64,000 nucleotides of DNA from Acidisoma sp. PAMC 29798 (GTDB lineage: Bacteria > Pseudomonadota > Alphaproteobacteria > Acetobacterales > Acetobacteraceae). Both the position numbers and the translations under genes were made by a program. Every line of letters starts with the position of its first letter. Within the stretch, counting starts at the first letter, position 1. The notes beneath the pieces are model-generated. The model worked only from the letters and a program-made list of their open reading frames with translations. It was not told the DNA's origin and made no database searches. Below, in pieces: positions 1 to 64,000 of this stretch. The stretch spans positions 186,001 through 250,000 of the forward strand of contig NZ_CP126994.1 of NCBI RefSeq assembly GCF_030252425.1, given 5' to 3'.

Positions 1-276
1 GACATGCTCGGGCTGGTCGGTCACGGGATGGAACTGCACGTCGCGGATCAGGGCGCGCGTGGTATCGGTACCGTACGAAAGCTCGTACAGGCGTGACCGC
101 CAGCCACCGCGATGAAGCTCCTTCATGACCGCGCGCGGCTCAAGGGAGATCAGGGTCGGCGTCTGCTTCGCCCCGTAGATGACGGCGGGAACCTTCCCGG
201 CCCGGCGTGTCGCGCGTGCTGCCCCCTTACCTGCATGCTCGCGCAGCTCGGCCGGAATAGTCGTGAAATTGGCCAT
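1..276 (-). CDS. rplY: 50S ribosomal protein L25/Ctc family, N-terminal part
   Basis: This is the first 92 codons of a minus-strand gene that runs off the left edge. The reading begins MANFTTIPAELREHAGKGAA and continues with KVPAVIYG, the pattern of the 5S rRNA-binding L25 domain. L25 binds 5S rRNA on the large ribosomal subunit. Alphaproteobacterial members usually carry an extra C-terminal TL5-like domain, which would lie outside the window. The start is chosen because AGGAG stands about 6 nt upstream of the ATG at 276. The remaining length cannot be seen. Confidence 0.9.
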   Translation of the reverse strand, partial: MANFTTIPAELREHAGKGAARATRRAGKVPAVIYGAKQTPTLISLEPRAVMKELHRGGWRSRLYELSYGTDTTRALIRDVQFHPVTDQPEHV

Positions 277-414
277 AACTCGCTCCTATCGGAAAACACT
301 AAAACGCCGGCCTCCAGGGGTGCCGACGTTACGCGGGCGATGTAGCGGAAGCCCAGACCCCGCGCAACCGCGGCCTGCGCACGTCCGGTGCGACAAGCCG
401 ATGGCCGCAACTTT

Positions 415-495
415 CTGTTGCAAACATCGATACATCCTGTTGCGGAATCTTCCGGTTTCGATTTTAATGCGGATCGGCAAAGTTGTATCTACAAC
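415..495. promoter_or_regulatory. Repeats in the divergent rplY/DyP intergenic region
   Basis: The 289-nt gap between rplY and the peroxidase gene is locally AT-rich after position 400. It holds a direct repeat CTGTTGC at 415-421 and 437-443, with starts 22 nt apart (two helical turns). It also holds a short palindrome, GTTGTA-TC-TACAAC, at 482-495, about 70 nt before the peroxidase start. These are seen directly. That they are operators for a stress regulator is inference, and the regulator is unknown. The rest of the gap shows nothing recognisable. Confidence 0.3.
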
Positions 496-565
496 CTGAA
501 GATGCGCCATTGGAGCAATATCTTTAGGGTCTTTAAAACCAAGAAATCTTCAAAGGGAGACGGTC

Positions 566-2035
566 ATGCCAGATACACAGCAGCCCGCGATTGATCTTTC
601 TCAAGAAAACACCCCGATCGACGAGAGCTTACAAAAATACGCTCAACTCATGAACAATTTGCAAGGTAATATCCTCACCTCGCATGGCCGCCATTTCGCC
701 ATGCACATTTTTTTCAAGTTCAAGCCGGATCTTGCGGCCGCCAAGGCTGCCATCGTCGCGCTGCGAACCTCGGGTTACATCCATTCGGCTGCGGAGCAAG
801 CTGCCCAGACTGCCCGCTTCGTCGCTGACGGCGACACAATACAGGAAGTCTTCGGCACGATACTGTTCAGCGCCCACGGTTTGGCGGCGCTAGGGCTCAC
901 CGTGCCGCCGGGCGGCAGCATCGCACCAGGACCTGCCGTCAACCTGACCTTTGCACAACCGATGCGTGCTGCGGCGGCTGAGTTAGGCGACAAACTGAAC
1001 CTGTGGGACCCTGAATATCTTGAGGACATCGACGGTGTGCTCATCGTCGCCTACGGCAATCAGCCGACCGACAACACGCAACCGATCCTCGACGAACTCT
1101 TCGCTCAGGCGAAGAAGGCACGCGAGATCCTGGAGAAGGGGGCTGTGGTTGCGAAGGTCGAGACCGGCCATGCCCATGTCATCGACAACGAGCCGCGCGA
1201 GCATTTCGGCTTCGTGGACGGGATCAGCCAGCCGCTCTTCCGTGTCAAGGATATCGCTGGCGCTGGCCCGACTGACCTCTTCGATCCTGCGGCCGGGCTG
1301 ATCAACCTTTTGATCGCCGATCCCTGCGCGCCGGGCGGTTCCACGGATGCCTTCGCGAGCTTCTTCGTGTTCCGAAAGTTGGAGCAGAACGTCAAAGGGT
1401 GGCGTGCGGCGGTAGAAACAACCGCGAAAGACCTGGATGCGGATCCCGGCCTTGCCGGCGCCATGGCAGTGGGGCGTTTTCAGAACGGCGATCCGGTGGT
1501 GGAGGCGGATGCGCCGACGGGTCCCTTTCCGCAGCCGAGCCCGCCGAACAACTTCACTTATGCCGAGGACGTGGCCGGGCTTAAATGCCCGTATCACGGC
1601 CATATCCGGAAGGCGAACCCCCGTGGCGACACAGACCGCAACTTCGGTAAAGGGGACGGTAAGCTGACGCCCGGTGAGCGCGACCGCCGCATTGCGCGCC
1701 GGGGCATCACCTACGGCGATCGTGCGCCGGGCCTGACCGATGCCCCGGAGACGGGGGTCGGACTGCTCTTTATGTGTTATCAGGCGAATATCGCCGACCA
1801 GTTCGCCTTCATGCAGAAGAACTGGGTCAATAATGACGGTTTCGGGCGCGGCGATCCGCTGCCTGGACAGGATGCCGTCATCGGCCAGGGCAGCCACACC
1901 CAGGCACAGGTCTGGGCCGATCCCTGGGGCGGGCCAAACACCAAGACGCTGCCGGATTTCGGCCAGTTCGTTACGAACAAAGGCGGCGAGTTCTTCCTCG
2001 CCGTCAGCATCCCCACGATCCTGGCCCTGGCTTAA
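566..2035 (+). CDS. DyP-type haem peroxidase, large (class C-like)
   Basis: Dye-decolourising peroxidase, a haem enzyme that reduces hydrogen peroxide while oxidising bulky substrates. The family signature GXXDG is present as GFVDGISQP near residue 215, with the catalytic Asp. The proximal haem His region reads HIRKANPRGD near residue 345, and the distal-side segment RRGITYGDR lies near 378. At 489 aa it is longer than the usual 300-350 aa bacterial DyPs and fits the larger class C-like group. No Tat or Sec signal is visible, so it is probably cytoplasmic. The ATG at 566 follows AAAGGGAGA. The next gene, 54 nt downstream, encodes a membrane protein and may be co-transcribed. The physiological substrate is unknown. 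Confidence 0.93.
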   Translation: MPDTQQPAIDLSQENTPIDESLQKYAQLMNNLQGNILTSHGRHFAMHIFFKFKPDLAAAKAAIVALRTSGYIHSAAEQAAQTARFVADGDTIQEVFGTILFSAHGLAALGLTVPPGGSIAPGPAVNLTFAQPMRAAAAELGDKLNLWDPEYLEDIDGVLIVAYGNQPTDNTQPILDELFAQAKKAREILEKGAVVAKVETGHAHVIDNEPREHFGFVDGISQPLFRVKDIAGAGPTDLFDPAAGLINLLIADPCAPGGSTDAFASFFVFRKLEQNVKGWRAAVETTAKDLDADPGLAGAMAVGRFQNGDPVVEADAPTGPFPQPSPPNNFTYAEDVAGLKCPYHGHIRKANPRGDTDRNFGKGDGKLTPGERDRRIARRGITYGDRAPGLTDAPETGVGLLFMCYQANIADQFAFMQKNWVNNDGFGRGDPLPGQDAVIGQGSHTQAQVWADPWGGPNTKTLPDFGQFVTNKGGEFFLAVSIPTILALA

Positions 2036-2089
2036 CGCGGCGTCTGCACCGGTGGATGAGCCGGTGCCACCCCTTTGGGATGCGGTCCC

Positions 2090-3031
2090 ATGTTCAATAG
2101 TTCGGTGCTTGACGTGGCGCTCGGCGTGGTTTTCGCCTTCCTGGCGGTCAGCCTGATCACCAGCGCCGTGGTCGAGGCGATCAATTCGATCTTCAAGCTA
2201 AGGTCGCGGTCATTGCTGAGTGGGGTGAAGGCACTGGTCAATGACCCGAACTTCACCGGCTTGGCGATTGCACTTTACAGACACGCGGCCGTCAATCCGC
2301 GCAGCGGCGGGGCCTCGACCGCCGGCGGCACGGACGCGCCGCTCAAAAATACACCGGCCTATATCCAGCCGCGGCAATTCGCCAATGCCTTGCTCGACAT
2401 CACGGGGCTTTCCGCAGCGAGCGCCACGGAGGCGGCCCGGGCCCCTGGGCCGCAGGCTGTCGAGGCGCTGACCAACGCGCTCGATACGAGTCTCGCGGAC
2501 GCGACCAACCCGCAGATCAAGCAGCTATTAACCGATATCGTGCAGCGCACACGGGGTGATATCGAGCAAGTGAGGACGGAGACAGCGGCTTGGTTCGATG
2601 GCGCGATGGATCGCGTGGGCGGCGCGTTCAAGCGCTGGACGCAGTTGATTTCGTTCATGATCGCCTTCCTCCTCGCCGGCGCGCTAAATGTGGACACGAT
2701 AAATGTGGCGACCGTCCTCTGGGCGCAGCCGACCGTGGCCAATCATCTCCAGGTGCTTGCTTGCGCCGACAAAGATTGCCCTGACATGGCCAAGTCCGCC
2801 GCCGATGTCATAGCAGCGCTCGATAATACCCTGCCTATCGGTTGGCCGCCCGGCCGGCTCCAGACGTTCGAGGGCTATCCGTGGGAAGCTTTGCTAGGTT
2901 GGCTGGTGACGGCCTTCGCCACCCTGTTCGGCGCGCCCTTCTGGTTCGATATGCTGCAAGGCTTCGTGCGTTTGAAGGGCGCGGGGCCAAGCCCGGCTGA
3001 AAAGCAGGATGGGAGCGCCGCCGCCAATTGA
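2090..3031 (+). CDS. Hypothetical membrane protein downstream of DyP
   Basis: I do not recognise a named family. The 313-aa protein has a hydrophobic N-terminal segment (about residues 6-26), then a long Ala/Thr-rich soluble middle region (about 40-180). A second membrane segment follows near 185-205 (SFMIAFLLAGALNVDT) and a third near 265-290, which ends GAPFWFDMLQGFVRLKGAG. The ATG at 2090 is preferred, with GGGA about 9 nt upstream; an in-frame TTG at 2075 is the alternative. It follows the DyP gene on the same strand, so an operon is likely. A role with the peroxidase, such as membrane recruitment, is inference only. Confidence 0.8.
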   Translation: MFNSSVLDVALGVVFAFLAVSLITSAVVEAINSIFKLRSRSLLSGVKALVNDPNFTGLAIALYRHAAVNPRSGGASTAGGTDAPLKNTPAYIQPRQFANALLDITGLSAASATEAARAPGPQAVEALTNALDTSLADATNPQIKQLLTDIVQRTRGDIEQVRTETAAWFDGAMDRVGGAFKRWTQLISFMIAFLLAGALNVDTINVATVLWAQPTVANHLQVLACADKDCPDMAKSAADVIAALDNTLPIGWPPGRLQTFEGYPWEALLGWLVTAFATLFGAPFWFDMLQGFVRLKGAGPSPAEKQDGSAAAN

Positions 3032-3094
3032 GTGGGGTAGCTTGCCCCGTCGGAGCGCTTCCGCCATGGTCCGCCGCCCAACGCGCCGGACCCT

Positions 3095-4153
3095 ATGACG
3101 CTCCACGCCTCCCTCGTTCATCTCGTTTTCCTGGCTGGCCTCGCGATGCTTTCGGCGGCGGCGGTGCGGGCGATGATCGGCGTGGGCGTGATGGATCACC
3201 CCTCCGGCCGCAAGGCGCATGATGCGCCCACGCCCAAGATGGGCGGGGTCGGTATCGTGCTCGCCTATCTTCTCGGGATCGCGATCCTCTATCACTATGC
3301 CGGCTTCGCCCGCATCGCCGATCCCTATTTCCGGGGCATGATCCTCTCGGCCTTCGCCATCGCCTTGGTTGCGCTGCTGGACGATCTTTACGATTACCCC
3401 TTCATCGTGAAGCTCGGCGCCCAGATCGTGGCGGCGCTGACCGCCGTGGGCGGCGGTCTTTTCGTCACCTTCTATCGCATTCCCTATGTCGGCGGCGTCG
3501 ATGTCGGTCCTTTCGCGATCCCCTTCACCCTGTGTTGGATCATGTTCGCGACCAATGGCATGAACTTCATCGATGGCATGAACGGCCTCGCGGCCGGGGT
3601 CACGCTGATTACCTGCGTCTTTCTCAGCCTGTTTGCGATGCATGCGGGCGCCTGGTTCACCTATCTCGCGGCGGCCTTGTTGGCGGCGGGCGTGGTCGGT
3701 TTCCTGCCATTCAACTATCCCCGCGCGCGCATCTTCATGGGCGATGTCGGCAGCCAGTTCTGCGGCTTCGTGCTGGCCATGCTGGCGGTCGCCTCCTCCC
3801 GCTTCGAGGGCGCCGACCTGTCCTTCGTGCTGGTGCCGATGATGCTGACCGGCGCCCTGTATGACGTCGGTTTCACTCTGGTCCGGCGGCTGCTGCGCGG
3901 GGAGAACATCACCCGCGCCCATCGCGGCCACCTGTTCCAGGTCGCCCAGCGCGCCGGCATGGACCCGCGCCTGATCACGCTCATCTACTGGGGCTTCACC
4001 CTGTTCGGCGCTGCTGCCGCTTGGTGTTTCCTGGCCGCCCCGTCCCTCTACAAGCCGGTGATCGTGCTCGTGCCGCTGGTGCCGCCGATGATCTGGACCC
4101 TTTATGTCATCCACCGCGCCAGGCTGACGGATGTCGGCCGCTGGTCGCAGTGA
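3095..4153 (+). CDS. WecA/MraY-family polyprenyl-phosphate glycosyl-1-phosphate transferase
   Basis: Integral membrane enzyme of glycosyltransferase family 4 (WecA/TagO/MraY). It transfers a sugar-1-phosphate from a UDP-sugar to undecaprenyl phosphate, starting surface-polymer synthesis. Diagnostic segments are HPSGRKAHDAPTPKMGG near the N-terminus, the metal-binding DDLYDYP near residue 95, NFIDGMNGLA near 156, IFMGDVGS near 214 and the UDP-sugar His motif RAHRGHLFQ near 274. The 352 residues are mostly hydrophobic and suggest about ten membrane helices. Sugar specificity (GlcNAc or other) cannot be read from the sequence. The start at 3095 has only a weak ribosome site. Confidence 0.88.
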   Translation: MTLHASLVHLVFLAGLAMLSAAAVRAMIGVGVMDHPSGRKAHDAPTPKMGGVGIVLAYLLGIAILYHYAGFARIADPYFRGMILSAFAIALVALLDDLYDYPFIVKLGAQIVAALTAVGGGLFVTFYRIPYVGGVDVGPFAIPFTLCWIMFATNGMNFIDGMNGLAAGVTLITCVFLSLFAMHAGAWFTYLAAALLAAGVVGFLPFNYPRARIFMGDVGSQFCGFVLAMLAVASSRFEGADLSFVLVPMMLTGALYDVGFTLVRRLLRGENITRAHRGHLFQVAQRAGMDPRLITLIYWGFTLFGAAAAWCFLAAPSLYKPVIVLVPLVPPMIWTLYVIHRARLTDVGRWSQ

Positions 4154-4281
4154 TACGGCAGCAAAACACCTCTTCAGACTGTTCGGCTGCTTAATTCCGC
4201 CTACAATCTTTCAGTTCCGTGACCGAAGGGCTCGGCACGGGACCAAAGCATCCACAAAAGCCCAAAACGGGGAGGCTGCGC

Positions 4282-5004
4282 ATGACACGGGTTGCATTGG
4301 TAACGGGCGGTTCACGCGGGATCGGCGCGGCGATCAGCATCGCGCTGAAGGAGGCCGGCCGCCACGTGATTGCGAGCTATGCCGGGAATGTCGAGGCGGC
4401 GGAGGCCTTCACGGCCTCCACGGGCATTCCCACGATCAAGTTCGACGCCGGGAGCTTTCCGGAATGCGAGGCCGCCGTCGCGGAGATCACCGAGGCACAT
4501 GGCGCGATCGAGGTGCTGGTGAACAATGCCGGCATTACGCGGGACGGCACGATGAACCGCATGACGCGCGATATGTGGGATGCGGTGATCGATACCAACC
4601 TCGGATCCTGCTTCAACCTGTGCAAGCTCACCTTCGACGGCATGAAGGCGAAGAAATTCGGCCGGGTGGTCAATATCGGCAGCATCAACGGGCAGGCCGG
4701 GCAATACGGCCAGGTCAATTACGCCGCCGCCAAATCCGGCATCCATGGCTTCACCAAGGCCCTGGCGCAGGAGGGCGCGCGCTTCGGCATTACCGTCAAC
4801 GCCATCGCGCCGGGCTATGTCGATACCGATATGGTGCGCGCGGTGCCTGAGGATGTGCTCGCCAAGATCGTGGCGCGGATTCCCGTGGGTCGCCTCGGCC
4901 ATGCCGAAGATATCGCACGCGGGGTGGTCTTCCTGACCGCCGATGCCGGCGACTTCATCACCGGATCGACGCTCTCCATCAATGGTGGCCAACATATGTA
5001 CTGA
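4282..5004 (+). CDS. phbB: Acetoacetyl-CoA reductase (PHB synthesis)
   Basis: NADPH-dependent short-chain dehydrogenase that makes (R)-3-hydroxybutyryl-CoA for polyhydroxybutyrate. The Rossmann motif TGGSRGIG is at residues 9-16, NNAGITRDGTMNRM carries the NNAG motif, and the catalytic region reads GQYGQVNYAAAKSG with Tyr and Lys near 147 and 151. This block is characteristic of PhaB/PhbB. At 240 aa it has normal length. The ATG at 4282 follows GGGGAGG; an upstream in-frame GTG at 4219 would add an unconserved tail. Neither thiolase nor PHB synthase lies in the window, so the pathway assignment rests on similarity. Confidence 0.88.
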   Translation: MTRVALVTGGSRGIGAAISIALKEAGRHVIASYAGNVEAAEAFTASTGIPTIKFDAGSFPECEAAVAEITEAHGAIEVLVNNAGITRDGTMNRMTRDMWDAVIDTNLGSCFNLCKLTFDGMKAKKFGRVVNIGSINGQAGQYGQVNYAAAKSGIHGFTKALAQEGARFGITVNAIAPGYVDTDMVRAVPEDVLAKIVARIPVGRLGHAEDIARGVVFLTADAGDFITGSTLSINGGQHMY

Positions 5005-5036
5005 CCCTTGGGTCAGTACAGCCCGAAAGGCACGCG

Positions 5037-5774
5037 ATGACGTTGCGGATTGGAATCGCCGGCATCAGCGGTCGGATGGGGCGCCTTCTGGTGGAAGAAG
5101 TGGCCGCCGCCGGCGCCGATATGGCGGGCGGAACACGGCGTGGCGACGACCTTGGGCCGGTCGCCGCCGCGAGCGACGTGGTGATCGACTTCACCCGCGC
5201 CGAGGCGGTTCAGGCCCATGCCGCCGCCCTGGCCGATTCCGTCACTGCCTGGGTGCTCGGCACCTCGGGCCTCAGCGCGGCGGATGAGATGGCGGTCGCC
5301 GAGGCGTCCAAGCGCATCGCCGTCGTCTACGCGGCAAACTTCTCACCCGGCGTCACCCTGGTGCTGGCCCTCGCCGAGCGCATGGCGGCGGCCCTGCCGG
5401 CAGCGCAATACGATGCCGAGATCGTCGAAATGCATCACCGCCAGAAGGTCGATGCGCCGTCCGGCACCGCCATTGGCCTCGGTCGGGCGGTCGCCACCGG
5501 GCGTGGCGTCGATCTTGCGGATGTCATGCAGAGCGGCCGGGACGGCCATACCGGCCCGCGCGAAATGGGCACGATCGGTTTCGCGGCCTTGCGCGGCGGC
5601 CAGGTGGTGGGCGAGCATAGCCTTCTATTCGCCGGTGCCGACGAGCATATCATTCTCACGCACAAGGCATTCGACCGCAGAACCTTCGCGTCGGGGGCTG
5701 TGCGCGCCGCGCTATGGGCTTCTACTCAGCCACCAGGCCTCTATGCGATGCGGGACGTTCTGGGTCTGCATTGA
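5037..5774 (+). CDS. dapB: 4-hydroxy-tetrahydrodipicolinate reductase
   Basis: Cytoplasmic NAD(P)H-dependent reductase of the diaminopimelate/lysine pathway. Visible are the N-terminal dinucleotide motif GISGRMGRL at residues 5-13 and the family signature [15 protein letters not shown] near 131-145, which contains the catalytic His pair and Lys. The C-terminal half has the conserved GEHSLLFAG segment. Length (245 aa) is slightly shorter than the E. coli enzyme. The ATG at 5037 is 32 nt after phbB, so the two may be co-transcribed. metK follows after 91 nt. Confidence 0.95.
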
Positions 5775-5820
5775 CGCCTTACGTGTTGACCCCCTCGGGA
5801 GTTTCGGCCAAACCGCCAGT

Positions 5821-5838
5821 CCTCGCCGCCCGGCGAGG
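5821..5838 (+). promoter_or_regulatory. Stem-loop in the metK leader
   Basis: A perfect 7-bp GC stem with a 4-nt loop (CCTCGCC-GCCC-GGCGAGG) ends 27 nt before the metK start. There is no U-tract, so it is not an intrinsic terminator. I looked for SAM riboswitch cores in the 91-nt dapB-metK gap and saw none. It may be a small leader structure or chance in GC-rich DNA. Confidence 0.3.
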
Positions 5839-5865
5839 TCACTTCCAGGCAGTGTGAGGCCCAGA

Positions 5866-7053
5866 ATGCGCGACAGCGGCGAATATCTCTTCACGTCGGA
5901 ATCCGTTTCCGAAGGTCATCCCGACAAGGTCGCCGACCGGATCAGCGATACGGTGGTGGATGCGTTCCTCGCAGCCGACCCCTATGCCCGCGTTGCCTGT
6001 GAGACCTTGGTGACGACCAACCGCATCGTGCTAGCCGGCGAAACACGCGGGCCGGACACCATCACCCACGAATATCTCGCCCATCTCGCGCGCCTCGCGG
6101 TGCATGACATTGGCTACGACCAGTCTGGCTTTTCCTGGAAGACGGCAGATATCCAGGTTCATCTCCACGGCCAGTCCGCCGATATCGCAGTCGGCGTGGA
6201 CGCGGCCGGCAATAAGGACGAGGGCGCCGGCGACCAGGGCATCATGTTCGGTTATGCCTGCCGCGAGACCGAAGAGCTGATGCCCGCGCCGCTGTTCTAC
6301 TCGCATCTCATCCTGCGCCGGGTGAGCGAGCTGCGCCGGAACAAGGATCTCAGCGTCGAGGGGCTGCAGCCCGACGCGAAGAGCCAGGTCACGCTGCGCT
6401 ATATCGACGGCAAGCCGGTGGGTGCCACCAGCATCGTCGTCTCGACGCAGCATGATGAGGGTGTCAGCCAGGAGCGCATCAAGGGGATGTTGCTCCCGAT
6501 TATTGAGAGCAGCCTGCCGCCCGGCTGGATGCCCAATGAGTCCGACATCTACGTCAATCCGACCGGAACCTTCGTCGTGGGTGGACCGGACGGTGATTGC
6601 GGCCTGACCGGCCGCAAGATCATCGTGGACACCTACGGCGGTGCGGCCCCGCATGGCGGCGGCGCCTTCAGCGGCAAGGACCCGACCAAGGTCGATCGCT
6701 CCGCGGCCTATGTCTGCCGCTATCTCGCGAAGAACGTCGTCGCTGCCGGCCTCGCCGAGAAATGCACGCTGCAGATCAGCTACGCCATCGGCGTGTCGCA
6801 TCCCCTTTCGGTCTATGTCGATCTGCATGGCACCGGCCATGACGTGAGCGAGACCAAGCTTGAGCAGGTGTTGCGCGAGCTGGTCAATCTGTCGCCCCGT
6901 GGCATTCGCGAGCATCTTCGCCTCAACCGCCCGATCTATGCGGTGACCTCGGCCTATGGCCATTTTGGCCGCACGCCGGATGAGGAGAAGGGCACCTTCA
7001 CCTGGGAACGCACGGATCTGGTGCCGGCGCTGAAGTCCGCCTTCGGCCGCTGA
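5866..7053 (+). CDS. metK: S-adenosylmethionine synthetase
   Basis: Cytoplasmic enzyme forming SAM from methionine and ATP. The N-terminal signature [18 protein letters not shown] lies near residues 10-27, [12 protein letters not shown] (ATP/Met binding) near 121, and [19 protein letters not shown] with phosphate-binding residues near 263. At 395 aa it is full length for the family. The frame stays open far upstream through dapB, but [13 protein letters not shown] at 5866 is the natural family start. trmB overlaps the stop codon. In the same window metX (synthesis) and mtnBDC (salvage) feed the same methionine/SAM pool. Confidence 0.96.
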
Positions 7054-7757
7054 TTCCGCCGAAGCCCCAGCCGAACCGGCTTTACGGCCGGCAAAGGAGC
7101 CACCCGCTACGGGCGCGACAGGCCTGGCTGATGCAAGCCGTGCTGCCGCGCCTCCGCTTCGATGACGCCTTCATCGAAGCGCCGTCGCGGTCCTTCGAGG
7201 GCGCCATCGAGTCGCTGTGGATGGAGGTCGGGTTCGGGGGCGGGGAGCATGCGCGCGCACTCGCCGCTGCCAATCCCGCCATCGGGCTGATCGCCTGCGA
7301 GGTCTTCGAGAACGGCATCTGCTCGATTCTGTCTGCCCTGGTGCCCGATGACGGCACCGAGGATGTGCCGGCGTTGCCGCCCAATTTGCGGCTTTGGGAC
7401 CAGGATGCGCGGGGTTTGCTCGCGCGCTTGCCGCCCGCGTCACTGTCGCGTCTCTATCTCATGTTCCCCGATCCCTGGCCGAAGTCCCGCCATGTGAAGC
7501 GGCGCTTCATGCATCCTGAAAACATCGCCCTCGCCGCGCGGGCCGTGAAGCCCGGCGGGTTGTGGCGGATTGCGACGGACGACCCGACCTATCAGGCCTG
7601 GACGGCGGATGTGCTGGCGGCGCAACACGCCTTCGACGTGCCGCCACCCGCGACGCTGCGGCCCGAGGATTGGCCGCCGACGCGCTATGAGGCCAAGGCG
7701 CTGCTCGCCGGCCGCCCCTGCCTCTATTGGAGTCTGATCCGCCGCAGCGGCAGCTGA
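7050..7757 (+). CDS. trmB: tRNA (guanine-N7-)-methyltransferase, probable CTG start
   Basis: Methylates G46 in tRNA variable loops using SAM. The SAM-binding segment EVGFGGGEH and the family signature [15 protein letters not shown] are clear. The first in-frame ATG (7131) would remove the conserved N-terminal [14 protein letters not shown] segment, which is present in frame upstream. From the in-frame stop at 6981 to 7131 there is no ATG, GTG or TTG. The CTG at 7050 overlaps the metK stop as CTGA and gives a 235-aa protein of normal length. ATT at 7053 is the alternative. Identity is certain; the start is inferred. The 3' end overlaps the convergent acyltransferase gene by 34 nt. Confidence 0.9.
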
Positions 7758-8905
7758 ACCTCCCCCAGGCCGGCGGCGAATCCCCGGCTCGCGCGCCAGC
7801 AGGGCGTCTCCACCCAGTGATGCAGCGCCCAGGCCGCGAGGATCGGCAGCCCTAAGGCGGGCATGATCCAAAAGACGGAAAACGCCCACCAATGCCCGCG
7901 GGACTCGGGGGTGATTACCAGCATGAGCAACCGCTGGATTGGCGCGTGAATGAGATAGAGCGGGTAGGACACACGGCCGAACCACAGCAGCAGCGGGCGT
8001 GTCAGGATTTGTCGCAGCAAAAGCGCGGGTTGGAAAAGACCCGGCCAAGGCAGGGCGCCCCATGACAAGGTCATCGCTTCGCCAAGGATGCAGACCGTCC
8101 AGACGAGCGGGACGGCCAGTTTCTCGATGGCGCCCTGGGCCACGCACAGCAGGCAGAGCAGGATGAGGGTCAAACGGTAGAAGCGCCAGGCCGCGCGGTC
8201 CCCGCCTGAGGAGAGCAAGCCATAACTCGCGATGCCGAGGGCAAAATAGCCGGCCTCATGCGGCAGAAAGGCGCGGCCGAATTGCCAAGGCAAAGGCAGC
8301 AGGTCGAGCGCTGCACCCGCGACGCCGAGGAGGATGAAGAAAACGGTGAGCGGCTGCGCGGCAGATCGGCCGAAGGCCAGCAGACCGGCGATCACCGCAT
8401 AGAATTGCCATTCGGTACTCAGACTCCAGGCCGGTCCCAGGATCGCGAATTCCGCATCCGGCAGCACGGCGCGCGGCCAAAGCCCGTGGGTCATGGTCAG
8501 ATGGGCGGCGAGATGCGCGAGCCATGGCTGCGGCCATGCTGCTTCGCAAATGTCCCGCGCGGCGCCCGCCTGCGGCAGCCACGGCATGGCGGTCAGTGGG
8601 TCACCTGCCGCCAGAACCAAGGCCGCCAGGACTAGGGCGACGCCATAGACGGGAAGCAGCCGGCCCGCGCGCGCGATCAGGAAGCCGGCCGCACTGGGCT
8701 GTCCATCGAGGGAACGCAGGATCACCAATCCGCTCAGAACGAAGAACAGGTCCACGGCCGCCAGGCCATGCGATACTGCCGGCCGGAGCCAGGCGGCCGC
8801 GCTCGGAAGCCACAGAAAGGGGACCGTGTGGCCGAGCAGGATATAGAGCGCCAGTGCCCCGCGTAGGCCATCGAGCGCCCGCAATCGTCCGGTTATCGTT
8901 GTCAT
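7724..8905 (-). CDS. Acyltransferase family 3 membrane protein (OafA-like)
   Basis: Multi-span membrane O-acyltransferase of the acyltransferase-3 family, which modifies surface glycans or lipids with acyl groups. The N-terminus has the family pattern ALDGLRGALALYILLGHTVP with the conserved His near residue 26, then DLFFVLSGLVI near 55 and the WSLSTEWQFY segment near 160. There are about ten hydrophobic helices in 393 aa and no C-terminal SGNH domain. The substrate cannot be inferred. The start codon lies in the loop of an 18-bp inverted repeat and has no visible Shine-Dalgarno sequence. Confidence 0.87.
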   Translation of the reverse strand: MTTITGRLRALDGLRGALALYILLGHTVPFLWLPSAAAWLRPAVSHGLAAVDLFFVLSGLVILRSLDGQPSAAGFLIARAGRLLPVYGVALVLAALVLAAGDPLTAMPWLPQAGAARDICEAAWPQPWLAHLAAHLTMTHGLWPRAVLPDAEFAILGPAWSLSTEWQFYAVIAGLLAFGRSAAQPLTVFFILLGVAGAALDLLPLPWQFGRAFLPHEAGYFALGIASYGLLSSGGDRAAWRFYRLTLILLCLLCVAQGAIEKLAVPLVWTVCILGEAMTLSWGALPWPGLFQPALLLRQILTRPLLLWFGRVSYPLYLIHAPIQRLLMLVITPESRGHWWAFSVFWIMPALGLPILAAWALHHWVETPCWRASRGFAAGLGEVQLPLRRIRLQ

Positions 8906-8931
8906 TATGCAATGATAACCGGACGATTGCG
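8880..8931 (-). promoter_or_regulatory. 18-bp inverted repeat enclosing the acyltransferase start codon
   Basis: Arms 8880-8897 and 8914-8931 are perfect reverse complements (CGCAATCG ... CGATTGCG at the outer ends) separated by 16 nt, with a further TTG/CAA pairing inside. The acyltransferase ATG (8905-8903) lies in the loop; one arm is codons 4-9 and the other the 5' leader. On mRNA this would form a very stable hairpin around the start. On DNA it could be a repressor site. Structure is seen directly; function is inferred. Confidence 0.7.
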
Positions 8932-9042
8932 ATTTGACGAGCGGTAACGGTTAGGAGCTGGGTTTGTAAGCTACGTCATACTCTGCCTTCGCGTGCCATG
9001 GCGAGGAACTTGGACGGCGGAGCCATCCCACATCGTCGCGGC

Positions 9043-9636
9043 TCAATGGTGCCCGTAATGCGGGGTCAGGCTCGCATGCGCCAAGGCGTGCTTGCGCAGG
9101 AAGATGGCCACGGCCTGCGCCGGCGCTTGGTCCTTGAAGGGAAGCTGCGCCTGATCGACGGCCCAGACGGTGATCAGATAATGATGGGCCGAGCTGCCAC
9201 GCCGAGGGCAGGGGCCTTGATACCCCATGCTGCCCAACCCATTGCGGGTCTGGTGCGCGCCGGGGGGGCGCAGGGCGGGCGTCGCATCCGCATTCTGCTG
9301 CAGTGCGGTAGTCGAGACCGGAATGCCGAACAGGACCCATAGCCAGACGACGCCGACCTTGGCATCGAGATCCGCCATGGTCACCGCGTAGCTATTGGTA
9401 CCTGCGGGGGGATGCAGCCATACCAAGGGTGGCGACTGATTGGCGCCTTTGCATCCGTCATGGTCGTAGACATCCGCGAGCGGAATTTCATCGCCATTGC
9501 GAAAGGTCGGGCTGGCGATGGTCAGGCTTGCGGCCCGCGCCTGGACCGTGACGCCCGCGACCGACGAGATAGCAAGCGCCAAAGCCAATGCGCCGGTGCG
9601 GACGCATCGGAAAATGTGATGTGAGGGAGTTGGCAT
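9043..9636 (-). CDS. Secreted PEBP (YbhB/YbcL) family protein
   Basis: Phosphatidylethanolamine-binding-protein fold. A Sec signal peptide is visible (hydrophobic GALALALAISSVAGV, then VQARAAS). The mature part has PPAGTNSYAVTMADLD and the hallmark GPCPRRGSSAHHYLITVWAVD. The usual pocket DPD is ADLD here, and the usual HW of the WHWV segment reads LW, so ligand binding may be altered. The start at 9636 (197 aa) is chosen because it places the signal peptide at the N-terminus. No good ribosome site is seen. Function of bacterial members is poorly known; periplasmic location is likely. Confidence 0.85.
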   Translation of the reverse strand: MPTPSHHIFRCVRTGALALALAISSVAGVTVQARAASLTIASPTFRNGDEIPLADVYDHDGCKGANQSPPLVWLHPPAGTNSYAVTMADLDAKVGVVWLWVLFGIPVSTTALQQNADATPALRPPGAHQTRNGLGSMGYQGPCPRRGSSAHHYLITVWAVDQAQLPFKDQAPAQAVAIFLRKHALAHASLTPHYGHH

Positions 9637-9939
9637 GATGATGGGTTGCGGTCTATAGATCACGCAACGATAACTCCCGCGGTCAGTGGGGCAAAACGTC
9701 CAAAGACTAAAAGGGTGGCCCATTGGCCGCCTTTTTTATTTCTTCTTACCTGCGGTTTAGCGATGACCCGCCGCGCTTGGCAAGACGCCACACCCGTTTA
9801 AGCACGGGTAGACCACCAGCAATGCGTGGAGACCTTAGCGGCAACCTTGGCGCTTGCGCCTGCCGGGTACGGCGCCTATATGCCGCTCTTCACTTCACCG
9901 CTGATTACGGGGGTGGCCCAAAAGGCCGCCTTTTTTGTT
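9637..9939. other. 303-nt structured region before rimP
   Basis: No protein gene is supported here. It contains an intrinsic terminator at 9714-9742, then hairpin-forming segments such as ACCCG/CGGGT near 9796-9813, GGCGC/GCGCC near 9849-9860 and GCCG/CGGC near 9862-9873. It ends in a second terminator at 9912-9941. No tRNA features (T-arm GTTCGA or acceptor ending) are seen. An in-frame ATG at 9880 exists but would translate the terminator hairpin. The stretch reads best as the leader of the rimP-nusA-infB operon. Confidence 0.5.
9714..9742 (+). terminator. Intrinsic terminator 1 upstream of rimP
   Basis: Stem GGTGGCC/GGCCGCC (one G-U wobble), loop CATT, followed by six T and then ATTTC. 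There is no plus-strand gene immediately upstream, since PEBP and acyltransferase are on the minus strand. It therefore terminates either a leader transcript of the rimP operon or an unannotated small RNA. Confidence 0.75.
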
Positions 9940-9941
9940 TT
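9912..9941 (+). terminator. Intrinsic terminator 2, abutting rimP
   Basis: Same stem as terminator 1 (GGTGGCC/GGCCGCC) with loop CAAAA and a TTTTTTGTTTT tail. The tail runs into the likely TTG start of rimP at 9940. The position, directly in front of an essential operon, suggests conditional termination (attenuation) or read-through control. Confidence 0.75.
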
Positions 9942-10476
9942 GACCGAGAACATTCCGCATCACACTGGTTTCGACGCCCGCTTGGCCGATATCATCCTGC
10001 CGCGCATCGCTGCGATGGGATATGAGTTGGTGCGCGTGCGCGTGCTCGGGCGTGAACGACCGACCGTGCAGATCATGGCGGACCGCGCCGATGGATCGCA
10101 GATCACGGTCGATGATTGCGAGGCGATCAGCCATCAGATCGGCGCCGTGCTGGATGTCGAGGATATCGTGCCCGGCGCCTGGACGCTTGAAGTAAGCTCG
10201 GCCGGTATCGATCGTCCTCTCACACGACCCAAGGATTGGAACCGCTTCGCGGGCCATATCGCCAAGGTCGAAATGTCGATCCCCACCCTGGAGGGACGCA
10301 AGCGTTTCTCGGGAACCATTTTGGGGGCCGAGAACGGCCAGGGTCGCTTGAAGCTCGAAGACGGATCCGAGGTTACCGTGACCTTGGTTGACGTGAAGGC
10401 CGCCCGCCTGATTTTGACGGACGCGCTGATCGAGGCGACGGCAGGGCAGACTGCCACGCCTGACGAGATGAACTGA
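9940..10476 (+). CDS. rimP: Ribosome maturation factor RimP
   Basis: Needed for maturation of the 30S ribosomal subunit. The protein reads [20 protein letters not shown] at its start, then [29 protein letters not shown] and the conserved [18 protein letters not shown], all typical of the RimP N- and C-domains. With the TTG start at 9940 it has 178 aa. Alternatives are GTG 9913 and ATG 9880, both of which would translate through terminator 2, so TTG is preferred. It leads the rimP-nusA-ylxR-infB-rbfA operon; nusA follows after 51 nt. Confidence 0.88.
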
Positions 10477-10527
10477 TCGCTTGTTTGATTTGACTAAAGA
10501 CACCGCCGTTACGGAAAGGCCCCGATC

Positions 10528-12051
10528 ATGGATACCGCGATAGCCCGCCCCGAGCTTCTGCTGGTTGCCGATGCCGTCGCCCGCGAGAAATCGATCGACC
10601 GTGACGAAGTGCTGGAAGCCATGGAACAGGCCATTCAAAAGGCCGGCCGCGCCAAATACGGCCATGAGAAGGACATCCGCGCCACCATCGACCGCAAGAC
10701 CGGTGACGTTCGGCTGTCTCGCTGGACCGAAGTCGTCGAGGCCGCCGAAAACGAAGATACCCAGATTCCGCTGCATATCGCGCTAAAGTTCAAGCCTGAG
10801 ATCAAGCTCGGCGAGTTCATCGTCGATCCGCTGCCGCCGATCGACTTCGGGCGCATCGCGGCGCAGACCGCCAAGCAGGTGATCGTTCAGCGCGTGCGCG
10901 AATATGAGCGTAAGCGGCAGTTCGCCGAGTTCAAGGACCGCGTTGGCGAAATCATCAACGGCGTCGTGAAGCGCACCGAATACGGCAACCTCATGGTCGA
11001 TCTCGGCCGCGCCGAGGCGCTGTTGCGCCGTGATGAGTTGATCGCGCGCGAAAGCTTCCGTAACGGCGATCGTGTGCGCGCCTATATCTATGACGTGCGG
11101 GAAGAACCGCGGGGCCCCCAGATTTTCCTGTCCCGCACGCATCCCGGCTTCCTTGCCAAGCTCTTTGCCCAGGAAGTGCCGGAAATCTATGACGGCATCA
11201 TCGAAATCAAGGCCGTGGCCCGCGACCCCGGAAGCCGCGCCAAGATGGCGGTGATCAGCCGCGACAGCTCGATCGATCCGGTCGGTGCCTGCGTCGGTAT
11301 GCGCGGTTCGCGCGTGCAGGCCGTGGTGCAGGAACTGCAGGGCGAGAAGATCGACATTATTCCCTGGAGCGCCCAGGCCGCGACCTTCGTCGTGAATGCG
11401 CTCGCCCCCGCCGAAGTCACCAAGGTGGTGATGGAGGAGGAGACCGGCCGCGTCGAAGTCGTGGTGCCCGATACGCAGCTTTCGCTCGCCATCGGCCGTC
11501 GTGGCCAGAACGTGCGCCTTGCCAGCCAATTGACCCGGTGGGACATCGACATCCTGACCGAGGCCGAGGAGAGCGAGCGCCGGCAGGAAGAGTTCCGCCG
11601 CCGTTCCGGCCTGTTCGTCGAGGCGCTGGACGTCGATGACGTTATTGCCGGGCTGCTGGTGACGGAAGGCTTCACGACCGTCGAAGAGCTGGCCTTCACG
11701 CCCGTTGAGGAAATGTCCGACATTGAGGGCTTCGACGAGAATGTCGCCGGCGAATTGATCCGTCGCGCCGAGGAATTCCTGACGCGTCGCGATGTCGAAA
11801 TGGAAGATAAGCGCCTCGCCTTGGGCGTGACCGATGACGTCGCATCCTTCGACGTCTTTACCCCGGCGGCCCTGGTGGCGCTGGGCGAGAAGGGCGTGAA
11901 GACGCTGGACGATCTGGCCGACCTCGCGTCGGATGAGCTGATTGAAATCGTGGGCACCGGCATCGACGAGCAGGCCGCCAACGAGATCATCATGCGGGCG
12001 CGGGCGCATTGGTTCGCGGGAGAAGATGACGCTGAGCCCGCACCAGAATGA
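10528..12051 (+). CDS. nusA: Transcription termination/antitermination factor NusA
   Basis: RNA polymerase-associated elongation factor controlling pausing, termination and antitermination. The domain order is an N-terminal RNAP-binding domain (about 1-130), S1 (about 135-200, VKRTEYGNLMVDLGRAEALL), two KH domains (about 230-345, including CVGMRGSRVQAV and AIGRRGQNVRLASQL) and two acidic C-terminal repeats (about 365-500). Length is 507 aa, normal for alphaproteobacteria. GGAAAGG precedes the ATG at 10528. The stop overlaps the next gene by 26 nt. Confidence 0.97.
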   Translation: MDTAIARPELLLVADAVAREKSIDRDEVLEAMEQAIQKAGRAKYGHEKDIRATIDRKTGDVRLSRWTEVVEAAENEDTQIPLHIALKFKPEIKLGEFIVDPLPPIDFGRIAAQTAKQVIVQRVREYERKRQFAEFKDRVGEIINGVVKRTEYGNLMVDLGRAEALLRRDELIARESFRNGDRVRAYIYDVREEPRGPQIFLSRTHPGFLAKLFAQEVPEIYDGIIEIKAVARDPGSRAKMAVISRDSSIDPVGACVGMRGSRVQAVVQELQGEKIDIIPWSAQAATFVVNALAPAEVTKVVMEEETGRVEVVVPDTQLSLAIGRRGQNVRLASQLTRWDIDILTEAEESERRQEEFRRRSGLFVEALDVDDVIAGLLVTEGFTTVEELAFTPVEEMSDIEGFDENVAGELIRRAEEFLTRRDVEMEDKRLALGVTDDVASFDVFTPAALVALGEKGVKTLDDLADLASDELIEIVGTGIDEQAANEIIMRARAHWFAGEDDAEPAPE

Positions 12052-12757
12052 GCCCGCTTCAGGCGTAACGAACGCGGCCCTGGCGCCTGTCATTGGCAGC
12101 CTCGGCCTCGTTCGTCCCGATGAGCTGACCCCGGCTGCGGCCGAGTCGGATGATGAAGAGGACCCTGAGAAGGGGCCACTTCGTCGTTGCATCGTCACGC
12201 GCACAAGCCATCCGGCAGAGGGCATGATCCGCTTCGTCGTGGGCCCTGATCGCAAAATCGTTCCAGATCTTACGGCAACCCTGCCCGGCCGGGGATTGTG
12301 GTTGAGCGCGCGCCGGGATGTGGTAGAAACTGCCGTTGCTCGAAAAGCCTTCTCGCGAGCTGCTCGCGCGGAGGTCTTGGTTCCGGATGACCTGCCGGCC
12401 ATGATCGAAGCAGCTCTCACGCGGAGAGTGATCGATATTTTAGGTCTGACCCGGCGCGCGGGCCAGGCCGTCAGCGGCTTCGCCAAGGTGCGCGAGTGGC
12501 TGGTTGCAGATCGGGTCGGGCTCATCGTCCAGGCAATGGACGGAAGCATCGACGAGCGCGCCAGAGTGTTGAATGGACGTGACGTGCCCGTGATCACCCC
12601 GTTTCCTGGCCAAACACTCGGTCAGATATTCGGGCGTGAGAATGTCGTGCATGTTGCGGTGTCGGCCGGACGTCTGGCGACGATGCTGCGAGTAGAAAAT
12701 GAGCGCCTGACCGGTATTCGCCGGACCAGGTCCGATGCTGATCAAGCGGGCGGATGA
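12026..12757 (+). CDS. YlxR (DUF448) RNA-binding protein with L7Ae-like C-terminus
   Basis: Located as usual between nusA and infB. The N-terminal YlxR domain (about residues 48-125) shows RRCIVTRTSHPAEGMIRFVV and GRGLWLSARRDVVETAV. The C-terminal half (about 135-240) resembles an L7Ae/L30e-type RNA-binding fold (LGLTRRAGQAVSGFAKV). The family binds nucleic acid and is proposed to modulate transcription and RNase P; the exact role is unsettled. The ATG at 12026 follows GCGGGAG and overlaps the nusA end by 26 nt. infB begins immediately after the stop. Confidence 0.9.
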   Translation: MTLSPHQNEPASGVTNAALAPVIGSLGLVRPDELTPAAAESDDEEDPEKGPLRRCIVTRTSHPAEGMIRFVVGPDRKIVPDLTATLPGRGLWLSARRDVVETAVARKAFSRAARAEVLVPDDLPAMIEAALTRRVIDILGLTRRAGQAVSGFAKVREWLVADRVGLIVQAMDGSIDERARVLNGRDVPVITPFPGQTLGQIFGRENVVHVAVSAGRLATMLRVENERLTGIRRTRSDADQAGG

Positions 12758-15378
<2,621 letters not shown>

Positions 15379-15382
<4 letters not shown>

Positions 15383-15774
15383 GAACAGAGGCTCCCACCC
15401 AGCGCCAGCTTCGCGTCGGCGAGGAAATTCGGCATATCCTGTCCGACATCTTTCGGCGGGATATGATCCGCGACTACCAACTCGCGGGCGTGGCGATCAC
15501 GGTGACGGAGGTTCGGGTCAGCCCGGATCTTCGCAACGCGACGGCTTTCGTCACGCGCCTTGGCCGCAACGATGCGGACAAGCTGCTTCCGGCGCTCAAG
15601 CGCGCGGCGCCCTTCCTGCGCGGCCAGGTGGCCAAGGCGATCCGGTTGCGGGTATCGCCCGACCTGTCCTTCCAGGCCGATACCTCGATCGACTATGCGA
15701 TGCAGGTCAGCACCTTGCTGCACCGGCCTGAGGTCGCCCGCGACCTGGATGAGACCGCGCCCCGGCCGGAGTAG
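15379..15774 (+). CDS. rbfA: Ribosome-binding factor A
   Basis: Small KH-like protein for 16S rRNA 5'-end maturation and 30S assembly. It has the family pattern [18 protein letters not shown], then [12 protein letters not shown] and the C-terminal [18 protein letters not shown]. The GTG start overlaps the infB stop as GTGA, giving 131 aa. The usual downstream truB-rpsO-pnp genes are absent; a REP-like element and a transporter gene follow instead. Confidence 0.95.
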
Positions 15775-15814
15775 GGGCCATCGTCTGACAGCTACAATGG
15801 CAAGCCCATCTCTC

Positions 15815-15845
15815 GTAGGGTGGAAGAGCGCAGCGTATTCCACCA
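15815..15845 (+). repeat. REP-like palindromic unit (type A)
   Basis: Single copy of a roughly 30-nt imperfect palindrome beginning GTAGGGTGGAAGAGCG and ending ATTCCACCA. It lies between rbfA and the ABC transporter operon. Related units occur at 28824-28891, 31736-31765, 37404-37476, 45215-45245 and 55264-55336. Confidence 0.8.
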
Positions 15846-15891
15846 ATAGGGTGCGCCCCATCAACCTCGCTTGGCACCGGACGGTCTTGTC

Positions 15892-16665
15892 ATGAAAAAA
15901 TGGCTTCTCGCCGTGCTCTGCGCGAGCACCGTCGTGGTTTGCGGCGAGGCGCGGGCACAGGATATCGTGCGCATCGCGACCGAAGCCGATTATCCGCCGT
16001 TCGAATACACCTCTGCCAGTGGCGACATGAAGGGCATGGAGATCGAACTCGGCGACAAATACTGCGCGGCCGCCAAGTTGAATTGCAAATGGGTCAATAT
16101 GAGCTTCGACGCGATGATCGCGGCGCTCGATGCCCATAAAATCGACGCTATCCTGTCCCAGATGGGCATCACGGCCGAACGCAAAAAAAGCGTCAGCTTC
16201 AGCGCGCCCGTGACCTACAACAGCGTCATTGTGCTCGGGCCGAACGGCTCGGCGATCACCGATGACACGGCCACGATGAAGGGCAAGACGATCGGCATTC
16301 AAAGCGGCACGATCGAAGAGGCCTGGGCCGACAAGCATCTCAAGGGCATCGCCACCGTGAAGCTCTATGACGGTCAGGATCAGGTCTTTCAGGATCTGCA
16401 GGCGCAGCGCATCGATGCCACGATCTGCGATCAGCCCGTCGCCTATGATTTTCTGCGCAAGGGCGGCAAGGCCGAGTTTACCTATCTCGGCAAGCCGCTG
16501 AATGACCCCGCAACGCTCGGTTCTGGCGACACGGCGATCGCGGTCCGTAAGGACGACACGAAGCTGCTGGCGGCGCTCAACCCTGCCATCGATGCGGTTC
16601 GCCAGGACGGCACCTTCGCCAAGATCAATGGCTTGTATTTTCCCTTCAGCATGATGCCGAAGTAA
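15892..16665 (+). CDS. Polar amino acid ABC transporter, periplasmic binding protein
   Basis: Solute-binding protein family 3 (HisJ/ArtJ-like). It has a Sec signal peptide (MKKWLLAVLCASTVVVCG, cleavage after EARA) and a mature start with ATEADYPPFEYTSASGDMKG. The family marker GMEIELGDKYCAAA and SQMGITAERKKSVSFSAP follow. This points to basic or polar amino acid uptake. Length is 257 aa. The ATG at 15892 starts the signal peptide directly. Two permease genes follow, but no ATPase gene is present. The exact ligand cannot be read. Confidence 0.9.
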   Translation: MKKWLLAVLCASTVVVCGEARAQDIVRIATEADYPPFEYTSASGDMKGMEIELGDKYCAAAKLNCKWVNMSFDAMIAALDAHKIDAILSQMGITAERKKSVSFSAPVTYNSVIVLGPNGSAITDDTATMKGKTIGIQSGTIEEAWADKHLKGIATVKLYDGQDQVFQDLQAQRIDATICDQPVAYDFLRKGGKAEFTYLGKPLNDPATLGSGDTAIAVRKDDTKLLAALNPAIDAVRQDGTFAKINGLYFPFSMMPK

Positions 16666-16700
16666 CGCGGCCCCATCGGGCCCCGATCGGGCCTAGGCGG

Positions 16701-17375
16701 ATGATCGATCTGCACGGCTATGGCTGGCAGTTGCTCCAGGGTGTCGCGATCACCCTGGAGCTGGCCTTCACCTGCCTGGTCTGCGGTCTGGCGCTGGGCA
16801 TGCTGGCGGCAGGCGCCAAACTCTCTCGCCGCCGCTGGCTGAGCCGCAGTGTCACCGCTGTCACGAACCTCATTCGGGGCGTTCCGGAATTCGTCATCCT
16901 GCTGATCTGCTATTTCGGCCTCACCCATCTGATCTATGTGGCGACAGGCTCGAATGCCAATCTCAGCCCCTTCGCCGGCGGTGTCTTCGCGCTGTCCATA
17001 GTGCTGGGGGCCAATTCATCCGAGACCTTCCGGGGCGCCTTCATTGCCGTGGCGCCCGGCCAGATGGAGGCTGCACGCGCCTTCGGGATGCGGCGGCGGC
17101 AGGTGTTCTTGCGCATCCATCTGCCGCAGGCCTGGCGGATCGCTTTGCCGAGCCTGGGCAATCTTTGGCAGAACCTGCTCAAGGATACCTCGCTCGTCTC
17201 CGTCCTCGGCCTGCAGGAATTGATGGAGAAGGCGAATATCGGGGCGCAGGTCACGCGCCAGCCCTTCACCTTCTTTCTGACGGCGGCCTTCCTCTACCTG
17301 CTGATGCTGGGCGCCTCGGCGCCCGTCTTTCACATCCTCGAACGTATCAGCAGCCGGGGCGTGGCGCGGGTATGA
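16701..17375 (+). CDS. Amino acid ABC transporter permease (HisQ/ArtQ-like)
   Basis: Inner membrane subunit of a polar amino acid importer. It has five or so hydrophobic segments and the EAA loop VAPGQMEAARAFGMRRRQVFLRIHLPQAWRIALP, seen as the pieces GQMEAARAFGM and LRIHLPQAWRIALP near residues 115-150, which contacts the ATPase. Length is 224 aa. It lies 35 nt after the binding protein, and its stop overlaps the next permease as ATGA, so the two are translationally coupled. Confidence 0.9.
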   Translation: MIDLHGYGWQLLQGVAITLELAFTCLVCGLALGMLAAGAKLSRRRWLSRSVTAVTNLIRGVPEFVILLICYFGLTHLIYVATGSNANLSPFAGGVFALSIVLGANSSETFRGAFIAVAPGQMEAARAFGMRRRQVFLRIHLPQAWRIALPSLGNLWQNLLKDTSLVSVLGLQELMEKANIGAQVTRQPFTFFLTAAFLYLLMLGASAPVFHILERISSRGVARV

Positions 17376-18064
17376 GCCAGCTTCTGCCCCTGATTCACGG
17401 CATGCACATTGGCCGCTATCTGGCGGGGACATTGCTGACGATCCAGCTCGTCGCCCTGTCCTGCGTCGCCGCCGCTGTGCTCAGCCTTCCTTTGGCAATG
17501 GCTCGGCTGTCCGCCAATCCCTTGTTGCGCGGGCTGGCCTTTTCCTACGGCGCCTTCTTCCGGGGCACGCCGCTGCTGATTCAGATCTTCCTCATCTATT
17601 ATGGCCTGGGTCAGTTTGCCGTGATCCGCCATTCCGTCCTGTGGTTCTTCCTGCGCGATGCTTATCCCTGCGCCCTCATCGCCCTCGCGCTGAACATGGC
17701 CGCCTACCTGGCAGAGATCGTGCGGGGCGGCATCCTGGCCGTGCCGGCGGGGGAGCGGGAGGCCGCTTTTGCCATCGGCATGGGCCGCAGCCTCGCCTAT
17801 CGCCGGATCATCTTGCCGCGCGCCTATCGCCTGATGCTGCCGGCGCTGAGCAGCGAGGTGGTCATCCAACTGAAATCGACGGCACTCGCCAGCACGATCA
17901 CCCTCATGGAACTGACCGGTGTCGCCCGCCGACTCGTCGACGTCACCTATTCCACCAATCCGCTTCTGGTGGCGGGAGCGATTTACGTGGTGCTGACCTT
18001 CCTCATCACGCGCGGTTTCACCCTCGCTGAGCGTCGGCTGAACCGGCACATGCGGCGGGGCTAA
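17372..18064 (+). CDS. Amino acid ABC transporter permease (HisM/ArtM-like)
   Basis: Second permease of the heterodimeric membrane channel. Family marks are the FFRGTPLLIQIFLIYYGLGQF segment, given here as FFRGTPLLIQ near residue 63, and the EAA loop VPAGEREAAFAIGMG near 122. Length is 230 aa from the ATG inside the ATGA overlap with the first permease. The gene ends 4 nt inside the convergent SDR gene. No ATP-binding subunit follows, so the transporter must borrow one from elsewhere in the genome. Confidence 0.9.
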   Translation: MSQLLPLIHGMHIGRYLAGTLLTIQLVALSCVAAAVLSLPLAMARLSANPLLRGLAFSYGAFFRGTPLLIQIFLIYYGLGQFAVIRHSVLWFFLRDAYPCALIALALNMAAYLAEIVRGGILAVPAGEREAAFAIGMGRSLAYRRIILPRAYRLMLPALSSEVVIQLKSTALASTITLMELTGVARRLVDVTYSTNPLLVAGAIYVVLTFLITRGFTLAERRLNRHMRRG

Positions 18065-18834
18065 AGTGCCGCGAGGGTGCCGCCGTCGATATAGAGCACC
18101 TGGCCGGTGATATAGGCGGCAGCATCCGAACACAGGAAGACCGCAGCGCCCATCAGATCCTCCATGCGGCCGAATCGCCCCATTGGGATTTTCGCCAGCA
18201 TCGCATCGCGCCAGGCTGGATCGGCATAGAAAGGCTCGGTCAGCGCCGTCTGGAAATAGCCCGGCCCGATTCCGTTCACGCGAATGCCGAGTGGTGCCCA
18301 TTCGACCGCGAGTGCGCGTGTCATGCCGACCAGGCCGGTTTTGGAGGCGCCATAGGCCGCCGCTGTTGGCACCCCGACTTCCGACGTGAGTGAGCACAGG
18401 TTGAGGATCACACCGCCACGGCGACCGTCTGGATGCGCGGTCATCGCCGTCGCCGCAGCCTGCGCGCAGAAGAAGGCACCGCGAAGATTGACATCCATGA
18501 TCCGGTCCCAGAGCGGGGGATCGACATCCAGTGACGGCCGCACCTCTTCCATGCCGGCATTATTGACCAGGATATCGAGCGGCCCGCCGATCGCCGCAAA
18601 ACAGCGGGCGATGCTGTCCGTGTCGGCGACATCAAGCGTCTGGATCAGCACCTGTCCGCCTTCGGCTGTGATGAGCGCACGGGTTTCCTCAAGCCCCGGC
18701 AGGCTGCGCGCGGCGATGACGACGGTCGCACCGGCTTGCGCCAGAGCAATCGCGATCGCCTGCCCGATGCCACGAGAGGCACCGGTAACCAGGGCTCTTT
18801 TGCCATCGAAAGAGAAGCTGGGTGTCTTCATCAT
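18061..18834 (-). CDS. Short-chain dehydrogenase/reductase (gluconate 5-dehydrogenase-like)
   Basis: Classical SDR of 257 aa. The cofactor motif TGASRGIGQAIA is near residue 17, NNAG near 95, a catalytic Ser in LNLCSLTSE near 145, and YGASKTGL (Tyr-x3-Lys) near 160. Overall pattern (GIRVNGIGPGYFQT, then DGG at the C-terminus) resembles gluconate 5-dehydrogenase and sugar-alcohol dehydrogenases, but substrate is not certain. The start at 18834 has GGAG 6 nt upstream; a longer frame to 18978 lacks such a site. It is convergent with the permease and divergent from the HisD-like gene. Confidence 0.85.
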   Translation of the reverse strand: MMKTPSFSFDGKRALVTGASRGIGQAIAIALAQAGATVVIAARSLPGLEETRALITAEGGQVLIQTLDVADTDSIARCFAAIGGPLDILVNNAGMEEVRPSLDVDPPLWDRIMDVNLRGAFFCAQAAATAMTAHPDGRRGGVILNLCSLTSEVGVPTAAAYGASKTGLVGMTRALAVEWAPLGIRVNGIGPGYFQTALTEPFYADPAWRDAMLAKIPMGRFGRMEDLMGAAVFLCSDAAAYITGQVLYIDGGTLAAL

Positions 18835-19023
18835 GCGGCTCCGTGTCACCCGGCGGGTTGGGGTGGTGGGTTGCGGGGGAACAGGGCGCCGCTGTCCATC
18901 TGAAGCTGGGAGCGCATCTGAAATAGTATCTCGTTCGTAAGGGTATCTGGATTGCATTGATTCTTGATTTTTGGCCATTCCTGATACGCCGGTATTCTTG
19001 AAGCGTCGAAGGATGATGCAGTT

Positions 19024-20373
19024 ATGAATGATGTGTCCACGCCTGAATTACCCGCTGCGCGGGTAACGTTCCACGATGTCCGTGATCTGGTTGAGTTCCC
19101 GCCGGCGCTGCTTGCGCGGACGGAGGCGGATCTCGGACCCTTCATGGATGGTGCGGCAAGCATCATCGAAGCGGTGCGGACTGAAGGGGACGCGGCACTG
19201 CTGCGATTCGCCCGCCAGTTCGACCGCGTCACCACGGAGACGATGACGCTTCGTGCCTCGCCTGAGGATTTCGACCGCGCCTTCAAACGGGTGCCACCCG
19301 ACGTCATCCGCGCCATCGAGGTTGCGATTGACGCTGTGCGGCGCTTCCACGAGGCGCAGAAGCCGGAAGAGATGTGGATGAAGGAGATCCATCCCGGTGC
19401 CTGGGCGGGCGACCGCGTTTTGCCGATCGATTCGGTGGCCTGCTACGTGCCGCGCGGCAAGGGCGCCTTTCCCAGCGTGACGATCATGACCGCCGTTCCA
19501 GCGGTCGTGGCGGGTGTGCGTCGACCGATCATCATCACGCCGCCCGGCGCAGATGGAGAGGTCGATGCCGGGACACTGGTCGCGGCGCGTCTTGCCGGCA
19601 TCACGGAGATCTATAAGTGTGGCGGCGCCCAGGGTGTCGCGGCGGTCGCCTTCGGCACCGAAACGGTACCCCGTTGCCTCAAGATCGTGGGGCCGGGCAG
19701 CCCCTGGGTGGTCGCGGCCAAGCGGCTGCTGTCAACGCGCATTGACCCTGGTGTGCCAGCGGGACCGAGCGAATCCATTATCCTCGCGGATGACAGTGTG
19801 AACGGTGCTCTGGCGGCATTGGATTTGATCGTCGAGTCCGAACACGGCCCAGACTCCTCCGCCTATCTTGTCACGTCCAGTGAAGAGGTTGTCAGACAAG
19901 CACTGGAGTCTTTGCCAGGTCATTGGTCGGAGATGGAGCCGGGCCGTGCTGCCTTCTCCCGCACGGTGCTGACCGGGCCGCGCGGCGGTGTGGTTCTGAC
20001 CCGTGACCTCGATCAGGCCATAGACTTCGTGAACGCTTATGCGCCCGAGCATCTCGAAATACTGGTCAAGGAGCCGCTGGGCATTCTGGGTCGCATCCGC
20101 AACGCGGGCGAGGTTTTGCTCGGGCCGCACACACCGGTGACGCTCGGCAACTACATGCTTGGCCCGAACGCGGTTCTGCCGACGGGCGGCGCGGCACGAA
20201 CGGCGTCCCCCCTTTCGGTCTTTGACTACATGAAACGTTCGTCGGTCGCCTATGTCACGGCGGCGGGATATGCGCCACTGGCGCGCCACGCGCATGCCTT
20301 TGCACTTTACGAAGGATTTTCAGGTCATGCTCGGGCAGTTTCGCCCATGAGGGATCAACTTTTACTCTTTTGA
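19024..20373 (+). CDS. Histidinol dehydrogenase family protein, divergent paralogue
   Basis: HisD-fold NAD-dependent dehydrogenase of 449 aa. The family blocks are recognisable: CYVPRGKGAFPS, YKCGGAQGVAAVAFGTE, KIVGPGSPWVVAAK, VPAGPSE, ESEHGPDSSAYLV and PNAVLPTGGAARTASPLSVF. Several differ from authentic HisD. The zinc-ligand Gln before AEHG is Glu here (VESEHG), and the usual GPN is GPGS. It is not beside other his biosynthesis genes apart from the distant hisC. It may be true HisD, or a paralogue such as a dihydroxypropanesulfonate 3-dehydrogenase (HpsN) type. The family call is firm, the substrate is not. Confidence 0.8.
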   Translation: MNDVSTPELPAARVTFHDVRDLVEFPPALLARTEADLGPFMDGAASIIEAVRTEGDAALLRFARQFDRVTTETMTLRASPEDFDRAFKRVPPDVIRAIEVAIDAVRRFHEAQKPEEMWMKEIHPGAWAGDRVLPIDSVACYVPRGKGAFPSVTIMTAVPAVVAGVRRPIIITPPGADGEVDAGTLVAARLAGITEIYKCGGAQGVAAVAFGTETVPRCLKIVGPGSPWVVAAKRLLSTRIDPGVPAGPSESIILADDSVNGALAALDLIVESEHGPDSSAYLVTSSEEVVRQALESLPGHWSEMEPGRAAFSRTVLTGPRGGVVLTRDLDQAIDFVNAYAPEHLEILVKEPLGILGRIRNAGEVLLGPHTPVTLGNYMLGPNAVLPTGGAARTASPLSVFDYMKRSSVAYVTAAGYAPLARHAHAFALYEGFSGHARAVSPMRDQLLLF

Positions 20374-20548
20374 AACTCGAGATTCAGAATTGACTGGTTT
20401 AATCTCAAACAATGTTTCTTTCGCCTGTCTCCTTTTTAATCTTCGGTGCAAGTAAGTGTTTTGTGTCATAGTCGAAATCAGGTCATATCAACGTCGGTTT
20501 GGTGTTCTAAGATAACGTTACGAATTCAGAAGGTAGGGGAACAAGATC

Positions 20549-21160
20549 ATGTTGGAGCGGCAATCACGGGCAACTAAGCGCATCGACCCCGGGCAGGCGG
20601 ATGATGACCAACAGGCAACACGAGGGCCGCCTCTATCGGCGCGCATCGCGGTCGATCGCTACGTGCCTGGGCTGATCCGGGCCGTCGCGAATAAGTTGGA
20701 GGGTGGGGCATCGCGCTTCTACCGCCGGCACTACGCGATCGGTCTGTCCGAGTGGCATATCCTGGTTGCGCTCGCGACCGACCCGTGGATGACATCACCG
20801 GTTCTGTGCAAGGCGGCCGGGCTCGACAAGGCGGCCGTCAGCCGCAGCCTTGGGCGGATGGAACAGCAGGGCCTCATCGTCTCACGCGACACCACGGGGC
20901 GTTGCCGCGCCACGGCGCTGACCGCCAAAGGGCGCCGCTTGCATGACAAGATTGCCCAGGCCGCGCTGACGCGAGAAGAGGAACTTCTGTCCGACTTCTC
21001 TCCCAAGCAGGTCGAGGCGCTGGTCGCGCTGCTGACGCAACTCGGAAAGTCCGCGTCAGGTCTGACGGATGCTTTCGCGAAGCCTGCGCGTCGCATGAAG
21101 GCCGTCGCGTCGAATGGATCAGCGGCGAGTTACGGCGCGAACGGCGCGCCGCGTCCTTAG
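20549..21160 (+). CDS. MarR-family transcriptional regulator
   Basis: Winged-helix regulator of 203 aa, longer than typical (about 150 aa) because of a polar N-terminal extension (1-35) and a tail after 180. The DNA-binding part reads WMTSPVLCKAAGLDKAAVSRSLGRMEQQGLIVS (seen as LCKAAGLDKAAVSRSLGRME near 87-106), with the wing RDTTGRCRATALTAKG. The ATG at 20549 follows AGGGGAAC. The upstream 175-nt gap after the HisD paralogue is AT-rich and probably holds its promoter. It may regulate neighbouring genes; its ligand is unknown. Confidence 0.85.
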   Translation: MLERQSRATKRIDPGQADDDQQATRGPPLSARIAVDRYVPGLIRAVANKLEGGASRFYRRHYAIGLSEWHILVALATDPWMTSPVLCKAAGLDKAAVSRSLGRMEQQGLIVSRDTTGRCRATALTAKGRRLHDKIAQAALTREEELLSDFSPKQVEALVALLTQLGKSASGLTDAFAKPARRMKAVASNGSAASYGANGAPRP

Positions 21161-21176
21161 GCTCTGCCCGTCAAAC

Positions 21177-21201
21177 GGGGATGACGCGTCTCGTCATCCC
21201 C
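21177..21201. terminator. Hairpin between convergent marR and yqgE
   Basis: Perfect 10-bp inverted repeat GGGGATGACG/CGTCATCCCC with a 5-nt loop, placed between two convergent genes. It probably acts as a bidirectional terminator. There is no clear U-tract on either strand, so the call is moderate. Confidence 0.5.
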
Positions 21202-21244
21202 TCGGCTATGAAACCTGCGGCTGCACGCACGGCTGAACGCCCGC

Positions 21245-21901
21245 TTAGGCGTGACCTGCCGTCGGTGACAGCAAAGCGGGGTCAATGCGCAGCTTGCCAA
21301 GAGCGCGGCGCCAGCGCGTGTCATTATCGGCGTCAAAGACAAGCGCTTCATCGGCGGGCACCGAGAGCCACGAATTATTGCCAAACTCCAGATCGAGTTG
21401 ACCAGGACCCCAGCCGGCATAGCCCAAGGCCAGCAGACATTCACGCGGCCCGCGGCCTTCGGCCACCGCTTTCAGGATATCCAGGCTCGTCGTCAGCCCC
21501 AGACCCTCATCGACCCGAAGCGTGCTATCGGCGGTCCAGTCGGAGGTATGGAGCACGAAGCCACGGACGGTTTCCACCGGACCCCCCGAGCACAGCCGGA
21601 TTTCGCGCTGCGGCGGCATCGGTGTGATCTCAAGCTGTTCGAGGATACCGCCGAAGCTCGGCCGTTCCACGGCGCGATTGAGGATGATGCCCATCGCACC
21701 TTCCGCCGTATGGGCGCAGACCAGAATGACGCTGTGAGAGAAATTCGGATCGTCCAGCGCCGGCATGGCAACCAGGATCTGTCCCGTCAGGCTGTCCGCC
21801 GTGCGGTTCGCCAAATCGAACGCCCGCGACACGGACCCCTCATCCATGATCGGGTTGGAGGCTTTCAGAACCTTGGTGGTTTTACGGGGGCGCGTTGTCA
21901 T
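21245..21901 (-). CDS. YqgE/AlgH family protein (UPF0301)
   Basis: Small cytoplasmic protein family of uncertain function. Recognised by TGQILVAMPALDDPNFSHSVI, the repeated GIILNR motif (GAMGIILNRAVERPS), LCSGGPV and the C-terminal LALGYAGWGPGQLDLE. With the ATG at 21901 it has 218 aa. An in-frame TTG two codons upstream is possible, and an internal ATG before DEGSVSRAF would still leave the full domain. The N-terminal 35 residues are basic and probably disordered. It is convergent with the MarR gene. Confidence 0.92.
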   Translation of the reverse strand: MTTRPRKTTKVLKASNPIMDEGSVSRAFDLANRTADSLTGQILVAMPALDDPNFSHSVILVCAHTAEGAMGIILNRAVERPSFGGILEQLEITPMPPQREIRLCSGGPVETVRGFVLHTSDWTADSTLRVDEGLGLTTSLDILKAVAEGRGPRECLLALGYAGWGPGQLDLEFGNNSWLSVPADEALVFDADNDTRWRRALGKLRIDPALLSPTAGHA

Positions 21902-22045
21902 CGACAATTATCTGGCGTGTCCCTGGTCGGCACGCAAGCAGGACGTCAACTTCATGACATGCGCTTTCCGGTTGGGTGACAGGTTCGGGCTTCACGTTTA
22001 GGACTAAGGCCAGTGTTCCTTAAATTCTTGAGAGGATTCCGGCCC

Positions 22046-22525
22046 ATGATCAAAGTTGGCGACACGATCCCCAGCCTGACGCTGACCGCTGTGACGGCCG
22101 AGGGGCCGAAGCAGATGACGACGGACGAGATCTTCAAGGGCAAGAAGGTCGTGCTGTTTGCCGTCCCCGGCGCTTTCACGCCCACCTGCAGCGCACGCCA
22201 CCTGCCGGGCTTTGTGGAGCATGCCGAGGCGCTGAAGGAAAAGGGCGTCGACACCATCGCCTGCGTCGCCGTCAACGACGTGTTCGTCATGCAGGCCTGG
22301 GCGAAGGATCAGGGCATCAGTGATGCTATCCTGATGCTCGCAGACGGCTCCGGCACCTTCGCCAAGGCGATGGGCCTTGAGCTTGATCTCATTTCGCGCG
22401 GCCTGGGCATTCGGTCCGAGCGCTATGCTCTGATCGCCGAGGACGAGAAGGTCATCTTCCTGGGTGTCGAGGAAGCGGGCGGCTTCGAGGCGAGCCGCGC
22501 GGAAGCCGTTCTCGAAGCGCTTTAA
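22046..22525 (+). CDS. Peroxiredoxin, Prx5 type
   Basis: Thiol peroxidase that reduces hydrogen peroxide and organic hydroperoxides. The peroxidatic Cys lies in the family motif PGAFTPTCSARHLPGF near residue 48. VNDVFVMQAWAKDQG and a second Cys in DTIACVAVND follow. At 159 aa it matches stand-alone Prx5 proteins, without a fused glutaredoxin. The ATG at 22046 follows GAGAGGA; a longer frame upstream adds an unconserved 11 residues. Confidence 0.93.
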   Translation: MIKVGDTIPSLTLTAVTAEGPKQMTTDEIFKGKKVVLFAVPGAFTPTCSARHLPGFVEHAEALKEKGVDTIACVAVNDVFVMQAWAKDQGISDAILMLADGSGTFAKAMGLELDLISRGLGIRSERYALIAEDEKVIFLGVEEAGGFEASRAEAVLEAL

Positions 22526-22571
22526 GGAAGACGGCGCTGGGCGGACCGATCGGGTTCACCCAGCGCCACGA

Positions 22572-22847
22572 TTACATGCCGAGGGCGCGGCGATAGACGT
22601 CGAGCAGCGTCTCCTGCTCCTCGACATCCGCCGGTTCCTGCTTGCGGATGCGAATCAGCTGGCGCAGCACGGCGACGTCGAAGCCGGCAGATTTCGCCTC
22701 GGCATAGATGTCCTTGATGTCGCTGCCCAGCGCCTTGCGTTCTTCTTCCAACCGCTCGATTCTCTCGATCAGGCTGCGCAGGCGGTCGGCGGCGATATTG
22801 CCCTGCGAGGCGACATCATCGGTGGTCTCAGTGCTGTCGAGCGCCAT
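22572..22847 (-). CDS. gapR: GapR/DUF2312 nucleoid-associated protein
   Basis: Small DUF2312 protein of 91 aa. The central coiled coil (DRLRSLIERIERLEEERKAL) and the following DIKDIYAEAKSAGFDVAVLR are the family signature. In Caulobacter the homologue GapR binds AT-rich, overtwisted DNA ahead of replication forks and is important for chromosome replication. That role here is by homology. Start 22847 has AAGGAGAT upstream. It is convergent with the peroxiredoxin gene. Confidence 0.9.
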   Translation of the reverse strand: MALDSTETTDDVASQGNIAADRLRSLIERIERLEEERKALGSDIKDIYAEAKSAGFDVAVLRQLIRIRKQEPADVEEQETLLDVYRRALGM

Positions 22848-22915
22848 GGGCGATCTCCTTGATCGGGTAGCGAGGCGGGCGACCTAGCGCGCACCGCCCC
22901 CTCCGGTCAATGAAC

Positions 22916-23227
22916 CTAATGCCCGCTTTGGCTCTGCGCGAAGGCGGCCTTCTGTTCTGCGGTCGCGGGCGCCTGATGCAGCGCCTGCCAGTCCTTGTAA
23001 GGCATGCCGTAGACGATTTCCCGTGCGTCCGAATCCGCGAGAGCGACGCCCTGCGACTCGGCGGCTTCCCGATACCAGCGCGACAGGCAATTCCGGCAGA
23101 AGCCGGCGAGGGTCATCAGGTCGATGTTTTGGACATCGCTGCGGTCGCGCAGATGCGCGACCAGGCTGCGAAAGGCCGCCGCTTCCAACGCCGTGCGGGT
23201 CGCGTCATCCATATCGGGGATCGTCAT
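22916..23227 (-). CDS. DUF1244 family protein
   Basis: 103-aa protein of the DUF1244 family, common in alphaproteobacteria and without a settled function. It is helical, with the conserved MTLAGFCRNCLSRWYREAA segment (seen as GFCRNCLSRWYREA near residue 43) and GMPYKDWQ. The two Cys of CRNC could bind a metal, but this is not shown. Its ATG overlaps the stop of the ETF-QO gene (TGATG), so translation is coupled to a respiratory enzyme. Confidence 0.85.
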   Translation of the reverse strand: MTIPDMDDATRTALEAAAFRSLVAHLRDRSDVQNIDLMTLAGFCRNCLSRWYREAAESQGVALADSDAREIVYGMPYKDWQALHQAPATAEQKAAFAQSQSGH

Positions 23228-24846
23228 CACATGCCTCCTGGATAGTTGGGGCCGCCGCCGCCTTCGGGCGCGTCCCAATCGATGTTCTGCGTCGGGTCCT
23301 TGATGTCGCAGGTTTTGCAATGCACGCAGTTCTGGGTGTTGATCTGTAGATGCGGGGTACCCTCCGCGACGCCCACCGCCTCATAGACGCCGGCCGGACA
23401 ATAGCGGCTTTCGGGGCTGCGATAGGTGTCCCAATTCACCGGCAGCCATTTCGCTGGGTCGCGGAGTTTGAGGTGAACCGGCTGGTGCTCCTCATGATTG
23501 GTATTGCTGATGAAGACCGAGGACAGACGGTCGAAGGTCAAGACGCCGTCCGGCTTGGGATAGGCGATCTTCTGGTCGTCGCGCGCTGGCTCCAACACCT
23601 CATGATCGGCATGGGGATGATGGAAGGTCCAAGGGGCGCGGCCCCGCAGCAGCACGGTATCGAGCGCCGAATAGACGAAGCCGCCCAGATTGCCGAACTT
23701 CGCGAAAGACGGCCGGATGTTCCGCACAGAAGACAGTTCCGTGTGCAGCCAGCTCGCGCGCAGTTTGTCGGTGAAGGTGGTGGGCTCGGCGGCGCCGGCC
23801 GCCCGCGCCTCCGCCACCGCTTCGGCCGCCAGCATGCCCGACTTCATGGCGGCGTGGGTGCCCTTGATCTTGGGCACGTTGAGGAAGCCGGCGGCATCCC
23901 CCAGCATTGCGCCGCCGGGGAAGGTGAGGCGGGGAATGGATTGTAAACCGCCTTCGCTGAGCGCGCGTGCGCCATAGCTGATGCGGCGGCCACCCTCGAA
24001 ATGCGGGCGCACCTGCGGATGGGTCTTCAGCCGCTGCATTTCGTCGAAGGGCGAGATCCAGGTGTTGCGATAGTCGAGGCCGATGACGAAGCCGTAGGAG
24101 ACGAGATTGTCACCGAAATGATAGAGCCACGAGCCGCCATAGGTGCGGCGGTCCATCGGCCAGCCGAAGCTGTGTTCGATCAGGCCCGGCTTGTGGTTGG
24201 CGGCCGGGATTTCCCATAGCTCCTTGATGCCAAGGCCGTAGGTCTGCGGGTCGATGCCCTGGCGCAGATTGAACCGCGCCATGAGCTGCTTGGACAGGCT
24301 GCCCCGGCAGCCTTCGGCGAACAGCGTGTAGGGCGCGCGCAGCTCCATGCCCGGCTGATGATTGGGACCCGGTTCGCCATTTTTATCGATACCCATGTCG
24401 CCGGTCGCGATGCCGAGGATGCGGCCGTCTTCCTCCAGCAGCTCGGCAGCCGCGAAACCGGGGTAGATTTCGACGCCAAGGGCTTCGGCTTGGGTGCCAA
24501 GCCAGCGCACGACATCCCCGAGGCTCGCGATATAATTGCCGTGATTGTGCATCTGCGGCGGCGTCGGCAATTTGAAGGCGCGCTTTTCGGTCAGGAAGAG
24601 GAAGCGGTCGTCGCGGGCCTCGGTCTTCAGCGGGCTCTCGGTTTCCCGCCAGGCGGGCAGCAACTCATCCAGGGCGCGCGGCTCGATCACCGCGCCGGAC
24701 AGGATATGGGCGCCGACTTCACCGCCTTTTTCCACCACGCAGACGGTCATGTCGGGGTCGAGCTGCTTCAGCCGGATGGCGGCCGCCAGTCCCGCCGGTC
24801 CGGCACCGACGATGACGACGTCGAACTCCATCGATTCCCGCTGCAT
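23227..24846 (-). CDS. Electron transfer flavoprotein-ubiquinone oxidoreductase
   Basis: Membrane-attached FAD and 4Fe-4S protein passing electrons from ETF (fatty acid and amino acid oxidation) to ubiquinone. The FAD motif VVIVGAGPAGLAAAIRLKQ is at the N-terminus. GLGIKELWEIP and the C-terminal cluster region CPAGVYE ... NCVHCKTCDIKDPTQNI carry the four Cys ligands. About 539 aa, as expected. The start at 24846 (MQRESMEFDVV) is preferred because it has AAAAGG upstream and matches the family N-terminus; an ATG at 24885 is also open. It is coupled to DUF1244 downstream. Confidence 0.95.
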   Translation of the reverse strand: MQRESMEFDVVIVGAGPAGLAAAIRLKQLDPDMTVCVVEKGGEVGAHILSGAVIEPRALDELLPAWRETESPLKTEARDDRFLFLTEKRAFKLPTPPQMHNHGNYIASLGDVVRWLGTQAEALGVEIYPGFAAAELLEEDGRILGIATGDMGIDKNGEPGPNHQPGMELRAPYTLFAEGCRGSLSKQLMARFNLRQGIDPQTYGLGIKELWEIPAANHKPGLIEHSFGWPMDRRTYGGSWLYHFGDNLVSYGFVIGLDYRNTWISPFDEMQRLKTHPQVRPHFEGGRRISYGARALSEGGLQSIPRLTFPGGAMLGDAAGFLNVPKIKGTHAAMKSGMLAAEAVAEARAAGAAEPTTFTDKLRASWLHTELSSVRNIRPSFAKFGNLGGFVYSALDTVLLRGRAPWTFHHPHADHEVLEPARDDQKIAYPKPDGVLTFDRLSSVFISNTNHEEHQPVHLKLRDPAKWLPVNWDTYRSPESRYCPAGVYEAVGVAEGTPHLQINTQNCVHCKTCDIKDPTQNIDWDAPEGGGGPNYPGGM

Positions 24847-25051
24847 GGCCGGCCTTTTTTCCTGAGCAAACGCACGAGGATGCACTGATGCCCCTGGGGC
24901 CCATCAGGCGCAAGCCGCAGGATCTCGGCGGTCTGCCCGCTGCATCCGAGCGATGGGTGTGGTCGTAACGACTCTCAAGAGGCGTTAATAAAATCCGCCA
25001 CATGCGGTCAGAACGTGACAATGTGAAACAACTATTAATGGAGTTGGGTGC

Positions 25052-25831
25052 GTGATCACTGGCGTCGGAGAAGAGTTAGTTGTGCTATCGCATGGATTCG
25101 GAACCGACCAAACGGCGTGGAACGCCATCCGGCCCTGGCTTGAGACTCATTTTCGCGTGTTATCCTATGATCTCGCCGGGGCCGGGCCGAATGGGGCGCA
25201 AAGCTACGATTCCCGGCGGCACAACACCTTGTTCGGCTTCGCTGATGACCTTTTGGATCTGCTGGCGGCTAACGCCGTGGACCGCTGCATCTACATCGGT
25301 CATTCCGTCAGCGGCATGATCGGCGCGGCGGCGGCCGTGGCGCAGCCCGAGGTCTTCACCAAGCTCATCATGATCGGTGCGTCGCCCCGCTATCTGAACG
25401 ACGAGGGCTATCGTGGCGGCTTTGACCAGTCCGACCTCGATGGCGTGTTCGACAGCATGGCCACCAACTTCCAAGCCTGGGGGGCTGGGTTCGCCCCTGC
25501 GGTGGTCGGCGTTCCCGACAACGAGGCCATTAACGAGTTCTGCCGGACCTTGTTCATGGTGCGCCCGGACATCGCCTTGGCCACGTCGCGGACGATTTTT
25601 CAGTCGGACATGCGCCAGATCGCCGAGCGGCTGGAGCGGCCAGTGCATCTTCTGCAGACGGCCCGTGACCTGGCCGTGCCAGGGGAGGTCGCGATATGGC
25701 TCAAAACGCATATTGAGGGCGCGACGCTCGATACGCTGGATGCAGAAGGGCATCTCCCTCACATGACGGCGCCGGCGGAGGTTATTCGCGTGCTTGAGCG
25801 TCGCTTGCAGCCCGCCGGCCGGCCGCACTGA
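25052..25831 (+). CDS. RsbQ/KAI2-like alpha/beta hydrolase
   Basis: 259-aa alpha/beta hydrolase without signal peptide. It resembles Bacillus RsbQ and plant KAI2/D14: SHGFGTDQTAWN, then RVLSYDLAGAG, the nucleophile in GHSVSGMIGA (Ser near residue 91), GASPRYLNDEGYRGGF, a lid region, Asp in TARDLAVPG and His in AEGHLPHM. The full Ser-Asp-His triad is present. In Bacillus RsbQ is needed by the PAS-domain phosphatase RsbP; such hydrolases occur beside PAS proteins with varied outputs. Here a PAS-GGDEF gene follows after 14 nt. It starts with GTG; GGAG lies about 9 nt upstream. The ligand is unknown. Confidence 0.88.
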   Translation: MITGVGEELVVLSHGFGTDQTAWNAIRPWLETHFRVLSYDLAGAGPNGAQSYDSRRHNTLFGFADDLLDLLAANAVDRCIYIGHSVSGMIGAAAAVAQPEVFTKLIMIGASPRYLNDEGYRGGFDQSDLDGVFDSMATNFQAWGAGFAPAVVGVPDNEAINEFCRTLFMVRPDIALATSRTIFQSDMRQIAERLERPVHLLQTARDLAVPGEVAIWLKTHIEGATLDTLDAEGHLPHMTAPAEVIRVLERRLQPAGRPH

Positions 25832-25845
25832 TCCTGGCCGGACCG

Positions 25846-27213
25846 ATGGATTCGATCCAGGCGGAACCATCGGGTGGCGCGGGCCTGGAGGCATTGACGC
25901 GCTTCGCGCGGCGCGCCGCCGGGGCTGACTTTGCCCTGGCCTTCCAGGCCGGTGCGGATGGATTGGCCGTTCCCCTGGCGTCCGATCCCGGACCTTTGCC
26001 GCGCGCCTTCTCCCTCGGCCGGACGCGGTTCGAGTCGCTGGACTGGTCGGGCGGACCGAAGGCTGCGGCACCCCTCGCTTTGCCGAGCTCGGTTCTGCTC
26101 GCGATCGACCGTCCCGTTCAGCAGGCGCTGTTCATTCCGACGCCGTTTGCGGACGCACCGCGCAGCGGCGTCTTGCTCCTATGGGTCGCCAATCGCGCCT
26201 GGCGCTGCGAATGCCCCTTTCGCGACGATATGGAAGGCAGCGTCATTCTGCTGCAATCCGCATTCGGCCAGATGCTGGCCGGTCAGCAAGACAGGGTCCG
26301 TCGCACACTGACCAATGATCGGTTTCATGATCTGTTTGAGACGGTGCCGACCGGCATCGTTTTCATGGACCGGAACGCGTCGCATGCCTTGGTCAATGAG
26401 CGCGCTGCCGTTTTGCTGGACATGGCGGCAGGCGAAGTGGAGGCGGCGGAGGTCGGTGCCCGGATGCGGGCAATGCGGGAAGGCTGCCGCAACCGCGATG
26501 CGTTGGAGATACTTTATGCCGATCTTCAGACGACGCTCGATTACGCCTCCACGGCGATATGGGTGTCGGAGGCAAGCCATATCGAAGTCGATACCCATCC
26601 CGTTCTGGGGCATGGCAGGAATGGGCGCATCTGGCTCTTTCACGATGTCACGGCGCGCGAGAGGCTGGACGACGAACTGCGTCGCCGCGCGGACACCGAC
26701 GCGCTGACCGGACTTGCCAATCGCCGACGGTTCTTCGAGGTCAGCACCGCCGCCTTGCAGAAGGCCACCCTGGCGTATGGCGCCGGCAGCGGTATGTCGA
26801 TCTTGCTGCTCGACATCGACCATTTCAAAGCGATCAACGACCGTCACGGTCATCCCGCGGGGGATGCGGTGCTGCATGACTTCGCGCTGCGCTGCCAGTC
26901 CGTGTTGCGCCAGCGCGATGTCATGGCGCGCATGGGCGGGGAGGAGTTCGCCGTGCTGCTGCCCGGAACGGGCGCGGAGGAGGCACGCGGCATCGCCGAG
27001 CGGCTGTGCAGCGCAGTCGGCGGCGCTGCCTTCGAGGCCGATGATGCGGCGATATCGGTGACGGTCAGCATCGGCGCCACGACGCGGATCGACGACGACC
27101 ATAGTCTCGACCCCCTGCTCAAGCGTGCCGATCTCGCCCTTTATGAGGCGAAGATGTCGGGCCGGAACCGCGTCGGTTTCAAGGTCACGCTCGCCGATCA
27201 AACGACGTCATAG
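25846..27213 (+). CDS. GAF-like/PAS/GGDEF diguanylate cyclase
   Basis: 455-aa predicted c-di-GMP synthase. Residues about 8-145 look GAF-like. Residues about 160-275 form a PAS domain (FHDLFETVPTGIVFMDRN, then IWLFHDVTARERLDDEL). Residues about 280-450 are a GGDEF domain with DALTGLANRR, LLDIDHFKAINDRHGH and the intact active site GGEEF. An RxxD inhibitory site (RQRD) lies five residues before GGEEF, so product feedback is likely. No membrane helix is seen. It sits 14 nt after the RsbQ-like hydrolase gene, which suggests that the PAS domain senses a compound handled by the hydrolase (inference). The 3' end overlaps the convergent sulfotransferase gene by 16 nt. Confidence 0.9.
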   Translation: MDSIQAEPSGGAGLEALTRFARRAAGADFALAFQAGADGLAVPLASDPGPLPRAFSLGRTRFESLDWSGGPKAAAPLALPSSVLLAIDRPVQQALFIPTPFADAPRSGVLLLWVANRAWRCECPFRDDMEGSVILLQSAFGQMLAGQQDRVRRTLTNDRFHDLFETVPTGIVFMDRNASHALVNERAAVLLDMAAGEVEAAEVGARMRAMREGCRNRDALEILYADLQTTLDYASTAIWVSEASHIEVDTHPVLGHGRNGRIWLFHDVTARERLDDELRRRADTDALTGLANRRRFFEVSTAALQKATLAYGAGSGMSILLLDIDHFKAINDRHGHPAGDAVLHDFALRCQSVLRQRDVMARMGGEEFAVLLPGTGAEEARGIAERLCSAVGGAAFEADDAAISVTVSIGATTRIDDDHSLDPLLKRADLALYEAKMSGRNRVGFKVTLADQTTS

Positions 27214-28769
27214 CCCAGGCGTTCGATGGCCGGCGCCAGGATGGCCATCGCCGGCTCCAACTGTCGGCGGTAATGGCGCCAGCGTTCGACCGAGCGATCA
27301 TACAGCGGCTCGGTCACCTGAGCGTAGCTCGCGGTGCGGGCGTAGCGGCGATTGTCGTGAAATGTCAGGCAGGCGGGGTCGAACGCCTCCCCCACGAAGG
27401 CCAGCATGGCGGCGACGCTGGCGGTGTGGTGACGCACGATCTCCTCGTAGCGAATGGCCAGATATCGCAGGGACATCTCGGCACGGTAGTGCGCCACCAG
27501 GTCCGTGACACGGACATAATGGCGGGCCGCAGTCTCCAACGCGCTCGCGCAGAAGAAGCCATGGGTGAAGTGGTTGGACATGCAGGACACCATCACGTCC
27601 AGCGGATGACGCAGGACATGGAGCAGAGGCGCTTCGGGGAAGAGCAGGGCGATGAGGCCGAGATGGGTCTCGTTCAGCGGCATCTTGTCTGTAAAGCGAG
27701 TGGCCCCAGGGCGGAGGACGCCAAGCTGGCGCACCTTCTGCAGGTAGTGGTCGCGCAGCGTCTCCAGCCCATCGCGATGATCGCCCATCCAAAGCTCGGC
27801 CAGGGCTTGGGGATAGGCGAGGGGGCTCGCGAGCATGCGCGGCATGATCCGGGTGATTTCGTGAATGAGGGGCAGTTCGTCCCCCGCCGCGATAGCGGGA
27901 TGAGCCGACAGCGTCTGTTCCACCAGGGTGGTGCCGGAGCGGGGAAAGCCCAGGATGAAGATCGGCTGCGGCACATCGCGGCGCGGCGCGGCGCGCGGCA
28001 ACAGGTTCAGGCGGGGCGCCACGAAGAAGCGGGTGAGACGCGCGCTCTCGCGGCCGGCCTCCTCATCGAGGTAGGCCTTGCCAGAGCGCTCGCGGGCCAG
28101 GCGCTTGCCTGCCTCGAAGGCGGTCCAGGCATCGTCGTAGCGGCCGAGCTGATCGAGCAGCCGCCCCTTTTCGAGCAGCTCCGTCGGGCCGAGCCCGCTC
28201 TCCCGCTCGCCCATCGTGTCGATCAGGGCGATCGCCTCATCGAAGCGACGCATGCGGCCGAGCAGCACGGCGCGGGTGAGTTTCAGGTTGGGGTCGTCGG
28301 GGAACCGTCCCTCCATCTCATCCAAGATGTCCGCGGCGGCATCGAAGCGGCGATCGGCCTCCTCAAGGCGGGCGAAGCCGAACAGGGTTTGGCGAATGTC
28401 GGGGCGGGCGGCGCGCGATTCCCGATAGAGGGCGCGCGCTTCGTCCATTCGCCCCTGGCTTTTGAGGTTCCAGGCGAGGTTGGCGAGCAGAACCGGGTCC
28501 CGTGCCTCCGTCAGGTCGAGCACTTGCCGGTAATGGAACTCGCCGGTCTGTGGCCGGTTGGACTCGGTCAGGATCATGCCCATGAGGTTATGGGCCTGCG
28601 GATTTTCGGGACCGATGCGAATGGCGTTACGGGCATGGAGTTCCGCCTCGGCGAGATTACCGCGCGCAAACAGCAGCAGCGCCAGCGCATTGGTGGCGGC
28701 AAGATCGTTGCGATCCGTCGCAAGGGCGGCACGCGCGTCTGTTTCAGCGTCATCATGAGGCTTATTCAT
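27198..28769 (-). CDS. TPR-repeat sulfotransferase
   Basis: 523-aa protein with two parts. The N-terminal half (about 1-245) is tetratricopeptide repeats (AATNALALLLFARGNLAEAE, then NPQAHNLMGMILTE). The C-terminal half is a sulfotransferase with the PAPS 5'-phosphosulfate loop FILGFPRSGTTLVEQ near 265 and RHPLDVMVSCMSN further on. Such fusions transfer sulfate from PAPS to unknown, often protein or glycan, acceptors. The start MNKPHDDAET at 28769 is chosen over a frame running to 28892, because the upstream part translates a REP-like element. Confidence 0.85.
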   Translation of the reverse strand: MNKPHDDAETDARAALATDRNDLAATNALALLLFARGNLAEAELHARNAIRIGPENPQAHNLMGMILTESNRPQTGEFHYRQVLDLTEARDPVLLANLAWNLKSQGRMDEARALYRESRAARPDIRQTLFGFARLEEADRRFDAAADILDEMEGRFPDDPNLKLTRAVLLGRMRRFDEAIALIDTMGERESGLGPTELLEKGRLLDQLGRYDDAWTAFEAGKRLARERSGKAYLDEEAGRESARLTRFFVAPRLNLLPRAAPRRDVPQPIFILGFPRSGTTLVEQTLSAHPAIAAGDELPLIHEITRIMPRMLASPLAYPQALAELWMGDHRDGLETLRDHYLQKVRQLGVLRPGATRFTDKMPLNETHLGLIALLFPEAPLLHVLRHPLDVMVSCMSNHFTHGFFCASALETAARHYVRVTDLVAHYRAEMSLRYLAIRYEEIVRHHTASVAAMLAFVGEAFDPACLTFHDNRRYARTASYAQVTEPLYDRSVERWRHYRRQLEPAMAILAPAIERLGYDVV

Positions 28770-28823
28770 AACGATAACGTAATTTAAAGATTCGCGGAAG
28801 TCGAGCGCGCCGGGTGGTCCACA

Positions 28824-28891
28824 GCGGATAACGCTGCGCTCATCCGCCCTACGGATCCTCGTAGGGTGGAAAAGCGGAGCGCATTCCACCA
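28824..28891. repeat. Inverted pair of REP-like units
   Basis: Two units face each other between divergent genes. A reverse type B unit lies at 28824-28852 (ends CATCCGCCCTAC) and a forward type A unit at 28861-28891 (starts GTAGGGTGGAAAAGCG). They are separated by GGATCCTC and could fold into one long cruciform or hairpin. Confidence 0.8.
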
Positions 28892-28922
28892 CGCACCAGT
28901 TCAGCGGGAGAGACGGATACCG

Positions 28923-29273
28923 ATGACGCTGAGCGATCTACCCTTCGCGGCGGAGGCAGGCGGTGTTCGCCTCGCGGTGCGGCTGACGCCACGCGCCAGC
29001 AAGAACGCCGTCGAAGGCGTGATCCGAGGAGCGGACGGACGAGCCGTCCTGCAAGTGCGGGTCGCCGCGCCGCCTATCGAAGGTGCGGCGAACACGGTGC
29101 TGGTCGCCTTCCTGGCGCAGAGCCTTGGCCTACGGAAGGCCGATATTGAGATCCGGTCGGGCGACAAGGCGCGGCTCAAAATCCTTTATCTTGCCGGCGA
29201 CGGTGGCGCGATCGTCGGGCGCTTGACCGCCTGGGTCGCAGCCGGCAGCAGCCGGGCGCGCGGAGGGGGTTGA
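28923..29273 (+). CDS. DUF167 (YggU) family protein
   Basis: Small cytoplasmic protein of unknown function. The family pattern is clear: VRLAVRLTPRASKNAVEGV, LQVRVAAPPIEGAANTVLV and IRSGDKARLKILYLAG. At 116 aa it is slightly longer than E. coli YggU owing to a C-terminal tail rich in Ala, Arg and Gly. The ATG at 28923 is used; a frame open from 28866 would begin inside the REP-like unit. Confidence 0.9.
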   Translation: MTLSDLPFAAEAGGVRLAVRLTPRASKNAVEGVIRGADGRAVLQVRVAAPPIEGAANTVLVAFLAQSLGLRKADIEIRSGDKARLKILYLAGDGGAIVGRLTAWVAAGSSRARGGG

Positions 29274-29372
29274 TTCGCTCCCCGCTATTATGGCTCATGG
29301 GCCGCCTGCCGACCGGATCGTCTATCGTTCGGCCTTAGGCGCACGGGCCTTCTCAGGTCCGCCTTGCCTCCA

Positions 29373-29387
29373 GGGACCTTTGGTCCC
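29373..29387 (+). promoter_or_regulatory. Short stem-loop before pyk
   Basis: Perfect 6-bp stem GGGACC/GGTCCC with a TTT loop, ending 26 nt before the pyk start, in a 140-nt gap that otherwise shows nothing clear. It could be a leader hairpin. No U-tract follows. Confidence 0.3.
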
Positions 29388-29413
29388 GTTCATCTCAAGC
29401 TGGGACGCCCGGA

Positions 29414-30862
29414 ATGTCGCTTTCACGAACGCCGATCGCTTCACAGCGGCTGCGCCGCCGCCGCCGCACGAAGATCATCGCGACGCTCGGGCCGGCCAGC
29501 TCAACGACCGAGATCATCACCAAGCTGTTCCAGACCGGCGCGGACGTGTTCCGCCTCAATTTCAGCCATGGCAGCCACGAGGATCACGCGGCCCGCATCG
29601 CCTCCATCCGGGAGATCGAGAAGCGGTTTGATCGTCCCATCGGCATCCTGGCCGATGTCCAGGGCCCCAAGCTGCGCGTCGGCCGTTTCGCTGCCGGCAA
29701 GGTGCATCTGACCGCCGGCCAGGCCTTCCGCCTCGACCTCAATCCGACGCCGGGCGATGTCCGCCGGGTCAATCTGCCGCATCCCGAAATCATCGCCGCC
29801 GCGATGGTCAATACCAACCTGCTGCTCGATGACGGCAAGCTGCGCCTTCGCATCACGCATAAGCGGGACGATCACCTGGAATGCGAAGTCGTCTTCGGCG
29901 GCCCGCTCTCGGACCGTAAGGGCGTCAATGTGCCGGACGTGATCCTGCCAATCCCCGCCTTGACCGCCAAGGACCGCATCGATCTGGACTTCGCCCTCGC
30001 CAATGGCGTCGATTATATCGGCCTGTCCTTCGTGCAGCGTCCTGAGGACGTGATCGAGGCCAAGGAAATCGCCGATGGTCGCGCCTGGATCATGGTGAAG
30101 ATCGAGAAGCCGCAGGCGCTGGATAACCTGGACGAAATCATTCGCCTGTCCGACGCCGTCATGGTCGCGCGTGGCGATCTCGGCGTCGAACTGCCGCCCG
30201 AGGAAGTGCCGCTGGCGCAGAAGCGCATCGTTCGCACCGCCCGCCAGATGGGCAAGCCCGTGGTGGTCGCGACCCAGATGCTGGAAAGCATGATCACGGC
30301 GCCCGCGCCGACCCGCGCCGAAGCCTCCGACGTCGCGACCGCGGTCTTCGATGGCGCCGATGCCGTGATGCTCTCGGCCGAAACCGCTGCGGGCCAATAT
30401 CCCTTCGAGGCGGTGAATATCATGGACCGGATCGTTGCCCGCGTGGAGCAGGACGAAGGCTGGCGGCACATCACCAATGCCAGCCGCCCCGCGCCTGAGG
30501 GCTATTCGTCGGATGCCATCGCGGCCGCTGCCCAGCAGGTGGCGCATACCATCGGCGCCCCCGTGATCGCCGCCTTCACTGATAGCGGCGGCACCGTGCT
30601 GCGCGTCGCGCGGGAACGGCCGGACTGCCCGATCATCGGTTTGACGCCGCGACCGGAGACGGCCCGCCGTCTCGCCGTGGTCTGGGGCGTGCATGCGGTC
30701 GTCACCAAGGAGATCGACTCCTTTACCGACGCCGCCGAGCGTTCCGGCGAAATCAGCCGTCAGGAAGGCTTCACCCAGCCGGGCGATCAGATCGTGGTGA
30801 CCGCCGGCGTGCCGTTCCGCCAGTCCGGCGGCACCAATATGCTGCACGTCGCCAAAGTCTAA
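29414..30862 (+). CDS. pyk: Pyruvate kinase
   Basis: Glycolytic enzyme converting phosphoenolpyruvate and ADP to pyruvate and ATP. Visible are TKIIATLGPASS, FRLNFSHGSHEDH, DVQGPKLRVG, the active-site IMVKIEKPQALDNLDEI with the catalytic Lys and metal-binding Glu, and VMVARGDLGVELPPE with the metal-binding Asp. The C-terminal domain is complete. Length is 482 aa. The ATG at 29414 is preceded by GGGA. An SDR gene follows after 22 nt and may be co-transcribed. Confidence 0.97.
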   Translation: MSLSRTPIASQRLRRRRRTKIIATLGPASSTTEIITKLFQTGADVFRLNFSHGSHEDHAARIASIREIEKRFDRPIGILADVQGPKLRVGRFAAGKVHLTAGQAFRLDLNPTPGDVRRVNLPHPEIIAAAMVNTNLLLDDGKLRLRITHKRDDHLECEVVFGGPLSDRKGVNVPDVILPIPALTAKDRIDLDFALANGVDYIGLSFVQRPEDVIEAKEIADGRAWIMVKIEKPQALDNLDEIIRLSDAVMVARGDLGVELPPEEVPLAQKRIVRTARQMGKPVVVATQMLESMITAPAPTRAEASDVATAVFDGADAVMLSAETAAGQYPFEAVNIMDRIVARVEQDEGWRHITNASRPAPEGYSSDAIAAAAQQVAHTIGAPVIAAFTDSGGTVLRVARERPDCPIIGLTPRPETARRLAVVWGVHAVVTKEIDSFTDAAERSGEISRQEGFTQPGDQIVVTAGVPFRQSGGTNMLHVAKV

Positions 30863-30884
30863 AACGTCCGTAAAGGAGAGCACC

Positions 30885-31622
30885 GTGGCCCTTGGAACCG
30901 TGATCGTGACTGGCGGCAGCCGGGGCATCGGCGCCGCCGTCTGTCGCCTTTTGGCTGAGCGCGGCTATGCTGTGGCAGTCAATTATGCGCGGGACAGCGC
31001 GGCAGCGGAGCGCGTGGCGGCGGCCATCCAGGCGCAGGGCGGCCGGGCCGCTTGCATCGCGGGGGACGTGGCGGATTCGCGTCAGGTCGTGGCGATGTTC
31101 GACGCGGCGGAACAGGCCCTGGGGCCGATTATCGGCCTCGTGAACAATGCCGGCATCATCGGCACGGCGGCGCGGATCGACATGCAGACGCCGGAGGATC
31201 TGGAGCGGCTTTTCGCCGTCAATGTCCTCGGCACGATGTATTGCGCGCGCGAAGCCGTGCGGCGGATGTCGACCGGACATGGCGGCGCGGGCGGCAGCAT
31301 CGTCAATCTCTCCTCCATCGCCGCGCGGCTGGGTGGCCTCAGCGGTCTGTGTCCCTATGCGGCGACTAAAGGCGCGGTGGAGAGTTTCACCAAGGGCCTG
31401 GCCACCGAAGTCGGCAGCGAGGGCATTCGGGTGAATGCCGTGGCGCCGGGCATGACCGCGACGGATATGGCGAGCGATGCGATGCGCGACACCGCACGTC
31501 GGATCACGCCCATGGGGCGCATCGGTGAAGCCCAGGAAATCGCCGAGGCGGTGGTATGGCTGCTGTCTCCGGCCGCGTCTTACGTCACCGGCACGGTGAT
31601 CACGGCGTCGGGCGGACGATAG
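30885..31622 (+). CDS. Short-chain dehydrogenase/reductase
   Basis: Classical SDR of 245 aa: TGGSRGIGAAV near residue 10, NNAGIIG near 87, Ser in IVNLSSIAARLGG, and YAATKGAVE (Tyr-x3-Lys). It begins with GTG at 30885, with a strong AAGGAGAG ribosome site. The pattern is close to glucose 1-dehydrogenase and 3-oxoacyl-reductase-like SDRs, but the substrate is unknown. Position just after pyk suggests co-transcription, not necessarily a shared pathway. It is followed by an 18-bp hairpin. Confidence 0.85.
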   Translation: MALGTVIVTGGSRGIGAAVCRLLAERGYAVAVNYARDSAAAERVAAAIQAQGGRAACIAGDVADSRQVVAMFDAAEQALGPIIGLVNNAGIIGTAARIDMQTPEDLERLFAVNVLGTMYCAREAVRRMSTGHGGAGGSIVNLSSIAARLGGLSGLCPYAATKGAVESFTKGLATEVGSEGIRVNAVAPGMTATDMASDAMRDTARRITPMGRIGEAQEIAEAVVWLLSPAASYVTGTVITASGGR

Positions 31623-31634
31623 CGCCGTCCAAAG

Positions 31635-31675
31635 TACATCGTTACCCGCGCATCAAGTGCGCGGGTAACGATGTA
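31635..31675. repeat. Perfect 18-bp inverted repeat with TCAAG loop
   Basis: Arms 31635-31652 and 31658-31675 are exact reverse complements (TACATCGTTACCCGCGCA and its complement) around TCAAG. It lies 12 nt after the SDR stop in a convergent gap. The loop and GC core match the two hairpins at 60414-60516, so this may be a dispersed repeat family. It lacks a U-tract but could still end transcription. Confidence 0.75.
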
Positions 31676-31735
31676 GATTGTGTGGGGTTCAGCAAATTGG
31701 CGACAAGTCACCTGCGTAGGGACGAGGCACACCAC

Positions 31736-31765
31736 GCAGGGTGGAAAAGCGCAGCGCATTCCACC
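31736..31765 (+). repeat. REP-like palindromic unit (type A)
   Basis: Single unit reading GCAGGGTGGAAAAGCGCAGC and ending ATTCCACCA, in the gap between the convergent SDR and hydroxyacid dehydrogenase genes. It belongs to the same family as 15815-15845. Confidence 0.75.
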
Positions 31766-31778
31766 ATCAAGCGTCCCC

Positions 31779-32765
31779 TCAATACCCTTTCTTGAAATCC
31801 ACCGGGGTCAACAGCGGCGCGCCTTTTTCAAAGGCCGCGAAGTTTGCCCAGAAGATGTCGAGCGACCGGGGAATATAGGTCACGATATCATCGACCGAGA
31901 CATGCGGAGTCATGACCAGATTGCGGGTGGTCCAGACGCGGTCATCCTCCGGTACCGGCTCGGGATCGAAAACGTCCAGGATCGTGCCGGCCAAATGGCC
32001 GTCATCGAGGGCGTCGCACAGCGCCTCCTGCTCGATCAGCGGGCCGCGCCCGATATTGATCACCGTCGCGCCCTGCGGCAGCAGGGCAATCCGCCGTCGG
32101 TCCAGGATGCGGCGCGTCGCATCGGTGAGCGGGCAGGACAGCAACAGGAACTCCGTCTCAGCCAGGACCGCGTCCAGCGCGTCCATGCCGACCACGCTTT
32201 CACAGGCGGGATGCGGCGCCGGCGTGTGGCGAATGCCGGTGACGCGCATGCCGAAATGCGCGGCCTGTTCGGCCGAGGCGCCGCCCATCTGACCGAGACC
32301 CAGAACGGTCAGCCGCCGGCCGCGCAGACCCCGCGTGAAGCGCTGCTCCCAGCGGTGGTTGCGCTGATCCTCGATGCAGTCCGGCATGCCGTTGGTCAGC
32401 ATGAGCAGGGCCATGATGACGAATTCGGCCGCCTTTTCGGTATGCGCGCCGCGATTGTTGAGGAAGGGCACCGGCGGCAGCGCGTCACGCGGCAGGGTGT
32501 CGATGCCGGCCGCCACGCTGAAGATCAGGCGCAGCGCGGGGGCATGATCCGGCTGCATCGCCGGGATCAGCGGTTTCAGTGGGCCAGGCCCGCTGACGAG
32601 CACCTCGATCCCCGGCGCGGCCGCTTTGAACTCGGCCTCCGTCGTTCCGAAACTCACGGTATGGCCGGCATGGTCCTGCCCGGCGCGGTGCATGGCTTCG
32701 GACCATTGCGACGGGGTGACGGTGAAGACCGAGGGCTCGGCCGGGTTCTGGATGTGAATTCTCAT
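31779..32765 (-). CDS. D-2-hydroxyacid dehydrogenase (GhrA-like)
   Basis: NAD(P)-dependent dehydrogenase of the glyoxylate/hydroxypyruvate reductase group, 328 aa. The cofactor motif GLGQMGGASAEQAAHFGM lies near residue 145. Catalytic positions appear as Arg in INIGRGPLIEQEAL, Glu in DVFDPEPVPEDD and His in VMTPHVSVDD. Substrate is inferred only by family. The start MRIHIQNPAEP at 32765 fits the fold; the upstream open frame is antisense-like and unconserved. rimI lies 22 nt upstream on the same strand, so tsaB-rimI and this gene may form an operon. Confidence 0.87.
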   Translation of the reverse strand: MRIHIQNPAEPSVFTVTPSQWSEAMHRAGQDHAGHTVSFGTTEAEFKAAAPGIEVLVSGPGPLKPLIPAMQPDHAPALRLIFSVAAGIDTLPRDALPPVPFLNNRGAHTEKAAEFVIMALLMLTNGMPDCIEDQRNHRWEQRFTRGLRGRRLTVLGLGQMGGASAEQAAHFGMRVTGIRHTPAPHPACESVVGMDALDAVLAETEFLLLSCPLTDATRRILDRRRIALLPQGATVINIGRGPLIEQEALCDALDDGHLAGTILDVFDPEPVPEDDRVWTTRNLVMTPHVSVDDIVTYIPRSLDIFWANFAAFEKGAPLLTPVDFKKGY

Positions 32766-32787
32766 GGCCGGAAGACTGCCGTGTGTT

Positions 32788-33243
32788 CTACGACGTGGCA
32801 ACCGGGGCCAGTGCGCCGGAAAGCGGCGCTCGCAGCACCAGGGCATCCTCGCCATTGGCATAATAGCCGCGTCGGTTGCCGACCTGGACGAAGCCCATCT
32901 CGGCATAGAGGGCGCGCGCAGCCGCATTGCGAAAGCCGACTTCCAGGAACATCGCTGCGGCCCCGAGACCGGAGGCGATGCGCATCGCCTCCGTGAGCAG
33001 GGCGCGGCCAAGGCCCTGACGGCGCGCGGACCGGGTGACCGCGATTGTCAGCAACTCCGCCTCATCGGCCGTGACGCGGATAAGGGCGAGGCCACCGCGC
33101 GGTTCCAGCAGACCGATGACGCCGTGCATTTCAAGCTGCACCTGGAAGGCGCCGACAGACCACGCCTCCTTCAGCGCGAAGGCATTGGCGTGGATGCTGG
33201 CGAAGACCGTCGCATATTGGGGACCGACGCGCAGAACGCTCAT
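32788..33243 (-). CDS. rimI: Ribosomal protein alanine N-acetyltransferase RimI (GNAT)
   Basis: GNAT acetyltransferase of 151 aa, expected to acetylate the N-terminus of ribosomal protein S18. The acetyl-CoA site reads AVTRSARRQGLGRALLTEAM, followed by FLEVGFRNAAARALYAEMGF and the C-terminal RRGYYANGEDALVL, which is typical of RimI. Its ATG overlaps the tsaB stop (ATGA), the usual tsaB-rimI arrangement. Confidence 0.92.
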   Translation of the reverse strand: MSVLRVGPQYATVFASIHANAFALKEAWSVGAFQVQLEMHGVIGLLEPRGGLALIRVTADEAELLTIAVTRSARRQGLGRALLTEAMRIASGLGAAAMFLEVGFRNAAARALYAEMGFVQVGNRRGYYANGEDALVLRAPLSGALAPVATS

Positions 33244-33941
33244 GGCACCGGGGTCAGCGCTTGAGGCGGCGGTCTCAAGCCGCCCCGCGGCAGCAGGGCA
33301 CGTGGCGGATCGATGTAGAGCGGCGCCAGATCCAGCGGCGGCAGCGCGCCGTCGAGCCTGAGGACCGCCGCCATCGCGACGTCGCGTGCATGGGTCTGAT
33401 ACGCGGTGCTGGCCACAGCATCGACATCGGCAGCCCGCAGCCTTAGCGCCAGAGCCTCGGCGGCGTCGCCGGTCAGCAGCACGCGCCCCTCCGGCAGGGG
33501 CGGATTGTCCAAGGTCACCACCTCCCAAACCTCAGGCAGGCGGGAGCGCTGGAGGAAGAGGCGCCCCTGACGGGCATCCAAGGCACACCAGATCGGCCGC
33601 CCCTCGGTAGGGGTCACCGCCATTGCCAGCGCCTCGGCGACCGTCACCGCGATGACCGGAACATTCGCCCCCGTGGAGAGACCCTGCGCCAGCGCGAGGC
33701 TCGCCCGCAGGCCGGTGAAGCTGCCGGGCCCGATGGCGACCGCGATTGCATGCAGCGCGCCCGCCATGATGCCTTGCGAGGCGAGCAGGTCGGTCACCAT
33801 GCGCGGTAACAGGGCTGCCTCGCCCGTTGATCCTGAACGCGCCTCGCTCGCCAGGGCCGCACCGTCGCGCCACAGCACGGCCGAGCAACGGGCCGATGTG
33901 GCGTCCAGAGCCAGGATGAGGCGCGGATTGGCGACGGGCAT
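33240..33941 (-). CDS. tsaB: tRNA threonylcarbamoyladenosine synthesis protein TsaB
   Basis: Partner of TsaD/TsaE in making t6A37 on ANN-decoding tRNAs. The ASKHA-fold N-terminus reads LILALDATSARCSAVLW, with IAVAIGPGSFTGLRASLALAQGL (seen as GPGSFTGLRASLALAQGL near 80), the family hallmark. Length is 233 aa from 33941. An upstream in-frame ATG at 34010 would add 23 unconserved residues, and neither start has a good ribosome site. It is coupled to rimI. Confidence 0.92.
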   Translation of the reverse strand: MPVANPRLILALDATSARCSAVLWRDGAALASEARSGSTGEAALLPRMVTDLLASQGIMAGALHAIAVAIGPGSFTGLRASLALAQGLSTGANVPVIAVTVAEALAMAVTPTEGRPIWCALDARQGRLFLQRSRLPEVWEVVTLDNPPLPEGRVLLTGDAAEALALRLRAADVDAVASTAYQTHARDVAMAAVLRLDGALPPLDLAPLYIDPPRALLPRGGLRPPPQALTPVP

Positions 33942-34085
33942 CGGCGCGGGGAACTTTCTTGCGAAGTCTGCAGGCACGTGGAGGTGTCCACTAGATGACA
34001 TTTGGGTCAATCACCACCAGACCTCACGCGTCTTGGCGCGGAAGGTGCCTTGCCAAGCCTTCTGCAGCCCTGTAGCCGCCTGATC

Positions 34086-35579
34086 ATGCGGAAGCCCCTG
34101 GTCCTCGCCTTTTTGCTCGGCCTCATCTCCGCCCTTGCCTTACCCCCAACCTACCTCTTGCCGGTGTTGTGGATTAGCCTCCCCGGTCTGCTATGGTTGA
34201 TCGGTCGCGCGCCCAGCGCCCGCCGCGCCGGTACGCTCGGCCTGGCCTTCGGCTTCGGCCACCTCCTCATTGGTCTCTACTGGATCACCGAGCCGATCTT
34301 GTTGGAGGCGGCAGACTTCTGGTGGCTTGTGCCCTTCGCCGTTCCGGGCCTTGCCCTGCTGATCGGCATGTTCATCGCAGTCCCCTGTGCCTTGGCCTGG
34401 TATGCACCAGCAGGTCTCCCGAGGGTTCTGGTGCTGACAGGCGCCTGGACGCTGGCCGATCTCGCCCTCCAATTCGCGGTCACCGGCTTTCCCTGGAACC
34501 TCTGGGGAACCGACGTGGCTTTGCCTGGCATCGTCGGCACGCTCCTCATTCAGCCTGCTGCCTGGATCGGTGTCTTGGGGCTGACGCTCGGGATTGTTTT
34601 TGCCGCCTCACTGCCGGTCCTTGGCAGGCGGGGCGTGATTGCCTCGGCCGTCCTTATGCTGCTTTGGGCTGGGGCGGGCGGATGGCGCTTGTCGGAGGCG
34701 CATCCCAAGCCGTCGGGCGTGACGGTGGGCGTCATCCAGGGAAACGGGGACGCGCAATTCGTCTCGGACCGCGCCGCCGCGCTGGCCTTGTTCCGGCGCT
34801 ACCTGACACTCAGTGCCAAGGCGGTGGCTGAGGCCCGAGCGGGCCGTGACCCTTCGGCGCCGATCGTGCTGCTCTGGCCCGAAACCGCGTCGCCGTTCCT
34901 GTTGGAGAGTGATGCCGCCGCGCGGCAGGCCATTGCCGAGACGGTGGGGCCTGGCGTCACGGTCCTGGCCGGAATGCTGCGGTTCGGCACCGGCAACCGA
35001 ATCTATAATAGCCTCGGCGCCGTGCAGGGGCCTGGGCCTTTGGCGGCCATCTACGACAAATGGCATCTCGTGCCGTTTGGGGAGTATCAGCCGGCCTGGT
35101 TGCCGATGCAGATCCTGCCCGGCGAGGGGTTTTCGCGTGGGCCGGGGCCGCGCACGCTTCATATCGCGGGCCTGCCGCCGGTCGGTCCGCTCATTTGCTA
35201 TGAATCGATTTTCTCCGGCCAGATCATTCGGGAGGCGGATCGGCCGGATTGGATGGCGCTGATCACCAACGATGCCTGGTTCGGCAATAGCAGTGGCCCG
35301 CGTCAGCATCTGGCGGCGGCGCGGCTGCGTGCGGTGGAAGAAGGTCTTCCTTTGGCCCGCGCCGCCAATACGGGGATTTCGGGCCTTTTCGATGCCTCCG
35401 GGCGCGAAATCGGCCGTATTGGCATGAGACGTCAAGGCGTTTGGGTTGGCAGACTGCCGGGCGACCTGCCGCCGACCCTGTTTTCGCGCTGTGGACTTTG
35501 GGCCCCCACCGCTCTGGCAATGATCTTTTTGATAGCGGGCTGGTTTCTTGGAGCGGTGCGCCGGCAATTTCACAATTAA
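34086..35579 (+). CDS. lnt: Apolipoprotein N-acyltransferase
   Basis: Inner membrane enzyme that N-acylates the diacylglyceryl-Cys of lipoproteins. The first ~200 residues are six or so membrane helices. The nitrilase-like periplasmic domain has the catalytic triad: Glu in LLWPETASPF, Lys in YDKWHLVPFGEYQP and Cys in LICYESIFSG. Length is 497 aa from the ATG at 34086; an upstream TTG frame at 34002 is not needed. An XRE regulator gene follows, a common arrangement in this group of bacteria. Confidence 0.95.
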   Translation: MRKPLVLAFLLGLISALALPPTYLLPVLWISLPGLLWLIGRAPSARRAGTLGLAFGFGHLLIGLYWITEPILLEAADFWWLVPFAVPGLALLIGMFIAVPCALAWYAPAGLPRVLVLTGAWTLADLALQFAVTGFPWNLWGTDVALPGIVGTLLIQPAAWIGVLGLTLGIVFAASLPVLGRRGVIASAVLMLLWAGAGGWRLSEAHPKPSGVTVGVIQGNGDAQFVSDRAAALALFRRYLTLSAKAVAEARAGRDPSAPIVLLWPETASPFLLESDAAARQAIAETVGPGVTVLAGMLRFGTGNRIYNSLGAVQGPGPLAAIYDKWHLVPFGEYQPAWLPMQILPGEGFSRGPGPRTLHIAGLPPVGPLICYESIFSGQIIREADRPDWMALITNDAWFGNSSGPRQHLAAARLRAVEEGLPLARAANTGISGLFDASGREIGRIGMRRQGVWVGRLPGDLPPTLFSRCGLWAPTALAMIFLIAGWFLGAVRRQFHN

Positions 35580-35677
35580 GATGATCTGTCAAGGCCCAGT
35601 TGGGTATTTACAGGCCGTTGTCCAAAGCTAACAAACTCTTTCCGAAGCGTGGCCAAACGGAGGAGTTTTAACGAAAC

Positions 35678-36175
35678 GTGACCGAATCTGTTAATACCGG
35701 CCTCGTGATCCGAGAGAACCGCCAGAGCCCGACCTCGAGCCCGAGCCCGATCGATGTCAACGTTGGTGCCCGCATCCGCTTGCGCCGCACACAGCTCGGC
35801 ATGTCGCAGGAGAAGCTCGGAGACGCGCTCCGTGTGAGCTTTCAGCAAATCCAGAAATACGAACGGGGCATGAACAGGGTCGGGGCGTCGCGCCTGCTCG
35901 ACCTGTCACGCGCCCTGGGTGTTGAGATCGGCTTTTTCTATGAAGGAATCCCCGGGGGATATGGGGCCAGTCCGCCGACCCCGCCGCGCGCAGCCCCCGC
36001 TTTTGGCTTCGCCGAATCGCAGGAAGAGTTCTCGTTGGATGCGCCGGATAAGCGCGAAGCCCAGGACCTGATTGTTGCCTATTACCGGATCAGCGATCCC
36101 AGCGTCCGCACGCGGGTCTTGGACCTGATCAAATCACTCGGCACCGCGCCGGACACACGCGAGCCCGCGGCTTAA
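35678..36175 (+). CDS. XRE-family helix-turn-helix regulator
   Basis: 165-aa Cro/C1-type regulator. The HTH is at about residues 30-85: VGARIRLRRTQLGMSQEKLG, then VSFQQIQKYERGMNRVGASRL. The C-terminal part (about 110-160) has DKREAQDLIVAYYRISD, the pattern of a conserved alphaproteobacterial regulator group. Starts with GTG at 35678; GGAGGAG lies about 13 nt upstream. It follows lnt after a 98-nt gap, which is long enough for its own promoter. Targets are unknown. Confidence 0.9.
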   Translation: MTESVNTGLVIRENRQSPTSSPSPIDVNVGARIRLRRTQLGMSQEKLGDALRVSFQQIQKYERGMNRVGASRLLDLSRALGVEIGFFYEGIPGGYGASPPTPPRAAPAFGFAESQEEFSLDAPDKREAQDLIVAYYRISDPSVRTRVLDLIKSLGTAPDTREPAA

Positions 36176-37083
36176 GCGGCCAGCCCGGTCCGCATACCGC
36201 CGGCCTTCTCCGTCTCGCGTGCGAATGTCTCGGCGATGTAATCGCCCAGAACATCCGTCACCGGCTGCCGCGCATCCCGCCCCTTGACCATGACGACGCG
36301 AAAATCCGGCAGGGATGGCACGTTGTCCTCCGGTCCGAGAACGCGAACCCCCGGCGGCAGCATGGTCGAGGGCGAAACCCCCACGGCAAGACCGGCCAAG
36401 ACAGGTGCCAGAGTGCCGGTCTGTGTCGCCGAGGTATAGGCGACGCGATAGGCCCGGCCGCTCCGCTCAAGCTGTGCCACGGCCGCCTTTCGCCAATGAC
36501 AAAGGCTGCTCGCTAAAGCCACGGGCAGCGGATCGATGCGATGCGCCGTGTGACGATCCGAGGTGATCCAGACGAGTGGACCGCGCCAGAGTTCGGTCGT
36601 GGGGAACTGCTCCGGCTGATAGCCGTCGGAGAGCAGCGTCAGATCCAGCGTGCCGGCCTTAAGGCGCGGCACCAGTTCATCGGACGGCGCGCAGACCACC
36701 TCCACTTCGACATTCGGATGGCTCTGCGCGAAGCGCATCAAAGCGTCCGGCAGAAAGCGCAAGGCATAGTCGTCTGGCGTGCCGATGCAGACGGTGCCGC
36801 TGACGGAGGGCTGATGGAAGGTCCGCCAGACGTCGTCATTGAGGGCGAGCATGTCGCGGGCGCGCTGCAGCAGGAACTGGCCATGACGCGTCAGCTCCAC
36901 GCTGCCGCCGCGCCCCCGATGCAGAAGCTGTTGGCCGAGCACGGCTTCCAGGCGCTGCACCTGCATGGAGACGGCGGATTGCGTGCGCCCCACCAATTGG
37001 GCGGCGCGGGTGAAGCTCCGCTCCTCGGCGATATAGACGAAGACGCGGAGCAGATCGGGATCGAGCGATGCCGGATGGTTCAT
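36172..37083 (-). CDS. LysR-family transcriptional regulator
   Basis: 303-aa LysR regulator. The N-terminal winged HTH reads LLRVFVYIAEERSFTRAAQL, then VGRTQSAVSMQVQRLEAVLG. The C-terminal region is a periplasmic-binding-like effector domain (VCIGTPDDYALRFLPDAL). The ligand is unknown. Start 37083 (MNHPASLD) is chosen; ATGs at 37089 and 37119 are also open. It is divergent from the DUF1127 gene, with a 103-nt shared gap, so it may control that gene. It ends 4 nt inside the XRE gene. Confidence 0.88.
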   Translation of the reverse strand: MNHPASLDPDLLRVFVYIAEERSFTRAAQLVGRTQSAVSMQVQRLEAVLGQQLLHRGRGGSVELTRHGQFLLQRARDMLALNDDVWRTFHQPSVSGTVCIGTPDDYALRFLPDALMRFAQSHPNVEVEVVCAPSDELVPRLKAGTLDLTLLSDGYQPEQFPTTELWRGPLVWITSDRHTAHRIDPLPVALASSLCHWRKAAVAQLERSGRAYRVAYTSATQTGTLAPVLAGLAVGVSPSTMLPPGVRVLGPEDNVPSLPDFRVVMVKGRDARQPVTDVLGDYIAETFARETEKAGGMRTGLAA

Positions 37084-37186
37084 CCGCATCAATTTACGTG
37101 ATGAGTGCGATGAAAACAATTCGTTTTTCTAATTCCGAGGGGCGGCTCACTGTCCGACTGTGGTCATCGCAGAAAAGGAAAACGTC

Positions 37187-37390
37187 ATGTCGCTCACTCT
37201 CCGAACCAGCCGTTTTGCGGTGCCCAGGCTGCCTGTCGTCACGCTCTGGCGTGGTGTGGTTTCGGTGCTTCGTCGGCTACGGCGTGACGCAAACCTTCGC
37301 CGCGACTTGGAGCGGATGGACGACCATATGCTGTCCGACATCGGTGTTTCGCGCGCGCAGTTGGGGTTCGAGGTCGATCGGCAGCCGTGA
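37187..37390 (+). CDS. DUF1127 (YjiS-like) small protein
   Basis: 67-aa basic protein. The C-terminal DUF1127 motif is clear: LRRDLERMDDHMLSDIGVSRAQL. Family members in alphaproteobacteria have been linked to phosphate, carbon and stress responses and to RNA binding, but no role can be fixed here. AAAGGAA precedes the ATG at 37187. It lies next to a divergent LysR gene and is followed by a long REP palindrome that may end its transcript. Confidence 0.9.
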   Translation: MSLTLRTSRFAVPRLPVVTLWRGVVSVLRRLRRDANLRRDLERMDDHMLSDIGVSRAQLGFEVDRQP

Positions 37391-37403
37391 CGCGGGTAAA
37401 ATT

Positions 37404-37476
37404 GGCGGATGACGCTACGCTTATCCACCCTACGAGTCGTCGCCTTGTAGGGCGGATAAGCGTAGCGTCATCCGCC
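37404..37476. repeat. Inverted pair of REP-like units (type B)
   Basis: Two 30-nt arms (37404-37433 and 37447-37476) are reverse complements with one mismatch, around a 13-nt loop. The forward arm begins GTAGGGCGGATAAGCGTAGC. It lies between DUF1127 and uvrB and could act as a transcription end or as a REP/BIME-like element. Confidence 0.85.
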
Positions 37477-37538
37477 ATGCACTCACGTGGCATCTAGCCT
37501 CGCCGGACCCCCTCGATTACCGCCGCCTGGGCGACTAT

Positions 37539-37547
37539 GTTCTCACT

Positions 37548-37553
<6 letters not shown>
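37539..37553 (+). promoter_or_regulatory. Imperfect LexA-box over the uvrB start
   Basis: GTTC-N7-GTCC overlaps the uvrB ATG at 37548. The alphaproteobacterial LexA operator is GTTC-N7-GTTC, so there is one mismatch. Binding is inference. Confidence 0.35.
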
Positions 37554-39763
<2,210 letters not shown>

Positions 39764-39767
<4 letters not shown>

Positions 39768-40534
39768 TGATCGACCATCGGATTCCACGGACCGCCCTCG
39801 TCACCGGTGGCGCGAAGCGGCTCGGTCGCGCCATGGTCGAGGCGCTGGCCACCGCCGGCTTTGCCGTTGCAGTCCACTACAACACGAGTGACGAGGCGGC
39901 GGAGGCCCTGTGCCAAGACATTCGCGACGCAGGCGGCCAAGCTGTCGCCCTTGGGGCCGATCTGGGGGAGGAGCGTGCGGTCGCCGGTTTGGTGGCTGCG
40001 GCCGAAACGGCCCTCGGGCCGCTCGGCCTGCTCGTGAACAATGCGAGTGTCTTCGAGCGCGATGAGTGGCAGGATGCGACGCGCGAGAGCTGGGACCGGC
40101 ATATCGAACCCAATCTGCGGGCGCCCTTCCTGCTCACGCAGGATTTCGCGCGGGCCCTGCCGGCGGAGGCGCATGGCGTCGTGATTAATATGCTCGACGA
40201 GCGGGTGTGGTCGCTGACCCCGCATTTCGTGTCCTATACCGTGAGCAAAGCCGCATTGTGGTCCCTGACCCAAAGCATGGCGCTTGCGCTTGCGCCGCGC
40301 ATTCGCGTCATGGGCATCGGGCCGGGGCCGGCCCTGCCAAGCCCCAGGCAGACGGAGGCCGAGTTCGCCCGCCAATGCGAATCCCTGCCGCTGGGCGTCG
40401 GCACCTCGGCCGAGGAAGTGGCGGCAGCGATGATGGCCATTCTGTCGTTGCCATCGATGACCGGTCAGATGCTGGCGCTGGATGGCGGGCAGCATCTGCA
40501 ATGGGGCGCCGCCTCGTCAGGCATTCTGGAGTGA
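39764..40534 (+). CDS. SDR, pteridine reductase (FolM)-like
   Basis: 256-aa SDR. The cofactor motif [11 protein letters not shown] has the TGxxxRxG form typical of pteridine reductases (FolM/PTR1), not the common TGxxxGx[15 protein letters not shown] and the Tyr-x3-Lys of [10 protein letters not shown] also fit that group. The neighbours support a folate role: its stop overlaps folB (GTGA), and it is itself coupled to uvrB (ATGA). It may reduce dihydromonapterin or dihydrofolate. Activity is inferred from motif and context. Confidence 0.75.
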
Positions 40535-40953
40535 CCCAGCCCGACGCGGCCCTGCGCCGGGTCTTCGTTCGCGATCTGTGTCTGGATGCGCGGATCGGCG
40601 TCTATGCCGAGGAGCAGGATGGCCGCCAACCGATCCGGGTGAACATGTCCTATTGGGTGGCGGATGACGGTCTCGACCATCCGGACGGCGTCGGCCCGGA
40701 TAGCTTTGACCGCGTGGTCGATTACGATGGCATGACGCGGCGGGTACGGTCGATGATCGCGAAGGCTCATGTCGCCCTGGTGGAAACCATGGCGGAGAAG
40801 ATCGCTCAACTCTGCCTGAAGGACCCGCGTGTCGTTCGCGTCCGTATCCGTGTGGAAAAGCTCACAGTTTTTCGGGACGCCGCATCGGCGGGTGTGGAGA
40901 TCGAGCGCTCCCGTGGGCAAATCTTTTCCACCAATATCCCGAAGGCTCAATAG
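40531..40953 (+). CDS. folB: Dihydroneopterin aldolase
   Basis: Folate pathway enzyme forming 6-hydroxymethyl-dihydropterin. Typical segments are DARIGVYAEEQDGRQPIRV at the N-terminus, VVDYDGMTRRVRSMI, then HVALVETMAEKIAQLCL with the conserved Glu, and RIRVEKLTVFRDAASAGVEI. It uses GTG at 40531 inside the GTGA overlap with the SDR gene and gives 140 aa, with a slightly longer C-terminus than E. coli FolB. Confidence 0.92.
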   Translation: MTQPDAALRRVFVRDLCLDARIGVYAEEQDGRQPIRVNMSYWVADDGLDHPDGVGPDSFDRVVDYDGMTRRVRSMIAKAHVALVETMAEKIAQLCLKDPRVVRVRIRVEKLTVFRDAASAGVEIERSRGQIFSTNIPKAQ

Positions 40954-40976
40954 TTACAGTGTCATGACAGCTCATA

Positions 40977-41007
40977 TTGACTTCGTTTGCGTGATCAGCT
41001 GTATAAA
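40977..41007 (+). promoter_or_regulatory. Probable sigma-70 promoter for uvrC
   Basis: TTGACT at 40977-40982 and TATAAA at 41002-41007, with a 19-nt spacer, in an AT-rich stretch unlike the surroundings. The spacer is 2 nt longer than ideal. It lies about 160 nt before the uvrC ATG. Confidence 0.45.
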
Positions 41008-41047
41008 ATGTTTAATTTCAACAACTTAAATCAGAATTTCCAAAATG

Positions 41048-41123
41048 TTATCCCCAGCTCGCGCAGGTCGCGTAACCGAGGACGCCCTAAGGCGACCGCG
41101 ATTGCCCCACAGAGATATCCACA
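41048..41123. promoter_or_regulatory. Two DnaA-box-like 9-mers before uvrC
   Basis: TTATCCCCA at 41048-41056 and ATATCCACA at 41115-41123 each differ by one base from the DnaA box TTATCCACA. They are in the same orientation, 67 nt apart, and lie beside the AT-rich part of the gap. They could bind DnaA, but two imperfect boxes may be chance. Confidence 0.3.
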
Positions 41124-41165
41124 GGCCTATGTCACCTTTTATTTGGAGTGCCGACAGTAGTTCCC

Positions 41166-43079
41166 ATGATGATCGAGGCTGACACCGCGCCTGATACAAC
41201 CAGCCTGCCGGCTATTCCGCCCCTCCGAGGGGTGGCCGTCATCGAGGCCGCGTTGGAGACCATGCCGCGGAGCCCTGGCGTGTATCGGATGCTCGATGAG
41301 AAGGGGGACGCCGTCTATGTCGGCAAGGCGCGCAGCCTCAAGAAGCGCGTCACCTCCTATACGCAGCTCGGCCGCCTGCCTGAGCGTCTGCGGCGCATGG
41401 TGTCGGAAACGGCGTCGATGGAAATCGTCACGACGCATACCGAGGCCGAGGCGCTGCTGCTGGAGGCCAATCTCATCAAGCGGTTGCGCCCGCGCTTCAA
41501 CATCGTTCTGCGTGACGACAAGAGCTACCCCTGGCTAATGCTGGCCGAGGATCATGAGTTCCCGCAAATCGTGAAACATCGCGGCGCGCAGACCCGCAAG
41601 GGCAGTTATTGGGGGCCCTTCGCTTCGGCTTGGTCGGTCAATCAGACGCTGACGGCGCTGGAACGGCTGTTCCTGCTGCGCTCCTGCTCCGACAGCGTTT
41701 TCGCGAACCGGACGCGGCCATGCCTGCTGTTCCAGATCAAGCGCTGCTCGGCGCCCTGCGTCGGCAAGATCGGGCCCGCCGATTACCGGCAGCTCGTCGA
41801 TCAGGCCAAAGGCTTCCTGACCGGCAAAGCCGCTACCGTGCAGAAGGAATTGGCGGCGGAGATGGAACAGGCTTCGGCCGCCATGGAGTTCGAGCGTGCG
41901 GCGACGCTGCGCGACCGCATTCGCGGTCTGACGCATGTGCAGGGCACGGGTATTATGAACCCGGCGAGCCTAACCGACGCGGATGTGGTGGCGGCCTGGC
42001 AGATCGCCGGCCAGACCTGTGTTCAGGTGTTCTTCGTGCGGGGCGGCCGCAATAACGGCAACCGGGCGTTTTTCCCGAGCCATGCCAAGATCGAGGAAAC
42101 GGCCGAGGTCCTCGCCGCCTTCATCGGTCAGTTCTACGAGGACAAGCCGCCGCCGCCGCTGCTGCTGCTCAATCACGAACTGCCCGAGGAAGCGCTGATC
42201 GCAGAGGCCTTGGCGCTACGCGCCGGGCGGCAGGTGACGCTGGCCGTGCCCCAGCGGGGGGAGAAGCGCGCCGTGGTCGCCCATGCCGAGTTGAATGCAC
42301 GCGAAAGCCTGGAGCGGAAGCTCGCGGAAAGCGCGGGACAGGCGAAGCTCATGGAAGCGACCGCCGAGCTGTTTGGTCTGCCGGGGCCGCCCGAGCGGAT
42401 CGAGATTTACGACAACAGTCACATTATGGGCACCAACCCTTACGGCGTCATGGTGGTCGCGGGACCCGATGGCCCCATGAAACAGGCCTATCGAAAATTC
42501 GGCATCAAGGGGCCGATCGCGCCGGGCGACGATTTCGCGATGATGAAGGAAGTGCTGCAGCGCCGCTTCGGCCGCGCCTTGAAGGAGCATGCGGATCGGG
42601 ACGATCCCCATTGGCCCGACCTAGTTCTGATCGATGGCGGTGCCGGGCAACTCAGCGCGGCCCGCGCGGTGATGGAGGAGCTGGGGGTATCGGAGATTCC
42701 CCTGGTGGCGATCGCCAAGGGTCCCGACCGCGATGCGGGGCGGGAGTGGTTTCATTCCGCATGGGCGGCGCCGTTTCAGCTGCCGTCCCGCGATCCGGTG
42801 CTCTATTTCCTCCAGCGATTGCGAGACGAGGCGCATCGCTTCGCCATCACCACCCACCGGGCCGGCCGGTCCAAAGGGCTGACGCAGAGTGAACTCGATG
42901 AGATCGATGGCATCGGGGCGGCGCGCAAACGCGCCCTTCTGCACCATTTCGGCTCGGCCCGCGGGGTCAAACAGGCGGGGTTGACGGACCTCGCGGCGGT
43001 CCCCGGCATCAACCGGGAGACGGCGCGGCGGGTTTATGCGCATTTTCATCCCGGTGTTCGCATGGAACCCGTTTCCTGA
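41166..43079 (+). CDS. uvrC: Excinuclease ABC subunit C
   Basis: Endonuclease making both incisions in nucleotide excision repair. The N-terminal GIY-YIG domain reads [23 protein letters not shown] at about 35-57 (seen as [10 protein letters not shown] and AVYVGKA). A UVR motif ([20 protein letters not shown]) is near 235. The RNase H-like nuclease begins [19 protein letters not shown] near 410, and a C-terminal helix-hairpin-helix reads [19 protein letters not shown]. Length is 637 aa from the ATG at 41166; a GTG six codons upstream (41148) is also open. Confidence 0.96.
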
Positions 43080-43108
43080 CAGGCCATGGAAGCCTAGTCT
43101 CATCCGGC

Positions 43109-43726
43109 ATGCTCACAGATCTGCCCAATGTCCTGACCTTGTCCCGCGTGGCCGCGATCCCGGTGCTGATCGTGCTCGCCTCCTTGCGCACGCCGGTTGG
43201 GGATCTTGCCGCCTGCCTCGTGTTCGCGGCGGCCGCGATTACCGACTACCTTGACGGCCGGCTGGCGCGCTCGCGCCAGCAGTTCTCCGACCTCGGTCGG
43301 ATGCTGGACCCGATCGCCGACAAGCTGTTGGTGGGCGCTGTTCTGATCATGCTGGCGGGGGACGGGCGGCTCGGCGCCTGGGGTCTTTATCCGGCCATCG
43401 TCATCATGCTGCGCGAAATCCTGGTCAGCGGGCTGCGCGAATTTCTGGCCGAGATAAGGGTGGGTCTGCCGGTCACGCGCCTCGCCAAATGGAAGACTGG
43501 GGTGCAGATGGGGGCGCTGGGTATGCTGCTGGCGGGCAATTCCACCGCGGCACTGCTTCATATCTCCTGGCTGCCGGTCTGGCTTCTGGGCACCATCCTG
43601 CTGTGGATTTCCGCCTTGCTGACAATCGTCACGGGCTGGGATTATCTCGTGGCCGGGCTGCGCCATGCAGATGGCAGCGCCCGCCGCAAGAGCGGTGGCG
43701 AGGCTCCGAAGATACACGTTTCTTGA
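43109..43726 (+). CDS. pgsA: CDP-diacylglycerol-glycerol-3-phosphate 3-phosphatidyltransferase
   Basis: Membrane enzyme for the committed step of phosphatidylglycerol synthesis. The CDP-alcohol phosphotransferase motif D-G-x2-A-R-x8-G-x3-D-x3-D is complete as DGRLARSRQQFSDLGRMLDPIAD, seen as DYLDGRLARS and LGRMLDPIADKLL at about 45-75. Four to five hydrophobic helices follow in 205 aa, with a basic C-terminal tail. It starts 30 nt after uvrC, the usual uvrC-pgsA order in alphaproteobacteria. Confidence 0.94.
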   Translation: MLTDLPNVLTLSRVAAIPVLIVLASLRTPVGDLAACLVFAAAAITDYLDGRLARSRQQFSDLGRMLDPIADKLLVGAVLIMLAGDGRLGAWGLYPAIVIMLREILVSGLREFLAEIRVGLPVTRLAKWKTGVQMGALGMLLAGNSTAALLHISWLPVWLLGTILLWISALLTIVTGWDYLVAGLRHADGSARRKSGGEAPKIHVS

Positions 43727-43825
43727 TGCCTTGACCTGTCCCGTGGCATGACCAGGGACACGTCGCGGCATTCATTCCAAACGATGCACGTTCGATCTCC
43801 GGCCACCCTCAAGGATGCGACCCTC

Positions 43826-44449
43826 ATGCGGCGGATTGCGATCTCAGGCCTTCTTCTTCTCTCCGGCTGCACGGGGTTCGGCCATTTCGTCGGCGATACC
43901 CATACGTTCAACACCAATCCCAACAAGCCGGCGGGCGACGGCGCCAATATGGCACGCGCGAATGGCGGCTCCGGCACGCAACTGGCCTTGATCCCCGAGA
44001 CCGGCAATGTCTGGCCGACGTCGATCCCCGCCATGCCGACGCTCGCCGAAATTCAGAAACAGATGGATCTGAGTGGCGGCACGGCACCCCAGCTTGGTCC
44101 GATCCCGACGACTCCCGGAATGATGCCTGGCCTCGGCACCCTGCCAGGCATGAGGACGGCCCCGGGCGCCCCTCTGCCGGGTGTCGGCACCATGAACGTG
44201 CCGTTGCAAGGCATGACGCCGCCTGTGAGGTCGCCCTATACCCTGGCGCCGGAGCTGACGATGCCGAAGATCGGCACCGTCATTCAGACACCGGGCGGAC
44301 CGACGACGGTGGAAGGTGGCACGGCCAATTATCAAACGCTTGGGCCCATCGCCGGGCAGGGCGGCGGCATCCTGATTCCGAATGGCAACGGCACCAGCAC
44401 GCTCGTCATGCCGAACGGCACGATCAGCACCATCGGCGCGCCGCGTTGA
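43826..44449 (+). CDS. Putative lipoprotein, Gly/Pro/Thr-rich
   Basis: I do not recognise a named family. The 207-aa product begins MRRIAISGLLLLSGCTGFG, a lipoprotein signal with lipobox LSGC at about residues 12-15, so it is probably membrane-anchored after Lgt/Lsp/Lnt processing. The rest is low complexity, rich in Gly, Pro, Thr and Met, with repeated short GLGTLPG-like and TPGG-like segments and no visible domain. The ATG at 43826 follows AAGGATG. It stands between pgsA and moaD. Confidence 0.7.
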   Translation: MRRIAISGLLLLSGCTGFGHFVGDTHTFNTNPNKPAGDGANMARANGGSGTQLALIPETGNVWPTSIPAMPTLAEIQKQMDLSGGTAPQLGPIPTTPGMMPGLGTLPGMRTAPGAPLPGVGTMNVPLQGMTPPVRSPYTLAPELTMPKIGTVIQTPGGPTTVEGGTANYQTLGPIAGQGGGILIPNGNGTSTLVMPNGTISTIGAPR

Positions 44450-44467
44450 GCGAGCGCGCGCACGACC

Positions 44468-44719
44468 ATGCAGATTCTGTATTTCGCCTGGGTTCGTGAG
44501 CGCATCGGCGTCGCGGAGGAACGGGTCGATCCGCCGTTGGACGTGCGTAGCGTCGGCGCCTTGATCGTCTGGCTGCGGGCGCGTGGCACGCGGTATGCCG
44601 AGGCGCTGGCCGACAATGCCCGCGTGCGTTGTGCGGTCAATCAGGAATTCGCCTCGGTCGAAGCGGCGGTCCAGCCCGGCGATGAAATCGCCTTCTTTCC
44701 CCCGATCACCGGCGGCTGA
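44468..44719 (+). CDS. moaD: Molybdopterin synthase sulfur carrier subunit
   Basis: Ubiquitin-like small subunit of molybdopterin synthase. The 83-aa product begins MQILYFAWVRERIGVAEE, has VNQEFASVEAAVQPGDEIAF, and ends PPITGG, giving the required C-terminal Gly-Gly that carries the thiocarboxylate. moaE follows after 3 nt, as expected for the two-subunit enzyme. Confidence 0.95.
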   Translation: MQILYFAWVRERIGVAEERVDPPLDVRSVGALIVWLRARGTRYAEALADNARVRCAVNQEFASVEAAVQPGDEIAFFPPITGG

Positions 44720-44722
44720 GAC

Positions 44723-45181
44723 ATGGCGGTGATCACCGTCGGCCCCAAGGATTTCGACCCAACGGTCGAAATGGATGCGCTGCTCGCCGGCGATGGCGAC
44801 GTGGGCGGCATCGCCTCCTTCCTGGGCATTGTCCGTCGTGGCCGGGCGCGGCCGATCGACGCGATGACGCTGGAGCATTATCCCGGCATGACGGAGCGCG
44901 CCATCGCTCGCATGGCGGCTGAGGCGGAGACCCGCTGGCCGCTGGACGGGTGCCGGATCATCCACCGCACCGGCCGCATTCCCGTCGGCGGCCGCATCGT
45001 GCTTGTGATGACGGCATCGCGACACCGGCAGGCGGCTTTGGAGTCTACGGCCTTCCTGATCGACTGGTTGAAGGTCGGCGCGCCCTTTTGGAAGCAGGAA
45101 CATTTCGCCGAAGGCGCATCCCATTGGGTGGAGGCCCGTGGCGCGGATGACGCGGCGGCAGAGCGTTGGACGGCGCGCTAA
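44723..45181 (+). CDS. moaE: Molybdopterin synthase catalytic subunit
   Basis: Large subunit that converts precursor Z (cPMP) to molybdopterin with MoaD. Family blocks are GGIASFLGIVRRGR, MTLEHYPGMTERAI, GCRIIHRTGRIPVGGRIVLV and APFWKQEHFAEGASHWVEA, including the catalytic Lys of WKQE. Length is 152 aa. It is tightly coupled to moaD. Other moa genes are not in the window. Confidence 0.95.
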   Translation: MAVITVGPKDFDPTVEMDALLAGDGDVGGIASFLGIVRRGRARPIDAMTLEHYPGMTERAIARMAAEAETRWPLDGCRIIHRTGRIPVGGRIVLVMTASRHRQAALESTAFLIDWLKVGAPFWKQEHFAEGASHWVEARGADDAAAERWTAR

Positions 45182-45214
45182 GTCTCTCGTCGTTATTCGG
45201 GTACGTTGATGGGC

Positions 45215-45245
45215 TGGTGGAATGCGCTCCGCTTTTCCACCCTAC
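45215..45245 (-). repeat. REP-like palindromic unit (type A, reverse)
   Basis: Reverse-strand unit (plus-strand reading ends CTTTTCCACCCTAC) between moaE and the convergent GT2 gene. Its last bases supply the GT2 stop codon at 45242-45244. Confidence 0.8.
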
Positions 45246-47515
45246 TCAAGGCTCGCCTCACGATAGGCATGCCACCGTTTTTCCCGGCGCGGCCCCGTCG
45301 CCAGCCGGAACTGATGATCCACATGATCGAAGTTCGGGTTGTAGAACGGGTCGCGGTCGAGCACAGGGCCCCATCGCGCGCGCATATAGGCGGCCTCACC
45401 AGCCGCGCGCGTGACCTGCTCCGGGCTGAGATCCGCGCCCCGCGAATGCGATTCGAGATGATAGAGTTCCGCGAAGGGCGTCCAGATCACCCGTAGCCCC
45501 GTCTCGCGAATGCGCAGGCATAGATCGACATCGTTGAACGAGACCGGCAGATGCGTGTCGTCCAGGCCTCCGACAGCCTCGAAGACCGCGCGACGCATGG
45601 CGAGGCAGGCGCCTGTGACGGCAGCCACCTCTCGCGTCAGGGCGAACTGGCCGAAATAGCCGATCGCATCGCCCACCGCGCCATGGCCGAAATGGCCGGC
45701 GACGCCCGGTCCATCCCCATGCCGACCTACGCCCAGGACAATCCCCGCATGCTGGATACGTCCGTCGGCGTACAGCAACTTCGCGCCCACAGCCCCGACA
45801 TCCGGCCGGACTGCGTGCGAAACCATTTCCCGCAGCCAGCCGCTTTCGATCACGTCGATATCGTTATTGACCAGGACGATGATGTCGCCCTGCGCGCGGG
45901 AGACGGCGGCGTTGTTGAGGGCGGAATAGTTGAACGGGCCGGGGACGCGCATGACGCGGACCCGTGTGTCGGCGGCTTGCAGTCTTGCCAAAAGGGCGAC
46001 GGTTTCCGGGTCGGTGCTGTCATTGTCGACGATCAACAGCGCGATATCGGGATAGTCGGTCCGGTGCAGAATGCCGGCGGCACAGCGTGCCAGAAGCTGC
46101 GGATGATCACGGATGGGCATGATCAGGGTGACGCGGGGCGCCGGATCGGGCACCGGCCAGCGCAAGCGGGTCCAATTCTTGGCCGATGGCGCTGGCAGCA
46201 GCGTGACGGCATCCAGGCCCTGGCTGCCGAGATAGTCGGCGACCGCCCGGCGCGCAGCCATGATACAGCGTTCGGGCTGCGCGTCGGAGAAGGACGTGGC
46301 CGTGTCTGCCGTGCGGCGCCAGTGATAGAGCACCGAAGGGATATGGCGAATACGCTCCGGCGCACTCGCCGCCGCCATCCGCAAGGCGAGATCGTAATCC
46401 TGGCTGCCGGTCAGGGCGCCGCCGCGAATACCGCCAACCTGCACCAGCAACGACCGGCGATAGACGCCAAGATGACTGATCATATTATGGCCGAGCAGCA
46501 GGTCTATATTCCAGTCGGTCTTGAAATAGGGCGCGCTCCGCCGCCCGCTGCCATCGATTTGATCCTCGTCGCTGTAGATGAGATCGACATCGGGGTGTGC
46601 GTCGATCTCGGCTGCGACTTCGTAAAGCGCCTGTTCCGGCAGCAGGTCGTCATGGTCCATCAGCGCCACGAAGCTGCCCGTCGTTAGAGACAAGGCGGCG
46701 TTTGTGGTGGCCGCGATATGGCCGTGGCTGTCGCGCCGCATCCAGTTGATGCGCGGGTCCTCGGCGGCCGCCTCCCGCAGTATCCGCACGACAGCCGTCG
46801 AGGGTGAGGCGTCGTCCGCGACGCAGAGTTCCCAATAGGGATACAGCTGTGCGCGGACCGAGGCGATGGCCTGCCGCAACAGGTCTTCGGGCGTCTCATA
46901 GGTCGGCATGATCACGGAGATCAACGGATGATGGGTAAAGCACCCGATATGGGCGCGGATCGCATCACGGTCGCTGTCCGTCAGCGTGTCATGCTCGCGG
47001 ATCCAACGGCCATACTCGGTTTCCAGCGGCGGGGCCGGTTCGGACGGAGGAAGCGCCGAGGCCGCGATCGCGGCGCGGGCGTGGCGCGCTTCCAGTCGCC
47101 GAGGACCCTGCACGCTCGCCCACCCATAGAGGGAGCGCAGGATACGCCGCAGCCTGAGGCGCCATGACGGTGGCAGGGTCGCCCCGATGCCGCGCATCGG
47201 CGCGGTGGTCAGCCAGGCCGTCGAGGACAGGATGATATCGCGTTCCGCCTCGGCCGCCCGGCTTGCATCGCGCGCGGCGAAGAGATCGGCTTCAAGCGTC
47301 GCGATCGCGTTCGCCAGCTGCGCCGCGTGACGCGTCTTATCCGCCTTGCGATCGGCGATCGCCTGGTCGCGTTCTTCCACCAAGCGCTTCAGGAGGGGTT
47401 CAAGCCGTGCTTGCTCAGTCTGCGCCGTCGCCGCCAATTGCGGGCGATATCCGGGGGCGAAGTCGCGAGGCGTGTCGCGCCGCGCAGCGATGAAGGGGGC
47501 CGAATTGTCAGGCAT
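45242..47515 (-). CDS. Glycosyltransferase with two GT2 domains
   Basis: 757-aa protein. Residues about 25-80 are a charged coiled coil. A first GT2 domain begins ISVIMPTYETPEDLLRQAI near 190, with LMDHDDLLPEQAL and YSDEDQID. A second begins VTLIMPIRDHPQLLARCAAG near 445, with LIVDNDSTDPE and VNNDIDV. Such tandem enzymes build rhamnan-like or other surface polysaccharides. No membrane helix is seen. It lies downstream of RgpF-like and methyltransferase genes on the same strand. Its stop codon is inside a REP-like unit. Confidence 0.9.
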   Translation of the reverse strand: MPDNSAPFIAARRDTPRDFAPGYRPQLAATAQTEQARLEPLLKRLVEERDQAIADRKADKTRHAAQLANAIATLEADLFAARDASRAAEAERDIILSSTAWLTTAPMRGIGATLPPSWRLRLRRILRSLYGWASVQGPRRLEARHARAAIAASALPPSEPAPPLETEYGRWIREHDTLTDSDRDAIRAHIGCFTHHPLISVIMPTYETPEDLLRQAIASVRAQLYPYWELCVADDASPSTAVVRILREAAAEDPRINWMRRDSHGHIAATTNAALSLTTGSFVALMDHDDLLPEQALYEVAAEIDAHPDVDLIYSDEDQIDGSGRRSAPYFKTDWNIDLLLGHNMISHLGVYRRSLLVQVGGIRGGALTGSQDYDLALRMAAASAPERIRHIPSVLYHWRRTADTATSFSDAQPERCIMAARRAVADYLGSQGLDAVTLLPAPSAKNWTRLRWPVPDPAPRVTLIMPIRDHPQLLARCAAGILHRTDYPDIALLIVDNDSTDPETVALLARLQAADTRVRVMRVPGPFNYSALNNAAVSRAQGDIIVLVNNDIDVIESGWLREMVSHAVRPDVGAVGAKLLYADGRIQHAGIVLGVGRHGDGPGVAGHFGHGAVGDAIGYFGQFALTREVAAVTGACLAMRRAVFEAVGGLDDTHLPVSFNDVDLCLRIRETGLRVIWTPFAELYHLESHSRGADLSPEQVTRAAGEAAYMRARWGPVLDRDPFYNPNFDHVDHQFRLATGPRREKRWHAYREASLE

Positions 47516-47599
47516 GGCGGCTCCAGTCGGGCCGCGCGACGCTGGAGGCTAATCGTTACGGAGTCAATTCAATTATGACGCCCGATCGGTCTGCGGCCC

Positions 47600-48844
47600 T
47601 CAGTCCTGCTCGACCTTGGCGTAATAGGGTTCATCGGTCGGTGAATTCCACACCACGGGCAAGCGATCGCCGAGAGACAGGCGGATCTGCGCCGCGAGAG
47701 GTTGCGGGTCCGCATGCAAGCGATGCGAAACGACGCTTTCCCAGTCGAAGACATCGGTGACCTTGCTGGGATTGGCGAGCAGCAACTCGCGCTTCACGAA
47801 CGGGTATCCCGCGCACAGCAATTGCCGCCATAAATCGATCGACGGGTTGAGATCCTGTTTGCCGAGCCGGGCCGAACGCAGAATGCGATGCGCATGCGTA
47901 GCTTGAGCCTGGAGGCGCTCATTGGCGCCGTGTTGGGCTTGACCGTCCTTCAGCACGGCTTCCAATCGTTCGATCTCCGCCTCATCAAGAAGGGCCGATT
48001 GCGGAAAGAGCGCCGCAGGCCGGATGCCCCCGCGGCTGAGGGCGCTGGTGAAGCCGATTTCGCAGTGCCGGATAATCCAATCCTTGCACGGCACCGGCCG
48101 CACGGAGCGCCAGAACCGCCGCCAGGCGCGGCTTCTGATGGCGCCTTCACCACAGGCAAGAAAAAACGACTGCAAATGATACTGGTGCTGCCAACTCTCG
48201 GTCAGGCCCCAAAGATCGGCGCGCTTGAAATCCACGCCTGCCAGCACCGAGCCAAGGTCACCGAAGGGGCCATAGACGCTGTCATTGACCATATAGATGG
48301 CGCGGGTCTGTGGGCGGGGAAGCTGCAAGGTATCGAGCGCATCGCGCCATGCGCCGAAGTCGTAGCCGATGTTGTGGCGGATCAGGATGGCGCTGCAATG
48401 GTTGCGCAGAAACGCCTTATCCTCATCAAGGATATGTTCCGAGTTGGTCACGAAGACGACGGACAGTCCCGCCGCGCAAAGGCTCTGCAGGAACTCTCGG
48501 GTCGCTGGGATCACGCGCCCATTCGCGTCGAAATGCACGAAAAGCACGACTTTTTCGCTTAACGGACGATCCGGCGCTTCCCATCGCTCCACAATCTGAT
48601 GCGGGGACCTTAGCCAGCCGAGCGGATAGTTGACCGCCATCACGACCTGCACCCAAATCTCGCGGCCGACGCCCCGAAACGGTCGGCTGATGCCGAGGCC
48701 ACGCGCGAGGACCGCGCGCACCAGATGGCGCATGAGCTGTCTGGCCGCAAGCCAACGGTTCTTCGAATGCCGGAACCGCCTGACTAGCAGGGCCCAGGTG
48801 ATCGGCTCTCCAAAGACCGTTCGGATCGGGGTGTCATCAAGCAC
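47600..48844 (-). CDS. RgpF-like polysaccharide (rhamnan) synthesis protein
   Basis: 414-aa protein of the rhamnan synthesis F family. Characteristic parts are KVVLFVHFDANGRVIPATREF, VVFVTNSE, IRHNIGYDFGAWRDAL near 180 and IYMVNDSVYGPFGDL near 205. This group works with GT2 enzymes in side-chain assembly of rhamnose-type glucans, but its precise reaction is not settled. It starts at GTG 48844, overlapping the methyltransferase stop by 8 nt. The GT2 gene follows after 84 nt. Confidence 0.85.
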   Translation of the reverse strand: MLDDTPIRTVFGEPITWALLVRRFRHSKNRWLAARQLMRHLVRAVLARGLGISRPFRGVGREIWVQVVMAVNYPLGWLRSPHQIVERWEAPDRPLSEKVVLFVHFDANGRVIPATREFLQSLCAAGLSVVFVTNSEHILDEDKAFLRNHCSAILIRHNIGYDFGAWRDALDTLQLPRPQTRAIYMVNDSVYGPFGDLGSVLAGVDFKRADLWGLTESWQHQYHLQSFFLACGEGAIRSRAWRRFWRSVRPVPCKDWIIRHCEIGFTSALSRGGIRPAALFPQSALLDEAEIERLEAVLKDGQAQHGANERLQAQATHAHRILRSARLGKQDLNPSIDLWRQLLCAGYPFVKRELLLANPSKVTDVFDWESVVSHRLHADPQPLAAQIRLSLGDRLPVVWNSPTDEPYYAKVEQD

Positions 48845-50357
48845 GAAGCATCTGCCTTAACCGATAGGACTGCTCATACAGATAGGCCTTCATGCGATTC
48901 GGCAAAGAGAGATCACCGGGCCTACGCGCATGGGAGAGTCCAGCGCGCCGGGCGATGACGGAGGCGAGATAGGGGCGTTCCATATTCATCAAGGTCACAA
49001 CCGTCCGGGCCTGGAGCGCATGAAGGCCGACACCCCGCGGCGATTCCGGCACGGCGCTCATCATGGGCACCACCTCCGCGCAGCCGGCATAGGCAGCACA
49101 CAGGACCTCCTCGGTTTGAGCAAGCCACAGAATCTGCTCGGTGAGGCCATCGCCAAGATTGTGCCGCGACAGTGCCGCCCAAATGGGCGCGCACACTGCA
49201 CGGATCGCCGCGAAGCGCGGACGGAGAGCGGAGCGAGAGACGCCAGCGGCGAGGCGCTGATAAGCCCGCGCCAACATAATGGGCGCCAGGTTGAATGGCA
49301 TAATGGTCGCCAGTTCCTCGAACGGCGCGGCCTCCGACCCGGGCGGCGGCGCGGTGATCTCGTCCACGCTGATGCCGTATCGTTCGCGAAGCGCGGGGTC
49401 GAGCTTCGACCACACTCGCTCTGCGGTTGTCCAGTCCATGATACGCCCGGCTTCGAAGAGGGCGCGCCCAGCATAGCCGAAATAGAGGTCATCCGGCGGG
49501 ATTCGCGCCTGTGCGCGGTCCGCCAGATACCTGGTCACGATTTGGTGCGTGTCCTCATCATCCTCCCGCAGATCGAGCGGAGCGGACGAGCCGAAGCCGA
49601 TCAACTGCCATTCGACGGACTGTACCCTGACATGGGCAAAGCCCGCTTCCCGCAGCGCCCATTCCAGGCTTGCGGCGCTGTGAAGAATGACGTGAAGCCC
49701 GACTGACAGAGTGGCGGTCAGTGCGCGCTTGTCGATCGGCGGATGCAGCGCGCCGACATCGGGGGTCGTGACGACCACCACGCCATCCGCTTTCAAGCCG
49801 CGACGGATCTCGCGCAGGAAGGGCACAGGCGCCGGCAGATGCTCCAGCACCTCGCTGGCCATGACGATGTCGCAGCTTGCATCGGCCACGGTGGTCGGGT
49901 CGAAATAGGCGAGATCGATGTCAAGGCCGAGCAGATCCCGCCCCACGGCCGCCTGCGCGGCAGGATCCATGCCCCTGCCAACCCAGCCCATGGCATGCAC
50001 CGCCATATCGAGCGCGAGGCCGAAGCCGCAACCGATTTCGACATAAGAGGCGCCGGGCGGCTTTCGAATACGGGCGAGCACCCCCGCTGACATGGCCACA
50101 CCCATGCCCTGCTGAAGGTAATAGGCGGTCGACCCGATGAGGTCTGGCGCGCCGTAATCAGGGATGGATTGATCATCGTAAAAGCCGCAGCCACAGGCGC
50201 TGCAGCCGAGCAGACACCAAGGCGGCACCGCGCCCGGCACGGAAAGGCAGATCGCGGTCTTGGCGGCGGCATTGCCACAGGTCGGGCAATCTTGGTTGAG
50301 GTCGATGCGCGCGCTCGCTTCCTCTGCCCACAGAAAGCTTGGCCGTTGGTCAGCCAT
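48837..50357 (-). CDS. Class I SAM methyltransferase with zinc-ribbon N-terminus
   Basis: 506-aa protein. The N-terminus (about 20-65) holds CPTCG and CSACGCGFYDDQ, four or more Cys likely to bind zinc. The methyltransferase region (about 100-240) has SYVEIGCGFGLALDMAVHAM for SAM and VMASEVLEHLPAPVPFLREI. The C-terminal half (about 290-506) is helical and unrecognised. The genomic setting with GT2 and RgpF points to modification of a surface glycan, for example capping or O-methylation (inference). Confidence 0.85.
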   Translation of the reverse strand: MADQRPSFLWAEEASARIDLNQDCPTCGNAAAKTAICLSVPGAVPPWCLLGCSACGCGFYDDQSIPDYGAPDLIGSTAYYLQQGMGVAMSAGVLARIRKPPGASYVEIGCGFGLALDMAVHAMGWVGRGMDPAAQAAVGRDLLGLDIDLAYFDPTTVADASCDIVMASEVLEHLPAPVPFLREIRRGLKADGVVVVTTPDVGALHPPIDKRALTATLSVGLHVILHSAASLEWALREAGFAHVRVQSVEWQLIGFGSSAPLDLREDDEDTHQIVTRYLADRAQARIPPDDLYFGYAGRALFEAGRIMDWTTAERVWSKLDPALRERYGISVDEITAPPPGSEAAPFEELATIMPFNLAPIMLARAYQRLAAGVSRSALRPRFAAIRAVCAPIWAALSRHNLGDGLTEQILWLAQTEEVLCAAYAGCAEVVPMMSAVPESPRGVGLHALQARTVVTLMNMERPYLASVIARRAGLSHARRPGDLSLPNRMKAYLYEQSYRLRQMLRA

Positions 50358-50467
50358 TCGTCGTTTTCACCTGTGTTCTATGCGGAAAGCGCTCTGCGGC
50401 GCCCTTCAGCCTGGACGCATACTCCACCATCAGCCGCAAATCCATGTCGGTTTAGCAACGACAGGCT

Positions 50468-51148
50468 CTATCCTGGGCGAAACGCGGCGAGGCTCGTCTT
50501 TTGCGAACCCGTCCCATCGAAGTTGCTCGGATCCAGCCAAGCCACCAGGGCATCCCGCGCGGCCGGCCACTCCGCTGCGACGATGCTGAACATGGCGGTG
50601 TCGCGCAGGCGCCCTTTGACAACCATATGGGACCGCAGCGTGCCCTCAAAGGTGAAGCCGAGCCGGGCGGCGGCGCGGCGAGACGGCGCATTCAGCGCAT
50701 TGCACTTCCAGACGAGCCGGCGGTAGCCGAGGTCTTCGGCCGCCAAGCGCAAGAGCAGGAACATCGCCTCGGTGGCGGTCTCGGTCTTCTGCAAGCTTGG
50801 AGAGAGCCAGATATGGCCGAGTTCGACCGCCGCATGGCGCGGCTGAATGTCCAGAAGCGACATCCAGCCGGCAACCACACCGGTGGCGACAGGCCGAACC
50901 GCCCAAAGCATGGGATCATGGTCGGCGGCCATGGCCGAGACTTGCAGGGCCATCGCCTCTCGCGTTGGGAAAGGCCCATAGGAGAGATAGGCCCAACTGT
51001 CGTCAGCGCCCTGGGCCGCTGCCCATAGATCGTCCGTGTGGCGTGGATGCAGCGGTTCCAGCACAACCGTGCGTCCACGCACCGTTTGGCGAACGGGCAG
51101 GGGGCGCGGTGTGGTGTCCACTGCCGGCCCGATCGGTCCGTCCGTCAT
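50468..51148 (-). CDS. GNAT acetyltransferase, RimJ/RimL-like
   Basis: 226-aa acetyltransferase. The fold is visible in GRTVVLEPLHPRHTDDLWAA, HAAVELGHIWLSPSLQKTET, then YRRLVWKCNALNAPSRRAAARLGF (seen as NALNAPSRRAAARLGF near 155) and FEGTLRSHMVVKGRLRDT. This is the RimJ/RimL-type pattern. The target could be a ribosomal protein N-terminus or a small molecule. It is separated by 110 nt of unremarkable sequence from the methyltransferase gene and by 19 nt from gcrA. Confidence 0.88.
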   Translation of the reverse strand: MTDGPIGPAVDTTPRPLPVRQTVRGRTVVLEPLHPRHTDDLWAAAQGADDSWAYLSYGPFPTREAMALQVSAMAADHDPMLWAVRPVATGVVAGWMSLLDIQPRHAAVELGHIWLSPSLQKTETATEAMFLLLRLAAEDLGYRRLVWKCNALNAPSRRAAARLGFTFEGTLRSHMVVKGRLRDTAMFSIVAAEWPAARDALVAWLDPSNFDGTGSQKTSLAAFRPG

Positions 51149-51167
51149 GGGGACGGAAACCCCATGA

Positions 51168-51635
51168 TCAGGCAGCGTCTTCGCGGCGATCGCGGATCTT
51201 CACATAAGCCAGGGCGGCATGGGTGGTGCAGTAAGGCTTCCCATGCACAGCGACGGCGTCGCAGAAATGAAAGCTCGGTTTTCCGGGCTCACCGATCGGC
51301 CAGCAGCAGGCCGAAACCCGAAGCACGGGGGCCGCGACTGCGGCCAGCCGTCGCGGCGGGGCCATCGGCTTGGGCGCATGCATCGGCGCGGCCGGTGGGG
51401 CGCGGGTCGGCAATGGCGCGAGCGTTGGGCCATTGGCACGCGGCACGGGTGGCGGCGACACCGTGCCACCTTCCTGCCGACGGATGGGTGATGGGCGCGG
51501 CGAAAGTTCGAGCCGATGGGCTTTTCCGACGACCGCATTTTTTGAGATGCCGAGCCGCCGGCCGATTTCAGCCGTCGAATGACCTTCCTGCCAGAGCCCC
51601 TTGAGCTCCGTGATCGTCGTGTCGCTCCACTCCAT
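51168..51635 (-). CDS. gcrA: Cell cycle regulator GcrA
   Basis: 155-aa GcrA family protein. The N-terminal DNA-binding HTH reads MEWSDTTITELKGLWQEGHS, followed by EIGRRLGISKNAVVGKAHRL. A Pro/Ala-rich linker (about 50-105) leads to the C-terminal zinc-like region CCWPIGEPGKPSFHFC and YCTTHAALAY. In Caulobacter, GcrA binds sigma-70 RNA polymerase and acts at CcrM-methylated GANTC promoters. No GANTC site is seen directly upstream here. Function is by homology. Confidence 0.93.
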   Translation of the reverse strand: MEWSDTTITELKGLWQEGHSTAEIGRRLGISKNAVVGKAHRLELSPRPSPIRRQEGGTVSPPPVPRANGPTLAPLPTRAPPAAPMHAPKPMAPPRRLAAVAAPVLRVSACCWPIGEPGKPSFHFCDAVAVHGKPYCTTHAALAYVKIRDRREDAA

Positions 51636-51866
51636 CTCGTGGTCCCCCGCCCATGTAACTACTAGATACGGTATACGGTCAGAGACCTGCCGCCAATGGT
51701 TGTCATGGGACGCCGCTCAGAAAGCTGTGGACAAGTCGTTTCTGGTTGAATTTCGAGAGCAACTGGTGAAGAGGTCCGGCTGCGACTATGATGGCGCTCG
51801 TCGGGCGGATTGCCGGGCTGCTACATCTGGCATAACGCTTGGGCATTCGCCCCGAGGGAGGCAAAA

Positions 51867-52121
51867 ATGGGCTCGTTGAGCATCTGGCATTGGTTGATCG
51901 TCATTCTGGTGCTTCTGCTGCTGTTTGGCAGCGGCAAGGTTAGCCATTTGATGGGCGACTTCGCCAAGGGGATCAAATCCTTCAAGAAGAATATGGCGGA
52001 CGAGAACGAGGGCGACGCATCGATGGCGTCCGACAAACCGTCGACACTCTCGGCCCCCGGCACGGACGTGCCGCCGACCACGACGGTTCGCCCGACCACG
52101 ACGGTCCACACGCAGGGCTGA
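51867..52121 (+). CDS. tatA: Twin-arginine translocase subunit TatA
   Basis: 84-aa protein with one N-terminal membrane helix ([17 protein letters not shown]), the hinge [19 protein letters not shown] amphipathic helix and an acidic, Thr/Pro-rich tail, as in alphaproteobacterial TatA. It forms the pore-like assembly for export of folded proteins. A strong GGGAGG site precedes the ATG at 51867. tatB and tatC do not follow; the methionine salvage genes do. The 231-nt gap before it, shared with gcrA, shows only a short ATACGG direct repeat near 51666-51678. Confidence 0.92.
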
Positions 52122-52162
52122 GCCTGCTGACAGGCTGACCTGGTCGGCACGGGGACATCGAC

Positions 52163-52822
52163 ATGGCCGATCGCGTCATGACTGCGGCAGCGGTGGCGAC
52201 GGATGTCGCTGCCGTATCGAACGATGTCGCGCGCGCGCTCGTCTCCGCTGGTCGGCGTATGGATCTGCGGGGCTGGGTGCCGGCGACGAGCGGGAATCTG
52301 AGTGCGCGCATCGGGCCCGATCTGATGGCGATCACCCGCAGTGGCGTCCATAAAGGCTTCCTGGCCGAGCTCGACATCATCGCTGTGGATTTCGACGGCC
52401 GCCCTGTCGATCCGGCCATGCGATCGAGTGCAGAAACCCTGCTCCATTGCCAGATCTATCGGTTGTGGCCGTCCGTAGGCGCTGTCCTGCATGGCCATTC
52501 GATTGCGGCCACGGCGCTGACCTTGGCCTTGCCGCGGGCGCGCACGATCCAGTTCCAGGGCTATGAGATCGTCAAGGCCTGGAATGGCGCGGGCACGCAT
52601 GATGCCGATGTGCCTTTGCCGGTCATCGACAATGACCAGGATATGCAGCGCCTGGCGGGCCGGATTGCGCCGATGCTGGAGGCCGGGCAGGCGCCGATCG
52701 GTTATGTTCTGCGCGGTCACGGCGTCTATGTCTGGGGACCGGACGTGATCTCGACCCTCAACCGCATGGAGGCCTTGGAATTTCTCCTGGCCGCCGAAAT
52801 CGAGCGGAGGAAGCTCCTATGA
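52163..52822 (+). CDS. mtnB: Methylthioribulose-1-phosphate dehydratase
   Basis: Zinc enzyme of the methionine salvage pathway, class II aldolase fold. TSGNLSARIGPDLMAIT lies near residue 45, the zinc-binding HGHS in VLHGHSIAAT near 110, and GYVLRGHGVYVWGPD near 180. Length is 219 aa. GGGGAC precedes the ATG. The stop overlaps mtnD (ATGA). It dehydrates methylthioribulose-1-phosphate derived from methylthioadenosine. Confidence 0.93.
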   Translation: MADRVMTAAAVATDVAAVSNDVARALVSAGRRMDLRGWVPATSGNLSARIGPDLMAITRSGVHKGFLAELDIIAVDFDGRPVDPAMRSSAETLLHCQIYRLWPSVGAVLHGHSIAATALTLALPRARTIQFQGYEIVKAWNGAGTHDADVPLPVIDNDQDMQRLAGRIAPMLEAGQAPIGYVLRGHGVYVWGPDVISTLNRMEALEFLLAAEIERRKLL

Positions 52823-53358
52823 GCCGTCTCACAATCTATAATGACGACGCTCCTGATAGCGCCGTGCTCCGCGCCGAAGATGTGGACACGATCACGCGTG
52901 AGCTGAACGCCATCGGCGTGCGGTTCGAGCGTTGGGAATCGCCCGTTGTCCTGTCGCCGGATGACGACGCTGAGACGATCCTGGCAGCCTATCGCCCCTA
53001 TCTCGATGGGCTGATGGGCAGTTCTGGTGCGGGTTCGGCCGATGTCATCAAGCTGACGCCCGACAATCCCGCGGGGCCGACATTGCGGGCGAAGTTCATC
53101 AACGAGCACAGCCATACCGAGGATGAGATCCGCTTCTTCGTCCATGGCTCCGGGAATTTCATTCTGCATCTCGATGGCCGCATCTATGACGCCCATTGCA
53201 CCGCCGGAGACCTGATCAGCGTGCCCGCTAATATCCGCCATTGGTTTGATGCCGGGGAGCGGCCGTTCTTCACCGCGCTGCGCGTATTCACCGATACCTC
53301 CGGCTGGGTGCCGCATTTTACCGGCGACGACATCAGCGCCCGCTTCCCGGCCGCATGA
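52819..53358 (+). CDS. mtnD: Acireductone dioxygenase
   Basis: Cupin metalloenzyme cleaving acireductone to the methionine keto-acid precursor and formate (Fe form). The metal ligands appear as HSHTEDEIRFFVHG (His, His, Glu near 97-102) and a downstream His in NIRHWFDAGERPFFTALRVF (seen as NIRHWFDAG near 137). Length is 179 aa. It overlaps mtnB and mtnC by ATGA at both ends, so the three genes are one translational unit. Confidence 0.95.
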   Translation: MSRLTIYNDDAPDSAVLRAEDVDTITRELNAIGVRFERWESPVVLSPDDDAETILAAYRPYLDGLMGSSGAGSADVIKLTPDNPAGPTLRAKFINEHSHTEDEIRFFVHGSGNFILHLDGRIYDAHCTAGDLISVPANIRHWFDAGERPFFTALRVFTDTSGWVPHFTGDDISARFPAA

Positions 53359-54086
53359 TCGACGCTTTGGACCCGACCGATCTGGTGGTGACCCACCCGG
53401 TCGAGGCCATCCTGATCGACATCGAGGGCACGGTGACGCCGATCAGCGCCATCCGCGACACGCTGTTTCCTTATGCGCGTGCACGATTGGCGCGTTTCGT
53501 CGCCGCGCATGGGACGGATCCTGAGGTCACGCAGGTGCTTGCGGACACTCAGGCGCTGGTGCCCGAGGCCGATCCGGTCACGACACTGCTGCGCTGGAGC
53601 GATCTGGACGAGAAGGTCACGCCGCTCAAGACGATCCAGGGGCTGATCTGGCGCGAAGGCTATGCGGCGGGGGACCTGATGGCGACATTCTACCCCGATG
53701 CGCCGGAAAGCCTGTCTTTCTGGAAGCGGGAAGGGCTGCCGCTCTATGTCTATTCCTCCGGCTCGGAGGAGGCGCAGCGCGGCATCTTCGGCCATACCAA
53801 GTCAGGCGATCTGACGCCGCTCTTTTCGGGCTTCTTCGATACCCGCATCGGGCCGAAGCGGGAGACTGCGAGCTATGAGGCCATTCGCACGCACATCGGC
53901 ATGCCGGCCGGCTTTATCCTGTTCCTGTCCGATATCGAGGCCGAGCTAGACGCGGCGGCGGCGGTGGGGATGCGGACGTGCCAGATCGTGCGCGAGGAAG
54001 ATGCGACCGTGGCGTCCTTGCGCCATGTCACGGCCGGCGATCTGCACGAAGTTTCCCGGCTGTTCACGCTGCCCCAACTCGTCTGA
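53355..54086 (+). CDS. mtnC: Enolase-phosphatase E1
   Basis: HAD-family bifunctional enolase and phosphatase making acireductone, the substrate of MtnD. The N-terminal nucleophile motif is ILIDIEGTVTPISAIRDTLF near residue 16. LYVYSSGSEEAQRGIFGHT carries the second HAD motif and FLSDIEAELDAAAAVGM the acidic third motif. Length is 243 aa. mtnA and mtnK are not in the window. The last base pairs overlap a likely CTG start of alkB. Confidence 0.95.
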   Translation: MIDALDPTDLVVTHPVEAILIDIEGTVTPISAIRDTLFPYARARLARFVAAHGTDPEVTQVLADTQALVPEADPVTTLLRWSDLDEKVTPLKTIQGLIWREGYAAGDLMATFYPDAPESLSFWKREGLPLYVYSSGSEEAQRGIFGHTKSGDLTPLFSGFFDTRIGPKRETASYEAIRTHIGMPAGFILFLSDIEAELDAAAAVGMRTCQIVREEDATVASLRHVTAGDLHEVSRLFTLPQLV

Positions 54087-54718
54087 GCGCGTTTCTTCCC
54101 GGATTGGAACCGCCTGAAGGAGCCTTACCAGCGGGGATGGTGCTGTTCCCGGGTCGCGCCGATCCGGACGCGCTTGCCCCCTTGATCGCCGCCATCGCCG
54201 ATCTGGCCCCGTTCCGTGTCATGACAACGCGCAGCGGCGGACGGCTCGCGGCGGCGATGACCAGCGTGGGCGCCTGCGGCTGGGTCAGTGACCGGCGGGG
54301 GTATCGGTATGAGACGCTTGACCCCGAGACGGGACGTGCCTGGCCCGACATGCCGTTGGTCTTCCGGCGGCTCGCGGTCGAGACGGCGGCCGAGGCGGGC
54401 TTTGCCGATTTCGCGCCAGACGCGTGCCTGATCAACCGCTATGCCGTGGGCGCCGGCATGGGCCTGCACCAGGATCGGGATGAGGCGGACCTCGGCCAGC
54501 CGGTGGTGTCCGTGTCCCTGGGTCTGCCTGCGGTCTTTCTCATCGGCGGCGCCGACCGAACGATGCGCGCGGCACCGCTGCCGGTGCGGAGCGGCGATGT
54601 TCTGGTCTTCGGTGGCCCGGCGCGGCTGCTGTTTCATGGCATCCGGCCCGTCAAAGCCGGGCTTGATCCTGTGTTCGGGCCATTTCGCTACAACCTGACC
54701 TTCCGCAAGGCGCGATAG
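54083..54718 (+). CDS. alkB: AlkB-type DNA/RNA demethylase, probable CTG start
   Basis: 2-oxoglutarate and Fe(II)-dependent dioxygenase removing 1-methyladenine and 3-methylcytosine lesions. Diagnostic parts are ACGWVSDRRGYRYETLDPET, DACLINRYAVGAGMGLHQDRDE (His-x-Asp iron ligands), VSVSLGLPAVF, the distal His of LFHGIRPVKAG and RYNLTFRKAR. The N-terminus that aligns with E. coli AlkB (AFLPGLEPPEGALPAG) starts before the first ATG (54137). CTG at 54083 overlaps the mtnC TGA as CTGA and gives 211 aa; TTG 54104 is the alternative. The start is inferred. Confidence 0.88.
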   Translation: MSAFLPGLEPPEGALPAGMVLFPGRADPDALAPLIAAIADLAPFRVMTTRSGGRLAAAMTSVGACGWVSDRRGYRYETLDPETGRAWPDMPLVFRRLAVETAAEAGFADFAPDACLINRYAVGAGMGLHQDRDEADLGQPVVSVSLGLPAVFLIGGADRTMRAAPLPVRSGDVLVFGGPARLLFHGIRPVKAGLDPVFGPFRYNLTFRKAR

Positions 54719-54721
54719 AGC

Positions 54722-55267
54722 ATGCCGCAGGACGCGATCATCCAACTCAGTACGCGGCTGGTTTACGAAAACCGGTGGCTGCGGCTGCGGGAAGATTTGG
54801 TGCGTCGGGCGGATGGGTCCGAGGGCATTTATTCCGTTCTCGAACGCGCTGAATTCGCGGTCATCGCCCCCATTCAGGACGGCATGGTGCATTTGGTAGA
54901 GCAGTTTCGCTACCCGGTGGGGAAGCGCTGCTGGGAATTCCCGATGGGGACCTGGGAGACGCGCAGCGATGTCGATCCGCATGAGCTGGCGGCGGGGGAG
55001 TTGCAGGAGGAAACCGGGCTGCGTGCCGGAACCCTGACGGAGATCGGCAGTCTGTTTCAGGCGGCGGGCTATTCGTCCCAGGCCGGGCGGGCCTTCTACG
55101 CCACCGACCTGACGGCCGTCGGCCATGCCCTGGAGCATGAGGAGCAGGACATGGTCACCTGTGCTTTTCCAGTGGCGGAGTTCGAGAGGATGATCCGTGA
55201 CGGCGTCATTCGCGATGTGGTCACCATCGCGGTCTATGGGATGCTGAAGATCCGGCACATTTTGTAG
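54722..55267 (+). CDS. Nudix hydrolase, ADP-ribose pyrophosphatase-like
   Basis: 181-aa Nudix protein. The Nudix region begins WEFPMGTWETRSDVDPHELA and ends GELQEETGL near residues 75-103. The three catalytic Glu of the helix are present, but the Arg before them is Gly and the box is two residues longer than GX5EX7REUXEEXGU, as in some subfamilies. The N-terminal half (VYENRWLRLREDLVRR, then FAVIAPIQDGMVHLVEQFRYP) is like ADP-ribose pyrophosphatases. It starts 3 nt after alkB and probably belongs to the mtnBDC-alkB operon. The stop codon overlaps a REP arm. Confidence 0.87.
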   Translation: MPQDAIIQLSTRLVYENRWLRLREDLVRRADGSEGIYSVLERAEFAVIAPIQDGMVHLVEQFRYPVGKRCWEFPMGTWETRSDVDPHELAAGELQEETGLRAGTLTEIGSLFQAAGYSSQAGRAFYATDLTAVGHALEHEEQDMVTCAFPVAEFERMIRDGVIRDVVTIAVYGMLKIRHIL

Positions 55268-55336
55268 GGCGGATAAGCGAAGCGTCATTCACCGTCACAT
55301 AGGAGCGGTGGATGACGCTTCGCTTATCCGCCCTAC
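55264..55336. repeat. Inverted pair of REP-like units (type B)
   Basis: Arms 55264-55294 and 55306-55336 are near-perfect reverse complements (one internal mismatch) between two convergent genes. The left arm contains the Nudix gene stop and the right arm encodes the C-terminal residues of the HugZ-like protein. Confidence 0.85.
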
Positions 55337-56041
55337 ATTATGAACCACATCCTCCAGAGCGGCGCGAAGCGCGTCCGGCGTCGCCACCGTCACGGCGAAG
55401 GGCACCCTGACCGCGCGGTCCTCCGCGACAAGATCGCAACCATCGACATCGAGGGCGGTGACGCGCCATGGCGCCAATGCCTCTGCATGCGCCTCGTTAA
55501 AGGCGGCGACCATCGCGTCCTCGATTGCGGCGATGGCCGCGACCGCTTCGGTCGGCGGCAGGAAGGCCGCAAGGTCCAGGCGATGGGCGGCGGCGAAACC
55601 GCCAATGAACTGCGCCCGCTCGGGCACGAACCGCCACAGGGCGAAATCCGTGAAGCCAGCATAGGCCGCGGCATAGGGATGCGCCGCCAACCAGCGCTGC
55701 CGGCCATAGGCCTCCTCCGTCTCCGGCACGAGGAAAGCGCGACCGCTGAGGCTCAGTCGCGGCGCCGTCTGCGGATTTTCCGAAACCGCCGTGCCCGTCA
55801 CCATCACGCCACAGCGCGGATCTTCCGCGAGATTGCGGCGATGGTCCGAAAGGCTGGACAGCAGCAACAGCACGGAGAGGTCCGGCGCGGTAGCGGGCGT
55901 CACGAGCGTAACGGTCGGCAGACCGCCCACGCCCAGCGTACCGAGCGATCCGCTCCGCGCCGCGCGCAGCAGATGCCGCGCCTGGCGGCGAAGTTCCCCA
56001 ACGGTTTCGCCTGCGGTCGACAAAGGGCGCGTCGTCACCAT
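55295..56041 (-). CDS. HugZ-like pyridoxamine 5'-phosphate oxidase-fold protein
   Basis: 248-aa protein with an FMN-binding split-barrel N-terminal domain (RSGSLGTLGVGGLPTVTLVT, then LLLLSSLSDHRRNLAEDPR) and a C-terminal DUF2470-like domain (AFNEAHAEALAPW, then ALDVDGCDLVAEDRAVRV). The pair is typical of HugZ-type haem utilisation or oxidase-related proteins. Haem degradation is possible but not shown. The last 13 residues (VGRISEASSTAPM) are read from a REP-like unit and are not conserved family sequence. The start at 56041 is used. Confidence 0.87.
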   Translation of the reverse strand: MVTTRPLSTAGETVGELRRQARHLLRAARSGSLGTLGVGGLPTVTLVTPATAPDLSVLLLLSSLSDHRRNLAEDPRCGVMVTGTAVSENPQTAPRLSLSGRAFLVPETEEAYGRQRWLAAHPYAAAYAGFTDFALWRFVPERAQFIGGFAAAHRLDLAAFLPPTEAVAAIAAIEDAMVAAFNEAHAEALAPWRVTALDVDGCDLVAEDRAVRVPFAVTVATPDALRAALEDVVHNVGRISEASSTAPM

Positions 56042-56147
56042 AGTCTCGCTTCAGGGCGCATTGGCGCGCCGAGGTACAAGCCGCTAAGTCTTAAAGACCA
56101 TTTCCAGCGGTCCCGGCCGGTCCGGCAAGAACACTCGAAAGCTTATC

Positions 56148-56849
56148 ATGAAGCACACCATCGCGCTCGTGGACGACGACCGCAATATCCTCGCGAGCGT
56201 TTCGATGACGCTGGAGCAGGAAGGCTTCCAGGTCCGCACCTATACGGACGGGGAAAGTGCCTTGCAGGGCATCATCGCCCGGCCAGTCGACCTCGCTGTG
56301 CTCGACATCAAGATGCCACGGATGGATGGCATGGAATTGCTCCAGCGGCTGCGCCAGCGCAGCGCCCTGCCGGTGATCTTCCTCACCAGCAAGGACGAGG
56401 AGGTGGATGAGCTTATGGGCCTGCGCCTCGGCGCCGATGACTATATCACCAAGCCCTTCAGCCAGCGCCTGCTGCTGGAGCGTATTCGCACCCTGCTGCG
56501 CCGCAACGAGGTCAGCCGTGCCGAAGGCTCGGGTGCCGCGCCGACCGGCGTCATGGTCCGCAGCGACCTGACCTTGGACGAGACCAAGCATCAGTGCCTG
56601 TGGAAGGGCAAGGACATCCAGTTGACCGTGACCGAGTTTCTGCTGGTCAAGGCCCTGGCGGCGCGGCCGGGCATGGTGAAGTCCCGCGATCAGCTCATCG
56701 ACGCCGCTTACGGCGAAAACATCTACGTCGATGACCGTACCATCGACAGCCACATCAAGCGGGTGCGCAAGAAGTTCCGCGTCGAGGATGAGAGCTTCGA
56801 CCAGATCGAGACGCTGTACGGCATCGGCTACCGCTACAAGGAGAATTGA
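56148..56849 (+). CDS. chvI: Two-component response regulator ChvI
   Basis: 233-aa OmpR-type regulator. The receiver domain (1-120) has VDDDRN, the phospho-acceptor Asp in [15 protein letters not shown] near residue 52, then FLTSKD and [16 protein letters not shown]. The winged-helix output (about 135-230) has [20 protein letters not shown] and [21 protein letters not shown]. In Rhizobiales ChvG/ChvI respond to acid and envelope stress. It is coupled to chvG by TGATG. Confidence 0.93.
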
Positions 56850-58534
56850 TGCCCGACGGGGCGACCCTCGCGCAGCCGGCGGTGACGGGGGCGGCGACCG
56901 CCCCATCCGCTGCCCTTGTGCCCAAGCGGCAACTCGTCTCCCCGTTCCTGCGGCGGATTCTTCTGGTGAATGCGCTGCCGCTGGCGCTGCTGGTGATCGG
57001 CCTGCTGTATCTCGATCAATATCAGAACGGCTTGATGGACGCGGATGTCGCGGCGCTCCGCGAACAGGCGCGCATCTATGCCGGTGCGCTCGGGGAAAGC
57101 GCGGTCCAGGCCACGACCGGCGATCACGCCGCCTTGGTGCCCGATCTCGCTCGGCCGTTGCTGTATCGCCTCACCGATCCCACGCCCTTCGCCCAGGCTC
57201 GGCTGTTCGGACCGGATGGCAATCTGTTGGCCGACAGCCAAGTTCGCGCGGGTTCAGGCGGCGCCATCGTGACCGAGCCTTTGCCACCGCCGGTCAATTC
57301 CGGCGCGGTGATCAGCGTCGTGAGCTGGTTGTATGACCATCTGCTGGCCTGGGCGCCTTCTGCCGGCGGCATTCCGGTGCGCCAGATCGACAAGGCCGAA
57401 GGCGCGGACTGGCAGCCAGATCTCAAGGCCGTGCTCAGTCTACGCGGCAATGACGGGCAGGAAGTGCCGCCCTATATCCGCCGCACGCCGGATGGGCGGC
57501 TGCTGGTGACGGTGGCCGAGCCTGTCGTCCACGACAACCAGGCCGTCGGCATGGTGCTGCTGACGCATGATGCGCGCCGCGTCGATGAGGCGGTCTTCTC
57601 CGTCCGCATCTCCATCCTCAGCCTGTTCCTGGTCGCCCTGATCCTAACGGTGCTGCTGTCCTGGTATCTGGCACAGACCATCGCCCGGCCGATCCTGGGC
57701 CTCGCCATCGCGGCGCAGGATATGCGCGAAGGCCATGGGCGCGTCGGCGCCGTGCCACCCGCGCTGATGAACCGGGGCGACGAGATCAGTATCCTGGCCC
57801 GCGCCCTGTCGGACTCCGCAACCGCACTCTGGGGCCGGATGGACGCGATCGAGCGTTTCGCGGCCGATGTGTCCCACGAAATCAAGAATCCGCTGACCTC
57901 CATGCGCAGTGCCATTGAGACGCTGCGCAGGGTCGAGGATCCCAAGCAGCAACGCCGGTTATTGGCGATCATGGCCGATGATGTGATGCGCCTCGATCGC
58001 CTCATCACCGATATCTCAGACGCATCGCGCGTCGATGCCGAAATTTCGCGCACCGCGCCGGAACGGCTCGATATCGTCGCGATGCTCGGTGCCCTCGCGG
58101 ATATCGACGATGCGACCCGCGCGCCCGGTGCGCCGGTTCTGGCAGTGGGGGAGATGCAGCCCGGCCTCGCGGTCGCCGGGGTCGAGGGTCGGTTGGTGCA
58201 GGTGCTCGGTAATTTGATCGGCAATGCCCGGTCCTTCAGCCCGCCTGGCGGTCGCATCGAACTCGCGGCCCAAGATGATGGTGCGGGCATGGTGGAGATC
58301 AGCGTGTCCGACGAAGGGCCGGGCATTCCCGAAGGCAAGCTCGCCGATGTCTTCGAGCGCTTCTATTCCGAGCGACCCCAGGGCGAGAGCTTCGGCAAGC
58401 ATTCTGGCCTTGGCCTGTCGATCAGCAAGCAGATCATCGAAGCACTGAACGGCCGCATCCGCGCCGAGAATCGCCATGATGAGGCCGGCGCCGTCTGCGG
58501 GGCGCGCTTCGTCGTGATGCTGCCCAAGGCGTGA
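56849..58534 (+). CDS. chvG: Sensor histidine kinase ChvG
   Basis: 561-aa membrane kinase. An N-terminal helix (about 35-53) and a second (about 255-275) flank a periplasmic sensor domain. A HAMP region follows, then the dimerisation helix with the phospho-acceptor His in FAADVSHEIKNPLTSMRSAI near 345. The ATPase has NLIGNARSFSPPGG, VSDEGPGIPEG and KHSGLGLSISKQI. The ATG at 56849 overlaps the chvI stop and has AAGGAG upstream. The usual downstream hprK of some alphaproteobacteria is absent here. Confidence 0.94.
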   Translation: MPDGATLAQPAVTGAATAPSAALVPKRQLVSPFLRRILLVNALPLALLVIGLLYLDQYQNGLMDADVAALREQARIYAGALGESAVQATTGDHAALVPDLARPLLYRLTDPTPFAQARLFGPDGNLLADSQVRAGSGGAIVTEPLPPPVNSGAVISVVSWLYDHLLAWAPSAGGIPVRQIDKAEGADWQPDLKAVLSLRGNDGQEVPPYIRRTPDGRLLVTVAEPVVHDNQAVGMVLLTHDARRVDEAVFSVRISILSLFLVALILTVLLSWYLAQTIARPILGLAIAAQDMREGHGRVGAVPPALMNRGDEISILARALSDSATALWGRMDAIERFAADVSHEIKNPLTSMRSAIETLRRVEDPKQQRRLLAIMADDVMRLDRLITDISDASRVDAEISRTAPERLDIVAMLGALADIDDATRAPGAPVLAVGEMQPGLAVAGVEGRLVQVLGNLIGNARSFSPPGGRIELAAQDDGAGMVEISVSDEGPGIPEGKLADVFERFYSERPQGESFGKHSGLGLSISKQIIEALNGRIRAENRHDEAGAVCGARFVVMLPKA

Positions 58535-58670
58535 CGCGCCATTGCAGGCACATGTCATTGCCGCGCATGCCTTCAAATCACGGGCGGATCGGTATAAAGC
58601 CGGACGGCGGAGAGTGTGGGCGCGCCGCAAGGCCCCGCTCATAGCTCGACTATGGAAAAGGTGGACGTGA

Positions 58671-60407
58671 ATGAGCGGATGGTGGGGCAGACGGGTTCTT
58701 TCGGGCGCTGTCCTGGTGCTGTCGCTCACGCTGGGCGGTGGCTTGGCCAGGGCCACCGATAGCAGCAAGATCGTTCCGCATGATCCGGGTCTGTCGGACC
58801 CCGTGGGCCACGGCGATTATCTGGTACACGCTGCGGATTGCATGCCCTGCCATACCGGCCCAGGCCAGGTTGCGTTCTCGGGCGGCTTGCGGCTGAACAC
58901 GCCGTTCGGGCCGATGGTGTCGCCCAACATCACCCCGGACAAAGAGACCGGCATCGGCACCTGGACCGACGCCCAGTTCTACCGGATTCTGCATAACGGA
59001 ATCGGGCAGCACGGCGAATACATCTACCCGGTGATGTCCTTCACCTCGTACACCAAAATGACGCGGCCGGATGTCTTGTCGGTGAAGGCCTATCTGGATT
59101 CGCTGAAGCCCGTCCATGCCGTGCGGCACGTGAACCAGCTCGCCTTCCCCTTCAACCAGCGCCTGTCGCTGCTGGGCTGGCGCATCATGTTCTTCCAACC
59201 CGGCACCTATCAAAACGATCCGACCCAGTCGGTGTCCTGGAATCGCGGTGCCTATCTCGTGCAGGGTCCGGGCCATTGCGGCGAATGTCACTCGCCACGC
59301 AACATGCTCGGCGCGATGCAGCTCGGCCGCTCGCTGTCGGGTGGCATCGTCGATAACTACTACGCGCCCAATATCTCGGCCGACCCAAATGGCGGCATCG
59401 GTGCGCGCTCGATCGACCAGATCAAGCAGTTCCTCCGCACGGGCGCGGAGCCCAGTCTCGGCGTCGCCTACGGCCCTATGGAAGCGGTTGTGCATGAGAG
59501 CATGGCCTATATGACCGATGCCGATCTCACAGGCATCGCGACCTATCTAAAGGGTGCGGAGAAGCGGCCCGTGACGGCGACGGTTGTCGCCATCAAACCG
59601 GAGCAGCTTGCCGCCGGGAAGGCGCTGTATGACGGCAATTGCGCCCAGTGCCACAAGGCCGATGGCAGCGGCGTGCCGGGCGCCATTCCCAATCTCGCAA
59701 TGAATGCCGCCGTCCGCGCTACCCTGCCTGACAGCGTGATCGCGCCGATGATCAATGGACTGGCCGGCGGCTATGGCTATGGCGCGATGCCGAGCTTCGC
59801 CGGCGCCCTCGACAACCACGACATGGCGGCGATCGCCAATTACACGCGCGTGAGCTGGAACAACAACGCCTCCGCCAATGCGACACCGGCCGGTGTCGCA
59901 GGCTTGCGGGCCCTGGCGACCGATGACGTGACGGGCGCCGGCGGCACCAATGCGGCGCGTGCCTTCGGCTGCCCCAAAGTGGGCGCCTCCCTCATCGCGG
60001 GCACGCTGGCAACCCCGGACCAGGCCAATATCCTGGCGAGCGGCACGGACGCGGATATGCTCAACCGCATCACCGGCGTTATCCAGCAGATCCGGACGGA
60101 TAATGCCGACGCTTCGGTGACCGACATCTCCAACGCCATGGTCGCGGCCTATTGCCCGACCATCGCGAATAACCAAACCCTCAGCCGCGGCCAGAAGTTC
60201 GATCGGCTGACCGCGTTCAACCAGAAGGTGGGTGTGCTGTTGCAGGACACTTCGGCGCCCGCCGGGCCGTCCAAGGTGCTGATTACCGCGACACTGACGA
60301 GCGCCCAGGCCCAGGCGATTGCAACGACGGCGCAGACCGCCGGGATGTCTCCCGGCCAGTGGCTTGCGAAGCAGGCGGCGACAGCGAGTGCGACCGGCAC
60401 CCCGTAA
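58671..60407 (+). CDS. Three-haem membrane-associated cytochrome c with C-terminal extension
   Basis: 578-aa exported protein. A signal peptide (about 1-28) is followed by three c-haem sites: CMPCH at 57-61, CGECH at 203-207 and CAQCH at 324-328. These match subunit II of acetic acid bacteria alcohol, gluconate or sorbitol dehydrogenases, which pass electrons to ubiquinone. No flavoprotein or PQQ subunit gene is nearby. About 160 residues after the third domain (about 415-578) are extra compared with the usual 450-480 aa, with Cys in FGCPKVG and YCPTIANN. Partner and substrate are unknown. Confidence 0.9.
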   Translation: MSGWWGRRVLSGAVLVLSLTLGGGLARATDSSKIVPHDPGLSDPVGHGDYLVHAADCMPCHTGPGQVAFSGGLRLNTPFGPMVSPNITPDKETGIGTWTDAQFYRILHNGIGQHGEYIYPVMSFTSYTKMTRPDVLSVKAYLDSLKPVHAVRHVNQLAFPFNQRLSLLGWRIMFFQPGTYQNDPTQSVSWNRGAYLVQGPGHCGECHSPRNMLGAMQLGRSLSGGIVDNYYAPNISADPNGGIGARSIDQIKQFLRTGAEPSLGVAYGPMEAVVHESMAYMTDADLTGIATYLKGAEKRPVTATVVAIKPEQLAAGKALYDGNCAQCHKADGSGVPGAIPNLAMNAAVRATLPDSVIAPMINGLAGGYGYGAMPSFAGALDNHDMAAIANYTRVSWNNNASANATPAGVAGLRALATDDVTGAGGTNAARAFGCPKVGASLIAGTLATPDQANILASGTDADMLNRITGVIQQIRTDNADASVTDISNAMVAAYCPTIANNQTLSRGQKFDRLTAFNQKVGVLLQDTSAPAGPSKVLITATLTSAQAQAIATTAQTAGMSPGQWLAKQAATASATGTP

Positions 60408-60413
60408 AATTAA

Positions 60414-60516
60414 CCGTCATGCGCGGGCTTGACCCGCGCACCTACCCCCTGCGGCACCCAGACGCCGTCGTGGCGCCGCAATGGTTAGGTTCGCGGATCA
60501 AGTCCGCGAATGACGG
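60414..60516. repeat. Composite hairpin repeat between convergent genes
   Basis: Outer arms CCGTCAT (60414-60420) and ATGACGG (60510-60516) enclose two hairpins: TGCGCGGG-CTTGA-CCCGCGCA at 60420-60440 and TTCGCGGA-TCAAG-TCCGCGAA at 60490-60510. The loops are complementary. The same loop and core style is seen at 31635-31675. It probably serves as a bidirectional transcription end for the cytochrome and tyrA genes, or is a mobile REP-type element. Confidence 0.75.
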
Positions 60517-60538
60517 ATCATAGGATGAGGCGGCGGTA

Positions 60539-61423
60539 CTAAGCCTGATTGAGGTCGATCAGGCTGCGGCGGATTTTCCGCCCGCGCATGACCTTGTCCT
60601 CGATATAGGCGGCGTCGCCCCAGCGAATGGCGCGCGCCATGGCTTGCGCATCCTCGGTGAAGCGCGCCAGCATCTCCAGCAGCGCCTCCCGGTTATTGAG
60701 GAAGATGTCCCGCCACATGGTGGGGTCCGATGCCGCGATGCGCGTGAAATCGCGAAAGCCGGACGCGGCGAATTGCAGCACCTCCCGCCGGCTTTCATCT
60801 TCCAGATCATCCGCCGTGCCGCAGATCGTGAAAGCAATGAGATGGGGCAGATGGCTGACCATGGCGAGCACGCGATCATGATGCGCGGGCTCCATCACCT
60901 CGACCATCGCGCCGAAGCGACGCCACAGGGCCGCGACCTTATCGACCGCCTGGGCATTGGTGCCAGCCGGCGGCACGACCAGGGTCCAGCGACCCTCGAA
61001 CAAGGTCGAAAAGCCCGCGTCGGGGCCTGAGAATTCGGTGCCCGCCAGAGGATGGCCCGGCACGAAGTGAACGCCCGCCGGCACCAAGGGTCCGACGTCG
61101 CGGATCACTGACAGCTTGGTCGAGCCGACGTCGGTCAGCACGGCACCGGGCGCGAGATTAAGCGCGATGGTGGCCGCGATCTCGGCAAGGGCACCGACCG
61201 GCGCGCAAAGCATAACGCAATCGGCGCCCAGCACGGCGCGCGCGGGATCATCTTCCACCCGGTCGGCGATGCCGAGGTCGGTGACACGCGCCAGCACCTC
61301 GGCGCTCGCATCGCAGGCGATAATTTCTGCGGCGGCACCCGAGTCTCGCGCAGCGCGCGCGACGGAACTTCCGATCAGCCCGAGGCCAATGAGCGTCAGA
61401 CGCTGAAAAACAGGATCAGGCAC
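60539..61423 (-). CDS. tyrA: Prephenate/arogenate (cyclohexadienyl) dehydrogenase
   Basis: 294-aa enzyme of tyrosine synthesis. The NAD-binding motif [21 protein letters not shown] is at the N-terminus (seen as [16 protein letters not shown]), then [11 protein letters not shown] and the substrate-binding [12 protein letters not shown] with the catalytic His, and [15 protein letters not shown]. No chorismate mutase or ACT domain is fused. It starts at GTG 61423, overlapping the hisC end by 8 nt, in the CM-hisC-tyrA operon. Prephenate or arogenate preference cannot be read. Confidence 0.93.
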
Positions 61424-62528
61424 GCGACGCCGTTTTCATGAAGGCCTGAAGGCTCGCAATCAGGAGCGCGCATTCCTCGTCCGTGCCGATGGTGATCCGC
61501 AGGCAATGCGGCAGGGCATAGGAGGCGAGGGCGCGGGTGATGATGCCGTCGCCCCGCAACGACGCATCCGCCGCTTTCGCGACCGTGTCGGTGCCGAAGT
61601 CGGCGAGGATGAAATTCGCCTGGCTCGGCCAGACGCGGATGCCGGCGGCCTCCAACGCTTGCGACACGCGTGTGCGTGCGGCCAGGTTATGGGCGCGGCA
61701 ATGCTCGATCCAGCCGGGCTCGGAGAGGGCGGCGATGCCGGCCGCGACGGCGGTGCTGTTGATGTTGAAAGGTGGCCGCAGCCGGTTCATCACATCCACG
61801 ATGGCGGCCGGTCCGTACATCCAGCCCAAGCGCGCGCCACCAAGACCCCACATCTTGCTGAAGGTCCGCGTCATCACCGTATTCTCGCCGGCTTCGACCA
61901 GGCTGGCGCCGCCGTCGTAATCCGGCAGATCGACATATTCGGCGTAGGCGGCGTCGAGCACGAGAAGCACATCCGGCGGCAATCCGGCGCGCAGGCGGAT
62001 GATATCGGTATTGGGCACCAGGGTGCCGGTCGGGTTGTTCGGATTGGCGAGGAACACAAGGCGCGTGGCCGGTGTGACCGCGCCGAGAATGGCATCGACA
62101 TCGGCCACCAGATCGCGCTCCGGCAGCTTGCGCACCGTGCCGCCGGCGAGCGTGCCTGCGATTTCATAGATCGAGAAGCCATGCGCCGACATCAGCAGCT
62201 CGGTGCCGGGGCCGCCGTAACCCTGGATCAGCAGGCTGATGATCTCATCCGAGCCATTGCCACAAACGATGCGCGCGGGGTCGAGCCCGAAGCGCGCGCC
62301 GATTGCCTGCCGTAAGGCCAGGGCACCGCCGTCCGGATAGCGGTGCATCGCCTCGGCGCCTTGCGCGATGGCGGCCTGGGCCGCCGGCGGTGGCCCGAAG
62401 GCGCCCTCGTTAGAGGAGAGTTTGATCACGCGGCTGACGCCGGGCAGCTTCGATTCGCCACCGACATAGGGGGCGATGGCCATGATCTCGGGACGCGGAC
62501 GCGGACTCTTGCTCGGCGGGGCGTTCAT
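61416..62528 (-). CDS. hisC: Histidinol-phosphate/aromatic aminotransferase
   Basis: PLP-dependent class I/II aminotransferase of 370 aa. The HisC pattern is seen in [58 protein letters not shown] and the PLP-Lys region [17 protein letters not shown]. Located between chorismate mutase and tyrA genes, so it may also transaminate prephenate or aromatic keto acids. The ATG overlaps the CM gene stop (ATGA). Confidence 0.93.
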
Positions 62529-63430
62529 GACGACGCAGTCTCCTCGCCGATCGCCACGGCATAGGCGCCGACCAGCAGGGGCGATGCCTGCAAGCCGCGA
62601 ATTTGGGACAGGCGGGGGTCGTCCAACGCCACGAAGCCCATGACCTCGACCAGGATCAGCGCCACCGGCCCGCCGGGCGGGCGATAGAGCAGGATGGAGA
62701 CCGGCTTGAAGCCGGCGGCGGTCATGGCGTTGGAGAGGGTGGCCCGGCTGATCTGCGCCTCCATCTCCAGCGCGATCAAGGACATGTCATCGCCTGAGGG
62801 GTCGGCGGGGGAGGCCGCGACGACCAGCGCCTGAACGCTGGGCGCGCCGTCCGGCCGCACACCCCAGAAGGGGAGCTTGGCCACGACGTGGATGCGGCCC
62901 TTCTGGTGCTGCTGCAACAAGCCTGGCCACCAACCTGGGCCGCTGCCCTCGGCCGGGGCTTCGCTGGGCAGAGGCAGGATGGCGGCGCTGGCGCGGCCTT
63001 CCGAGACTTCGCCGATTGCTTGCGCACTGCTGCGATAGACCCGCAGGGGTGTCAGCGCGCCCAGATGCTCACGCGCGGCGGCGGGGAAGCGGCCATCCAT
63101 CGCGGGGTCACAGACGGCGACCGAAAAATTCTGCTGCTGCGCGATGGAGGAAGCGAAGATTTCGCGCCAGATGCGGACCACGGCGGCCCGCGGCAGGGCG
63201 CCGCGATGCTGCGATAGAAGCCGGCGGAGGATTGCGGCCTCCCGCCCTGGGCGCAAAGGCCCCCCGGTTTTAATGGCGGCGACCCGCTCCACGACGGCGG
63301 CGCGTTCCATGAGCAGGCCGAGAATGCGGTCGTCCAGCGCATCGAGCGCCTGACGAAGCGCAGGAAGATTATCGGAGGGCAGATTGGGGGGGGCGTCTGC
63401 GCCTGGCGCAACCTCGACAGAACTCGACAT
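62525..63430 (-). CDS. Chorismate mutase fused to a degenerate prephenate dehydratase-like region
   Basis: 301-aa protein. Residues about 20-100 are an AroQ-type chorismate mutase ([20 protein letters not shown], then [19 protein letters not shown]). The rest (about 105-300) recalls prephenate dehydratase in layout, including [20 protein letters not shown] and a C-terminal ACT-like [19 protein letters not shown]. The GPxGTFS and TRF catalytic motifs of PheA are missing. It probably makes prephenate, while the second half may be regulatory or structural. Start 63430. It heads the CM-hisC-tyrA operon. Confidence 0.8.
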
Positions 63431-63559
63431 CTTTGGCTGACCGCATCCTTAGGAAGGCCAGACTGATAGCCGAACCGCCCCGCGCTGCAAACATCCGTGC
63501 ATTCCCGCCAGGGCGGTCCGCCGATCATTGCGGGCCGAAGGCGGCGGCCTTATCAGACG

Positions 63560-64000
63560 ATGATGGATCAGATCGAGACTCTTGCCGAGATCGCGCATGA
63601 GAAGGTCGTTTTCCCCGAGGGGTTGACGCTCGATTGCGGTCGGACGCTCCGCAGTGTCACCGTCGCGTTCCGCACCTACGGCACCCTTGATGCGGCACGG
63701 GCCAATGCCATCCTCGTTTGCCATGCCCTGACGGCTGACCAATATGTCGCGGACACGCATCCGCTGACCGGCAGGGCCGGCTGGTGGTCTAATGTCGTGG
63801 GTCCTGGCCTGACGATCGACACCGACCGCTATTTCGTCATTTGTGCCAATGTCCTGGGCGGCTGCATGGGCTCTACCGGGCCGCGCAGCCCGCATGACGA
63901 TCGGCCGAACGAGCCCTGGGGTCATGATTTCCCACCTGTCACCATGCGCGACATGGTGCGGGCGCAGAAGAAGCTGGTCGATCACTTCGGCATCCGCCAG
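63560..64000 (+). CDS. metX: Homoserine O-acyltransferase MetX, N-terminal part
   Basis: First 147 codons of an alpha/beta-hydrolase-fold acyltransferase of methionine synthesis; the gene runs off the right edge. Visible are [55 protein letters not shown] and [15 protein letters not shown], all MetX marks before the catalytic Ser, which lies outside the window. Start 63560 (ATGATG; 63563 is the alternative). The 129-nt divergent gap with the chorismate mutase gene shows no SAM-II riboswitch core that I can recognise. Confidence 0.92.

Follow-up and report, generated by a model that had tools for sequence, protein, structure and literature searches.

The window analyzed here, a stretch of 64,000 nucleotides from Acidisoma sp. 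PAMC 29798, carries a gene for an alpha/beta hydrolase of the KAI2/D14 clade followed directly by a gene for a GAF-PAS-GGDEF diguanylate cyclase, and we consider it rather likely that the two constitute a receptor-cyclase module of a class separate from RsbQ-RsbP. Judged from sequence, the pair may be read as forming a parallel, second class among hydrolase-receptor modules, with its own hydrolase clade and its own partner architecture; the module probably senses a small lactone-like molecule and sets c-di-GMP. Hydrolase-PAS-cyclase modules in general are already known. As the preliminary description of this DNA had indicated in outline, such modules with varied outputs are on record: Nadezhdin, Brody and Price 2011 (PMC3183031) catalog 45 RsbQ/RsbP-PAS pairs whose outputs are phosphatases, kinases, and cyclases, and PMC12143880 repeats the same catalog. 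A GAF-PAS cyclase combined with a hydrolase of the KAI2/D14 side was not described among the literature matches listed, which were open-licence papers.

The hydrolase open reading frame (ORF) lies at positions 25052..25831 on the plus strand (GTG start, 259 aa) and the cyclase ORF at 25846..27213 on the same strand (455 aa); the two are 14 nt apart, and the pairing with a PAS-GGDEF gene that had been claimed is confirmed. A GGAG motif resembling a ribosome site (25040..25043, plus strand) is located 8 nt ahead of the hydrolase GTG and occurs at identical spacing before the GTG or TTG start in two other Acidisoma species (L009 and L010), which supports the GTG start. The divergent neighbor of the hydrolase gene encodes an electron-transfer-flavoprotein:ubiquinone oxidoreductase (23227-24885, minus strand), and a convergent TPR-sulfotransferase gene (27198-28892, minus strand) overlaps the end of the cyclase gene with its own end; scans of the locus for promoters and terminators found none. 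The order of hydrolase and partner genes is constant in nine loci of several families (the window, L009, L010, L011, L023, L041, L072, L077, and L079), and the genes are separated by -17 to +14 nt, values for which the analyst picked two of the start codons. Because both the order and the close spacing are repeated in these loci, the gene pair is more than chance. The two genes are presumably co-transcribed. Both are under purifying selection, the hydrolase at a dN/dS of about 0.09-0.13 and the cyclase at 0.12-0.23 (NG86; these values are rough, as dS is near or above 1).

Alignment to AtKAI2 placed the catalytic triad of the window hydrolase at Ser85, Asp206, and His234, numbered from the GTG start, and the segments GHSVSG, SPRYLNDEGY, and GHLPHM were all found, just as had been described. 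When the PDB was searched with phmmer, the hydrolase scored 278.7 bits against petunia DAD2, 244.8 against AtKAI2, and 178.6 against Bacillus subtilis RsbQ, with identities of 51% to DAD2, 48-49% to moss KAI2-like proteins, 46% to AtD14, 44% to AtKAI2, and 34% to RsbQ. PMC3548789 gives Tyr124, Phe26, Gly53, and Ser188 as AtKAI2 positions, along with the triad and a Phe-lined cavity, and notes the absence of the canonical fold's first strand from KAI2, DAD2, and RsbQ alike. Compared with AtKAI2, the Acidisoma hydrolase begins about 10 residues further along, so that its N terminus is shorter still, unlike those of plant KAI2 and D14. It has Phe at AtKAI2 positions 26, 134, 157, 174, and 194 and Tyr at 124; the triad and the hydrophobic, Phe-lined cavity by which KAI2/D14 receptors are recognized are thus both present. 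Of these Phe positions, those other than Phe26 are taken here to be cavity sites. Phe174 occurs in 19/19 KAI2-side rows of the alignment versus 1/44 other rows, while Phe157 and Phe194 are each found in 9/9 KAI2-side hydrolases with a partner gene, as in plants, and each in 1/5 of those without one. B. subtilis RsbQ shares every listed cavity residue except Phe174, and therefore the cavity argument is modest; similarly, the Tyr124 and Gly53 states of the window hydrolase are KAI2 states that RsbQ has too. The window genome (5.0 Mb) encodes one hydrolase of the KAI2/D14 kind, the next best being 28% identical over a part.

In a tree of 66 rows (IQ-TREE, LG+C20; three rows form a very long outgroup, and L021 and L022 were left out because their contigs are those of L009 and L010), the RsbQ clade comprised 42 rows with support of 99/96, and the KAI2/D14 clade comprised 19 rows, 5 plant and 14 bacterial with the window included, with support of 100/99 that was retained without the outgroup. 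Within the latter, a grouping of the window type with the plants and L079 received 97/86 with the outgroup and 95/88 without it. Approximately unbiased (AU) tests were run on groups defined after inspection of the tree: forcing the window type onto the RsbQ side cost 86.7 log units and was rejected (p-AU 8.85e-7), forcing all bacterial KAI2-side rows together without the plants was mildly rejected (p-AU 0.0285), and a single clade for the plant rows was not rejected (p 0.449). Altogether, the sequence data support that the window hydrolase belongs to the KAI2/D14 side and not to RsbQ. The relatedness to KAI2/D14 proposed at the outset is borne out by the tree, but of the combined RsbQ/KAI2-like identity only the KAI2/D14 part stands. 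Two hydrolases, L052 and L082 (Hymenobacter), fall in neither clade; the partner of L052 is an RsbP-PAS protein (76.5 bits when held out), and L082 has no annotated partner adjoining.

The GGDEF catalytic domain of the cyclase occupies 26689..27171 on the plus strand (residues 282-442; genome coordinates 212689-213171) and matches Pfam PF00990 with 143.8 bits (5.3e-42). The segment RQRD-VMARM-GGEEF places the RxxD site five residues ahead of GGEEF; with both motifs intact, as the preliminary description had it, the protein is a predicted diguanylate cyclase. The PAS domain (26299..26655, plus strand; residues 152-270) ends in the DIT-like W-L-F-H-D-V-T and matches Pfam PAS_7 under the cut-off (E 0.055); PAS_8 exceeds the Pfam cut-off in the orthologs L009, L010, and L041, the last exceeding that of PAS_7 as well, and the PAS domains of L011, L023, L072, L077, and L079 stay under it. 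The first domain, delimited by AlphaFold2, Foldseek, and a profile at 25876..26298 on the plus strand (approximately residues 11-151, including the start of the next helix), was matched by no Pfam model in the window protein or in eight relatives. An AlphaFold2 model of the isolated domain, built from seven sequences, reached a pLDDT of 82.5 and a pTM of 0.79, and 21 of its 23 Foldseek matches at E <= 0.001 were GAF domains or GAF-containing phytochrome-type chains, the exceptions being two phage holin-T chains. Cyanobacteriochromes, phytochromes, and DosS/DevS were among the GAF matches, with E values between 1e-4 and 1e-3; the best E was 1e-4, with probability 1.00, and TM scores were about 0.5 at an rmsd of 5-9 Å. 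The models thus indicate that the first domain has a GAF fold, in agreement with the GAF-like assignment made earlier; a diverged RsbP-PAS domain was considered and is not supported by the same results. In the full-length model (mean pLDDT 77.3), the domain arrangement is unreliable because the pTM is 0.39. The protein resembles other PAS-GGDEF and GAF-GGDEF cyclases in its GGEEF and RxxD motifs, DIT-like PAS end, and helix leading into GGDEF, but differs in that, in the genomes examined, its type is seen beside a KAI2-type hydrolase only and its GAF fold is without a Pfam match. The window genome contains 29 GGDEF matches, two of these partial.

Partner genes were identified by reading the genes downstream of the hydrolase loci, with the RsbP-type set taken as an automatic longest-ORF pick. 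On the RsbQ side, an RsbP-PAS protein was downstream or fused in 39/40 loci (38 from the profile set and, at 125 bits in the larger stretch L076, also L024), and L064 had no RsbP-PAS partner within its 1.5-kb flank. On the KAI2 side, 9/9 partnered bacterial hydrolases, three of them from one genus, adjoined a protein with the window kind of PAS domain (8 cyclases and 1 kinase). In five-fold testing of an RsbP-PAS profile, the 39 held-out domains scored at least 76.5 bits, whereas the nine KAI2-side partners scored at most 15.3, most aligning to about the first 50 profile positions and L072 to the profile end alone (3.6 bits); ORFs at other cyclase loci of the window genome, covering 8 of the 29 GGDEF places, scored at most 11.3. 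Conversely, a window-type PAS profile built from six members recovered, over the full domain, the held-out histidine kinase L072 (46.5 bits) and the Sphingosinicella cyclase L079 (25.6 bits), and a held-out piece of L077 over its first 71 positions (68.3 bits), versus at most 9.9 bits for the 39 RsbP-type partners and 14 ORFs of the 8 other window-genome cyclase loci. The DIT-like ending WxFxD[IV][ST] was present in 8/8 KAI2-side partners readable to the PAS end, with WLFTDVTA in the ninth, whose C-terminal part is a separate piece, and was found by regular expression in 0/39 RsbP-type partners. An expression for the F-alpha part, too narrow and set aside, matched 23/39 RsbP-type and 0/9 KAI2-side partners. 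Leave-one-out testing of a GAF profile recognized seven of the nine partners at 84-211 bits; L072 and L079 have first domains that went unrecognized by sequence, so that the PAS domain alone is demonstrated to be common to all nine. The association of hydrolase class with partner class (9/9 versus 38/38 profile-set partners) gave a Fisher value of 7e-10, which is no test of independent events, as the association may reflect a single evolutionary switch. Both classes are carried by A. silvae (G179), where each hydrolase is accompanied by the partner type of its class. L067 (582 aa), in which hydrolase, RsbP-PAS, and GGDEF are naturally joined in one chain, demonstrates that a hydrolase of the RsbQ side can be coupled to a cyclase.

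We examined the distribution of the module in genome sets of increasing breadth. With a limit of E 1e-20, the hydrolase had matches in 18/299 family genomes, four of which were the window genome (G000) or carried a hydrolase at least 70% identical to that of the window (G217, G179, and G268). At E 1e-40, the hydrolase was found in 11/385 class genomes, six of them KAI2-side, with the partner in G000, G561, and G532 and without it in G460, G337, and G558; at phylum level it was found in 20/398 genomes, the window being the sole KAI2-side one. The GAF domain was detected at E 1e-4 in 4/299 family genomes (G000, G217, G179, and G268) and at E below 1e-39 in 3/385 class genomes (G000, G561, and G532), in each case beside the hydrolase, and no strong GAF match apart from such a hydrolase was found in the 299 family and 385 class genomes. 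A class search at E <= 1 gave matches in 63/385 genomes, those past the three strong ones having E 0.002 or weaker. The GAF positives are not independent because the profile contained those rows; the absence of strong matches at other sites is independent. In 40 genomes chosen by the analyst, the PAS profile gave six strong matches, all adjoining the hydrolase and all but G532 (2.3e-13) already in the profile, and the next match (9.5e-5) covered half the domain. Paralogs may be missed because the genome protein searches scored the best first-look candidates, which in the large sets numbered 6 or 8 with the hydrolase and 10 or 13 with the GAF profile. The module was present in 3/5 same-genus genomes, the window's own counted, and absent from G053 and G130, and no further copy was found in the 7 genomes of the G561 family or the 4 genomes of the G532 family. 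The pair, whose conservation the preliminary description had singled out for checking, is thus kept in hydrolase-bearing relatives, but its distribution is patchy.

The original assignment to the RsbQ-PAS modules did not hold, as the partner lacks an RsbP-PAS domain and the hydrolase falls outside the RsbQ clade. It is improbable, we think, that the pair is an ordinary RsbQ-PAS module with the cyclase output cataloged in 2011 and an extra N-terminal domain. The likeness to RsbQ-RsbP and RsbQ-PAS is evident in a hydrolase gene homologous to RsbQ and directly upstream of a PAS protein, in the presence of PAS and GGDEF domains, and in interchangeable outputs that include GGDEF and histidine kinase; cyclase outputs are listed in PMC3183031. 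The same paper describes RsbQ-PAS modules as having the RsbP-PAS most N-terminal, no DIT motif, and a conserved F-alpha. In the window partner, by contrast, the most N-terminal domain is of GAF fold, the PAS is of another class and has the DIT-like ending, and the RsbP-PAS profile goes unmatched in its F-alpha part (F55 and Y59 in RsbP). RsbQ-PAS modules carry a coiled coil of 21 residues or more ahead of the output domain; in the window protein, AlphaFold2 predicts a 16-residue helix (residues 269-284) before GGDEF. Plain membership is largely contradicted by the tree and the PAS profiles. According to PMC3183031, RsbQ touches RsbP-PAS directly and triad mutants are null. The RsbQ/RsbP-PAS interface cannot simply be transferred to the present pair, in which both the GAF and the PAS are candidate docking sites.

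Two further explanations concern what the hydrolase does, and as the alternatives overlap, the probabilities attached to them need not sum to one. It is possible, if somewhat doubtful, that the hydrolase makes a compound that diffuses or is handed to a pocket in the GAF or PAS domain, the true sensor; this would be compatible with a separate class and differs in which protein senses. Such delivery corresponds to model 1 of PMC3183031 and would suit the complete triad. GAF is a ligand-binding fold, which also fits this explanation, but the only conserved ligand or cofactor residues found were Cys121-x-Cys123, kept in the six closest GAF-domain members and absent from the other three of the nine, and L072 and L079 have a divergent first domain. 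We regard as unlikely a metabolic lactonase or esterase merely encoded beside a cyclase. Partnerless clade members exist: 5/14 bacterial KAI2-side hydrolases (L042, L044, L045, and two Azospirillum plasmid genes) have no directly adjoining sensor gene, which suggests that the hydrolase can do something alone, and the window hydrolase is similar to enol-lactonase models, albeit at 87.3 bits, far under the cut-off of 255.85. Against a metabolic role, partner type tracks hydrolase clade, Phe157 and Phe194 accompany the partner gene, and strong GAF matches are confined to the vicinity of the hydrolase in the family and class genomes.

With the pair taken as a receptor-cyclase module of its own class, we infer the contact between hydrolase and cyclase, the ligand, and the direction of control as follows. 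The KAI2/D14-type hydrolase would bind, and probably slowly cleave, a small hydrophobic molecule in its cavity, and its ligand state, loaded or cleaved, would reach the GAF and/or PAS region of a cyclase dimer through direct contact, the GAF domain serving as docking site or second input. The PAS end, with its DIT-like motif and helix, might then alter how the two GGDEF domains pair and thereby c-di-GMP synthesis, which the RxxD site would limit through product feedback. The hydrolase shares with plant KAI2 and D14/DAD2 the clade, the triad, and the cavity phenylalanines, whereas its partner is a bacterial cyclase or kinase and not an F-box protein with its target. In 2011, PMC3183031 described the cue of RsbQ modules as mysterious, and PMC10504578 still calls the natural KAI2 ligand undiscovered. 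Perception of butenolides has been reported for B. subtilis RsbQ (Melville et al. 2024, cited in PMC13192556), and plant KAI2 possibly arose via horizontal transfer of bacterial RsbQ (Wang et al. 2022, cited in PMC10504578). More speculatively, bacterial KAI2-type receptors may be an ancient class that reads plant- or microbe-made butenolide-like molecules and switches GAF-PAS cyclases or kinases, the nearest living bacterial wiring to the ancestor of plant KAI2/D14; if this tentative idea were true, the receptor swapped partners on entering plants and retained its ligand cavity. A bacterial KAI2/D14-side member with an enzymatic readout offers a simple system for a ligand search, and the window pair may show how such receptors signal without plant partners. 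As hydrolase-sensor modules split into two classes, a shared interface is not to be assumed.

Plasmids and more distant loci were also surveyed. The window GAF-PAS region, searched against 72,556 plasmid records, matched a Novosphingobium record alone; this plasmid carries the module at 63% identity, with the partner split over the record start. This search passed over the partner in Sphingosinicella, so that distant partners are missed by it. Sphingosinicella also carries the module, and its annotated cyclase start omits the first domain. Hydrolase matches occurred in 73 plasmid records, and the neighborhoods of the best five of the 73 were examined. One of four loci from a single-protein contig scan, a 46-residue Treponema match (L012), was dropped. 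PAS-like ORFs lie about 4 kb off in L073 and L074.

Among the 14 bacterial KAI2-side hydrolases, Phe at position 157 (numbered as in Arabidopsis KAI2, AtKAI2) was present in all nine partnered members compared to one of the five partnerless ones, and Phe at position 194 gave the same counts (9/9 versus 1/5). No sensor gene adjoins the latter five, i.e., L080 and L081, carried on Azospirillum plasmids, and L042, L044, and L045.

In the three Acidisoma hydrolases, from the window (start region 25019-25054), L009, and L010 (both near 5977), the start codon is GTG or TTG, preceded in each by a GGAG motif 8 nt upstream; with this start, all three N termini are approximately 10 residues shorter than that of AtKAI2. 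On plasmid p1 of Sphingosinicella (L079, 4737-6020), the annotated cyclase start at 5043 omits the N-terminal domain, and the open frame extends back to overlap the 3' end of the hydrolase gene.

The GAF domain of the window cyclase contains Cys121-x-Cys123 (26206-26214). The motif Cys-x-Cys-Pro/Ser-Phe-Arg, kept in the GAF domains of the six closest members and absent from the other three, is possibly a redox or metal site.

The single genome of A. silvae contains both module classes (L038, L040, and L010/L022): two of its pairs are of the RsbQ type and one is of the KAI2 type. On the RsbQ side, a single 582-aa open reading frame of genome G919 (L067) naturally joins an RsbQ-type hydrolase to RsbP-PAS and GGDEF in one protein, whose RsbP-PAS domain scored 76.7 bits when held out from the profile; this genome also holds the two-gene form (L069).
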